Positions 1 through 45,452 of a DNA stretch of 45,452 bases are shown here, piece after piece. Every line of letters begins with the position of its first letter. The stretch's first letter is position 1. Source of the stretch: Nitrospirota bacterium (GTDB lineage Bacteria > Nitrospirota > Thermodesulfovibrionia > Thermodesulfovibrionales > UBA6898); contig SCQH01000083.1 in NCBI GenBank assembly GCA_004321925.1, positions 1 through 45,452 of the forward strand. Direction: 5' to 3'. The position numbers were made by a program, and so were the translations under genes. Below the pieces are notes generated by a model. The model did not search any database and was not told the origin of the DNA. It saw only the letters and a list, made by a program, of their open reading frames with translations.

Positions 1-121
1 ACACTGTCCTTACGCTGGTGAGTTGCACGGTACCGCCGACAATCCGATACTGTCAAGAAACCGCAAACTTTTCGAGAGTACAACCAGAATAAGACACCTT
101 CGGAACATCCTCATAAAGAGT

Positions 122-169
122 TTGCAACAGGCGCTGTTAGCGGTACAATGTGGTTAGCGGTACAATGTG
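122..169 (+). promoter_or_regulatory. Putative sigma70-type promoter with tandemly duplicated -10 region
   Basis: A TTGCAA hexamer (122-127) lies 16 nt before TACAAT (144-149), a good sigma70-like pair upstream of the collagen-like gene that starts at 265. The 17-bp unit containing this -10 box (136-152) is repeated immediately and exactly at 153-169, so TACAAT recurs at 161-166 without a matching -35 element. TACAAT is also the best -10 candidate upstream of the helicase and gnd genes in this window, which supports the reading. Predicted from sequence only. Confidence 0.45.
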
Positions 170-264
170 GATATAAACAGCGGGAAGAAAGACCATATAT
201 CGGGACAGGCTATTAACGCAAAGAGGCAGCAATTAGAGTTTGCCAATTTCAAGAGGGGGACAGT

Positions 265-1245
265 ATGAAAAAGGAGAAGAAGGGGTATATCAGTTTAGCT
301 GTTATGGTAGCTCTGCTTGTTTTGACAGTAATGGGCAGTGCATGGGGAGATGCGACCTATTCGTCTGACGGGAATATTCATCTGTATATGGTGGATGTTC
401 CGGGATCAGGCATGTATGATGCCTACCTGAAGGCAACGGATGGTACCGGAATGGAGTTTCAGCTTACCAGCGCGCAGGAGGTTGTACCGGGACCGGCCAT
501 TGCAGCAACGTTTGCCTGGGAGACCGGCATATTGAGCATCCCGAAGCTTGCGATGAACGGGGTGAGCAACGACACGAAGTATGTGGATGTTGATCTTGAG
601 CTCATACCGGGATCAGACCCGATGAGATTTAAGGTTAAGGGCGTCTATGGCCTTCAGGTCGGTGTTGACGACAGGGGGCCGATGGGTCCTCGGGGACTTA
701 AAGGGGACACCGGCGCAACAGGGGCTACAGGACCAATGGGGCCAGTAGGTCCTCCAGGACCACAGGGTCTGATAGGCTTACCTGGACCGACTGGCGCTAC
801 GGGTGCTACAGGCGCAACAGGGCCGCAGGGGATCCAGGGTGCAGCAGGTCCTCAAGGGCCGGCAGGACCGCAGGGACCGATCGGTTTGACCGGCCCTATG
901 GGACCTCAGGGGCCAGCCGGACCGACCGGGGCGACAGGGTCACCCGGCGTAATAGATAAGGCAAGCATACAGACGTTCACATGCAATTCCATCCACTATT
1001 GCTTGTGCCCGGCCGGTAAAGAGTTATTGAACTACAGCGTTAATTGCCCCTCAGCAGCTTTCGCGGGCCTAGGCAATTGCTGGTCCGTGTTTTACTACCT
1101 CCACGATACATGGGTGACCACATTGAACCAAACGACTGTTGCCGGGGTAAATCAAGCGTATTGTAATTCCCATACAATAGATTGTATCGGTATTACTTCA
1201 CGCAGTACAGTGCCTCCGGAACGCATAATAATAAATTGTTTCTAA
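265..1245 (+). CDS. Secreted collagen-like (Gly-X-Y repeat) protein with PGSDPMRF N-terminal domain
   Basis: Predicted 326-residue exported protein. Residues 1-29 form a signal peptide (basic start, hydrophobic core, cleavage near AWG-DA). Residues 30-135 form a beta-rich-looking domain ending in [12 protein letters not shown]; the same domain occurs in the two secreted proteins at 35096-36588. Residues 138-230 are 31 uninterrupted Gly-X-Y triplets (GPM, GAT, GPQ, GPA types), a bacterial collagen-like stalk that would trimerise. The C-terminal ~95 residues contain 8 cysteines and no motif I recognise; they may be a disulfide-rich trimerisation or binding head. The start is set by an AGAGGGGG ribosome site just upstream of ATG 265. 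By analogy with other bacterial collagen-like proteins it may sit at the surface or in an extracellular matrix; that role is inferred. No LPXTG or other anchor is visible. Confidence 0.85.
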
Positions 1246-1348
1246 TTGTCGTTGTATTTACCTTAGTAAAGGAGATCTAGCTCGCATAGTTGGGGCTTGC
1301 AGCCAACCCATATAGCCCAATTCAGCCATTGCTCCTAATACATTCCAA

Positions 1349-1374
1349 GCAGAGGGGGCGGAGGCCCCCTCTGC
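1349..1374 (+). terminator. Perfect 11-bp GC-rich hairpin, terminator-like
   Basis: GCAGAGGGGGC (1349-1359) pairs perfectly with GCCCCCTCTGC (1364-1374) around a 4-nt loop, about 100 nt after the collagen-like gene. There is no T-run, so it may be a transcript-stabilising 3' end or a T-less terminator instead of a classical intrinsic terminator. Confidence 0.45.
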
Positions 1375-1593
1375 TCCTGCTCATAAAGCCGGACTGCATG
1401 TGAAAGAAAATTATAAATAGTCTTTTCTAACAAATAAAGACCCTCGGGCTGAAGTGATAGCCAAAGGAATCAAACCCCTTCTCAGTCATTATATGCCTCA
1501 ATCATATTGTTTCGACTGGTATAAAACAGTTCTCAAAAGTTGAAACAGATGCGGAGTCCAGGAAGACATCGATTAGTTCAAGGGAGACGGACT

Positions 1594-1624
1594 AAGGTTG
1601 ATTGCTGTGAGCAATCAACCTTTT
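1594..1624 (+). terminator. Intrinsic terminator
   Basis: AAGGTTGATTGCT (1594-1606) pairs with AGCAATCAACCTT (1610-1622) with a 3-nt loop, and the right arm runs into TTTT. The 13-bp stem plus T-run fits a rho-independent terminator reading rightwards, insulating the methyltransferase gene at 1713 from upstream transcription. Confidence 0.6.
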
Positions 1625-1712
1625 ATGATCTGCGAAATTATATCGCGGGGCAAAAAGGATTGAGCTTCCGTGCTAACATAAACTCAGTAAAATTATTGCC
1701 TTGGGAGGATGC

Positions 1713-2531
1713 ATGGACGCGCCGGACCGCAGGAAGATGATGAGAGAGACCTTCGACACGGTAGCGTCCGGGTACGACAACCCGGCTCTCCGGTTCTTCA
1801 TCGAAACCGCCCGGGGCTTGGCCAGCCATCTGGAAGTCCCGGAAAACGGCAGAGTGCTCGACGTCGCTTCCGGGACGGGCAATGTGTCCCTCGAAATCGC
1901 CGGCAGGTTTCCGGCCGCCCGGGTGACCGGGGTCGATCTTTCGCCGGGCATGCTGGCGCAGGCAAGGGCCAAGGCGGCGGCCGCCGGTCTGCGGAATCTG
2001 GAGTTCCTCGAAATGGACATGCACGAACTGGCTTTCCCCGACGGGTACTTCGACGCGGTGGTAAGTTCCTTCGGCATCTTCTTTGCCGACGATATGCCGC
2101 GGCAGCTTCGCCATATGGCATCCAAGGCCAGGCACGGAGGCTTTCTGCTGGTGACCGCCTTTCATGAAGATGCCTTCCGGCCCCTGATCGATCTGTTCGG
2201 AGACCGGCTGGAAAGCTACGGCGTCGAAAGGCCTCCCCTGAAGTGGAAGCAGATCGCCACGGAGGAACGCGTTGCGGCCCTTCTGAGGGATGCAGGGCTC
2301 ACTGACGTGCGGGTGCAGCGCAAAGACCACGGCTATTATCTCAGGGATGCTTCGCAATGGTGGGACGTCATCTGGAATGCCGGGTTGAGAAGCCAGGTGG
2401 GCCGGCTCTCGCCGGAGGACCTCGCCAGGTTCAAAGAGGAGCACCTTCAGGAGGTGGACACACTGCGGACCGAAGAAGGCATCCGCTTCAACGTAGAGGT
2501 CCTCTACGCCTCCGGGATCAGTAATAGGTGA
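1713..2531 (+). CDS. Class I SAM-dependent methyltransferase (UbiE/Methyltransf_11-like)
   Basis: Predicted 272-residue cytosolic methyltransferase. Motif I (VLDVASGTGNVSLEIA) is near residues 52-67, followed by the acidic motif VTGVDLSPGMLAQA and post-motif LPFPD-like ELAFPDGYFDAVVSSFG, the arrangement of the Methyltransf_11/UbiE group. The start is ATG 1713, chosen because GGGAGG at 1703-1708 sits just before it; an in-frame TTG at 1701 would bury that ribosome site. The second half (after ~150) is variable in this family and carries the acceptor specificity, which I cannot read. The gene stands alone between a terminator and a convergent gene. It is markedly richer in G+C at third positions than the flanking secreted-protein genes. 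A link to the ArsS pathway as an arsenic methyltransferase is not supported: I see no conserved ArsM cysteines. Confidence 0.8.
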   Translation: MDAPDRRKMMRETFDTVASGYDNPALRFFIETARGLASHLEVPENGRVLDVASGTGNVSLEIAGRFPAARVTGVDLSPGMLAQARAKAAAAGLRNLEFLEMDMHELAFPDGYFDAVVSSFGIFFADDMPRQLRHMASKARHGGFLLVTAFHEDAFRPLIDLFGDRLESYGVERPPLKWKQIATEERVAALLRDAGLTDVRVQRKDHGYYLRDASQWWDVIWNAGLRSQVGRLSPEDLARFKEEHLQEVDTLRTEEGIRFNVEVLYASGISNR

Positions 2532-2623
2532 AAACGCCGGGGTATAACTTTATTATCGTAAACATGCGCGGGCGGTCCTTTGCGGCCGGTCCGATCCATG
2601 AGCACGAGGCATCAGAACTACTC

Positions 2624-3061
2624 TTATTGGTATATGGTCTTCATGCCACCGCTTGATCGTACAGAACCGTCTTTGTTAAAGACATCACACCATAAGCTGT
2701 TATGTTTCGTGCTTATCTCGACCCATCCATGAGCGGCAACCGGCGTCTGACACAAATATTCATAGATACTGGGATCCGTCACGTTGCCTGTCAGGATGGC
2801 ATTTAAAATAATGCCCCCGGCTTCTGACTTGGTTATGTGAGCATAGACCGATATCTTCGTGTCGCCTTTACACCCTGGCTTATCACCCGGGCAGCATTTT
2901 TTTGACCCTGCATCGATCATGCCCTTAAAACACCGCTCACAATGTTCGCCGGAAAAAGAATAAACGTTGTTGAGCTTATTGTAGATGCAATATGCCGAGG
3001 CCGGTCCCGTTACGGAAAGAATGAACAAAAAAGTGAATGCCAATAATAATGCTTGTTTCAT
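2624..3061 (-). CDS. Small secreted cysteine-rich protein, function unknown
   Basis: Predicted 145-residue exported protein. Residues 1-23 are a typical signal peptide ending in GPASA. The mature part has 8 cysteines (about C25, C41, C44, C56, C57, C64, C104, C125), an even number consistent with periplasmic or extracellular disulfides. I recognise no family. ATG 3061 is preceded by GGAGGACC, a good ribosome site. It is downstream of and on the same strand as the kinase remnant and TonB-dependent receptor, so it may be cotranscribed with them; the 21-nt gap favours that. Confidence 0.65.
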   Translation of the reverse strand: MKQALLLAFTFLFILSVTGPASAYCIYNKLNNVYSFSGEHCERCFKGMIDAGSKKCCPGDKPGCKGDTKISVYAHITKSEAGGIILNAILTGNVTDPSIYEYLCQTPVAAHGWVEISTKHNSLWCDVFNKDGSVRSSGGMKTIYQ

Positions 3062-3082
3062 GTTTGGTCCTCCAATAGTTGT

Positions 3083-3397
3083 TTAGGTTGCTTTCTTATA
3101 GTAACCGTTCTTTTCAGGCAGCGTGAAAAAGAAGGTTGCCCCATCATCCGGCTTGCCTTCCGCCCATACGCGTCCGCCGTGTTTCCAGATGATATTTTTA
3201 ACGATAGCAAGTCCGATCCCTATCCCGCTCACCTCCGTTGCTGCATGTAACCTCTCGAAATAGCCGAAGAGTTTGCCGCTCAGCTTCATGTCAAATCCTA
3301 TGCCGTTATCGCGCCTGCGGATACGGTAGTCGACCTCATAGCCGCTCTTTTCCTCAACGGCTTTTTGCCATATCTGCACCGTTGACGTAAGATTCAA
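3083..3397 (-). pseudogene. Histidine kinase remnant (C-terminal HATPase_c fragment only)
   Basis: About 104 residues match the C-terminal end of a sensor kinase catalytic domain: the G1 box RDNGIGFDM, the F box FGYFERLH, the G2 box [12 protein letters not shown] and the terminal GGRVWAEG...[10 protein letters not shown]. The sensor part, the phospho-acceptor His domain and the N box are all missing. The only available start is a TTG at 3397, three bases after the TonB-receptor stop codon. The fragment begins abruptly right after where the N box should end, so a deletion or recombination has probably fused the remains of a bacteriophytochrome-type kinase gene to the 3' end of the receptor gene. 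Unlikely to be a functional kinase; a translated ATP-binding fragment cannot be excluded. Confidence 0.75.
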
Positions 3398-3400
3398 AGA

Positions 3401-5455
3401 TCAGAATTTATAGCTGACCCTTAACAGCGCAGAAATGCCTTCTCTCGGAAAATCATTGGGAATATACCGTGAAGCACCCGACAGATCAGGGTCCTCGTAT
3501 TTTTCGTTAAGCAGATTATGGATCGCTGCCTGGATCTCAAGGGTTTTATAAATGTTTCTCAAGGTCATTGTCAGATCGACGGTTGTGTATGAAGCCACCT
3601 CATCCCTTGTATCTCCCGAGGGCCTCGGTCGCGGACCTGTCCATAAGACATCAACGTGTGAGACAAGATATTTTGAAAAACCATAATTTAGACTGGCGCT
3701 TGCCCTGTTGCTTGGGACGAAGGCTATCCTCTCCCCAGTATAAGAGTCCCTCGGGTCCTGCCAGGAATAGGCGATCTTCCAGTAATTGTCATGAGAATAC
3801 TTTCCGGAGAGTACGGCCTCGATGCCTTTGCTTTCTGCTCTTCCCAGGTTTGCATAGGTCGCCGGCGACGTGGAGAGATCACGCACGATCAGGTCATCCA
3901 TGTCGTTGTGAAAATAGTTCAGGTCGATCCTGAACCGCTCTGAATACGTATAGCCGATGCTCACCTCATACGTTTTGATCTTTTCAGGAGCAAGGGCAGG
4001 GTTCCCGATGAGAGTAGGGTTGTTGACGGTGTATAACTCGGTAAAAGTGGGTGCCCTGAATGCCTGACCGTACAGCAGCTTCAGATCAGCATTTTCAAGA
4101 AACCGCCAGACTATACCAACCCTCGGATTTGTGGTATCGCCGAAGTCACTGTAATGGTCGTACCGTACCCCGGCGGTAAGGCTTACATTGTCTTTGATCT
4201 TCCACTCATCCTGAAGATAGGCTGCGAATATATTCCTCTTGGCATTCCTGTTCCAGTTGCCAAATGACGATATGTCCTGAACGGGCCCAAGGAACGCACC
4301 GGTGTTGGGATTAAAATTCGAGATGGCTTTCACATCATATTGCTTCAACTCTTCGTAATCAATGCCCGCCAGCAGATGATTTGTATCCGACATATGGTAA
4401 TCCAGCTGAATTTCACCGCCTATCGTCCTGTCCTTGGCCTTCGGCCCGCCGATCATTCCATTCGGGAACGAGCCGGCAAAACCGTCAGGAAAGACCTTTA
4501 CAAGCCAGTCCTGATTAAAATAGTCATAATATAATTTGATCTTCGAAGAGAATTTCTCTGAGAAGGAATGGCTGTAGCTCAGTTCCTGCCAGAAATTATC
4601 TGATTTGACGGAATTGAAATCCGTCAGTGCAAAACCAAGGCCAATGTATGCACCCCTGTCATTGGCCAGATACTGGCTTCTATACGTTACATTCTTATAC
4701 GAAATCTCAAAATATATCCCTGTTCCCTTAAACCTGGTATCTGCCCTGCCCGGTGCAGCTGTGAACGGCGACCCTGACAGCCGGTCCCTTGTTATGCGCA
4801 GGTCAGGTCCGTCTGTTTTCATGTAATCGATGCTGCCCGATATCTTCAGTCCGTTCTTAAAGGTCTTTCCTGCAAGAAGATTGTATTTCCGGGTGTCAAA
4901 GCTTCCTCCTGAAACCGACAGATTCGCACCTTCCATGTCCACCGCATTCTTGGTGATGATGTTTATCACCGCGACAAATGCGTTAGAACCGTACAGGGCG
5001 GAACCGGGTCCTCTGACGATCTCAATTTTTTTAATGTTATCGACACCGAGATGATCAAGAAAAAAGGGAAATGCGCTCCCTGAATGGTTTTTGTTCAGGG
5101 CATGTCCGTCGATCATGATGAGGACCTTTTCAGACTGTCCGGTGACGGTTCCTCTCACCTCTAACCTGAAAAACCCCTGGTCGGTTATGGAGATGCCCAT
5201 CCCGGGAACAAGCTTGAGAACATCCGATAACGTCCTGGCGCCCATATTGCGTATTTCCCGTTCCGTGATCACCGTGGCAATAGCAGGGGCATTTATCAAT
5301 GAAATGGCTCGCCGGGTGGAGATCTCCAGTTCCTCGGGATTGAAATACATTGAAAGAAATGCCTGTTCTTCTTCCGAGGTCGCATGGGCGGGAAGGACGG
5401 AACAAAACAGGGACACGGACACCAGGCAGATGATAGAGATTCTTCTGAGATTCAC
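3401..5455 (-). CDS. TonB-dependent outer-membrane receptor
   Basis: Predicted 684-residue outer-membrane transporter. Residues 1-25 are a signal peptide (ending AHA-TSEEE). The plug domain spans roughly 50-165 (ATVITEREIRNMGARTLSDVLKLVPGM, then VLIMIDGHALN and IEIVRGPGSALYGSNAFVAVINIITK), followed by a beta-barrel that ends in the expected C-terminal phenylalanine (RVSYKF). The barrel has the conserved QAFRAPTFTELY and GNPALAPEKIKTYEVSIGY segments of the BtuB/CirA/FepA class. The start is GTG 5455, preceded by GGAAGGGGGC. The ligand cannot be read: no cobalamin riboswitch is visible upstream, and no TonB/ExbB/ExbD or periplasmic binding protein lies nearby. Siderophore, haem or metal chelate uptake is plausible by family. 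Confidence 0.93.
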   Translation of the reverse strand: MNLRRISIICLVSVSLFCSVLPAHATSEEEQAFLSMYFNPEELEISTRRAISLINAPAIATVITEREIRNMGARTLSDVLKLVPGMGISITDQGFFRLEVRGTVTGQSEKVLIMIDGHALNKNHSGSAFPFFLDHLGVDNIKKIEIVRGPGSALYGSNAFVAVINIITKNAVDMEGANLSVSGGSFDTRKYNLLAGKTFKNGLKISGSIDYMKTDGPDLRITRDRLSGSPFTAAPGRADTRFKGTGIYFEISYKNVTYRSQYLANDRGAYIGLGFALTDFNSVKSDNFWQELSYSHSFSEKFSSKIKLYYDYFNQDWLVKVFPDGFAGSFPNGMIGGPKAKDRTIGGEIQLDYHMSDTNHLLAGIDYEELKQYDVKAISNFNPNTGAFLGPVQDISSFGNWNRNAKRNIFAAYLQDEWKIKDNVSLTAGVRYDHYSDFGDTTNPRVGIVWRFLENADLKLLYGQAFRAPTFTELYTVNNPTLIGNPALAPEKIKTYEVSIGYTYSERFRIDLNYFHNDMDDLIVRDLSTSPATYANLGRAESKGIEAVLSGKYSHDNYWKIAYSWQDPRDSYTGERIAFVPSNRASASLNYGFSKYLVSHVDVLWTGPRPRPSGDTRDEVASYTTVDLTMTLRNIYKTLEIQAAIHNLLNEKYEDPDLSGASRYIPNDFPREGISALLRVSYKF

Positions 5456-5911
5456 TGTTCCGCCCCCTTCCTGGAGTAAGGTCCAATAATAAAAAAATCA
5501 GGAGTCGTAAAAAAAATCTACAAGGACGCAGGCCTCACATTTCAACATGTACTATGTGGACGACTCTGCTATCCGGCATCGCCCCGGGTCTGAAAAGTTT
5601 TGTGTCCAACCTGATTATTCTGATTCAATAGTATATTTTACACTACCTTTTCCATCCCGTCTACTGCGCTTGCAAATCTCATTTGTATCATCCTAGAATG
5701 GCTGAATTGCTGCCCTTCTCTTGAAAAGCTCAGCAGTCCTGGTCCTCAAGGCCTGTGGACGTGCGGTGTATTCAGAATCCGCATCAGGGACTTTCCGCCT
5801 CTCAATTTCAGTTGTGGATTTTATATGACTGGTTTACAATAAACCTGAAAGTGTACGGCATCCTCTGTACGTCGGTATAAATTCCGCAAGGCTAAAGGCT
5901 GTCCGACAGTA
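5456..5911. other. Divergent intergenic region between receptor and helicase genes
   Basis: About 455 bp with no gene I can support. It should hold promoters for both flanking genes; the helicase-side candidate is listed separately. I looked for a cobalamin riboswitch on the receptor side and did not find its conserved boxes. The A+T-rich stretch around 5611-5640 could contain the receptor promoter or a Fur-like site, but the match is too weak to call. Confidence 0.5.
5812..5840 (+). promoter_or_regulatory. Putative sigma70-type promoter of the helicase gene
   Basis: TTGTGG (5812-5817), a 17-nt spacer and TACAAT (5835-5840) give a well-spaced promoter about 70 nt before the helicase start. 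The same -10 sequence is used in the candidate promoters at 122-149 and 16133-16161. Confidence 0.45.
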
Positions 5912-7825
5912 ATGCGCGGCAGCATCAAAGGAAATCTTCCCCAAAACATGGTAAAGGGTCTCAATCAGGCACAGAAGGCTGCGGTCGAGCACTTCGGTTC
6001 ACCCCTGCTGCTCCTGGCCGGGGCGGGCAGCGGCAAGACCAAGGTCCTAACGCACAAGATCGGCTATCTCATCAGGGAGAAGGGCATCAGGCCCCACCGG
6101 ATCCTCGCCATCACCTTCACGAAGAAGGCCGCGCAGGAAATGGCCAACCGTGTCGAAACGATGCTTGCGATAAAACCGCGGTCTGTCAGCACGTTCCATT
6201 CGTTCTGCGTCCGGGTCCTGAGGGAGGATATCGCCTCTCTCGGGAGGAACTTCGACCAGAGGTTCATCATCTACGACCAGACAGACTCTAAAAAAACGCT
6301 GAAGGACATACTGAAGCGTTTCAATCTTGACCCCAAGGAAGCGGATGACGCACAGAAGATCATATCGAAGGCCAAGCAGACATACAGGGGCAACATGGTC
6401 GAATACATCTCATCCCTGCCGTACCCCCAGAACCAGTATGCGGAGGTCGCAAACGTCTATCAACGCGTCCTTGAGCAGTCAAACGCCCTGGACTATGATG
6501 ACCTGATCCACTACACAACCCAGCTTTTCGTGACCAGCGCTGCGACCCTCGGGAAATGGCAGGACCGCTATGATTTTGTGATGGTGGATGAGTTTCAGGA
6601 CACCAACGAGATCCAGTACTCCCTTATAAAACTCATTTCGGGAAAGAACAGGAATAACATCTTCGTGGTCGGCGATCCCTTCCAGACGATCTATACCTGG
6701 CGGGGGGCTGTCCCGGAGAACATTCTCAAATTCGGCCGGGAGTTCGGCGCCACGGAGATGCGGCTCGAAAAGAACTACCGGTCGACCAGAAAGATCCTTG
6801 ATGTCGCCAATATCGTCATCGGCAAGGTGGACCGCATGTGGGCGGACAAGGTCCTCACGCTGCACACCGACAAGGAAGAGGAAGGGGTCGTGGAATACCA
6901 TGACTCCGTCGATCAGGACTCTGAAAACAGGCATATTGCCGAAAAGATACGAGATCTCGCCGCGGCGCACTCCTATTCAGACATGGCTGTTCTGATCCGT
7001 ATGAGCTTCCTTTCCCGTGGTCTTGAAAGCAGTTTTATGAAGTACGGCATTCCCTACGAGATCGTACGGAGTCTGGCGTTCTATGAACGGGCCGAGGTCA
7101 AGGACCTGCTCTGCTATCTCAGACTGATTGCCAACCCCAGAGACAGGGCTGCCTTCGACAGGGTCGTCGGCACGCCGGCACGGGGGATCGGCAAGAAGGC
7201 AATCGGGGTGATCGCCGAAAATTTCAGGACCGACTGGATACAGGCGCTCAGGGATGCCGGGCTTTCCCGGAGACAGAGGGGTAGTGCGGACGCGCTCATA
7301 AACATGCTCTTGAAACACGGCGATGCGGTGGAGGAAAAACCGTACACCGTCCTGATGGGCATCATCCAGGAACTGAACTACCTCGAATATCTGAAAGGCG
7401 AATATAAGGAAGACCATGAGGACCGCATAGAGAACGTCTCGGAACTCTGCAACGTGCTCCTGTCCATCGAGACGGAGGGGAAGCTCTTCTCCGAGTTCAT
7501 GGAAGACAGCCTCCTTGCCTCGGACCAGGACAGGATCAGCCAGGAAGAGAGCGTCAAGATAATGACGATACACGCGGCAAAGGGACTCGAATGGCCGGTG
7601 GTCTTTCTGCCGGCGCTGGAAGAAGGGATATTCCCCTCCGAGAGGTCCCTTGCGAGCGGTGCAGCGCTTGAAGAAGAGCGGAGGCTTTTTTACGTGGCCT
7701 GCACCAGGGCCAAAGAGGGACTCTACCTTTCGTCTGTAGATTACCGGATGAAATTCGGGAGAACGTCCTCTATGCTGCCGTCACGCTATATCGGCGAGAT
7801 AAAAGGGAGTTACAGCAGGAAGTGA
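5912..7825 (+). CDS. UvrD/Rep/PcrA-family ATP-dependent DNA helicase
   Basis: Predicted 637-residue superfamily 1A 3'-5' helicase that unwinds DNA in repair or replication restart. Visible motifs in order: Q-motif-like LNQAQKAAV (17-25), Walker A AGAGSGKT (36-43), TFHSFC (Ia/Ib region), DEFQDTN (Walker B, ~226-232), GDPFQTIYTWRGA (III), NYRSTRKIL (IV), MTIHAAKGLEWPVVFLPALEEGIFPS (V, ~550) and EEERRLFYVACTRAKEGLYLS (VI). It ends soon after motif VI and so lacks most of the C-terminal tail of UvrD/PcrA (~720 residues); it cannot be assigned to Rep, UvrD or PcrA with certainty. ATG 5912 has a poor ribosome site; ATG 5948 (M13), which places the Q motif at residue 5 as in relatives, is a credible alternative. 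Confidence 0.92.
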   Translation: MRGSIKGNLPQNMVKGLNQAQKAAVEHFGSPLLLLAGAGSGKTKVLTHKIGYLIREKGIRPHRILAITFTKKAAQEMANRVETMLAIKPRSVSTFHSFCVRVLREDIASLGRNFDQRFIIYDQTDSKKTLKDILKRFNLDPKEADDAQKIISKAKQTYRGNMVEYISSLPYPQNQYAEVANVYQRVLEQSNALDYDDLIHYTTQLFVTSAATLGKWQDRYDFVMVDEFQDTNEIQYSLIKLISGKNRNNIFVVGDPFQTIYTWRGAVPENILKFGREFGATEMRLEKNYRSTRKILDVANIVIGKVDRMWADKVLTLHTDKEEEGVVEYHDSVDQDSENRHIAEKIRDLAAAHSYSDMAVLIRMSFLSRGLESSFMKYGIPYEIVRSLAFYERAEVKDLLCYLRLIANPRDRAAFDRVVGTPARGIGKKAIGVIAENFRTDWIQALRDAGLSRRQRGSADALINMLLKHGDAVEEKPYTVLMGIIQELNYLEYLKGEYKEDHEDRIENVSELCNVLLSIETEGKLFSEFMEDSLLASDQDRISQEESVKIMTIHAAKGLEWPVVFLPALEEGIFPSERSLASGAALEEERRLFYVACTRAKEGLYLSSVDYRMKFGRTSSMLPSRYIGEIKGSYSRK

Positions 7826-7872
7826 TACGCCGGAGATATACTCCTTGAGGCCGGGATGATCCCGAGAAAATA

Positions 7873-8517
7873 TTACTCGGACGGAAGTTCAAACAGGTTA
7901 TGTTTCATCGCATACTTGACCAGCTCGGCGTTGCTCGTCATGTTCAGTTTCTGAAGGATACGGGTCCTGAAGGTGCCTATCGTCTTGGGACTCAGGGACA
8001 TTGCCCCTCCGATCTCCTTCAACGACCTGCCCTCCACGATCAGGCCCATCACCTGCATCTCGCGGTTCGACAGGCGCTCATGGAGCGGTTTGTCGTTGCT
8101 GTCCGTTACACTCTCCGCCAGAAGGTCTGCCAGGGTCGGGGTAATGTAGCGTTCTCTCCTCATGACCTTCTTTATGGCAACCGCCAGCTCACCGGATGCA
8201 CTTTTCTTGGTCAGGTACCCCAGGGCACCGGCCTTGAAGGCCCTGATGGCATAGTCCTTTTCCGGGTACATACTTATGATGAGAACAGGGAGTGAGGGGT
8301 TCAGTTTCCTTATTTCCTCCGTTGTTTCGATGCCGTCCATGCCCGGCATCGAGATGTCCAAAATGACCAGGTCGTAATTATTTCCGGCGATCAGGGCAAC
8401 GGCCTCTTCCCCGGAATGGACCGCAGTGATCTTGTTCACAAGACCGGTCTCCTGAAGGAGCTGAGTAAGCCCCTTCAGCACTATCGGATGATCGTCGGCG
8501 ATAAGCACCCTAAGCAT
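7873..8517 (-). CDS. NarL/FixJ-family response regulator
   Basis: Predicted 214-residue DNA-binding response regulator. The receiver domain spans 1-120, with acidic pocket ADD near residue 8, phospho-acceptor D54 in LVILDISMPGMDG, the switch Ser in LIISMYP and the conserved Lys in GYLTKKSA. The LuxR-type helix-turn-helix spans about 148-207 (LSNREMQVMGLIVEGRSLKEIGGAMSLSPKTI... in two stretches). Its start overlaps the end of the sensor kinase gene by 8 nt, so the two are translationally coupled and surely act as a pair. Target genes are not evident. Confidence 0.95.
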   Translation of the reverse strand: MLRVLIADDHPIVLKGLTQLLQETGLVNKITAVHSGEEAVALIAGNNYDLVILDISMPGMDGIETTEEIRKLNPSLPVLIISMYPEKDYAIRAFKAGALGYLTKKSASGELAVAIKKVMRRERYITPTLADLLAESVTDSNDKPLHERLSNREMQVMGLIVEGRSLKEIGGAMSLSPKTIGTFRTRILQKLNMTSNAELVKYAMKHNLFELPSE

Positions 8518-11500
8518 CGTTTCCCTCCTGAATGTCTAACGGAATCTTCACGGTTACCGTTGTGCCTTTTCCTTTACTCCCGCTGATGTCCACGGTCCCC
8601 CCAAGCTGGAAGGCCCGTTCTTTGATCCCTATGATACCATAAGAATCATGATGTGCTATCTCCGCCTCTGATATGCCTCTGCCGTTGTCCCTGATCTCAA
8701 ACGAAACGGTCCCGTCTGCAATAAGACGGGCCGAAACTTCATTGGCCCCGGAATGACGGGCAACATTGGTAAGCACCTCCTGAAAGATCCGGAACAATGC
8801 GGTTGAGATCTCACCCGACAGGTTGATCTGCGGCGGAAGGTCCAGGCTGCAGCGTATACCGGACCTGTTCGAAAACTCTTCCGCCTGCCACTCCAGCGCG
8901 GCTGTCAGCCCGAGATGATCGAGCACCCGGGGCCTCAGCTCAGAGCAGATCCTCTGGACGTCCTCGAGTGCAACATCGATAAGTTCAGAAACCTCACTGA
9001 GCTTTTGGGCCAGCGGATCGTCCGGCCCGGACTTTTTTATCGCACGTCCAAGCTCAATGTCCGCCGCTGTCAGTATCTGGCCGAGTTCGTCGTGTATCTC
9101 CCTGCCGATCCTGATCCTCTCATCTTCCCTGGCGTCCAGCAGGTGCTTCGAGAGGTCGCGGAATTTCCGGCTTGAGACCAGTAACGCCTCTTCAATGTTA
9201 AACCGGTAAAGGGCCTCCCCGATTACCGGTGTCATCGATTCTATGAACTCAACAAGGGTCGCCGGGAGCATCGATCTTCTGTTGTCGGCCAGATGGAGAG
9301 CGCCGAGTATTTCACCCTTATAACGGATCGGTATTATGCCCTGGGAAAGGTGGTTGTGCAGAAGGCATGTTTTACGATAGCTGATGTCGCCGCCGGATGC
9401 ACCTGTTGCAAAGATCTCCGGGAGATCATTGCAGACAAACGAACCGTACGGTGTCACGAAGGCAGATTCGGCCGGCTCCCGGATATCGCCGATCACCCGG
9501 TGGCAGATGCATTCAGGGTTTTCGAGCGAAAGGTTGTCTTCGCACTTAAGGAATTCAGGGGTGAAGCCGGTGCTGCTCCCGTAAACAATATTGCCGCCGT
9601 GATCCGTCAGCCGGACCCCGATGCAACGGCACTCCGACCACCGGCCGAGCAGTGCAATGAGCTGATCGAGGTACTGCTTCTTGGTCTGGGCGCTCGAAAA
9701 GAGCTTCAGCAGGTCGTTCATCGACATGATATGTTTTTCCCTGATCTTCCGGTCAGTTATATCATAGAGCGTGGCACTGTCCATCACAAAGCTGCCGGTC
9801 TCGTCGTAGATGGCTGTCGAACTCAGGAGGATCGGGATGGTCGAACCATCCCTCAGGCGAATATCGGCCTCGATGTTGCTGACCTGGCCTTTCTTTATGA
9901 ATTCCGGGAATTCCCTGTTGAACCTCTGTATGCCGTCGGATGTGAGAAAGTCTGTGAACCTTTTTTTCCCGACAACCTCCTCGCGGGTGTAACCTGTCCA
10001 CCCAAGCTCGGTGTCGTTGATCCTGATTATTACGCCGTCTTTGTCCAGGGAATGGTATCCGCAGGGAGCGCTGTTATAAAGCTCCTCTATCTGGCGGGCC
10101 GACCTGATGAGGTCGGTTTCGGCCTGTTTGCGTCTCTTTTCATTGTCGAGGGCATCCGTTGCATGGGAAATATCTTCGGTCAGGGATTCAAGCAGATATA
10201 TTTCTTCATCAGAAAAGAACTGGGGCTCCCCGGCATAGACGGTCAGGGCTCCGACGACGACCGATCCGGCCCTGAGCGGAATGGCCGCAGAGGACAGGAA
10301 GCCGTGTGCGAGGGCCCTGTCCCTCCAGTGCAGCATGACCGGGTCATTTGCGATATCCCGGCATATGACGCTCCTGAGCTCATAGACAGCCCTGCCTGTG
10401 GGACCTCTGCCTTCAGGCACATCCGCTGCAATGATCCTGATGGTATCAAGATATCCGTTGTCGTCCCCCCATTGTGCGGACGGCTTCACTTCCCGGGTCT
10501 CAGGGTCGGCGATGCCTATCCAGGCCATCTTGAATAAGCCCTGTTCAACAACAATACGGCATACCTTCCGATACAATTCAGTGGTGTCGTGGATACGCAC
10601 AATGGCCTCATTCACCCTGCTGCGCAGGGTATACAGCCGGTTCAGCCGCGCCACACGTTCCTGCGCCAGGGTGCGCTCGGCAATCTCTTCCTTCAGCTTT
10701 TCGGCGATCTTGAGCAGGTCTGCCGTCCTCTCCATGACACGCGACTCCAGTTCCTCGTTCAAATGGTGGAGTTCGTTTTCGACCCGTTTAATACTTCGCA
10801 TGTCCAGATTAATGCCGGCCCAGCACGTTATCTCGCCCTGGTCGTCGCGAACAGGTTCCCCCCGGGCCAGGATCGGATACCACTGACCGTCTGCGCCCCG
10901 GAACCGGTGTTCTCTGTCCCACCTGCCACCGGTCTTCACGCATTCCTTCCAGGCTGCGATCGTGGCCTCGGCTTCATCAGGATGCAATACGTCACCCCAA
11001 CCGAAGTTTGAGCATTGCTCCTGTGTAATGCCGACGAGTTCCAGGAACGAGTCGCTGGCGTAAATGTTGCGGCCATCAGGTTCGCAGATCCAGATGCCGA
11101 AGTCAATGCTCTCTCCGATAGCACGGTAGATCGCCTCACTTTTTTTCAGCTCTTCCTCCGCCCGTCTGCGTTTGCTGATATCCACCGCATAGATACGGAC
11201 AGAGTCTCCTCCGGGGACAATTGAGGAAATGCAATAATACCATGAGTCTCCGACCTGAACCTCTGTAACCGGCGAGGCAGTATGATCCTTCCTGAGACTC
11301 TCAACGATATGATCAAAATTCAGAAGAAAAGGGTGAAGGACGCCCTTAGCCTCGAGATCAGGAAAAAGTTTGAGTGTGGCAGGGTTCAGATACTTCAATG
11401 AGCCGTCCATACCGATCTCCATGACCGGGTTCGGATTCATCCTCGGAAAAGACGCCAGCATCTGAAGCTGTTTCTGTTGCTGCTTCAGATCTGAGAGCTC

Positions 11501-11578
11501 ACTAATAAGCAGTTCGTTAGACCTTCTTAATTCCTGCAACTCCCGTTCCGGGTCCGGCCGTGTGGTTCTATCGCTCAT
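8510..11578 (-). CDS. Multi-PAS/GAF sensor histidine kinase (NarX/DegS type, HisKA_3)
   Basis: Predicted 1022-residue soluble sensor kinase partnered with the overlapping response regulator. Order: N-terminal coiled coil (~12-42); PAS (~45-135); PAS with PAC (~145-262); coiled coil (~263-312); GAF (~318-478); PAS (~490-610); a second GAF (~622-795); HisKA_3 dimerisation domain with the phospho-accepting H829 in GREIHDELGQ; and HATPase_c with the N box EVLTNVARHSGA, G1 RDNGRGI and the terminal GKGTTVTVKIPL. No membrane segment or signal peptide is visible, so it probably senses a cytoplasmic cue. The second GAF carries an unusual set of cysteines (C679, C690, C692, C716, C738), which might bind a metal or haem or sense redox; this is an inference. 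Confidence 0.93.
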   Translation of the reverse strand: MSDRTTRPDPERELQELRRSNELLISELSDLKQQQKQLQMLASFPRMNPNPVMEIGMDGSLKYLNPATLKLFPDLEAKGVLHPFLLNFDHIVESLRKDHTASPVTEVQVGDSWYYCISSIVPGGDSVRIYAVDISKRRRAEEELKKSEAIYRAIGESIDFGIWICEPDGRNIYASDSFLELVGITQEQCSNFGWGDVLHPDEAEATIAAWKECVKTGGRWDREHRFRGADGQWYPILARGEPVRDDQGEITCWAGINLDMRSIKRVENELHHLNEELESRVMERTADLLKIAEKLKEEIAERTLAQERVARLNRLYTLRSRVNEAIVRIHDTTELYRKVCRIVVEQGLFKMAWIGIADPETREVKPSAQWGDDNGYLDTIRIIAADVPEGRGPTGRAVYELRSVICRDIANDPVMLHWRDRALAHGFLSSAAIPLRAGSVVVGALTVYAGEPQFFSDEEIYLLESLTEDISHATDALDNEKRRKQAETDLIRSARQIEELYNSAPCGYHSLDKDGVIIRINDTELGWTGYTREEVVGKKRFTDFLTSDGIQRFNREFPEFIKKGQVSNIEADIRLRDGSTIPILLSSTAIYDETGSFVMDSATLYDITDRKIREKHIMSMNDLLKLFSSAQTKKQYLDQLIALLGRWSECRCIGVRLTDHGGNIVYGSSTGFTPEFLKCEDNLSLENPECICHRVIGDIREPAESAFVTPYGSFVCNDLPEIFATGASGGDISYRKTCLLHNHLSQGIIPIRYKGEILGALHLADNRRSMLPATLVEFIESMTPVIGEALYRFNIEEALLVSSRKFRDLSKHLLDAREDERIRIGREIHDELGQILTAADIELGRAIKKSGPDDPLAQKLSEVSELIDVALEDVQRICSELRPRVLDHLGLTAALEWQAEEFSNRSGIRCSLDLPPQINLSGEISTALFRIFQEVLTNVARHSGANEVSARLIADGTVSFEIRDNGRGISEAEIAHHDSYGIIGIKERAFQLGGTVDISGSKGKGTTVTVKIPLDIQEGNDA

Positions 11579-11916
11579 GCCTGCGTTGCAGTCCCTGGAT
11601 CATTGACCCCTTCAGGGCATGTGGTGTATACAGTCTCACAAGGAACAGTTCCATTTTTAATAATATCATTATATAGTGAAGAATATGTCATAAAAATATG
11701 TCAGATAAAACTGACATATTTTCTCGTATCATCCTACGTAATTATAGGGAATTGCTTATGGAAATCCCGGACTACGAAGGGTAGAATGTTTGCATCAGGC
11801 AGTATGCCTCTGCACAGTGCCTGATGAGATCTGCACAACAGAAAATAACAAGGGTGAGTCTTCTTCCGGATGGGAAGCACTGAACAGGCATTTTTTGACG
11901 CAGGAAGGAGAGGACG
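11579..11916. other. Intergenic region with two inverted repeats
   Basis: About 340 bp between the divergently transcribed sensor kinase and DUF2934 genes. It contains the TGTCA/TGACA dyad listed separately and a 9-bp inverted repeat, CATCAGGCA (11793-11801) and TGCCTGATG (11818-11826), whose left arm could instead form a short GGCA/TGCC hairpin with 11805-11808. No gene is supported here. Confidence 0.5.
11693..11722. promoter_or_regulatory. 12-bp perfect dyad (TGTCAG-N6-CTGACA core)
   Basis: AAAATATGTCAG (11693-11704) and CTGACATATTTT (11711-11722) are perfect inverted repeats around ATAAAA. A third copy of the half-site ATATGTCA lies directly upstream at 11683-11690 in the same orientation as the left arm. 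The A/T-ended stem could be a bidirectional terminator, but it lies upstream of two divergent genes, not downstream of any, so an operator for a dimeric regulator (possibly the adjacent NarL-type protein) is the better guess. Confidence 0.4.
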
Positions 11917-12090
11917 ATGAGACATGAATACGAGATCGATCATGCTGTCTATGAATATTACCGGCAGACCGGGAAAATAGCGGGAGACAACCTCGACAGC
12001 TGGATCCGGGCGGTACGTTTTTTCCTGCGATCACAGAGACCCAGGAAAAAAGTAAAAGGCAGGGGCAGTTGTAAGAAATCGGCGGGCTGA
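11917..12090 (+). CDS. Small DUF2934-like protein
   Basis: A 57-residue protein starting at ATG 11917 after a strong ribosome site (AAGGAGAGG). The first half, IDHAVYEYYRQTGKIAGDNL followed by DSWIRA, has the spacing of the DUF2934 family (I..AYELYE..G...G.DLDDWL.AE). The second half is very basic (RSQRPRKKVKGRG) and may bind nucleic acid or a membrane surface. Family function is unknown. It is 22 nt upstream of the thiol peroxidase gene and probably in the same operon. Confidence 0.7.
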   Translation: MRHEYEIDHAVYEYYRQTGKIAGDNLDSWIRAVRFFLRSQRPRKKVKGRGSCKKSAG

Positions 12091-12112
12091 AAAATAGGTG
12101 TCAGGAGGAGTT

Positions 12113-12631
12113 ATGGAAAGAAAAGGCATGATCAAGGGACAAGGGGCGCCGCTTACCCTGATCGGCCCGGCCCTGCAGCCCGGAGACCGGGCCCCGGAAT
12201 TCGTCGTTCTCGACGGAGACCTTAAGGAAGTGAAGCTCGGCGATTTTTCGGGAAAGATAAAGGCGATTAGCGTGACGCCGTCCCTGGATACACCGGTCTG
12301 CGACCTCCAGTTGCGGAGGTTCAATCAGGAGGCCGCCAATCTGCCGGAGGACGTGATTGTCCTCAATATAAGCATGGACCTGCCTTTTGCCATCTCGCGG
12401 TTCTGCACCCAGGCCGGGATCGATAAAGTGAAGGCGCTCTCAGACCACAGGGACGCCTCTTTCGGGACGAGCTACGGCGTCCTGATCAAGGAACTGAGGC
12501 TTCTGGCCCGCTCCATCTTTGTCATCGACAAGTCCGGCATCATCCAATACATCGAGATCGTTCCTGAGATCACCGACCACCCTGATTATGAAAAAGCTCT
12601 CGGCGTGTTGCGCGGGCTGATCCGGCGATAA
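12113..12631 (+). CDS. tpx: Thiol peroxidase (Tpx, atypical 2-Cys peroxiredoxin)
   Basis: Predicted 172-residue cytosolic (or periplasm-free) peroxidase that reduces hydrogen and alkyl peroxides using thioredoxin. The peroxidatic Cys63 sits in VTPSLDTPVCDLQ and the resolving Cys98 in SRFCTQAG, the positions and spacing of Tpx (C61/C95 in Escherichia coli). The start ATG 12113 is preceded by AGGAGG at 12103-12108; an in-frame GTG at 12098 would lie upstream of that site and is rejected. It lies between the DUF2934 gene and the ferritin-like gene, suggesting an oxidative-stress operon. Confidence 0.93.
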   Translation: MERKGMIKGQGAPLTLIGPALQPGDRAPEFVVLDGDLKEVKLGDFSGKIKAISVTPSLDTPVCDLQLRRFNQEAANLPEDVIVLNISMDLPFAISRFCTQAGIDKVKALSDHRDASFGTSYGVLIKELRLLARSIFVIDKSGIIQYIEIVPEITDHPDYEKALGVLRGLIRR

Positions 12632-12701
12632 CCTGCAGACGCCCCGAATGACCCCTGAAAGCTCGGAAGGTGAGGACGACATAGTGACTACGGAGGACGC
12701 A

Positions 12702-13181
12702 ATGAACAACGGTCATAACGGTAATAATGGAAAAATGGCGAAAGCTCTCGAAATGAGCACTGAGTTCATCGACAGTATCAGAAAGTGGCAGGAGCTGGAG
12801 GCCTCGGCAATTGCGAACGCCCGGGACATCATCTCGAAGACCACCAACCCCCTCATCAAAATGACCATGGAACTGATCGCGCATGACTCCGAAAAACATC
12901 GTCTGGTACAGCAGATGATCATTGACAGCCTGACGAAAGAGGCCCCTCACCTCAGCTCCGATGAACTGGCAAAGCTCTCCGAAGGGCTGCAGAAGCATGT
13001 AGAGGCAGAGGCAGAGGCCCTCCGTTTTGCTGAAAAGGCCCTGAAACAGGGCGAACTCATCATCCCCCGGTTCCTCCTTGCCTACCTGGTTGAAGATGAA
13101 AAGAAGCACCTCAATATGCTCGGTCAGCTGGACCAGTTCAAACGGCATCAAGCAGAGTCGTCAGCCGGCGCCCGCCGGTAA
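12702..13181 (+). CDS. Ferritin-like / rubrerythrin-like four-helix protein
   Basis: Predicted 159-residue, nearly all-helical protein. Candidate diiron ligands are spaced as in ferritin-like proteins: E in the helix RKWQELEASAIANA, E and H in AHDSEKHRLVQQ, E in HVEAEAEALRF and E/H in VEDEKKHLNML. That gives two ExxH-type pairs, one in each half. There is no rubredoxin domain, so it is not a full rubrerythrin. ATG 12702 is chosen because GGAGG sits 5 nt before it; in-frame upstream sequence is not protein-like. A peroxide-scavenging or iron-handling role fits its position after tpx, but this is inferred. Confidence 0.65.
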   Translation: MNNGHNGNNGKMAKALEMSTEFIDSIRKWQELEASAIANARDIISKTTNPLIKMTMELIAHDSEKHRLVQQMIIDSLTKEAPHLSSDELAKLSEGLQKHVEAEAEALRFAEKALKQGELIIPRFLLAYLVEDEKKHLNMLGQLDQFKRHQAESSAGARR

Positions 13182-13268
13182 ATAAGTTACAAGGGCTGCA
13201 TGACGGAAGGATGAAGATCAAGACAGGGCTCTGAATAACAAGCAGTCCCGGACACGGACAGCCGCAGG

Positions 13269-13541
13269 TCAGATATCCCGGGCTGCTTTGTGGTTATTCG
13301 GGGTTGGAGGAAATGCGGTGAGTCCGGTCGGGGCAGGAATTGCGGTCTTGGCTGCCGAATGTCTTTCGCGGTAGTCCCAGTAAAAATAGAAAGGGCATTG
13401 CTTATGGTCCAGACTTCTGCAATATCTTTCGGACCTTATGTTGTCCGGCAGATACCGCTTGGGCAGAGCACGGCAATAGGACGGGTCACTGTCTACCCAG
13501 TAACGGCATCCAATATCAGCGCCTGACGGATTGTTTAGCAT
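13269..13541 (-). CDS. Small Cys-rich protein (C-x-Y...YC...CPFY motif), function unknown
   Basis: About 90 residues. The central part has a spaced cysteine pattern: GCRYWVDSDPSYC, then SERYCRSLDHKQCPFY. This C...C...YC...CP(F/L)Y arrangement recurs in small stand-alone or C-terminal domains of uncharacterised bacterial proteins and probably makes a metal or disulfide site. ATG 13541 is the preferred start; GTG 13559 is possible, and an AGGTGG element lies about 14 nt before 13541. It follows the GT-C-like gene on the same strand. It fills what would otherwise be a 480-bp empty interval, which supports it being real. Confidence 0.5.
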   Translation of the reverse strand: MLNNPSGADIGCRYWVDSDPSYCRALPKRYLPDNIRSERYCRSLDHKQCPFYFYWDYRERHSAAKTAIPAPTGLTAFPPTPNNHKAARDI

Positions 13542-13660
13542 AAAAGAGTAATGGACCACCTTGAATTTTTATGCTCCAATTTTAATACAGTCTTCGGGGA
13601 AGGGGAATAAGGGAAATCCGGCGGTGATGTAGGATTATTTCGTGAGGGATAAGGATTTTC

Positions 13661-15058
13661 TTACAGGAGTCGGCGCATCTTTTTCGCCATATCCCTGTCG
13701 TTCTTGCTGAGATAAAAGAGCATAAGATATTGGACCTGTGGTCTTTCTGAAGGACCGATGACTGAGGTCTTCATCCTGCCGGTAAGAGCAGAGCCGGGGA
13801 AGTTCTTTTCCAGCCATGCTGCGGCATTTGCACCTGCCGGATTCTTCACCAGGGATGAGACAGGATCTTTTTGAAGTTCCTGGCTATACCCCGGAGGCCA
13901 GGGATTGTATGTGCCGAGCAATGCGGACAATATGGATAGAGCCAGTATGCCGGTAAATATGCCGGCATGCTTTTCTATCATGACCGGCGCGAAGAAGAGC
14001 AGGACCGGAATGATCGGGATCAGATAGCGGAACCCGTAAGACCACCCGCCATAAGAGCCGACAAAGAGGATATGACCGGCGATCATCACTACCAGGGTTA
14101 CTGCGAGCAGCAAGTATGATCTTTCCGACAGCGGGGCTGCGGACTTCAGGGCCTTGCCGAGGCCGAGCACTCCAAAGATCAGGACCGGTGAAACGGTAAA
14201 AAACCCATGCCAGCCGAAGAGGCACTCAAGAGGGTATGTCCAGGAATCGGGCAGGAGCACTCCCGCGGCACTTGGGCCGAAGGCACTGCTGAAGTCAATT
14301 GCGCCGGGGACAAGTTTGGGAGGCAGCGGATGGCCTACGATCCAGATATTGCTTGCGATAAAGACTGCTGCACCGGCGCTCAGGAGGAGGGAATACTTCG
14401 CCAGCGCTCTGCGGCCGGACAGACTGTAAAGCCGATAGGCAAGATAGGGAATAAAAAGAAGCCCGGGAACGATATCGATGCATGCCGCCAGGGCAGACCA
14501 TACCCCGGTCTGTACTGCCTTGCCCCGCCCGGCCGACAGAAAAGCAGCAAACAAAAGTGCCGCGGCAACGGTATGATTATTCAGGGTCACGGAGAAGCTC
14601 GTCAGGATGGTCCCGGCAGCAACGGCAAGCGTCGCGAGGTATTTCGACCGGGATGACAGGTCACGGTACTGCTCCAGGGAGGAGTAAAAGAGCGAAACAA
14701 GCCATGCGGTCGGGATGACCACCAGGATCATGACGAGGAGATAGACCACCACCGCCTCATTGCCCGCAAAGGTTATCCCGCCTGTCTTTTTGAGCAGATA
14801 ATAGGCGCCCGCACCGATTATGCTCAAGACAGGCGGCTTATTGCTATAGACCTTGTCGCCAATTCTGACCCTGTCAATGGTCCCCGAATAGATGGATTCG
14901 TCAATATACGTGTGACCGTAATCGACGAGAGACTCCATCTGGGCAAACCGGGAGGCGTCGTTCCCGCCCTTGAATACCCCGGTATGTATCAGGGGCGCCA
15001 GAAATAATATGGTAAGGACAAAGACGAGGAGGCCGCGGCCTTTTGTGTCATTCATCAT
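13661..15058 (-). CDS. Multi-spanning membrane protein, GT-C glycosyltransferase-like (ArnT/PMT type)
   Basis: Predicted 465-residue inner-membrane protein with roughly ten hydrophobic segments and a hydrophilic C-terminal tail. The first loop after TM1 has the pattern GGNDASRFAQMESLVDYG and, later, DKVYSNKPPVLSIIGAGAYY. Both resemble the acidic catalytic loop and YxxKPP element of the PMT/ArnT GT-C superfamily, which moves sugars from polyprenyl-phosphate donors to lipids or proteins at the outer face of the membrane. Acceptor and donor are unknown, and sequence similarity is limited to these motifs. It is downstream of and on the same strand as the ArsS-like gene, 68 nt away, with the SECIS-like hairpin in the gap. 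Confidence 0.7.
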   Translation of the reverse strand: MMNDTKGRGLLVFVLTILFLAPLIHTGVFKGGNDASRFAQMESLVDYGHTYIDESIYSGTIDRVRIGDKVYSNKPPVLSIIGAGAYYLLKKTGGITFAGNEAVVVYLLVMILVVIPTAWLVSLFYSSLEQYRDLSSRSKYLATLAVAAGTILTSFSVTLNNHTVAAALLFAAFLSAGRGKAVQTGVWSALAACIDIVPGLLFIPYLAYRLYSLSGRRALAKYSLLLSAGAAVFIASNIWIVGHPLPPKLVPGAIDFSSAFGPSAAGVLLPDSWTYPLECLFGWHGFFTVSPVLIFGVLGLGKALKSAAPLSERSYLLLAVTLVVMIAGHILFVGSYGGWSYGFRYLIPIIPVLLFFAPVMIEKHAGIFTGILALSILSALLGTYNPWPPGYSQELQKDPVSSLVKNPAGANAAAWLEKNFPGSALTGRMKTSVIGPSERPQVQYLMLFYLSKNDRDMAKKMRRLL

Positions 15059-15111
15059 CGCTATTATATATCAACCCTGACAGTAGGAGTTTTGCCGCTG
15101 CAGTTTTTTCT

Positions 15112-15147
15112 GCAGGCGACCGCCTGCTACGCGATTGCGCCTGTTCA
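15112..15147 (-). other. Candidate bacterial SECIS element with in-frame UGA
   Basis: The UGA (complement of 15145-15147) is followed after 17 nt by a perfect hairpin, GCAGGC-GGUC-GCCUGC (complement of 15127-15112). Its apical loop starts 24 nt after the UGA, inside the 16-37-nt window known for bacterial SECIS elements, and carries the GGU(C) loop that SelB recognises in Escherichia coli fdhF. It overlaps the next in-frame stop (TAG, complement of 15127-15129), so the element straddles the true 3' end. There is no T-run after the hairpin, so a terminator is a less good explanation. Confidence 0.65.
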
Positions 15148-16065
15148 GGTGGAGCCCTGACCGGCTGTGCAGCCGTAGCAGTGGCCGCCGGTCATGATCT
15201 CCCTGCCGGCAAGCCGGTCCCGGTCAAAATCCCGGATATGCTGCAGACCCAGGCCGAGCCCCTGGTTGAAGTCGCAGTCGTAGAGCGTCCCGTCCCAGCC
15301 CACACTGATGAGGTGCCTGCACATCAGGCCGGTCAGGGTCGAGGGATTGAAGGCCTGCTCCAGCAGATCGCAATATTGCTGCAGGGCGCCGGCCCTTTCG
15401 AGCTGTTTCCTGAACCTTCCGACCGGCATATTTGCAAAGACGAAGAGGCGGTCAAAGGTTATCCCCTGCCGCGCTGCAAGTTCGCGCCGGTAGTCTTCTT
15501 CCAGCCTTTTTTGTTCCGGAGGAAGGAACGGTCCGGAAGGGTTATAGACGAGGTTCAATTTTCTGCCGGCCTTGCCGTCCCCATAGCCCAGATGATTGAG
15601 CTGCCTGAGTGCCTCAACGCTTTTGTGGTAGGTCCCCTTGCCCCGCGCCGAGTCGACCCCGCTGTCGAGGTAGCAGGGCAGGGAGGCGGTTATCTCTGCA
15701 TCATGGTCTTGGTAAAATTGAGGCAGGTGCTCAAGGCCCGGTTCAAAGAAGACCGTGAGGTTCGAATGGACGACAACGTGGCAGCCGGTCTTCTTCGCCT
15801 CCTGCACGAGGTAACGGAAATGGGGATTCAGTTCAGGTGCCCCGCCGGTGATATCGAGCGTCATGATCTGCTCAGCCCTGAGCAGGGCGAGGACCTCGTC
15901 AACGGTGTCTTTCGTCATCACCTCGGTCCTGCCGGGTCCTGCACTGACATGGCAATGGCTGCAGGCCATATTGCAGAGATAGCCCAGGTTGACCTGAAGG
16001 CTCTGTACCCTGATCGGGGTGAGAGGCTGCTTCAACAGTTCTTCTATCCTCTGCTTAAATTCCAT
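15127..16065 (-). CDS. arsS: ArsS-family radical SAM protein, probable selenoprotein (TGA read as Sec)
   Basis: Radical SAM enzyme. The 4Fe-4S motif is C31-x3-C35-x2-C38 in GYLCNMACSHCHVSAGP, followed by TGGAPELNPHF (SAM-binding GGE-like region) and the DUF3641-type second half with LNLVYNPSGPFLPP and LMCRHLISVGWDGTLYDCDFNQ. Family members join dimethylated arsenic to the 5'-deoxyadenosyl group, making arsenosugar precursors. The frame reaches GGHCYGCTAGQGST and then TGA at complement 15145-15147, exactly where relatives have Cys or Sec. Reading through adds U-T-G-A-I-A and stops at TAG (complement 15127-15129), restoring the family C-terminus; a SECIS-like hairpin follows. I therefore annotate 312 residues with Sec307. 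If the TGA is a true stop, the product is 306 residues and ends at 15145. A TATAAT box at complement 16090-16095 may be its -10. Confidence 0.82.
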
Positions 16066-16132
16066 ATCCTGTCTCCGGCTGCATTATTTATTATAGATAA
16101 AAAGAGGGTGGCGTTCCATCGGGGCCTCTGGA

Positions 16133-16161
16133 TTGTGAAATGGGGGGTTGCAGTATACAAT
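16133..16161 (+). promoter_or_regulatory. Putative sigma70-type promoter of the gnd-zwf-pgl operon
   Basis: TTGTGA (16133-16138), a 17-nt spacer and TACAAT (16156-16161) lie about 30 nt before the gnd start codon, in the divergent spacer with the ArsS-like gene. Confidence 0.5.
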
Positions 16162-16190
16162 ATGCTTATATCGGACAGGGAGGAGAGCAT

Positions 16191-17099
16191 ATGAAGATCG
16201 GCATGGTCGGGCTTGGGAAGATGGGGATGAATATGGCGCGGCGCCTGCTTCTGAAAGGGCAGAAGGTGGTGGCCTTCAACCGGTCCCCTGAAAAGGTGGC
16301 CGAGATCATGAAAGAGGGGGCAGAAGGCGCCCATACCCTTGGAGAACTGGTCGCTAAGCTTGACCGGCCGAGGGTGATATGGCTCATGCTCCCTGCGGGC
16401 AGACCGGTGGACGATCTGCTGGAAGCGCTCATCCCATTGCTCGCAAAGGGAGATACGATCGTCGAGGGCGGCAACAGTTTCTATAAGGACGATATCAGGC
16501 GGGAGGGTCTGCTCCGCACAGCAGGCATGCAGTGGCTCGATGCCGGGGTGAGCGGCGGGGTCTGGGGGCTCAAGAACGGCTATTGCCTTATGCTCGGAGG
16601 CGAGCGGCAGGTCTATGATGCCCTGCTCCCGCTCTTTGAGGCTCTTGCCCCGCAGGACGGATATCTCTATTGCGGTCCGGCCGGCGCAGGCCACTTTGTC
16701 AAGATGATTCATAACGGCATTGAATACGGCATGATGTCCGCCTATGGCGAGGGTTTCGAGATCCTGAACGCCTCCCCGTACGGAAGCACGGTCGATCCTG
16801 CGGCGGTCGCCCATCTCTGGAACCAGGGGAGCGTGGTGCGGTCATGGCTGCTCGAACTGGCCGAAGAGGCATTTAAAAAAGACGGGAGGCTTGAGACGGT
16901 CAGGGGCTTTATTGAAGATTCGGGCGAGGGGAGATGGACCGTCCAGCAGGCCATCGATTCTGCTGTCCCTGCCCCGGTCATCACGGCCGCCCTGTATCAG
17001 CGGTTCCGGTCGAGGCAGGACGATCCATTTGCTGACCGTCTCCTTGCGGCTCTCAGGAACGAGTTCGGAGGCCACGCTGTTCAGAAGAAGGGGGACTGA
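16191..17099 (+). CDS. gnd: 6-phosphogluconate dehydrogenase (decarboxylating), short form
   Basis: Predicted 302-residue cytosolic enzyme converting 6-phosphogluconate to ribulose 5-phosphate and CO2. The N-terminal Rossmann motif is GMVGLGKMGMNMARRL, with NRSP after beta2. The substrate-binding signature DAGVSGGVWGLKNGYCLMLGG and the catalytic region GPAGAGHFVKMIHNGIEYGMM (K, H, N) are intact. At ~300 residues it is the short YqeC/GndA-like form, not the 470-residue Escherichia coli type; such enzymes often use NAD+. The start ATG 16191 follows GGGAGGAGA; upstream in-frame residues are not conserved. First gene of the operon gnd-zwf-pgl-transferase, 2 nt before zwf. Confidence 0.95.
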   Translation: MKIGMVGLGKMGMNMARRLLLKGQKVVAFNRSPEKVAEIMKEGAEGAHTLGELVAKLDRPRVIWLMLPAGRPVDDLLEALIPLLAKGDTIVEGGNSFYKDDIRREGLLRTAGMQWLDAGVSGGVWGLKNGYCLMLGGERQVYDALLPLFEALAPQDGYLYCGPAGAGHFVKMIHNGIEYGMMSAYGEGFEILNASPYGSTVDPAAVAHLWNQGSVVRSWLLELAEEAFKKDGRLETVRGFIEDSGEGRWTVQQAIDSAVPAPVITAALYQRFRSRQDDPFADRLLAALRNEFGGHAVQKKGD

Positions 17100-17101
17100 C
17101 C

Positions 17102-18661
17102 ATGGTTGAGGGACCTTTTTTCGACCTTACAGGGAATGTCTTCGGCAGGGTGATCTCCGGGGCCGATCCGCACTGCAGCATTGATATTCCCTCCCCCTGC
17201 TCAGTGATCATATTCGGCGCCTCCGGCGACCTCACCCGGAGGAAGATAATCCCCTCGCTCTACCGGCTCCTTGCCATCGGCCTGCTTCCCGATCCTTTCT
17301 TTGTCATAGGCGCTGCCCGCACCCCGACCAGCGACGCTGACTTCAGGGCATCGATGAAGAAGGCTGTGCAGGAGGCCCTCCCCAAGGACTTTTCCGAAAG
17401 CTCATGGGAGACTTTTTCTGAAATGCTGTATTTCGTGCAGATCGACTATGACGGCAGTGAGAGCTACGTCGGACTGCGGGATAAGATACAGGACCTCGAG
17501 GCGAAGCATGCCACCGGCGGCAACAGGATATACTATCTGGCCACACCTCCGGCAGTCTATGAGCCGGTCATCGAAAACCTCGGGCTTGCCGGGCTTTCCC
17601 AGGAGGAGGGCGCATACCGGCATATCGTTGTCGAAAAACCGATCGGGAGCGATCTGGAGTCGGCGAGACATCTCAACCAGACCCTTGCCGCATCGTTTGG
17701 CGAGCGTCAGATATACCGGATGGACCATTATCTCGCTAAGGAGACGGTCCAGAACATCCTGATGTTTCGGTTTGCGAATTCGCTCTTCGAGCCTGTCTGG
17801 AACAAGATGTATATCGACCATGTCGAGATCACAGCGTCAGAGACGCTGGGCGTCGAGCACCGGGCAGGCTATTACGAGCAGGCCGGGGTGATACGGGACA
17901 TGTTCCAGAACCATATCTTCCAGCTCCTTGCACTGACCGCAATGGAGCCGCCTGTCCTCTTCGATGCCGAACGGGTGCGGGATGAAAAGGTAAAGGTCCT
18001 GAGGGCCATCCGTCCGTTCGACCTTGAGGATCTCGGCAGCCAGGTCGTTACCGGGCAGTATGACAGCGGGTCTGTCAGTGGCAGCGATGTCCCTGCATAC
18101 CGGGATGAACCCGGCGTCTCTCCCGGATCAACAACCCCCACATATGCGGCGATGAAGGTCCATATCGACAACTGGAGATGGAGCGGCGTCCCGTTCTATC
18201 TCCGCTCGGGCAAGAGGCTTGCGGCCCGGAAGGCAGAGATCGCGATCCATTTCAGGCCGGTCCCGCACCTGATGTTCTCTCAGGCCATGGCAGACGGCAT
18301 CGCCCCCAACGTGCTGATCCTCAGGGTCCAGCCTGATGAGGGGATAGGCCTGCATTTCCAGGCCAAGAACCCCGGCTCACGGGTATGCCTCAATACCGTC
18401 CTGATGAACTTCTCCTACCAAAATGCCTTTGTGCTGGACGGGTACGAGCGGGTGCTCCTGGACTGTATGCAGGCTGACCAGATGCTCTTTGTCCGGGCAG
18501 ACGGCGTGGAGCAGGCCTGGGCCGTGCTGACGCCGGTGATCGAGCGGCTGACCGCCCTGGCAAGACCCGGAGATCTTCCGAACTACCCGGCCGGCTCTTC
18601 AGGCCCTGCAGGGGCAGACGATCTGCTCAAGAGGGACGGCAGGCAATGGAGAGCACTCTGA
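17102..18661 (+). CDS. zwf: Glucose-6-phosphate 1-dehydrogenase
   Basis: Predicted 519-residue enzyme oxidising glucose 6-phosphate to 6-phosphogluconolactone. The coenzyme site is VIFGASGDLTRRKIIPSLYR (~38-57), EKPIGSD comes next, and the active-site signature RMDHYLAKETVQN (~203-215) carries the catalytic His and Lys. The first ~35 residues before the Rossmann fold are longer than usual and not recognised. Most G6PDs prefer NADP+; the cofactor here cannot be read. It starts 2 nt after gnd and overlaps pgl by 16 nt, so the three are cotranscribed and coupled. Confidence 0.96.
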   Translation: MVEGPFFDLTGNVFGRVISGADPHCSIDIPSPCSVIIFGASGDLTRRKIIPSLYRLLAIGLLPDPFFVIGAARTPTSDADFRASMKKAVQEALPKDFSESSWETFSEMLYFVQIDYDGSESYVGLRDKIQDLEAKHATGGNRIYYLATPPAVYEPVIENLGLAGLSQEEGAYRHIVVEKPIGSDLESARHLNQTLAASFGERQIYRMDHYLAKETVQNILMFRFANSLFEPVWNKMYIDHVEITASETLGVEHRAGYYEQAGVIRDMFQNHIFQLLALTAMEPPVLFDAERVRDEKVKVLRAIRPFDLEDLGSQVVTGQYDSGSVSGSDVPAYRDEPGVSPGSTTPTYAAMKVHIDNWRWSGVPFYLRSGKRLAARKAEIAIHFRPVPHLMFSQAMADGIAPNVLILRVQPDEGIGLHFQAKNPGSRVCLNTVLMNFSYQNAFVLDGYERVLLDCMQADQMLFVRADGVEQAWAVLTPVIERLTALARPGDLPNYPAGSSGPAGADDLLKRDGRQWRAL

Positions 18662-19389
18662 GGGAGGAGGTCCGGATATTCCCCGACCCTGAAGGACTGG
18701 CCCGGGCAGCCGCCGCTATCTTTGCAGGGTCTGCTGAGCGTGCCATTGCCGGGAAGGGCAGGTTTTCTGTCGCCCTTTCAGGTGGTTCGACCCCTCTCGG
18801 ACTCTTTCGCATCCTCGGCTCGGCCTATGGCGATACGCTCAGATGGGAGCAGGTGCATCTTTTCTGGGCGGATGAGCGCTCAGTTCCGCCTGACCATGAA
18901 GAGAGCAACTTCAGGCATGCTCATGAAGAGCTGCTCAGCAAGGTCCTCATTCCTGCCTCCAACATCCACAGGATCAGGGGTGAACTCCCCCCTTTGGAAG
19001 CAGCAGCCGGATATGCAAGGGAGATGGTCAGCTATTTTGGCACTGCCGGCCCCCCGGCATTCGATTGTATCCTCCTTGGCCTCGGACAGGACGGCCATAC
19101 TGCCTCTCTCTTCCCCGGGTCTGATGGCCTGAAAGATACAGGACATTATGCGCTGCCGTCATATTCCGGGGCCGCCGGAAACTGGAGGGTGACCCTTACC
19201 CTTGCTGTTTTGAACAATGCCGCGGAGATCCTTTTTCTTGTCTCCGGCGCAGCTAAGGCAGGGATAGTCAGGGAGGTCCTTCAAAAAGGCCAAAGAGACT
19301 TGTACCCTGCCGGAAGCATAAGACCTTCTCGCGGCAGCATCACCTGGCTTCTCGATAGAGAGGCGGCCTCCGGGCTTGGGGCCTGCTAG
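18646..19389 (+). CDS. pgl: 6-phosphogluconolactonase (DevB type)
   Basis: Predicted 247-residue enzyme hydrolysing 6-phosphogluconolactone, the middle step between zwf and gnd. Family signatures are VALSGGSTPLGLFRIL, HLFWADERSVPPDHEESNFR and DCILLGLGQDGHTASLFPGS, all intact. ATG 18646 lies inside the end of zwf (16-nt overlap), and the preceding GGACGGCAGG can serve as a ribosome site. Confidence 0.95.
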   Translation: MESTLREEVRIFPDPEGLARAAAAIFAGSAERAIAGKGRFSVALSGGSTPLGLFRILGSAYGDTLRWEQVHLFWADERSVPPDHEESNFRHAHEELLSKVLIPASNIHRIRGELPPLEAAAGYAREMVSYFGTAGPPAFDCILLGLGQDGHTASLFPGSDGLKDTGHYALPSYSGAAGNWRVTLTLAVLNNAAEILFLVSGAAKAGIVREVLQKGQRDLYPAGSIRPSRGSITWLLDREAASGLGAC

Positions 19390-19390
19390 G

Positions 19391-19996
19391 GTGAACCGGA
19401 ACCTCTACGGTCTTATGATCAAGTACCCTGAACCGGGCAGGGTCAAGACCCGCCTTGCCAGGGTTATCGGTCCGGAGCAGGCCGCCCTGATCAGCAGGCA
19501 GACGGCTGAAACGGTCGTGCGACAGACCTCTCCGGATGACAGGGCAGATATCCGGTATGACCGGTATATTTTTTATGACCCGCCTGATCGGGGACAGGAC
19601 TTCGTCTCATGGCTCCCTGATGAGGCATTCATCCTGCAAAGCGGCAGGGATGTGGGTGAAAGGATGGATGCGGCGGTCCGGCATCTTATCGGGCTTGGCG
19701 CTGCCAGGGCGGTCATCACCGGGGCTGACATACCCGGTCTCTCCCGGGAGATCCTCGTACAGGCCTTTGAACTGCTCGACCATGCAGACGTCGTGCTCGG
19801 ACCTGCCCTGGACGGAGGCTATTACCTTATCGGCATGAAGAAGCCTATGCCGGAACTCTTTCATGATATCCCCTGGAGCAGCCCGGAAGTTCTTTCGGAG
19901 ACGCTCAAGGTCCTGAGCCGTTTAAATAGGTCCTACAGTCTTCTCCCTGCCCTTTCAGACCTCGATACGATCGAGGACCTGCATCGTCAGGGCTGA
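19391..19996 (+). CDS. CofC-like nucleotidyl/glycosyltransferase (DUF2064, rSAM/selenodomain-associated type 1)
   Basis: Predicted 201-residue GT-A fold transferase. The N-terminal IKYPEPGRVKTRLARVIGPE resembles the nucleotide-binding loop of MobA/CofC/GT2-like enzymes, GADIPGLS carries the metal-binding Asp region, and GPALDGGYYLIGMKKP with the following DIPWSSPEVL is the DUF2064 signature. Family databases name this group after its frequent neighbourhood with the rSAM/selenodomain (ArsS) proteins and it is also called an arsenosugar-biosynthesis glycosyltransferase; the actual substrate is not established here. GTG 19391 is preferred because it directly follows the pgl stop; TTG 19376 is possible. 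Its 3' end overlaps the convergent peroxidase gene by 10 nt. Confidence 0.82.
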   Translation: MNRNLYGLMIKYPEPGRVKTRLARVIGPEQAALISRQTAETVVRQTSPDDRADIRYDRYIFYDPPDRGQDFVSWLPDEAFILQSGRDVGERMDAAVRHLIGLGAARAVITGADIPGLSREILVQAFELLDHADVVLGPALDGGYYLIGMKKPMPELFHDIPWSSPEVLSETLKVLSRLNRSYSLLPALSDLDTIEDLHRQG

Positions 19997-21195
19997 CTCA
20001 GGGGGCTGCTGAGCGTCCTGAGAAAGGCCTCCAGTTTCAGAAGGTCCTCATCTTCCAGGTCCGGGTGATCGGTCTCCCTGCTTGCAGACATACGGTAAAA
20101 TCGAAGGACATCCCTCAGGCTCTTCAATTGGCCCGCATGCATATAAGGTGGCCGTTCAGCAGTATTTCTCAGTGTAGGGGTCTTGAACGTCCCTTCATAT
20201 TTCTTCAGGTCCCTGTCGATAAAACGGAGTTCGAGGCACTGCTCGGGTTTTGCGTCGCTGTATCTGCCGAGGCAGTTGAACTCGTCCGCAAGCACTTTAG
20301 GTATCCCCTCTGCCCGTCCCCTGTCAGGGCTGTCCAGACCCACATGATGGAAGCTGCTGTTCGTAAAGAGCGGACCGTTATGGCAGTTTATGCATTTTGC
20401 CCTGCCGATAAAAAGCCTGAGCCCCTCCACAGCATCCCGGCCCATGATCTTCGCTGCTGTTCCGGGGTCGTTTGCGGCCACTGCCTCAACATACTTGTCA
20501 AAGGCCGAGGGCTGCGGCAGTATCCGGCTCACATAGGCAGCCAGCGCCTTGCCGATGTTGGCATAGATCCTGTTCACCGAGTCCCGGTCAGCAGGTTTCA
20601 TGCTGTTCCAGAGCCTGGCTGCGGCAGGATTCCCGGTGCCGGGGCTGGCCTTCGGAGGGCAGCTTGCATGGTCTATCTTCGGTAAACTGCCGAAGATAGC
20701 TTCGTATTCCGTCCGGTATTTATCAAGGATGAGGTGCGCGCACATGGAGCGGGTAAAGCCATGCTCCACCGAGCTTTCTATCGGCCCGATGGCCTGGGAC
20801 CAGAGGCTGTCCTTCCTGCCGTCCCAGAAGAACCAGGCATTATAGGCAGAGCCGATAAGTGGCATGGTCCTTCTCGTTGTCCTGCCCATGCCTTTTGCCA
20901 GGGCCAGTCTGTCGGTAAAACTGATCGCCGGGATATGGCAGGTCGCGCAGGAGACCTTTTTGTTTGCGCTGAACCGCTTATCAAAAAAAAGCTTCTTCCC
21001 GAACTCCGCTGCCTTCGGGTCAGCGGCATACGCATTTGACGGGTCCTTAGGCAGGGGAGGCAGCGAAGCAAGAGAAAGGGAGCGAATGGTCGTGAGCTCC
21101 TCTTTGCTCCAGGCCTGCAGCGGGTCAGTTTCAGCATAAACCAGGCCCGCCATGAACAGTATTGCCGGTAGTATCGTCAGGATCTTTTTAAGCAT
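19987..21195 (-). CDS. Periplasmic di-haem cytochrome c peroxidase (MauG/CcpA family)
   Basis: Predicted 402-residue exported haemoprotein. A signal peptide spans 1-21 ([13 protein letters not shown]). There are two c-type haem sites: CATCH at C83/C86/H87 and CINCH at C268/C271/H272. The segments [32 protein letters not shown] and [24 protein letters not shown] are characteristic of the family. Members reduce hydrogen peroxide with electrons from small cytochromes or, in MauG, oxidise a protein tryptophan; the conserved MHAG/MHDG motif favours a peroxidase. The start overlaps the end of pgi by 8 nt, so both are in one operon. Confidence 0.93.
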
Positions 21196-22858
21196 CTGAA
21201 GTCTCCTTTGTTCTCATCTCTATGCATGCCCTGATCAGGCCGCTGGTCGAAGGATCATGCTGCGACAGCTCTTTTTTGCCGGACAGTTCAGTCAGTATCT
21301 TTTTTGCAAGCTGTTTGCCGAGCTCGACCCCCCACTGGTCAAAACTGAATATGTTCCAGATCACGCCCTGAACGAAGATCTTATGTTCATACAGTGCGAT
21401 GAGACTGCCGAGCGTCCTGGGGGTCAGTTTTGTAAGGAGGATGGAGTTCGTCGGCCTGTTCCCGCTGAAGACCCGGTAAGGCGTCTGCCTGGCTATCTCT
21501 ATGTCGTCCTTGCCTGCCGCCTTCAGCTCGGCCACAACCTCTTCTTTCGTCTTCCCGGACATGAGGGCCTCTGTCTGGGCGAAGAAATTCGACAGGAGGA
21601 TCAGGTGGTGGTCGCCGACAGGGTTATGGCTTATGGCAGGCGCAATGAAATCACAGGGGACCAGCTTTGTCCCCTGGTGGAGCAGCTGGTAAAAGGCATG
21701 CTGGCCGTTCGTGCCGGGCTCCCCCCAGATGACCGGGCCGGTCTGGTACGATACAGCCTCTCCGCTGCGGTCGACAGACTTCCCGTTGCTCTCCATATCT
21801 CCCTGCTGGAAATAGGCCGGGAACCGGTGCATATACTGGTCATAGGGGAGGATGGCATGCGTCTCCGAGCCGAAAAAGTTGTTATACCATATCCCGATGA
21901 GCCCGAGGATGAGCGGGAGGTTCTTCTGAGGCGGCGCCTCGCGGAAATGGTTGTCCATGGCATGGGCGCCTTCAAGCAATGCCCTGAAATTATCAAAGCC
22001 GATGGTGCAGGCGATCGAAAGCCCGATGGCAGACCAGAGGGAATATCTGCCTCCGACCCAGTCCCAGAAGACGAACATGTTCTCGGGAGCAATGCCGAAC
22101 TTTTCGACCTCAGGGGCATTCGTCGAGAGGGCCACGAAATGCTTCCTGATATGGGTCTCGTCCCCGGCGGCCTTGAGGAACCACTGCCGGGCAGTATGGG
22201 CATTCGTCATCGTCTCCTGGGTCGTAAAGGTCTTCGAGGCGATCATAAAGAGCGTTGTCTCAGGGGAGACCTTCTTCAGGGTCTCGACGATATGTGTCCC
22301 GTCGATGTTCGAGACAAAGTGGGAGGTGATCCCGGGGGCATGATAAGGCCTGAGCGCCTCGGTCACCATCACCGGGCCAAGGTCAGAGCCGCCGATGCCG
22401 ATATTGACGATGTCGGTGATGGTCTTGCCTGTATAGCCTTTCCACTGGCCCGAGATGACCCTGCCGGAAAAGGCCTCCATCTGTTTCAGCACTGCATTGA
22501 TCTCCGGCATAAGGTCCTTGCCTTCAAGCAGCACCGGCGTATTCGACCGGTTCCTGAGCGCTGCATGCAGCACTGCACGGTCCTCGGTCTCGTTGATCCG
22601 GTCGCCGCTGAACATCTGCTCTATCGCACGGCTGACCCCTGCCTCTACGGCCAGTTCGAACAGAAGCTGCATTGTTTCATCGGTGAGGATATTCTTTGAA
22701 TAATCCAAAAGCATATCTTCGAAGCGGACCGAAAAGTTCGTGAACCGGTCAGGATCATCGGAGAAGAGCTGGTTCATCCTGGTGTCCTTCATCTCCTCAT
22801 AATGTCCCCGGAGCTTTTCCCAGGCGGCTGTATGCACGGGATTCTGATGTGGCAGCAT
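21188..22858 (-). CDS. pgi: Glucose-6-phosphate isomerase
   Basis: Predicted 556-residue glycolytic enzyme interconverting glucose 6-phosphate and fructose 6-phosphate. The signatures [65 protein letters not shown] and the [18 protein letters not shown] active-site region are intact, as in the long (~550-residue) proteobacterial form. It lies downstream of the flavoprotein gene (99-nt gap) on the same strand. Product and position connect it with the gnd-zwf-pgl operon facing it, as both compete for glucose 6-phosphate. Confidence 0.96.
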
Positions 22859-22957
22859 TCTTTTCCCTCCTGTTCCTTTCAGACGCTCGGTACCGAGCCT
22901 ATGCTTAACATGATACCAGAAATTACACGCCGTGTATTGAACATACGGGCCAGGGCG

Positions 22958-24406
22958 TCAGCCGCAGGCCCTTCCCCTGAGGCTGAAGAAGAACCTCAGC
23001 GTCTTTTTCACCTTCTCCGAGAAGATCTTGCCCGAAAAATAATTTCCGACGACCCGCTTGTTGATCTCCGCGAGGGTGGGGTAGGGATGCACGGCACCGG
23101 CAAGGGCAGAGAGCTTCACCCTGCCGTTGAGCGCCGCGACCCATTCACTGATCAGTTCCCCTGCATGGAGCCCGAGAATCTGGACCCCGAGCGGTCTTTC
23201 CCTTTCATCGAGGATGAGCCTGATCCTGCCGGGGGCCTCTCCCTCAGCCAGTCCCCTGTCGTTCCTTATGAACTCCTCTGTCCAGACAGCTGGCTTCAGA
23301 CCTGCCTCCTTTGCAGCCGTCTCGTTCATGCCGATACTGGCAAGCTCGGGGTCCGTATACGTGCACCAGGGGAAGAAGGTGTAATCGGTCCGGCGCGGCA
23401 GGTGCAGTATCGCATTCGTCAGGACAACGCCGCCTTCATACCCCGCGGCATGGGTGAACTGATATGCCCCGGTAACATCCCCTGCGCCGAAGATATGCTT
23501 TTGGGTCGTCCTGAGCCTGCTGTCGAGCCTGAGCCCCTTTCCGTCGAACTCCACCCCGGCCTTCTCAAGTCTGAGCCCCCTGAGGTTCGGCTCCCTGCCC
23601 AGGGCGACAAGGACCTGCTCGGCCCTGACCGCCGCTGTCTTTCCGTCCTTTGTCCTGAGTGTCACCTCGCGTTCTTTGCCGAGGTCCTTTACGGACCCGA
23701 CAGAGGCGTTGAGATGGAACCTCACCCCTTCAGCCGCAAGGTTCTCCCTGACCGCATCGGCCATGTCAGTATCCTCTCTGACGAGTATCTGAGAACTGCG
23801 CTGGATCACCGTCACCTCTGTGCCGAGCCTGCAGAAGGCCTGGGCCATCTCGATCGATATCGGCCCGGCACCCAGGATGATCATCGACCTCGGCAGACGG
23901 TCGAGATAAAAGATGTCCCTGTTCGTGAGATACGGGGTCCGGTCGAGGCCGTCGACCGTTGGAATGGCCGGGGATGAACCGGTGGCGATGACCCAGTTCC
24001 TGGCTGTGATGCCTTTTCCGTTAAGGCTGATGGTATGCTCATCCGTGAATGCGGCATCGCCGAATTCGACCTTCACCCCGAGGCCGCAGAACCTCTCGAC
24101 CGAGTCATGCTTCTGGATGGCGGCGATGACCGACCTGATCCGGTTCGAGACGTCCCTGAAATCCACCGGCTGCAGAGGCACAGCCGGAAGTCCGAACGCG
24201 GGTGCCCTTTTCATGAGTTGGTAGACATGGGCTGTCTTGATGAGGGTCTTGCTCGGGACACAGCCGTAATGGAGGCAGTCGCCCCCCAGCTTCGCTTCCT
24301 TATCTATAAGCAGGGTCTTTGCGCCGAACTGTGCCGCCCCTGCCGCGATGGTCAGACCTGCCGAACCGCCCCCGAGAATGCCGATATCATAATCAAAGCC
24401 GCTCAT
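22958..24406 (-). CDS. Mercuric-reductase-like pyridine nucleotide-disulfide oxidoreductase
   Basis: Predicted 482-residue FAD flavoprotein. The N-terminal FAD site is DIGILGGGSAGLTIAAGAA, the redox-active disulfide is C44/C49 in GGDCLHYGCVPSK, and the NAD(P)H site is SMIILGAGPISIEMAQAFCR. The second FAD motif is HIFGAGDVTGAYQFTHAAGYEG, and the C-terminal dimerisation domain holds the His-Pro pair GAVHPYPTLAEI. There is no N-terminal heavy-metal-associated domain and no C-terminal vicinal CC pair, so mercury reduction is unlikely. The general family is dihydrolipoamide dehydrogenase/MerA-like. Its neighbour is the TVP38/TMEM64 gene, a pairing seen in many genomes. True substrate unknown. Confidence 0.9.
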   Translation of the reverse strand: MSGFDYDIGILGGGSAGLTIAAGAAQFGAKTLLIDKEAKLGGDCLHYGCVPSKTLIKTAHVYQLMKRAPAFGLPAVPLQPVDFRDVSNRIRSVIAAIQKHDSVERFCGLGVKVEFGDAAFTDEHTISLNGKGITARNWVIATGSSPAIPTVDGLDRTPYLTNRDIFYLDRLPRSMIILGAGPISIEMAQAFCRLGTEVTVIQRSSQILVREDTDMADAVRENLAAEGVRFHLNASVGSVKDLGKEREVTLRTKDGKTAAVRAEQVLVALGREPNLRGLRLEKAGVEFDGKGLRLDSRLRTTQKHIFGAGDVTGAYQFTHAAGYEGGVVLTNAILHLPRRTDYTFFPWCTYTDPELASIGMNETAAKEAGLKPAVWTEEFIRNDRGLAEGEAPGRIRLILDERERPLGVQILGLHAGELISEWVAALNGRVKLSALAGAVHPYPTLAEINKRVVGNYFSGKIFSEKVKKTLRFFFSLRGRACG

Positions 24407-24430
24407 ACATGCCTCCTTTTCAATGTCTGC

Positions 24431-25126
24431 TTATGACCTCTTTCTCCGATAAACTGCAAGGAGCTTTTTCACCGCGACAGGGAAGATGCCGAGGACTGCA
24501 AAGGAGATGAGCAGACCGGGAGAGAGGATCCCTGAGACCGACTCGATCTTTGCCAGTTCCTTCCCTGCGTTCACATAGACAAAGGTCCCCGGGAGCATCC
24601 CAAGCTGGGAGACCCAGTAGAATCTGTGCAACGGGATCTTCGTAAGTCCCATCACCAGGTTGATCAGCCAGAACGGAAAGACCGGGATCAGCCTCAGACT
24701 AAAAAGGTAAAATGCCCCTTCTTTTTCGATGCCTTCATTGACCGTGCTGAGCCTCTCCCCGAATCGTGACTGGACCCAGTCGCGCAGAATGAACCGCGAG
24801 ACGACGCAGGCCAGGGTTGCCCCGATCGTGCTTGCAAAGGATACGACCAGCAGCCCGGTCCGGAGGCCGAAGAGGGCGCCGCCCGCAAGGGTCAGGACCA
24901 CCGCCCCAGGCAGGGAAAGAGAGGTCGCGGCGATATAGACCGCAGCGTATATAAGGACCACGGCCAGCGGATGTTCTGCATAGAGGAGACTGAAATGCTC
25001 CTGGGATGCCTTGATGGAGGAAAGCGTAAGATACTGGTCCAGACGAAACAGCCAAAAGGCGGTCACTGCAGAAAGCAGCAGGCCCCCGAGCGCAACCTTC
25101 TTAATCAGTTTATTGTCCATCCTCAC
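24431..25126 (-). CDS. TVP38/TMEM64-family membrane protein (VTT domain)
   Basis: Predicted 231-residue inner-membrane protein with about six hydrophobic segments. The VTT/SNARE-associated core contains SLPGAVVLTLAGGALFG (re-entrant loop) and the later VSRFILRDWV...RLIPVFPFWLINLVMGLTKI, followed by GMLPGTFVYVNAGKEL. Family members are DedA-like and are thought to act in lipid or envelope homeostasis. It lies 24 nt upstream of the flavoprotein gene, so the two are cotranscribed, and possibly the membrane protein serves that enzyme. Confidence 0.88.
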   Translation of the reverse strand: MRMDNKLIKKVALGGLLLSAVTAFWLFRLDQYLTLSSIKASQEHFSLLYAEHPLAVVLIYAAVYIAATSLSLPGAVVLTLAGGALFGLRTGLLVVSFASTIGATLACVVSRFILRDWVQSRFGERLSTVNEGIEKEGAFYLFSLRLIPVFPFWLINLVMGLTKIPLHRFYWVSQLGMLPGTFVYVNAGKELAKIESVSGILSPGLLISFAVLGIFPVAVKKLLAVYRRKRS

Positions 25127-25193
25127 ATCTTCAAAAACTCACTGAAGGTCTGACGCAACAGATATATCAAAATACCTCCCCTGCTTACGTCGA

Positions 25194-25466
25194 TCAATCT
25201 GACGCGAACCTTCGGGCTGCGCGTGTCTTTGCCCTGGCAGCCTCTTTGATACGGTCTCTGGGAGGCGAGCTTGTCTGAAGCGAGTCCAGAAGGTTTCTGC
25301 TGACAGTTGCTATCCCGTCGACGGCCTCGAGAAAGGCAGCCTCGTTTGTTTTCGAGGGTTTATTGAAGCCGCTGACCTTTCTCACGAACTGCAGTGCGGC
25401 TTCGCGGATCTCCGTGTCCGTCACCGGCGGCTCGAAGTTGAAGAGGGGTTTGATGTTCCTGCACAT
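25194..25466 (-). CDS. DUF2277 family protein
   Basis: A 90-residue cytosolic protein beginning MCRNIKPLFNFEPPVTDTEI and containing ALQFVRKVSGFNKPS and the PPRDR element, all diagnostic of DUF2277, whose function is unknown. The family's invariant start MCRN picks ATG 25466; upstream in-frame ATG 25472 and GTG 25475 are discarded, and GAGGTG serves as ribosome site. It follows the DsrE gene on the same strand. Confidence 0.85.
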   Translation of the reverse strand: MCRNIKPLFNFEPPVTDTEIREAALQFVRKVSGFNKPSKTNEAAFLEAVDGIATVSRNLLDSLQTSSPPRDRIKEAARAKTRAARRFASD

Positions 25467-25525
25467 AAGCATCACCTCGCTGTCTCAGGGGTCACCCGGC
25501 CTGTAAGAGGGCTGTTCATATTCTC

Positions 25526-25903
25526 CTAAAAGGTCAGTCCTTCCCGTTCAAGCAGCATTTCGCCAAGGAACGACCCCGGTCTTGGCTCGCTGTTGGGTAC
25601 CAGTTCGACCTTGTCGAGACCGTGATACTTCACGCACGAGGCGCAGATATAGAACTTTGAGCCGAAGTCCTCTATCAGGGTCTTCATCAGGTCTGCTATC
25701 GGCGAGAACTGGCCCTGTGACTGCCCGGTGAGCGTCTCTGCATAGCCCTTTTTCGCAAGCAGCGCTCCCTTGTCCATGAGAAAGAAATCAACGGGGGTGT
25801 CCATCGCCCTCATATTGGTCGCAAGCTGCAGGGCCCCGGCCACCTTGTCCGGATTGTCGTGGGAAGCGGTGATGATAAATACGAACTTTTTTCCTGACAT
25901 CAT
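25526..25903 (-). CDS. DsrE/DsrF-like family protein
   Basis: Predicted 125-residue cytosolic alpha/beta protein. It starts with KFVFIITASHDNPDKVAGALQLA, the usual DsrE-like first strand and helix, and has a Cys pair in FYICASCVKYHGL, where the first or second Cys occupies the position of the DsrE active-site cysteine. In sulfur metabolism DsrE carries persulfide, but isolated DsrE-like proteins like this one have uncertain roles. ATG 25903 follows AAGGAGGA. No dsr genes are nearby, so a link to sulfite reductase is not supported. Confidence 0.82.
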   Translation of the reverse strand: MMSGKKFVFIITASHDNPDKVAGALQLATNMRAMDTPVDFFLMDKGALLAKKGYAETLTGQSQGQFSPIADLMKTLIEDFGSKFYICASCVKYHGLDKVELVPNSEPRPGSFLGEMLLEREGLTF

Positions 25904-25968
25904 AGTCCTCCTTATTTGTTCTTCATTCTTCTGATGATTTCATCCATGATCAGTTTTTCTATCTTATC

Positions 25969-26751
25969 ATGTTACAATGGCTCATGACCTCCAAAAATTC
26001 AGAACTGCCCGGCTGTACTGACCGGACTGTCCAGAGGCGGCCTGAGATGGAGATCCCGGCCTATCTGGTTAACGAGCATTATGACGACCGGTTTTTCGAT
26101 GTGTTCAATGCCATCGCAGAGGCGAAACATGTCTTTTTTCAGGGCAGCGGCATCCTGGAGAGCCTTTCTGCAATGGGGCCAGCAAAAAAGGAGTTCAGGA
26201 TCGGGGAGACGGGTTTCGGCGCAGGCCGTGTGCTTGTCGCCCTCATGGATCTCCTCGGCAGCAGCGGCCTTACCGGTCTGAACATAACCTACAATTCCGT
26301 TGAACTGCACCCGGTCGCTGCTGGCCGGATGGCAGCCATCCTCGAAAGTTTCAGGCCGGAGGTCGGCCCGCTCATCGATCAGCTGGTCATGGCTTACGGC
26401 AGCATCGACCTGAGTCGGAAGGGGTGGCAGCAGGTACAACTTACCCGTCCTTTCGGCAGTCTGACCCTGAACCTCTGGATCGGGGAGGCCCTCGACATGG
26501 TCCGGGCGCTCGACCGGCCCTGCGACGCCTGGTTCCTCGACGGTCATGGTCCGAAAAAGAATCCTGCCATGTGGCGGCAGGAGCTTCTTCTGGCAATAGG
26601 GGAAAAAACAGTTATCGGCGGCGCCTGCGCCACCTATACGGTTGCCGGCGAGGTGCGGAGGGGGCTTACTGCCGCGGGGTTCTCGGTAGAACAGGCCCCC
26701 GGACATGGCGGGAAAAAGGCAGTGCTCAGGGGGCTGAAAACTGTCAGGTAA
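25969..26751 (+). CDS. MnmD-like tRNA 5-aminomethyl-2-thiouridine methyltransferase domain protein
   Basis: Predicted 260-residue SAM-dependent methyltransferase of the MnmC N-terminal (DUF752) type, which completes mnm5(s2)U34 in tRNA anticodons. Features: YLVNEHYDDRFFDVFNAIAEAKHVFFQG (family opening in two parts), FRIGETGFGAGRVLVAL as SAM-binding loop, YNSVELHP after beta2, CDAWFLDGHGPKKNPAMW (~186-203; DG(F/H)xPxxNPxMW is the family hallmark) and the closing GGACATYTVAGEVRRGL...APGHGGKKAVLRG. The FAD oxidase half of MnmC is absent, so this is the stand-alone MnmD form. The start is uncertain: ATG 25969 has no ribosome site, and ATG 25984 or 26047 are alternatives. Confidence 0.85.
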   Translation: MLQWLMTSKNSELPGCTDRTVQRRPEMEIPAYLVNEHYDDRFFDVFNAIAEAKHVFFQGSGILESLSAMGPAKKEFRIGETGFGAGRVLVALMDLLGSSGLTGLNITYNSVELHPVAAGRMAAILESFRPEVGPLIDQLVMAYGSIDLSRKGWQQVQLTRPFGSLTLNLWIGEALDMVRALDRPCDAWFLDGHGPKKNPAMWRQELLLAIGEKTVIGGACATYTVAGEVRRGLTAAGFSVEQAPGHGGKKAVLRGLKTVR

Positions 26752-26753
26752 GA

Positions 26754-29129
26754 TCAGTACAGAAGATATTTCGACCGCATCGTATTGAACTCCTCAAGCC
26801 GGTCCTGCCAGAGCAGGGCAATGGACGAGGGGTCTGTTCCGTCTTTGAGTCTCTTGAGGACATCCCTCGAACCGATCAGGCCCAGGATCCTGTCGATCTG
26901 AAAGACGTCAGGATAGAGCTTCCGGAGGGCAGACACCATTTCTATCCCCAGCAGGACCGGGTCGAGCAGGTTGCGGTCTTCGAGGACGACCCGGACCCCG
27001 CGGCAGGGCTTCTTCTCATACGTGCTGCTCTTTGGGGTGAACGCAACAGGGACGAACCTGACGCCGCTGATGCTTCGCCCGGCAAGGAACGAGGACAATT
27101 TCTCAGGGTCTATCCATGGGGCTCCAACCAGTTCAAAGGGTGTCTCCGTGCCCCTTCCGACGCTGACATTGGCCCCTTCCAGCAGCGCTACGCCGGGATA
27201 CAGGACCGCGCCGGTCATGCTCCTGAGGTTGGGGGAGGGGTTCACCCATGTGAGACCCGTCTCATCATACCAGTCAGTGCGGCTGTAGCCCTTCATCTTT
27301 ACCACCCGGAGGTCGGCGTTGATGCTGTTTTCTTTGTTGAAGAGGGAGGCGAGCTCTCCGACGGTCATGCCGTGCCGGACAGGGAGGGGGAAGTAAGCGG
27401 TGAAGGACCGAAGGTCGCTGTCCAGGACAGGCCCCTGGACAGACAGGGCAGTGATCGGATTCGGCCTGTCGAGCACATAAAAAGGGATGCCCCTGGCTGC
27501 AGCAGCCTCGAGGGCGTAGCCCATGGTGCTGATATACGTATAGAAACGGACGCCCGCGTCCTGGATATCAAAGACGAGCGCATCAATATCCTGAAGCATT
27601 TTTTCGGTCGGCCGCTTTACCCTGCCATACAGACTATGGACAGGCAGCCCGGTGGCCGGGTCTGTCGAAGACCGCAGATATTCGTCCTTTTCTCCTGATA
27701 GGCCGTGCTCGGGTGTAAAGAGGGCAGTAAGCCGGAAGGTCTTGGCCTGCCTCAGCAGGTCCAGGGTCCTTCTGCCTGAGGCGTCCCTGCCGGTGTGATT
27801 TGTGATCAGGCCTATGCGGAGCCCGGCCAGACTTGAGAAATCCTCTTCCTTCAGGACATCGATGCCGGTAATGACCCCTGCCTCAGGCCGGCGAATGATC
27901 CGGTCCGGCTGCAGTTTCCCGACCGCCTTCCCGGTTGAATGGTAGATCAGGTCGGCGACTGCAGTGCGGAGCTTCCCTGCGTCTCCTTTTTTGCCCATAT
28001 GGACACGGTTGGTCAGGATGATGTAATAGGTGCCGCTGACCGGGTCGATGCGCAGCTCGGTCCCGGTGTAGCCGGTATGCCCGATAGAACCGAAGGCAGG
28101 CAGTTCATCCCTGTTGGAACCGAACGCCGGCCTGATGTCCCAGCCGAGCCCCCGCAGCTTTTCTCTTCCGGCAGGGGACTGGGGAGCTGTCATCAGCTCG
28201 ACCGTGGCAGGTTCCAGAATGCGGGCCCCCCTGAAAGACCCCTTGTGGAGGAGCATCTGCGCAAAGACCGAGAGGTCATCGGCGGTAGAGAAGAGGCCTG
28301 CGTTGCCTGCTGCACCGCCCAGGCGAAACGCGGTCGGATCATGGACCGCCCCGCAGGGTTTTGTGCCTTCGGTCTTCCGGGGCTGTGTGGGGGCGATGCG
28401 GCTGCAGAGCTCCTGAGGCGGGGTAAAGAGAGTGTCCTTCATGCCGAGAGGGCCGAATATATGCTGCGAGGCATAGTCTTCAAGGCCAAGACCGGTCATG
28501 CGTCGCACCAGCTCGCCGAGTATCTGAAAGTTTATATCGCTGTAAATGAAGCGGGAGCCGGGAGGACAGACAGGTCTTTCTGAGAGGATCATCTCCATCC
28601 CGGGACCGTACCCTGACCAGTGGGGAGAGAGGCTGAGGTCAGGCCTCAGGCCTGAATAGTGGGTCAGAAGCTGCCTGACCGTGATCGGCTCCTTCCCGTT
28701 CGATGCGAATTCAGGCCAGTAGGCTGCGACCGGGCTATCGAGGGCCAGGGTCTTCTTTTCGATAAGCTGCATGACAGCGGTCGTTGTTGCAATGACCTTG
28801 GTCAGTGAGGCAAGGTCAAAAAGGGTATCTGCGGTCATCCGGCGCTCCGGCGTCAAGCTGCGGTTTCCGAAGGCCTGCCGGTACAGTATCCTGTCTCGTG
28901 TGCCGACCAGGACGACAGCCCCGGGGATCCGGCCTTTTCTGATCTCTGTCCTGACCATGTCTGCTATGCGGGAGAAGCCGGTCTTAGCGGATCCGCTCTG
29001 AAGATGGCCCGAAGCTGCCGGAGCAGCACTGCCCGGGGCAGGGGAGAGGAAAAACATGAGGAGCAGGAGGGCAGCGATACACCCGCCGGTTTTGGCATGC
29101 TCTGAAATAGTCTGGCAGCGCGGCACCAT
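26754..29129 (-). CDS. Fused serine beta-lactamase-like domain and NamZ (DUF1343) exo-muramidase
   Basis: Predicted 791-residue exported protein. A signal peptide lies near residues 15-37. Residues ~50-395 are a class C beta-lactamase/penicillin-binding-like esterase: S108-x-x-K111 in FDLASLTKVIATTTA, YSD in RFIYSDINFQILG and HTG in GSIGHTGYTG. Residues ~417-791 are a DUF1343 domain: GLITNHTGRDASG, LTALFTPEHGLSG, ALVFDIQDAGVRFYTYISTMGY and FYVLDRPNPI. DUF1343 proteins include NamZ, which removes terminal N-acetylmuramic acid from peptidoglycan fragments. The two activities in one chain suggest cell-wall trimming or recycling in the periplasm. It is the last gene of the pyk operon. Confidence 0.93.
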   Translation of the reverse strand: MVPRCQTISEHAKTGGCIAALLLLMFFLSPAPGSAAPAASGHLQSGSAKTGFSRIADMVRTEIRKGRIPGAVVLVGTRDRILYRQAFGNRSLTPERRMTADTLFDLASLTKVIATTTAVMQLIEKKTLALDSPVAAYWPEFASNGKEPITVRQLLTHYSGLRPDLSLSPHWSGYGPGMEMILSERPVCPPGSRFIYSDINFQILGELVRRMTGLGLEDYASQHIFGPLGMKDTLFTPPQELCSRIAPTQPRKTEGTKPCGAVHDPTAFRLGGAAGNAGLFSTADDLSVFAQMLLHKGSFRGARILEPATVELMTAPQSPAGREKLRGLGWDIRPAFGSNRDELPAFGSIGHTGYTGTELRIDPVSGTYYIILTNRVHMGKKGDAGKLRTAVADLIYHSTGKAVGKLQPDRIIRRPEAGVITGIDVLKEEDFSSLAGLRIGLITNHTGRDASGRRTLDLLRQAKTFRLTALFTPEHGLSGEKDEYLRSSTDPATGLPVHSLYGRVKRPTEKMLQDIDALVFDIQDAGVRFYTYISTMGYALEAAAARGIPFYVLDRPNPITALSVQGPVLDSDLRSFTAYFPLPVRHGMTVGELASLFNKENSINADLRVVKMKGYSRTDWYDETGLTWVNPSPNLRSMTGAVLYPGVALLEGANVSVGRGTETPFELVGAPWIDPEKLSSFLAGRSISGVRFVPVAFTPKSSTYEKKPCRGVRVVLEDRNLLDPVLLGIEMVSALRKLYPDVFQIDRILGLIGSRDVLKRLKDGTDPSSIALLWQDRLEEFNTMRSKYLLY

Positions 29130-29160
29130 TATGGTCTCTGAATCTATTATAAAGAAGAGG

Positions 29161-30417
29161 TCACTCCTTTTTCAGCCCGTCGGGTATATAAACGTTATTG
29201 GGGTTCCAGAGCATCCATCCGCCGCTGCCGAACTGTTCGGCCGCGCTTATCTGCGCCTTTATTTCGGCCTCCGAAAAATGCCTCTTGTCAAAGGCATAGT
29301 CCCTGAAGGCCTGGAGCCAGGGCCTGAACCGTATCGCGTCGAGGCCGGTACGCTGCCGGGCGCGCTGCAGCGTGAGAAAGACTATCTCATGGGGGTGTGC
29401 TACAGGATTTCTGAAGCCGGGTATGCCGAACTGAAAGCCTGAGGGATAGAGCATCGGAGCGAGGTAATCGACGGCAAGAGCGATGTCTTCAAGCCTCTGC
29501 CCGATGTTGGTGTCGTTGCTGTTCCAGAAGACATATCCGAAGATGTCGGCGGAGACGAAGACATTGGCCGGTTCGAGCTTTTTCCGCGTCTCCGAGAGGA
29601 AGCCTGATATGGCCTTCACCCTGTTCTCCTCATTATTCGGCATCGAGAACAAGAGGTTCTGGGCATCCGGGAATCTCACATAGTCGAACTGTATCTCATC
29701 GAACCCGAGCCCGGCCGCCTCAACGGCTATCCCGGCATTGTACTCATGGACCTCTTTCCTGAAGGGGTCGACCCAGGCGAGCCCCTCTCTGTCCTTCCAT
29801 ATACCCCCTCCGGGGCTTTTTACGGCCCAGTCAGGTTTGAGGAGCGCCAGGAGGTTGTCCTTAAAGACCACGATCCTTGCGATGGTGTATATCCCCTCCT
29901 GTTTGAGAGATCCGATCAGGGCCTTCATGTCCCGCACGGTGATTATCTTCTGGGCGCCGGCCTCATGGGCCAGGGAAATGGAACTCGGGTAGGGTATCAT
30001 GCCGCGGTCTCCCTTTATATCGATGACGACGGCATTGAGCTCTGTCTCGCGCAGGAGCTTCAGGGCGTTCTCCCTGAGGACCCTGCTGCCGATCCCGTAA
30101 AAGGATAGATAGACCGCCTTGGGTGTGACAGGCGTGAGTCTGACGAGCCGGGGCAATGCCATGAGCGGCGTGGTGACCGTCTGCTCTGCCCGCCGGTAGC
30201 CATATGCCCGCACCCTGATCTGGGGGCTTGATGCGGCCAGCATGAAGGCCCCGGTGCGGTCGGTCCTGACCGCCTCCGCCCCGGCCGTGACAAAGGCATC
30301 CGGTATCGGACTGCCGGTGACCGAATCGATCACCCTTCCCCTGATAAAGGCGGACCCTGCGGCCGGCGCCTGCAGCGGGATGAGCAGCAGCATGAGCAGG
30401 AAGAGGAGGGTCTTCAT
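29161..30417 (-). CDS. DUF4015 putative glycoside hydrolase with N-terminal CarboxypepD_reg domain
   Basis: Predicted 418-residue exported protein. A signal peptide covers 1-20. Residues ~22-95 form a carboxypeptidase-regulatory-like beta-sandwich (IRGRVIDSVTGSPIPDAFVT), a common carbohydrate- or surface-binding accessory. Residues ~100-415 match the DUF4015 TIM-barrel-like domain: NAVVIDIKGDRG, the segment WVDPFRKEVHEYNAGIAVEA and GFDEIQFDYVRFPDA, with the acidic EIQFDYVRFP strand as presumed catalytic site. Substrate unknown; position between a polysaccharide deacetylase and the NamZ fusion suggests an envelope polysaccharide or peptidoglycan. Confidence 0.88.
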   Translation of the reverse strand: MKTLLFLLMLLLIPLQAPAAGSAFIRGRVIDSVTGSPIPDAFVTAGAEAVRTDRTGAFMLAASSPQIRVRAYGYRRAEQTVTTPLMALPRLVRLTPVTPKAVYLSFYGIGSRVLRENALKLLRETELNAVVIDIKGDRGMIPYPSSISLAHEAGAQKIITVRDMKALIGSLKQEGIYTIARIVVFKDNLLALLKPDWAVKSPGGGIWKDREGLAWVDPFRKEVHEYNAGIAVEAAGLGFDEIQFDYVRFPDAQNLLFSMPNNEENRVKAISGFLSETRKKLEPANVFVSADIFGYVFWNSNDTNIGQRLEDIALAVDYLAPMLYPSGFQFGIPGFRNPVAHPHEIVFLTLQRARQRTGLDAIRFRPWLQAFRDYAFDKRHFSEAEIKAQISAAEQFGSGGWMLWNPNNVYIPDGLKKE

Positions 30418-30442
30418 GGTCTATTGCCGGACGACATATGAT

Positions 30443-31225
30443 TCAGCGCCGCGGGTCCAGGATGGGGCCGATGGCCTTTTCCCTGCCTGCCCCGGTCATG
30501 AGATAGCGCGGGAGCGCCATGCTGTTTTCATGCGGCCCGGCATTCCTGCGCTCCATGGTGAACGCTGCCTTGTAACCTGCTTCTCCCGCCAGCCTGATCA
30601 GTTCCTCGTCATGGATGCCGAAGGGCCACGCCACCATATCGATGGTCTGCCCCAGCTCCTTTTCGAGCCTTGTCTTCGATCTGCTGAACTGCGTCCGGGC
30701 GAAGGCCGCATACTCTGCCGGCCCCAGTCGTTTCTTCTCTTTTTTGAAATTGGGGTGCCAGAAGGTATGGCCCTGTATATCCACGAGCCCGGAGCCCTGC
30801 ATCTCCCTCAGTTGGTCCCAGGTCATGGCATACGGCGCATTGGATATGGCTGAAGGATAGATGAAGAGAGTGACCGGCAGCCGGTATTTCTTTATCAGGG
30901 GGAAGAGGTCTGTATAGACGCTCTTGTGGCCGTCGTCGAGGGTGATGACGACAGAACGCGGCCGGGGTATCTTTCCCTTCCCGAGGAAATGATCCACGAG
31001 GTCCCTGAGCCGTATGACCGTATGTCCCTTCTGCTTCATATAATTCAGATGGGACTCGAAGGCGTCCGTGGTCACGGTCATGTTGTCAATTACAGCAGGC
31101 CCGAAACGGTGGTAAAGAAGGATTGGGAGCGAGACCTCTGCGAGGCCGCTGTTGTCCCGCAGCTCTGCCGTGGCTGCGGCAGGTTGAAGAAGACAGAGCG
31201 CGGCAAGGAGCAGGGCCCTTATCAC
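30443..31225 (-). CDS. Secreted polysaccharide deacetylase (NodB fold, CE4)
   Basis: Predicted 260-residue exported esterase removing N- or O-acetyl groups from a polysaccharide. A signal peptide covers ~1-21. Metal and catalytic motifs are ITLDDGH (D97, D98) and GHTFWHPNF (H153, H157), the canonical TFDDG and SHTxxH pair, with a later WPFGIHDEELIRLAGEAGY segment. The start overlaps the pyk stop by 4 nt (ATGA), an indication of translational coupling despite the unrelated substrates. Likely acts on the same envelope polymer as the downstream DUF4015 and NamZ proteins. Confidence 0.92.
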   Translation of the reverse strand: MIRALLLAALCLLQPAAATAELRDNSGLAEVSLPILLYHRFGPAVIDNMTVTTDAFESHLNYMKQKGHTVIRLRDLVDHFLGKGKIPRPRSVVITLDDGHKSVYTDLFPLIKKYRLPVTLFIYPSAISNAPYAMTWDQLREMQGSGLVDIQGHTFWHPNFKKEKKRLGPAEYAAFARTQFSRSKTRLEKELGQTIDMVAWPFGIHDEELIRLAGEAGYKAAFTMERRNAGPHENSMALPRYLMTGAGREKAIGPILDPRR

Positions 31226-32700
31226 TTGGTCTTGTCTTCCCCGATACGCTGGAGCTTCAGCAGGTTCGTCTTACCTGAGCCGAGCAGCGGGGCGCTTGCG
31301 GTGATCACCACCCGCTCCCCTTTTTTCACCAGGCCCTCCTCGACCAGCAGCCTCTCGACCTCCCGTATCATGGTGTCGGTGCCGATGGGAGGAGACATCA
31401 GCCGGGGGTGGACACCCCAGTAGAGGGCCATCCTGTTAAGGGTGCGGGCCTCAGGGGTAAAGGCGATGATCGGCATCCGGGGCCTGAATTTCGAGACCAG
31501 CCGCGCGGTGAATCCCGTATCCGTGCAGGCGACAACGAAGCGCGCCCGGATGTCCTCGGCAGCCCTGCAGGCCGCGTCGGCAACGGCACCGGAAAAGAGG
31601 GCATTTTCGAATGTTGCCGCAGCCTCCGGCTGAGCGCCGAGTGAGGCAGCCCTGACCTCCGGGAAGCCGAAGGGGGAAGACTGCGCCGGCGCCTCCCGCT
31701 CCGTATACTTGATGATCCTGGCCATCATCATCAGCGCCTCTACCGGGTATTTGCCTGAGGCTGTCTCGGCCGAGAGCATCAGGGCGTCTGAGCCGTCAAT
31801 GACCGCATTGGCAACATCATTGGCCTCTGCCCGGGTCGGGCTGCTATGCTCTGTCATGGATTCAAGCATCTGGGTCGCGGTGATGACCAGTTTCCCCCGT
31901 CTGTTGGAAAGGGCGATCAGCTTTTTCTGTATCAGCGGTATCTCCTCCGCAGGCAGGTCCAGCCCCAGGTCCCCGCGGGCGATCATGATGCCGTCGGCCC
32001 TGTCGAGTATCTCTTCTATATTTGCAAGGGCCTCGGCCCTCTCTATCTTCGCTATCAGGGGGATCCGCTTTTTCCGTCTCCTGAGCCAGTGCTCGACCCG
32101 TTCAATGTCTTCGGCGGACCGCACAAAGGAGAGGGCTGCATAGTCCAGTCCCATGGCAAGCCCGAAGGCGAGGTCGGTCGCATCCTTTTCGGTAAAGGAA
32201 GGAGCATCGATGCTGAACGGCAGATTGACGCCCTTCCTGTCCTTCAGGACACCGCTTTCCAGGACAACGGTCTTCAGCGAATCCCTGCCCTTTGCCCTCA
32301 CCTCAAGCCGGATCAGGCCGTCGTCGAGAGAGATCATATCTCCCTTGCGGGCGTTCCTGAGAAGGTCGGCGCAGTTTATGAAGATCCGCGTCTGGTCGCC
32401 GATGCCCTTGCCGGGCGTGAGGAAGACCGTACTCCCCTTCTCGAGGAAGACCGAGCCCCCGGCTACCCTGTCCGTCCTTATCTTGAGCCCCTGCAGGTCC
32501 TGCAGTATCGCAACCGGCCTTCCGGCCCGGGCCGAGCCCTTCCTGACCAGGCCGATCGCCTTTCTGTGGCCTTCGTGGTCGCCGTGCGAAAAATTCAGGC
32601 GCGCCACATTCATGCCATTCTTTATGAGAGAAAAGAGCACGGTGGGATCAACAGACGCCGGTCCCAGCGTGCAGATTATCTTTGCCTTTCTTTCAGCCAT
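31222..32700 (-). CDS. pyk: Pyruvate kinase
   Basis: Predicted 492-residue glycolytic enzyme transferring phosphate from phosphoenolpyruvate to ADP. The opening is KIICTLGPASVDP, then MNVARLNFSHGDH, the active-site strand IPLIAKIERAEALANIEEIL (metal and catalytic Lys), IMIARGDLGLDLPAEEIPLIQK and ATQMLESMTEHSSPTRAEANDVANAV; the C-terminal allosteric domain ends in VVITASAPLLGSGKTNLLKL. First gene of a four-gene operon with envelope-modifying enzymes. Confidence 0.97.
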   Translation of the reverse strand: MAERKAKIICTLGPASVDPTVLFSLIKNGMNVARLNFSHGDHEGHRKAIGLVRKGSARAGRPVAILQDLQGLKIRTDRVAGGSVFLEKGSTVFLTPGKGIGDQTRIFINCADLLRNARKGDMISLDDGLIRLEVRAKGRDSLKTVVLESGVLKDRKGVNLPFSIDAPSFTEKDATDLAFGLAMGLDYAALSFVRSAEDIERVEHWLRRRKKRIPLIAKIERAEALANIEEILDRADGIMIARGDLGLDLPAEEIPLIQKKLIALSNRRGKLVITATQMLESMTEHSSPTRAEANDVANAVIDGSDALMLSAETASGKYPVEALMMMARIIKYTEREAPAQSSPFGFPEVRAASLGAQPEAAATFENALFSGAVADAACRAAEDIRARFVVACTDTGFTARLVSKFRPRMPIIAFTPEARTLNRMALYWGVHPRLMSPPIGTDTMIREVERLLVEEGLVKKGERVVITASAPLLGSGKTNLLKLQRIGEDKTK

Positions 32701-32764
32701 GTTACGTCACCTCTCGTATGCTCCATCAGCCATAAACCCGGTCTGTCAATAACCTTCATCACTT

Positions 32765-32792
32765 AGTGTAGCATTTCCTTCTATTATGTCTA
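32765..32792 (-). promoter_or_regulatory. Putative sigma70-type promoter of the pyk operon
   Basis: Read on the minus strand, TAGACA (complement 32787-32792), a 16-nt spacer and TACACT (complement 32765-32770) lie about 65 nt before the pyk start. The -35 is strong, the -10 weak. Confidence 0.3.
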
Positions 32793-32895
32793 CTCCCGGG
32801 CTATCCCCGGCAGCGGACCCGGCGACGCTCCTCTGAAGAAGACGCTGCCTGCACGGCCGGGTTGCAATACTTCCGGGATATGATACTATTTCCTC

Positions 32896-33993
32896 ATGGA
32901 TGATGAAGGGACCAGGGTATCGGGCAGCATTCTGATATACAGGCTCTATGATGTTGCCTGGGACATTGACCTCAAGAAGGTCGAGGAAAAGGTGGGCGAT
33001 TACCGGCGCCTGAGCATCGACAGGAAACGCTTCAGCAAGGCCTTCCAGTTCGCCAACCCGCCGCTTTCCCTCACGCTGAAACCCTTTGAGAAAGAGCTGC
33101 AGGGAAGACTCTACCCGGTCAATGCACATGCAAAGGCCTTTGACTACGGGGTGCTGAGCATCATATTCGAGATACCGGTCACTGATATGAGCCTGACTGC
33201 TTTTGAGGCCTTGACGAAAAAGGTCGAGGAGCCGCTGAAGGAGGACTTTCCGAGGGAACTCGACCGCCTGGTCTCTGACCTCGGGGAGGCGCTCCATCAG
33301 GTCAACCGGAGCCGGTGCGAGGAGGACTATACCGTCTATTACCTGAGACAGCTGACCCCGGACATGACCGCAGCCGGGCTGCTCAGTACCTGCGACTTCG
33401 GCAGTCTTCTTCTGCATGAGGAAGGGGAGGTCCAGCCCAGCCAAGCGACCAAGGAAGAACTCCTCTCCTACAGCTTCTCTTACTCCGACAACGACCTTGT
33501 GGTCCTGAGCTGGAATAAGGCCCTTGTCCTTGAGCCCAGCGGAAGCATGGATATCCCCGACCTTCTCGAATTTGCCAATGCTCAGCTCCTTGAGCTCAGG
33601 GTCCATGACGATATGCTCGACCGTGAGCTTGATATCATCAACGAACGGATGATCGCACAGGTCCCGCCCGCCCGATGGAAGATAAAGCGGTATGAAGAGC
33701 TGGCTGCACAGGTGATGAGGACCGTTATGGACGTCACCGGTATTACGGAGAAGATCGACAATTCGATCAAGGTGACGGAGGATGTCTACTATGCGCGTGT
33801 CTATGCCTCGATGCTTGCGCTCTTTAAGGTCCAGCAGTGGGAAACCAGCATCGAAAGAAAGATATCCATAGCCTCACGGGTCTATGACATGCTCTACCGG
33901 GTGATCTCGAACAAGAGAACAGAGATGCTCGAAATTATCATTATCATCCTGATCGCCGTGGAGATCGTGCTGTTCCTGCTGGTCAAGGTTTAA
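32896..33993 (+). CDS. RMD1/DUF155 family protein with C-terminal membrane anchor
   Basis: Predicted 365-residue protein. The DUF155 (RMD1/Sif2/RMND1) signature is seen from about 195 to 345: ALVLEPSGSMDIPDLLEFANAQLLELRVHDDMLDREL (in parts), RWKIKRYEELAAQVMRTVMDV and the closing ERKISIASRVYDMLYRVISN. A single hydrophobic segment (~345-363, IIIIILIAVEIVLFLLVKV) anchors the C-terminus, as in eukaryotic mitochondrial relatives. The bacterial function is not known. ATG 32896 faces pyk across a ~195-nt divergent spacer. Confidence 0.88.
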   Translation: MDDEGTRVSGSILIYRLYDVAWDIDLKKVEEKVGDYRRLSIDRKRFSKAFQFANPPLSLTLKPFEKELQGRLYPVNAHAKAFDYGVLSIIFEIPVTDMSLTAFEALTKKVEEPLKEDFPRELDRLVSDLGEALHQVNRSRCEEDYTVYYLRQLTPDMTAAGLLSTCDFGSLLLHEEGEVQPSQATKEELLSYSFSYSDNDLVVLSWNKALVLEPSGSMDIPDLLEFANAQLLELRVHDDMLDRELDIINERMIAQVPPARWKIKRYEELAAQVMRTVMDVTGITEKIDNSIKVTEDVYYARVYASMLALFKVQQWETSIERKISIASRVYDMLYRVISNKRTEMLEIIIIILIAVEIVLFLLVKV

Positions 33994-34020
33994 GACTGAG
34001 GAGGGGATACACAATACCGG

Positions 34021-34866
34021 TTACTTCCCTCCGGTCCATCTGTCCGGTCCGGGCTCTGCGGCCTGCTCCCTGGCCTCAAGTTCTGACAATTTTCTGCTGA
34101 GCTCCCCGAAATTTTCGCGCTCCGCAGCAGTGAGCGAGCCGGTCCCGCTTTTTCGTCCTTTATCCAGGATACGGTCTATCTCCTCCTGGAGTTTCCGCCT
34201 CTCCTGCTCACGGTCCCATACCACCTTCAGACGCCGCTTATTTTTCTGTCCGCTCCTCCACCCGGAGACCGACTTCCCGAGAATATCCCACTTCATATAG
34301 ACCAGCCCGAAGAGCATGCCGCCGAGGTGTGCGAAATGGGCAATGCGGTCCTGCGCACCGCCCAGTGCGGTAAGTAATTCGATGAGGCCGAGGCCGATCA
34401 CAAAGTACCGGGCCCTGACCGGGAAAACGCCCCAAATATAAATGAGCTGATCGGGGAAGAGGATGCCGAAGGCCATGAGAAGGCCGTAGATAGCGCCTGA
34501 TGAGCCGACGATGGGGACATGGCTGCCGGGGGTAACTGCGGTGTTCAGGAGGCCTGCCCCGATGCCGCAGATAAAATAAAAAATGAGAAACCTGCGGCCG
34601 CCCCATGTCGCTTCCAGGGTAGTGCCGAACATCCAGAGCACGAGCATATTGAAGAGAAGATGAAAGATGCTGCCATGGAGGAACATATAGGTGACCGGCT
34701 GCCAGAGGGCCCCCTTCAGGAAAGAAGCAGGGGCCAGGCCGAGGAGACCCATCCATCCCGGTCGGAAAAGAAATTCCGCAAGGAAGATCCCCGAGTTTAT
34801 GATGACAAGATATTTTACTGCCGGGGTCAAACCTGACTGAAAGCGCCGCATGCCGCCGTATTTCAA
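34021..34866 (-). CDS. Rhomboid-family intramembrane serine protease
   Basis: Predicted 281-residue inner-membrane protease with six hydrophobic segments between ~15 and 195. The catalytic dyad is S123 in VGSSGAIYGLL (GxSG) and H180 in IAHFAHLGGMLFG; the supporting HLLFNM motif is in the second segment. The cytosolic tail (~195-281) is charged, coiled-coil-like and rich in Glu/Arg (QERRKLQEEIDRIL, ELSRKLSELEAREQ), longer than in minimal bacterial rhomboids and resembling the tail seen in Desulfobacterota/Nitrospirota homologues. Substrate unknown. Confidence 0.93.
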   Translation of the reverse strand: MKYGGMRRFQSGLTPAVKYLVIINSGIFLAEFLFRPGWMGLLGLAPASFLKGALWQPVTYMFLHGSIFHLLFNMLVLWMFGTTLEATWGGRRFLIFYFICGIGAGLLNTAVTPGSHVPIVGSSGAIYGLLMAFGILFPDQLIYIWGVFPVRARYFVIGLGLIELLTALGGAQDRIAHFAHLGGMLFGLVYMKWDILGKSVSGWRSGQKNKRRLKVVWDREQERRKLQEEIDRILDKGRKSGTGSLTAAERENFGELSRKLSELEAREQAAEPGPDRWTGGK

Positions 34867-35095
34867 CCTGTCAGCTCCTTTTCTCCCTGGATTCTTTCTC
34901 TCGTCTATTGTATCAGTTGCCGGGGCTAAAGCTGATATGGACGAACGATCATGGCCGGATCCCTCAGCTGCATTGGGCTTCAGGCATTAAGATCATTGGT
35001 CAGGCTGATGTCCTGCTGTCGGTGACAGAAGCAGAGCAGGGGAGAGGGAGCTTTCAGGCCCACCCTCCCCATGCTCAGGCTCCGGCGTTCGATGG

Positions 35096-35815
35096 TCAGG
35101 ATCTTACGCAGATGAAATGGAAACCGGATGACCCGCCCGGGAAACCGAACAGTACCGCCGTAGGGCCGCCAAAGAAAGCGCCCTTTATGATGATGCAGGA
35201 AGATATCCCTATACCGGTGGCTTGCTGGTTCTGGATCGGAGGACCGACAACCTCTTCGAGCGACGGCGTGCAGCTGCAGACGAACCCTGAAACATCGGTC
35301 CCGAAGTCAACGGAATAGAGACCCAGGCCGATCTCAGATACACTGTACCCTCCCGATCCCCCGACAATATTTCCGTTGGGACCGATGATCCCGGTCAGGG
35401 TGTTCCCGGCCGAATAAGGCAGGTTCTGCGCGATCACCGACGTCACCCGGAACCTCATCGGGTCAGAGCCGGGCTGCAGCAGCATATCGACAGAGACATG
35501 GTTCCTGAAGCTGCCTGAAAGGACGATCTCAAGGTCAGAAATATGCAAGACGCCCGTTGCCTGATCGAAGGTTGCGTCAGACGGCTGTCCCGAGACGAAC
35601 GGGGTCGAGCTCTGGACAACGAACTCCTGACCGTTCTTGTCTACGGCCTTGAGAAACACCTCATACAGACCGGCTCCGGAAGTATCGACCTGGGAAAGAT
35701 AAAGGACCCCGGTGCCCGAATACGACGACTCACCAAAGGCTGTGCCTGCCGCAGCCAGGATAAGCAACAAAGAGATAACTGCCATACCCCTGTAATAGTT
35801 CTTCAGCTGTTTCAT
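35096..35815 (-). CDS. Secreted protein with PGSDPMRF N-terminal domain, paralogue 2
   Basis: Predicted 239-residue exported protein. A signal peptide covers 1-~29. The body matches the upstream neighbour (35833-36588) closely along its whole length and the N-terminal part of the collagen-like protein at 265: SGTGVLYLSQVD, a Gly-rich LKAVDKNGQEF segment, ATFDQATGVLHISDLEIV and [15 protein letters not shown]. The C-terminal half has GIIGPNGNIVGGSGGYS, a CSC motif and FHFICVRS at the end. I recognise no family. ATG 35815 is chosen because it follows AAAGGGGGA and starts the signal peptide; the frame remains open 51 codons further up, through the end of the neighbouring gene, which is not convincing coding sequence. 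Confidence 0.75.
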   Translation of the reverse strand: MKQLKNYYRGMAVISLLLILAAAGTAFGESSYSGTGVLYLSQVDTSGAGLYEVFLKAVDKNGQEFVVQSSTPFVSGQPSDATFDQATGVLHISDLEIVLSGSFRNHVSVDMLLQPGSDPMRFRVTSVIAQNLPYSAGNTLTGIIGPNGNIVGGSGGYSVSEIGLGLYSVDFGTDVSGFVCSCTPSLEEVVGPPIQNQQATGIGISSCIIIKGAFFGGPTAVLFGFPGGSSGFHFICVRS

Positions 35816-35832
35816 GGTATCCCCCTTTAACT

Positions 35833-36588
35833 TCAGGACTTCACGCAGATAAAATGGAATCCGCTTGTCCCGTCCGGGAATTCGAACATGATCGTATTGG
35901 GGCCGCCGGGGCCGATGATGAGGTCGAGGCTGTTCTTTCGGAGAAGACCGCCCTTCATGATGATACAAGAGGCCAGCCCGAACGGCGCTGCCAGGGAGAG
36001 CCTCGCCGGAGGCCCCGCTCTCAATTCGAACGACTGCGTGCAGCTGCAGACGAACCCTGAGGCATCGGTCCCGAAGTCAACGGCGTATAAAAAACCGAAA
36101 TCGACAGGGGTGACACTAAAACCTCCCGAGCCGCCGACAATATTCCCTTCAGGACCGATAATGCCGGAAATGACGTTCCCTCCCGAATAGGGCAGGTTCT
36201 GTTCTATGACAGACGTTACGCGGAACCTCATCGGGTCAGAGCCGGGCACCAGCGTCATGTCGACAGAAACATGGTCCCTGCGGCTGCCTCCCACAACGAT
36301 CGCAAGATCAGAGATATGCAAAACGCCCGTTGCCTGATCGAAGGTTGCGTCTGCCGGCTGTCCTGATACGAACGGGGTTGCGCTCTGGAGGAAGAACTCC
36401 TGACCGTTCTTGTCAGCGGTCTTGAGGAAGACCTCAAACATACCCTCCCCTGAAACATTGACCTGGGACAGATAGAGGACCCCGCTGGCCGAATACGATG
36501 TTTCAGCGAAGGCGGTACCTGCTGCGGCCACGATAAATAAAAGACAGACGATTGCAATACCCCTGAATAGATCCTTTAGCTGTTTCAT
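35833..36588 (-). CDS. Secreted protein with PGSDPMRF N-terminal domain, paralogue 1
   Basis: Predicted 251-residue exported protein, signal peptide ~1-28. It is a close paralogue of the gene 17 nt downstream (clear matches from the signal peptide to the C-terminal FHFICVKS), evidence of tandem duplication. Shared N-terminal domain ([53 protein letters not shown]), then GIIGPEGNIVGGSGGFSV and a Cys-containing tail (CSCTQSF). The insert LRKNSLDLIIGPGGP distinguishes it from paralogue 2. ATG 36588 follows AAAGGGGGAAG. Function unknown; probably surface or periplasmic. First gene of a two-gene operon with its own promoter. Confidence 0.77.
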   Translation of the reverse strand: MKQLKDLFRGIAIVCLLFIVAAAGTAFAETSYSASGVLYLSQVNVSGEGMFEVFLKTADKNGQEFFLQSATPFVSGQPADATFDQATGVLHISDLAIVVGGSRRDHVSVDMTLVPGSDPMRFRVTSVIEQNLPYSGGNVISGIIGPEGNIVGGSGGFSVTPVDFGFLYAVDFGTDASGFVCSCTQSFELRAGPPARLSLAAPFGLASCIIMKGGLLRKNSLDLIIGPGGPNTIMFEFPDGTSGFHFICVKS

Positions 36589-36632
36589 ACTTCCCCCTTT
36601 GATTGGTTCATAATATTGTCCGGTGCACTTAA

Positions 36633-36660
36633 ATTCTACCGCATCGGGTCCGAAAGTCAA
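36633..36660 (-). promoter_or_regulatory. Sigma70-type promoter of the paralogous secreted-protein operon
   Basis: On the minus strand TTGACT (complement 36655-36660), a 16-nt spacer and TAGAAT (complement 36633-36638) lie about 45 nt before ATG 36588. Both hexamers are near consensus; this is the best promoter match in the window. Confidence 0.6.
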
Positions 36661-36717
36661 GCAAGGCATAGCCACTATTTTATTGCAGAAGGGCCTGCGG
36701 TGTGATAGCGTACAACT

Positions 36718-36849
36718 ATGAGGTGCAAGTTATTTTTCATAACCGGTATTTTGGGGATCGCGGTCATCAGCGGCATCATCGGGGCGCTCTCGTCCAAACC
36801 GGGCGGGGTTGAAAAGGCAGAGGAAGAAAAGGCCCCTTCCCCGGCCTGA
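36718..36849 (+). CDS. Possible single-span membrane microprotein
   Basis: A 43-codon frame, MRCKLFFITGILGIAVISGI..., encodes one hydrophobic segment (~5-24) followed by a charged tail (EKAEEEKAPSPA). No ribosome site is obvious and the frame runs between two minus-strand genes, so it may be chance. It is kept because the hydrophobic segment and a following hairpin look gene-like, and because the gap it fills is otherwise empty. Confidence 0.3.
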   Translation: MRCKLFFITGILGIAVISGIIGALSSKPGGVEKAEEEKAPSPA

Positions 36850-36862
36850 ATATCTCCCGGAG

Positions 36863-36883
36863 CCCCTCTTACCCTAAGAGGGG
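36863..36883. terminator. 9-bp hairpin, terminator-like
   Basis: CCCCTCTTA (36863-36871) pairs with TAAGAGGGG (36875-36883) around CCC. There is no T-run on either side. It lies between the possible microprotein and the 3' end of the Tat-type flavoprotein gene and could end either transcript. Confidence 0.4.
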
Positions 36884-36948
36884 TGATCAGGAAGAGAGAC
36901 AGATGGATCAGTCGTTCCCTCCTCTTGAAAACTTTTTGAACTTTTGCG

Positions 36949-38709
36949 CTATTGAACTTTTGAACCAGCGAGCTTCCCCTTCGCCTCTTTAGCCCAGATC
37001 AGGCCTTCCTGGATCGAGGTCTCGATCGCGGCATACATCCAGTTGTCCTGCTGGACAAAGAAGACAGATCCCCTAAACGGCCTGCGCAAGCTGTCGATGA
37101 TGCCATCGCGGATCAACCCGGGCGTCTGGACAGGCATGGGGTGGCCCCAGCGCGATATCCTGATATCCACGATCTTTGAGCGGTCCAGCTTCAGCTGAGG
37201 CAGGACCTCCTCTTTGATCTGGCGTTCAAATTGGCTGTAGTACTTCTCAAAGGCGCCATCCCTATAGAGGTTCCCGCGTCCTTCAGTGTACGGGAATCCC
37301 CGGTAAAGGGTCAGGACGGTATGCCCGGGGCGGCCTGCAGCGGTTCTGTCGGGCCGGGCATAGCTGCCATAGATCACATCGGTGATGCCCTGTTCATCGG
37401 TTGCCTTTTCCATGTCAGCGGAGTCAACAGTGCCGTCGCCCAGTAGATAGTAATCATAGAACTCATCCCCGCCGAAGGGCTGGTCCACCAGGACATTGGC
37501 CACCAGGTAAGCGTTGTAATTCAGCTGCTCAAGGGCCCTCAGGCGCTCGGGTTCAATGTCGCGGAGGATCTTCTTGACCACGAACTTCGGGCAGCCGAGG
37601 ATGGCTGTTTCAGCCTGGATCCTGACCGGTTTCCCCTTATGATCCATATAGGAGACCAGCACCCCTTCGCCTTTCACCTGCACATCGAACACCAGGGCTG
37701 ACGGCCTGAAGTGGCTCAGAGGCACCGTTTCAGTCATCTTCCTCAGGGCAGCTTCGGCTATGGCACCGTTGCCGCCGGGCATGACATAGATATCGCCGAA
37801 TTCAGCGGCATAGGCGTTCATCCCTCCTGCGGCGCTCATCTGGTCAAGCGTGCAGGCAAAGGTCGACCAGCAATAATGCTCCAGCGCGGTCTCTATGTGC
37901 GGATGGAGCTTGGAGCCGAGAACCTCCTCCAGATGCCTCCTGAAGGTCATCTGGTCCAGCTGTTTCAGTCTTTGGAGGACTTTTTCATCTGCCGGCGGGA
38001 TCTCAGGATAGATCTGACCCTCATTTTCTCCATTGACGTCTTCAAAGTATTTCCTGAGCTTTAAGAACTGTTCCGCGGCCTCCGGGGCTGTCTCTCCGTT
38101 CCAGAAATTCGTGTAACGTTTGCCCTTGAGCAGAACAGGGTCTTCCTCTTTCTTGGTCCTCCAGATCTTATCGATGCCGATCTCCTGATAGAATTTGAGG
38201 ATGGGGCTGTCGGCATCCTGGCCGCAAAAATAAGCGGCTGCCGTGGAATAGTCCGTGCCCCGCCATGCCTCGCCCTGTGCATTGCCGCCAAAGCGGGGCC
38301 CCTGGTCGAGCAGGACGGGCTTGTAGCTGCGAAGCTCATAGGCGGCGGTGATGCCCGCGATCCCGGCCCCGACGACAACCACGCGGGCCTTCTCTATATC
38401 CCGGATGCTGTCAGCGAGCTCCCTGCGTTCGGCTGCGCTCTTGAATAAAAAGAAGTCATGAGGGACATCCGGCCGGTCGCCGCCGAACTCTCTGGGTGCC
38501 TTGTCGCCCAGTGTCCTGTTAAAGGGGGAAAAACAGAGTCCTTCAGGGTTTGTCAGGGGATCTGAAACAGATGGAAATGCGGCCGAACCTTTTGGCTGAA
38601 AAGAAACACAGCCCGGTGACTGGGTAAGGATAAAGGTATAAAGCCCGCCCTGACCGATGATCTTTATTGCCTGACGACGTGTGATCGGTAAGTCCAGCCA
38701 TTTCTTCAT
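36949..38709 (-). CDS. Exported FAD-dependent oxidoreductase (amine oxidase/phytoene desaturase-like), Tat-type
   Basis: Predicted 586-residue flavoprotein. The N-terminus has a twin-arginine-like motif (ITRRQAIK, R11/R12) and hydrophobic core, so it is probably exported folded through Tat; a Cys after SPG (C34) might be lipidated but the lipobox is poor. The FAD-binding Rossmann fold is VVVVGAGIAGITAAYELRSYKPVLLDQGPRFGG (about 109-142, two stretches), as in the NAD(P)-binding-8/amine oxidase group. A later SAAGGMNAYAAEFGDIYVMPGGNGAI and the terminal PGLIRDGIIDSLRRPFRGSVFF complete the fold. Substrate unknown. Confidence 0.87.
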   Translation of the reverse strand: MKKWLDLPITRRQAIKIIGQGGLYTFILTQSPGCVSFQPKGSAAFPSVSDPLTNPEGLCFSPFNRTLGDKAPREFGGDRPDVPHDFFLFKSAAERRELADSIRDIEKARVVVVGAGIAGITAAYELRSYKPVLLDQGPRFGGNAQGEAWRGTDYSTAAAYFCGQDADSPILKFYQEIGIDKIWRTKKEEDPVLLKGKRYTNFWNGETAPEAAEQFLKLRKYFEDVNGENEGQIYPEIPPADEKVLQRLKQLDQMTFRRHLEEVLGSKLHPHIETALEHYCWSTFACTLDQMSAAGGMNAYAAEFGDIYVMPGGNGAIAEAALRKMTETVPLSHFRPSALVFDVQVKGEGVLVSYMDHKGKPVRIQAETAILGCPKFVVKKILRDIEPERLRALEQLNYNAYLVANVLVDQPFGGDEFYDYYLLGDGTVDSADMEKATDEQGITDVIYGSYARPDRTAAGRPGHTVLTLYRGFPYTEGRGNLYRDGAFEKYYSQFERQIKEEVLPQLKLDRSKIVDIRISRWGHPMPVQTPGLIRDGIIDSLRRPFRGSVFFVQQDNWMYAAIETSIQEGLIWAKEAKGKLAGSKVQ

Positions 38710-38754
38710 GCTTGCTATCCCTCCATGAGCTATGAACTATGAGCTTCTTCTCTA

Positions 38755-39234
38755 TCACTCCTCGACAATGATCAGGGGCAGCCCGCAATCCGGGCAGTCC
38801 CGGGCATCAGGCCCGATAGAGGACCCGCAGGCCGGGCATTTCCCTTTCCCGAGCATCTCGCGGGCGGTCCGCAGGTCAGGTTCGAGGTCCATGAGGTATT
38901 CCTCGATCGCCTCCTGCGCCCTTTCGCTATCTTCCGGCGAGACCACCAGCTGTACGGTATTACTGCGGCAGCCCTTTGTGCAGCCGGCATCGGAATGGAG
39001 AAGGCAGGGGATGCCGGAATCCAGGAGGACCGCCCTCAACTCACTCATCCAGTTGAGGTCCCCCACCATGATCTTTACCGCGTTTTCGACCGCCTTCTCT
39101 TCTGTCAGTTTCCTCTCCTCCTGCGCCTTGCTGTACTCATCGGGTGTAAGCAGGACCGCGCCGCAGTCCGCGCATTTCTCGATATGCGGATAATACTCTG
39201 CCCCGCAGGAGGGACATATCTTATTTTGGTTCAT
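38755..39234 (-). CDS. Zinc-ribbon protein with central DUF2007-like domain
   Basis: Predicted 159-residue cytosolic protein. Zinc ribbons bracket it: CPSC...CADC (~8-25) and CPAC...CPDC (~134-151). The middle (~50-115) resembles the DUF2007 small alpha/beta domain (DLNWMSELRAVLLDSGIPCLL, TVQLVVSPEDSERAQEAIEEYL), a fold that resembles PII-like signal proteins; ligand unknown. An internal Cys pair (CTKGC) is extra. Family function unknown. Only 45 nt separate it from the flavoprotein gene on the same strand. Confidence 0.78.
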   Translation of the reverse strand: MNQNKICPSCGAEYYPHIEKCADCGAVLLTPDEYSKAQEERKLTEEKAVENAVKIMVGDLNWMSELRAVLLDSGIPCLLHSDAGCTKGCRSNTVQLVVSPEDSERAQEAIEEYLMDLEPDLRTAREMLGKGKCPACGSSIGPDARDCPDCGLPLIIVEE

Positions 39235-39356
39235 CGTTCCTCATTGTGCTCAGTTATTTTGCCGGCCGGTCAGTCGCCATTATTATATTTCAATGCGTCC
39301 GGGTTTGCCAATGAGCAGGGCCCGATGCCACGGGTGAACTTATGATATAATCAGCC

Positions 39357-40703
39357 ATGAGGATCATTATCGTTTTTCTCTCCTTTGTTCTGGTGTTGAC
39401 CGGTGCAGGTATCAGTTCCGCTGTTCAGCAGATATCTTTTGCCATTCTTCCGATGGAGGCTTCAGATAATGTGACCGCTGAGGAACGGGATGATGCCGAA
39501 AATACCCTGTCTGCGGTCCTGATACAGTCTGCCAAATATAAATTCGTTGAGCGCGCCCGGATCGACCAGGTGCTGAGTGAGCAGAGCTTCCAGCTGACCG
39601 GGGCGACTGACAGCAAAAAAACCGCTGCTATCGGAAAAATTCTGGGTGTGGACAAGCTGATCCACACATCGCTGTACCGGAAAGAGGCGCTGACGATCAA
39701 GATAAGCGTCGTCGATGTGCCGACTGCCCGTGTGGAATTCACCAAACTCAGGTATTTCGGCAACTTTGGTCCCAAGGCGGTTGCCAAATGGGCGGCTGCC
39801 GAGATACTGATGCAGTATCCCCTGCTCGGAACAGTGACGGGCAAAGAGGGAGATGCCTTTATCATTGACCTTGGAGAGGCACACGGTGTCAGGGAAGGGG
39901 CAAGGGTTTTTGTGGCCGAGAAGACCTCGGTTGTGGACGATAAGGGCGGAGAGTTGCTCAGTGATTATCGGCGGGTGGGCCTTCTGGAGGTGACCCGTGC
40001 TGCCAGAGAGGGTTCGCAGGCAAAAGTTAAAGGTCCGGGAAGCGGTTCGCGGCCTGTAAAAACCGGGGACATTGTCTCTCTTGAGCCGCTCCCTTCCGGC
40101 CGGCCTGTTATTTCAAAGACCCCCCTGCTCAGTTCGGTGCAGCCCGGCAGACTGCTTCTTGAGGACGACATGAAGTCCCGGCAATATCTCGCTCCCGGCT
40201 TCAATAAGGGTGAAGCCTACCAGACGGGTGTTTTCCATCTGAACGCAACGCATCTGAAGGCCTACCATGCCTATGCCTTCTATCCCATGCCGTTTGATAA
40301 ACTATCAAATTTTATTCTGGAAGGTGAGATCGAATTTGAAAAGTCTTCCCGGCGCGCCAGCGGCATTGATATATGTTTCAGGAGCAAAGGGTCTTACGCC
40401 GACTTGAACGCATACAGACTCTTCCTCTCAAGTGATGGCAGGTTTGAGGTAAGGCTGAGCAGGTACGCCACACGCTTTGGCCTGGTCCCTCTGCAGGCCA
40501 CGCCTCTGCTGCACCGCGGCACCGAAAAGAACAGGTTCAGGATCGTCGTCTATGGCTCACAGGTTGACGTTTATCTGAATGATTCGTTTCTCATAGCATT
40601 TGAAGATGAACAACTGGAGGCCGGAGGCATCGGCTTTCTGGTAGAGGCCGGCGGGCATGTTGTGGTTAATAGCATAAAGCTCAGGGAAGCGGTCAAGCTC
40701 TGA
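39357..40703 (+). CDS. Exported CsgG-like protein with C-terminal concanavalin-like domain
   Basis: Predicted 448-residue exported protein. Signal peptide ~1-22. Residues ~24-160 resemble CsgG/FlgT-M: FAILPMEASDNVTAEERDDAENTL, KFVERARIDQVLSEQSFQLTG, AIGKILGVDKLIHTSLY. Residues ~162-250 match the FlgT C-terminal/OB-like fold (GKEGDAFIIDLGEAHGVREGARVFV). Residues ~275-448 look like a LamG/DUF1080-type beta sandwich (FILEGEIEFEKSSRRASGIDICFR, NRFRIVVYGSQVDVYLNDSFL). There is no lipobox, so it is not a lipidated CsgG pore. It probably acts in the periplasm or at the outer membrane, possibly in surface-structure assembly; inference. Confidence 0.75.
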   Translation: MRIIIVFLSFVLVLTGAGISSAVQQISFAILPMEASDNVTAEERDDAENTLSAVLIQSAKYKFVERARIDQVLSEQSFQLTGATDSKKTAAIGKILGVDKLIHTSLYRKEALTIKISVVDVPTARVEFTKLRYFGNFGPKAVAKWAAAEILMQYPLLGTVTGKEGDAFIIDLGEAHGVREGARVFVAEKTSVVDDKGGELLSDYRRVGLLEVTRAAREGSQAKVKGPGSGSRPVKTGDIVSLEPLPSGRPVISKTPLLSSVQPGRLLLEDDMKSRQYLAPGFNKGEAYQTGVFHLNATHLKAYHAYAFYPMPFDKLSNFILEGEIEFEKSSRRASGIDICFRSKGSYADLNAYRLFLSSDGRFEVRLSRYATRFGLVPLQATPLLHRGTEKNRFRIVVYGSQVDVYLNDSFLIAFEDEQLEAGGIGFLVEAGGHVVVNSIKLREAVKL

Positions 40704-40771
40704 GCTTGACCAGGATCAAGAAGAACGTGGACCGATGAACTTCGTAACGAATTAATTTTACTGGCGGAAAA

Positions 40772-40847
<76 letters not shown>

Positions 40848-40908
40848 ACAGGGGTGGGAGACAACCCAATAAAATAACACATCGGCTTTGCTCTTGACAA
40901 CTTAGCAG

Positions 40909-41286
40909 CTACAATATGGGGAGGCCGGATACGACAGCGATCTCCCATTTGTTCTGCGCCCGGTCCTTTTCCCGCACCCGAATCTTGGCGTTGGTATAAG
41001 TGACTGTCTGGCCTTTTGTCAGCGGGATCGGGGTGACGGTGTCCTTATCGGCCACCAGGGTTATCTTTTTGATGCTGACGGTATAGGAAGGCTTGCCCAT
41101 GTAAACCTGGGTGTTGATGTTCCCTTCCCTGACCTCCCCGAGTTCCAGGACCGCAACCGTATAATGCTTGGGTGTAAGATATTGGGAGATGATCTCTTTT
41201 ATCTCCTCGTCCGATGGCACTGCTCTGCAGCCTGCTATAAAGAAGAGGGTAAGGCAGCTGAGCATGATGAGCCGAGCATATTTCAT
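40909..41286 (-). CDS. Predicted lipoprotein, function unknown
   Basis: Predicted 125-residue lipoprotein. A short signal peptide ends in a lipobox (FIAGC, Cys20). The rest is small and probably beta-rich (HYTVAVLELGEVREGNINTQVY, YTVSIKKITLVADKDTV) without recognised motifs; residues TPIPLTKGQTVTYTNAKIRV resemble a TRASH/immunity-like or YxeA-type fold only loosely. Whether it faces the periplasm from the inner or outer membrane is not readable. It lies between the tRNA and the yraN gene on the minus strand. Confidence 0.72.
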   Translation of the reverse strand: MKYARLIMLSCLTLFFIAGCRAVPSDEEIKEIISQYLTPKHYTVAVLELGEVREGNINTQVYMGKPSYTVSIKKITLVADKDTVTPIPLTKGQTVTYTNAKIRVREKDRAQNKWEIAVVSGLPIL

Positions 41287-41392
41287 GAGGGACCCCTTTT
41301 TTTCTTTAATGTCCTGCTCCTGTCATATTACTATGGCATGGGGCACGGATACAACAGAAATTTTATCGGCAGGGCCATGCGGGGCATGTCAT

Positions 41393-41740
41393 TCAGACCT
41401 CAAAGGCATCCCTGATATGGTCTATGGAGGTTTTGCCTCCGGAAATGTTGATGCTCAGTACATCGAAGCGCAGAGGCAGCTCCTTTTTCTTCTGTTTCAT
41501 ATAGAACAGGGCAAGCTTTTTGAGTTTTTCCTGCTTCTTCCTGGTAACCGCCTCAAAGGGATGTCCGAAGGCGATGCTCGACCTGGCCTTGACCTCTATG
41601 AAGACGGTGACCCCCCTGTCCCTGGCGATGATATCCACCTCACCGAAGACGGTCTTATAGTTTGTATCGATGATCGTGTATCCGGTCTTTTTCAGGAAGA
41701 CCAGGGCTGCCTCCTCCCCGTCCCTGCCGAGTTTATTCAT
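41393..41740 (-). CDS. yraN: YraN family (UPF0102) endonuclease-like protein
   Basis: Predicted 115-residue protein with the restriction-endonuclease-like fold of UPF0102: LGRDGEEAALVFLKKTGYTI, the E-x-D-x(n)-E-x-K core FGEVDIIARDRG and VFIEVKARSS, and KKQEKLKKLALFYM. Family function is not established; Holliday-junction-like nuclease activity has been proposed from the fold. ATG 41740 matches the family start; a 40-codon upstream extension in the same frame overlaps the Toprim gene and is rejected. Its start overlaps the Toprim gene by 8 nt (coupled). Confidence 0.9.
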   Translation of the reverse strand: MNKLGRDGEEAALVFLKKTGYTIIDTNYKTVFGEVDIIARDRGVTVFIEVKARSSIAFGHPFEAVTRKKQEKLKKLALFYMKQKKKELPLRFDVLSINISGGKTSIDHIRDAFEV

Positions 41741-42170
41741 TCTTGGGCTGCGGGAGCGTGCCTTCGAGCCTGAGAAGAAGTCCGGGTATGCTCTCGATAT
41801 CCTTGATATCCTTCTGGCAGAGTATCCTGAGCATCTCCCGAAAGGGGGTGAAGTCCTCATAATGACCGCTCAGAAGGCCGGCAAGCGTCCTGTGGAGCGA
41901 CTCCCCTGAATCATCCCAGTCAGGAAGCAGTATCACCTTGGTAAACCTCATGATGATATCCTCGCAGAAATCATACAGGCCTTTCCCCTGGTGCAGGGTT
42001 ATGATCTGACCGGTAAAGCCGAGCTTCTTCAGGGCTGCGGCGTCATTTTTGCCTTCAACGATCACCGGGATGGTCCTGTTGACCTCACTGAGGGCATCGA
42101 GGACCTCCCTGAGCCTTTCGGCCCTTTCCCGTGCTTCAGCCGAAGGTATCTTCCTGTCCGTATTAAGCAT
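41733..42170 (-). CDS. Toprim-domain protein
   Basis: Predicted 145-residue protein with a stand-alone Toprim fold: IPVIVEGKNDAAALKKLGF (catalytic Glu) and KVILLPDWDDSGESLHRTLAG (DxD metal motif). Such small Toprim proteins (M5-RNase/OLD-like or UPF0292-like) act in nucleic-acid cleavage, but which is not decidable. ATG 42170 has a weak ribosome site. Coupled with yraN by an 8-nt overlap, which suggests related nucleic-acid roles. Confidence 0.8.
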   Translation of the reverse strand: MLNTDRKIPSAEARERAERLREVLDALSEVNRTIPVIVEGKNDAAALKKLGFTGQIITLHQGKGLYDFCEDIIMRFTKVILLPDWDDSGESLHRTLAGLLSGHYEDFTPFREMLRILCQKDIKDIESIPGLLLRLEGTLPQPKNE

Positions 42171-42216
42171 AGTGCCCGTGATTTGTCCTCAATTTAGAAT
42201 TAATAAATCACCCCCG

Positions 42217-42232
42217 TTGACCCATGGGTTAA
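42217..42232. promoter_or_regulatory. Near-perfect 16-bp palindrome in the Toprim/pilB divergent spacer
   Basis: TTGACCCATGGGTTAA has one mismatched pair in 8 and occupies the divergent spacer about 47 nt before the Toprim start and 98 nt before the pilB start. It has the size and symmetry of an operator for a dimeric regulator, but no regulator is identifiable. Confidence 0.35.
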
Positions 42233-42294
42233 TAATAAAATGAAACCGGGCTCAAAATCTATAAAATCAGAGCTGTTACAATGTTTCTAATTTG

Positions 42295-42323
42295 TTGACA
42301 ATAAGCACTTTTTCATATATTTT
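42295..42323 (+). promoter_or_regulatory. Putative promoter of pilB with consensus -35
   Basis: TTGACA (42295-42300), a 17-nt spacer and TATTTT (42318-42323) lie directly before ATG 42330. An alternative -10, TATATT at 42316-42321, has a 15-nt spacer. Either placement puts the transcription start at or within a few bases of the start codon. Confidence 0.4.
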
Positions 42324-42329
42324 ATTCCT

Positions 42330-44159
42330 ATGGCAGTAAAACTGGGACAATTACTGATAGCCTCCAGCATTATCTCTGAAGAGCAACTGAAGCAGGCCCT
42401 GAATGTCCAGAGAAAGGACGGGGGTCGGCTCGGGACCAATCTTGTCAAACTCGGCTTTCTTACTGAGGATAAGCTCGTTGCCTTCCTGAGCAAGCAGTAT
42501 GGTGTTCCGTCAATAAACCTTTCCGATTATAAGATAGACGCTGCTGTCCTGAAGCTGGTCCCGGCCGAGATGGCCAAAAAATATCTCATCATGCCGATCG
42601 CCCGGGTTGGTGCTACCCTGACGGTCGCCCTGGCAGACCCTTCGAACGTCTTTGCGATCGATGACGTGAAGTTCATGACCGGGTATAACGTCGAGGTGGT
42701 CGTATCGAGCGAGTCTGCGATCATCGGGGCGATCACGAACTATTACCTCGGCAAGGGCGACGGCATGCTTGCAACAGCATCGTCGACAGCTGCCGCGCCG
42801 GCCTCCAGCGCCAGGATCGAGGCCAAGGACTATACCCTGAGCGATGAGGATATGAAGAACGGATTTGAATCGACGGCGTATGAAGAGGGGCCGAACATCA
42901 ATGTTGACGATTTTGATCAGATCGTCGGGAGTGCCCTTGATAATGTCGATGTCCTTGAAGAAAAAGACGAAGGGGATTCGGTCAAGGAGGTTGAGGCCCC
43001 GATCATCAAGCTGGTCAACGGGATCTTTGTCAATGCGGTCAAGCAGGGCGCAAGCGATATCCATATCGAGCCCTATGAGCAGTCCCTGCGGGTGCGGTAC
43101 CGGGTTGACGGCGTTATGTATACGGTCATGAACCTTCCGACCAAGATCAAGGCCGCCCTGACCTCCCGTATCAAGATCATGTCAAAACTGGATATTGCGG
43201 AAAGAAGACTGCCGCAGGACGGCAGAATAAAGCTGAAGCTCGGGAAAAAGCGCGACATCGACTTCCGTGTCTCTGTCCTGCCGACTCTGTGGGGTGAAAA
43301 GACGGTCCTGAGGCTTCTGGACAAGCAGAACCTTCAGGTCGACCTTACCAAACTCGGATTTGAGCAGGGCGCAATGGACGATTTCATGGAGGCGCTCGAC
43401 AAGCCCTATGGCATGATCCTGGTCACGGGGCCGACCGGGAGCGGCAAGACCACGACCCTTTATTCCGCCCTGAACCATCTGAACAAACCCGACACCAATA
43501 TCATGACGGCCGAGGACCCGGTCGAGTTCAACTTCATGGGCATCAACCAGGTGCAGGTCAAGGAGGAGATAGGCCTTACCTTTGCCGCCGCTCTGAGGTC
43601 GTTCCTCAGGCAGGACCCCGACATCATCATGGTCGGGGAGATCCGGGACTTTGAGACTGCGGAGATCGGCGTCAAGGCCGCACTGACCGGCCACCTTGTC
43701 CTGAGCACGCTCCATACCAACGACGCCCCAGGCACGATCAGCAGGCTTCTCAATATGGGTATAGAGCCCTTCCTTGTTTCGTCCTCTGTCGTCCTTATCC
43801 TTGCGCAGCGGCTTGCAAGGAGGATCTGTCAGAAATGCAAGGAAGAGGAAAAATTCCCTATGTCCGCCCTCACCAGGGTCGGGTTCTCCGAAGAGGAGGC
43901 AAAGACGGTCACCTGCTCCAAGGGCAAGGGATGTCCGACCTGCAACGGCACCGGATATAAGGGAAGGGTCGCCCTGTATGAGGTCATGCTCATCAAGGAT
44001 GAATTAAAAGAGCTGATACTTGAGGGGGCCTCGACCTCAGAGATCAAAAAAGCCGCCATACGTCTTGGCATGAAGACATTGAGGATGAGCGGTCTGACAA
44101 AAATAGCCGAAGGCGTTACCACGATCGAAGAAGTCTTGCGCGTTACATTTGGGGACTAA
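42330..44159 (+). CDS. pilB: Type IV pilus assembly ATPase PilB
   Basis: Predicted 609-residue cytosolic motor that powers pilus extension. Residues ~1-160 are the MshEN (c-di-GMP-binding-type) N-domain (LGQLLIASSIISEEQLKQAL, LGFLTEDKLVAFLSKQYGVPSINL). The ATPase has Walker A GPTGSGKTTTLYSAL (~366-380), the Asp box AEDPVEF, Walker B DPDIIMVGEIRDFETAE, the His box GHLVLSTLHTND and a tetracysteine zinc site (CQKC...CPTC). The start is ATG 42330, matching relatives, but has no ribosome site. Intervening poly-Ala/Ser linker at ~150-155 is unremarkable. First gene of pilB-pilT-pilC. Confidence 0.96.
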   Translation: MAVKLGQLLIASSIISEEQLKQALNVQRKDGGRLGTNLVKLGFLTEDKLVAFLSKQYGVPSINLSDYKIDAAVLKLVPAEMAKKYLIMPIARVGATLTVALADPSNVFAIDDVKFMTGYNVEVVVSSESAIIGAITNYYLGKGDGMLATASSTAAAPASSARIEAKDYTLSDEDMKNGFESTAYEEGPNINVDDFDQIVGSALDNVDVLEEKDEGDSVKEVEAPIIKLVNGIFVNAVKQGASDIHIEPYEQSLRVRYRVDGVMYTVMNLPTKIKAALTSRIKIMSKLDIAERRLPQDGRIKLKLGKKRDIDFRVSVLPTLWGEKTVLRLLDKQNLQVDLTKLGFEQGAMDDFMEALDKPYGMILVTGPTGSGKTTTLYSALNHLNKPDTNIMTAEDPVEFNFMGINQVQVKEEIGLTFAAALRSFLRQDPDIIMVGEIRDFETAEIGVKAALTGHLVLSTLHTNDAPGTISRLLNMGIEPFLVSSSVVLILAQRLARRICQKCKEEEKFPMSALTRVGFSEEEAKTVTCSKGKGCPTCNGTGYKGRVALYEVMLIKDELKELILEGASTSEIKKAAIRLGMKTLRMSGLTKIAEGVTTIEEVLRVTFGD

Positions 44160-44170
44160 AGGAGAAACGT

Positions 44171-45262
44171 ATGGGAAGCATCTATGATCTTTTGAAAATA
44201 ATGATAGAAAAGGGGGCCTCGGACCTTCATATAACAACCGCGAGTCCGCCAAGGCTGCGGGTTGACGGCAAACTTATCCCTATTGATTACCCGGCACTGA
44301 CGCCGCCCGAGACAAAATCTCTCTGTTACAGCGTCCTGACGGATGCCCAGAAACATAAGTTTGAGGAGAGCAGCGAGCTGGACCTTTCCTTCGGCGTCAA
44401 GGGGCTCAGCCGGTTCAGAGGCAACATCTTCATGCAGAGAGGGGCAGTGGCCGGAGCCTTCAGAACGATCCCGTTCGAGATCAAGACCTTTAAGGACCTC
44501 ATGCTCCCGGAAATAGTCAACGAACTGGTCAACAAGCCGAGCGGTCTCATCCTGGTCACGGGGGCAACCGGAAGCGGCAAGTCCACGACACTCGCCGCGA
44601 TGGTCGACAGGATCAACTCAGAAAGGTCCGACCATATCATAACTGTTGAAGACCCCATTGAGTACCTGCACGGGCATAAGAAATGCCTTATCAACCAGCG
44701 TGAGGTCAATGCTGATACGTCTTCCTTCAAAACGGCCCTCAGATATATCCTCAGGCAGGACCCTGATGTCGTGCTCATCGGTGAGATGCGCGACCTTGAG
44801 ACGATAGAAGCTGCCCTGACCGTTGCCGAGACAGGCCATTTGACCCTTGCAACCCTGCATACGAACTCGGCGGTGCAGACCATAAACCGTGTTATCGATG
44901 TCTTTCCCCCGCACCAGCAGGAGCAGATAAGGGTCCAGCTCTCCTTTGTGCTTGAGGGTATCCTTGCGCAGCAGCTTATACCGAAGAAGACCGGCAAAGG
45001 GAGATGTCTGGCGATCGAACTGCTCGTTCCGAACCCTGCGATACGCAACCTGATCCGCGAGGACAAGATCCATCAGATCTATTCCTCGATGCAGACCGGT
45101 CAGGGCAAATTCGGGATGCAGACCATGAACCAGTCCCTTTTGGACAACTATACAAAAGGTAACATAAGCTATGAAGCCGCACTCAGCAGGTCGTCCGTCC
45201 CTGATGAAATGGCCACGATGCTGCAGAGAATGACAAGCGCGCCGACCGGCCGCGGGAGGTGA
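44171..45262 (+). CDS. pilT: Type IV pilus retraction ATPase PilT
   Basis: Predicted 363-residue ATPase that disassembles the pilus for twitching. Signatures: ASDLHITTASPPRLRVDGKL (N-domain), Walker A GATGSGKSTTLAAMVDRIN (~131-150), Asp box VEDPIEYLH, Walker B DPDVVLIGEMRDLETIE, His box GHLTLATLHTN and the PilT-specific AIRNLIRE motif (C2 domain) needed for retraction. ATG 44171 follows AGGAGA; 11-nt gap after pilB. Confidence 0.97.
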   Translation: MGSIYDLLKIMIEKGASDLHITTASPPRLRVDGKLIPIDYPALTPPETKSLCYSVLTDAQKHKFEESSELDLSFGVKGLSRFRGNIFMQRGAVAGAFRTIPFEIKTFKDLMLPEIVNELVNKPSGLILVTGATGSGKSTTLAAMVDRINSERSDHIITVEDPIEYLHGHKKCLINQREVNADTSSFKTALRYILRQDPDVVLIGEMRDLETIEAALTVAETGHLTLATLHTNSAVQTINRVIDVFPPHQQEQIRVQLSFVLEGILAQQLIPKKTGKGRCLAIELLVPNPAIRNLIREDKIHQIYSSMQTGQGKFGMQTMNQSLLDNYTKGNISYEAALSRSSVPDEMATMLQRMTSAPTGRGR

Positions 45263-45266
45263 TGGT

Positions 45267-45452
45267 ATGGCAGTGATCTACGAATGGTCTGGTAAGAACA
45301 GCAAAGGCATGATTGAGAAGGGCGAGGTGACCGCCAACTCAAAAGAGGATGCCATAAACCAGGTCAGGAAGAAGAATATTGTTCCGACCCTTGTCAAGGA
45401 AAAGGAGGCCAGCTCACTTCTCGGTAAGCTCTCGATGGGGGGCGGAGTGGAC
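45267..45452 (+). CDS. pilC: Type IV pilus inner-membrane platform protein PilC (partial, runs off the window)
   Basis: The first 62 codons of a PilC/GspF family protein that continues beyond the end. The opening MAVIYEWSGKNSKGMIEKGE and the following VTANSKEDAINQVRKKNIVPTLVKEK match the soluble N-terminal domain of the GspF/PilC family. It starts 4 nt after the pilT stop, with GGGAGG as ribosome site. PilC couples PilB/PilT motors to pilin assembly. Confidence 0.92.
   Translation, partial: MAVIYEWSGKNSKGMIEKGEVTANSKEDAINQVRKKNIVPTLVKEKEASSLLGKLSMGGGVD

Follow-up and report, generated by a model that had tools for sequence, protein, structure and literature searches.

A Nitrospirota ArsS radical SAM enzyme with a predicted C-terminal selenocysteine

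A gene on the minus strand of a 45,452-nucleotide stretch of Nitrospirota DNA (hereafter the window, meaning the whole stretch analysed) almost certainly encodes a selenocysteine-containing form of the radical SAM enzyme ArsS, in which an in-frame TGA would be decoded as selenocysteine (Sec) and translation would continue for five codons to a UAG stop. We infer Sec insertion, the enzymatic activity and the role of Sec from the sequence, its conservation, a downstream hairpin and the Sec machinery of the genome.

The arsS gene and its product

With TGA taken as a stop, the minus-strand frame (16065-15145) comprises 306 residues and ends GGHCYGCTAGQGST-TGA. Past the TGA (15147-15145, minus strand) the frame continues as U-T-G-A-I-A, the five codons after Sec (T-G-A-I-A) occupying positions 15130-15144 and a TAG stop following at 15129-15127. 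The coding sequence including the TGA (15127-16065, minus strand) thereby has 312 residues, with the predicted Sec at position 307 as the last member of a C-x2-C-x7-U motif. The initial annotation had proposed an ArsS-like frame that is cut short by naive gene calling, with this motif spacing and a family-like C-terminus after the TGA, and our searches bear out each point. The truncated frame scored 412.6 bits (curated cut-off 300) against TIGR04167, which NCBI names 'arsenosugar biosynthesis radical SAM (seleno)protein ArsS'. A stop-reading search of the whole genome gave 417.4 bits for arsS over profile positions 5-303 of 303, with one TGA inside the match; with read-through the match no longer ended at position 298 of the profile but ran to its last, 303, completing it. 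Standard gene calling costs the protein six residues.

The ArsS of the window contains a Radical_SAM domain (PF04055) and a C-terminal DUF3641 domain (PF12345). Its radical SAM motif, CNMACSHC (CxxxCxxC; 15952-15975, minus strand), is also present in the extracted relatives, and its cysteines are expected to be the ligands of the SAM-cleaving 4Fe-4S cluster. The C-terminal family motif CxxCTAGxGSS[C/U]xG appears in the window as HCYGCTAGQGST-U-TG, where HCYGCTAGQGST are the C-terminal letters of the truncated frame. TIGR04167 (rSAM_SeCys / ArsS; for example, AAR34688.1) is the same family with the same single C-terminal Sec, and the ArsS of the window was found to differ from it only in organism and exact sequence. 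A sequence search of the PDB returned no close ArsS homologue, only distant radical SAM enzymes, and a scan of a collection of genome contigs with the window protein returned a single weak relative.

The C-terminal residue and the downstream hairpin in relatives

We sampled 296 genomes of the window's phylum, 160 of which had an ArsS match, and read the C-terminus in 69 ArsS genes, the window's included. With a search pattern that admitted only Cys or TGA at the column of interest and also required Gly at the second codon after it, 48 genes had Cys and 21 an in-frame TGA (one further locus, L088, lay outside the pattern). The homologues do not all end at GST without Cys or Sec at this column, the outcome that the initial annotation had named as a refutation. 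The 20 TGA genes besides the window's come from 19 other genomes, and in the family to which the window belongs all nine genomes with an ArsS match, its own among them, show one TGA inside the gene. One genome of that family (G113) has two divergent Sec-form arsS genes (L066 and L074).

The codons after the TGA are conserved in the TGA and Cys forms. Codon 2, the Gly required by the pattern, uses all four third bases among the 21 TGA forms and is likewise Gly in 48/48 Cys forms; codon 3 encodes Ala, Ser or Thr, and the Cys forms follow the same pattern at both codons. A stop stands at codon 6 in 18 of the 21 TGA forms, and 15 of the 21 have TAG there. Judged from the free third bases and from codons 3 to 6, which lie outside the search pattern, this is conservation of the coding type. 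The Cys forms share the domain layout of the window's ArsS but have a Cys codon in place of TGA, giving a C-x2-C-x7-C site, and lack a conserved hairpin there. On a tree built without the C-terminal columns the distribution of Sec and Cys forms needs six changes, of which the supported branches force only one.

In one TGA form (L069, genome G225) the true stop is apparently a second TGA, about 18 nt or six codons past the Sec TGA, with the same hairpin adjoining; two TGA codons in one gene, one for Sec and one for termination, make this a natural test of the influence of position. A TGA may likewise close L073.

Downstream of the window's TGA lies a hairpin, GCAGGC-GGUC-GCCUGC, with a 6-bp stem (15112-15127, minus strand; +18 to +33 after the TGA). 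Its apical loop, GGUC (15118-15121, minus strand; +24 to +27), is the expected contact for SelB and has a G that is conserved in the alignment. The initial annotation had placed a hairpin exactly here and likened it to a bacterial SECIS. Published bSECIS constraints (PMC13188914) call for a loop of 3-9 nt with G in its first two places, a stem of 4-16 bp, a distance of 16-37 nt from UGA and a minimum free energy of at most -7.5 kcal/mol; the window element, with its GGUC loop, 6-bp stem, 23 nt from UGA to loop and -10.2 kcal/mol, falls within all of these. It thus shares loop, stem, spacing and energy with the consensus model (bSECISearch type). The consensus element, however, typically lies inside the coding region (PMC13188914), whereas that of the window, its stem opening on the final base (G) of TAG, sits downstream of the coding sequence as part of the 3' untranslated region.

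The hairpin is found at the same place, with the loop at about +24, in all 21 TGA forms. RNAalifold recovered the same six pairs with 96% of cells paired, a share that fell to 26-52% when the pairing partner was displaced by one, two or three columns. Since changes on both sides were seen at only one of the six stem pairs, the support is conservation more than covariation. Under a strict bSECIS-like test 18/21 TGA forms were positive versus 4/48 Cys forms (Fisher p 4e-10, though this test and the one below overstate independence, the relatives being akin to one another); the four positive Cys forms were mutually unlike. A covariance model (R1) scored the window element, a member of its training set, at 58.2 bits and the rest of its own genome at 16.7 bits at most. 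As an isolated 50-nt RNA the region has an alternative fold that is 1.3 kcal/mol more stable (-18.1 versus -16.8). When the 12 nt directly following the UGA, which would sit inside a ribosome paused at that codon, were removed, the SECIS hairpin became the best fold.

Dinucleotide shuffles of the tail produced a bSECIS-like hairpin in 5% of cases (1.6% with a stem of at least 6 bp and a GG/GU loop). Such a hairpin by itself is weak evidence; it is the homologues and the Sec machinery that carry the argument. The shuffles, together with the reading under translation table 11, favour an ordinary stop, in which the protein would end GQGST and the codons that follow would be untranslated. This is nevertheless highly improbable, given the Gly codon with free third bases in every TGA form, the recurrent stop at codon 6, Cys at the column in all 48 relatives without TGA, the conserved hairpin and a genome equipped to make and insert Sec.

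Selenocysteine machinery and arsenosugar genes

The search for selA, selB, selC and selD suggested by the initial annotation found all four in the genome, including selB and selC, on which that reading had been made to depend. selA and selB lie together on one contig (C109), tRNA-Sec (selC, anticodon TCA) on C75 and selD on C74 (L101:2349-3410, G000). selD carries a TGA of its own, in SLSSCAGU-AAKFSP, and is a second selenoprotein gene of the genome. In a set of 69 genomes, 18/20 with a TGA form had a selA match versus only 16/49 sampled with a Cys form (p 1e-5). Both exceptions (G215 and G084) have a tRNA-Sec above the gathering score; selB was not found over the cut-off in either. The G084 assembly is 74% complete. 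In G215, given as 96% complete, neither selA nor selB was found, and the selAB segment is likely missing from the assembly.

Decoding of the TGA as Sec could also have decayed, the gene descending from a Sec form whose product is now mostly truncated. Efficiency cannot be read from sequence, and the competing fold of the window RNA is slightly more stable; we nonetheless give this scarcely any credence, as neither stem nor loop is damaged and the hairpin is strong (-10.2 kcal/mol), the Sec pathway is complete and the codons after the TGA match the family. That the TGA is a misread TGC or TGT is extremely improbable: although a single base parts TGA from a Cys codon and the draft genome is in 120 contigs, the same TGA, always with the hairpin, in the 20 other genes already contradicts it, and the conserved hairpin is missing from Cys genes.

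The window also encodes a TIGR04282 arsenosugar biosynthesis glycosyltransferase (19376-19996, plus strand; 186.6 bits, cut-off 134), which belongs to a usual kind of genomic partner of arsS; this is the selenodomain-associated transferase that had been noted near 19391. The pathway partner TIGR04283 is in the same genome, on contig C55. No ArsM was found in this genome with one model, NF008823, at E 1e-20. The missing match is weak evidence, because the model also has no match in Synechococcus elongatus, an ArsS-bearing genome, and because an ArsM-like gene beside arsS in G113 does not reach its cut-off. That gene, for a methyltransferase near a Sec-form arsS (L114:2975-4042), reaches the cut-off of none of the ArsM models (195 bits versus 263 for the best).

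Judged by position, arsS in the window has genes of the pentose phosphate pathway in its vicinity (gnd-like, zwf, pgl and pgi; 16140-19389 and 21188-22858); by the same measure its neighbours include gnd-like, zwf and rpe-like genes in G032 and pgi in G150 (L117:8578-11765; L118:11046-12704). A TIGR04169 peroxidase-like gene (perox_w_seleSAM) is close to arsS in two relatives (L114:1871-2203, L117:8099-8434), and similar short frames, as judged by their first residues, are near arsS in L116 and L118.

Proposed decoding and role of selenocysteine

We propose that SelA and SelD would make Sec-tRNA-Sec and that SelB would deliver it to the UGA while bound to the hairpin whose GGUC loop lies some 24 nt further on. 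Five more codons would then be translated before termination at UAG, yielding a radical SAM enzyme whose C-terminus bears the C-x2-C-x7-U site. For other ArsS proteins it is established that the 5'-deoxyadenosyl group of SAM is joined to a methylated arsenical en route to arsenosugars. That arsenic is adenosylated by ArsS in this pathway goes back to Cheng et al. 2021, as cited in PMC12159101. Sec probably has the role played by the invariant Cys elsewhere, and it may serve as a soft ligand or a thiol/selenol that would engage either arsenic or an Fe-S cluster close to the active site. We regard it as rather unlikely that Sec is catalytically distinct from Cys, for example as a selenolate that would capture trivalent arsenic and present it to the adenosyl radical.

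A literature search found nothing on an ArsS with selenocysteine or on a 'selenodomain'; TIGR04167 is named in PMC13188914 and PMC9312934, whose selenoprotein tables list it as a predicted selenoprotein, in keeping with the initial annotation's statement that Sec forms exist among ArsS relatives. The discovery is modest, because the ArsS family was already listed as Sec-containing. It settles a question of annotation, in that the true protein would be six residues longer and its last conserved residue would be Sec. It also supplies, within one phylum, Sec- and Cys-containing versions of a single radical SAM enzyme, a set that allows the role of the C-terminal residue in C-As bond formation to be tested; if Sec were catalytically distinct, the two forms would differ in rate or substrate.
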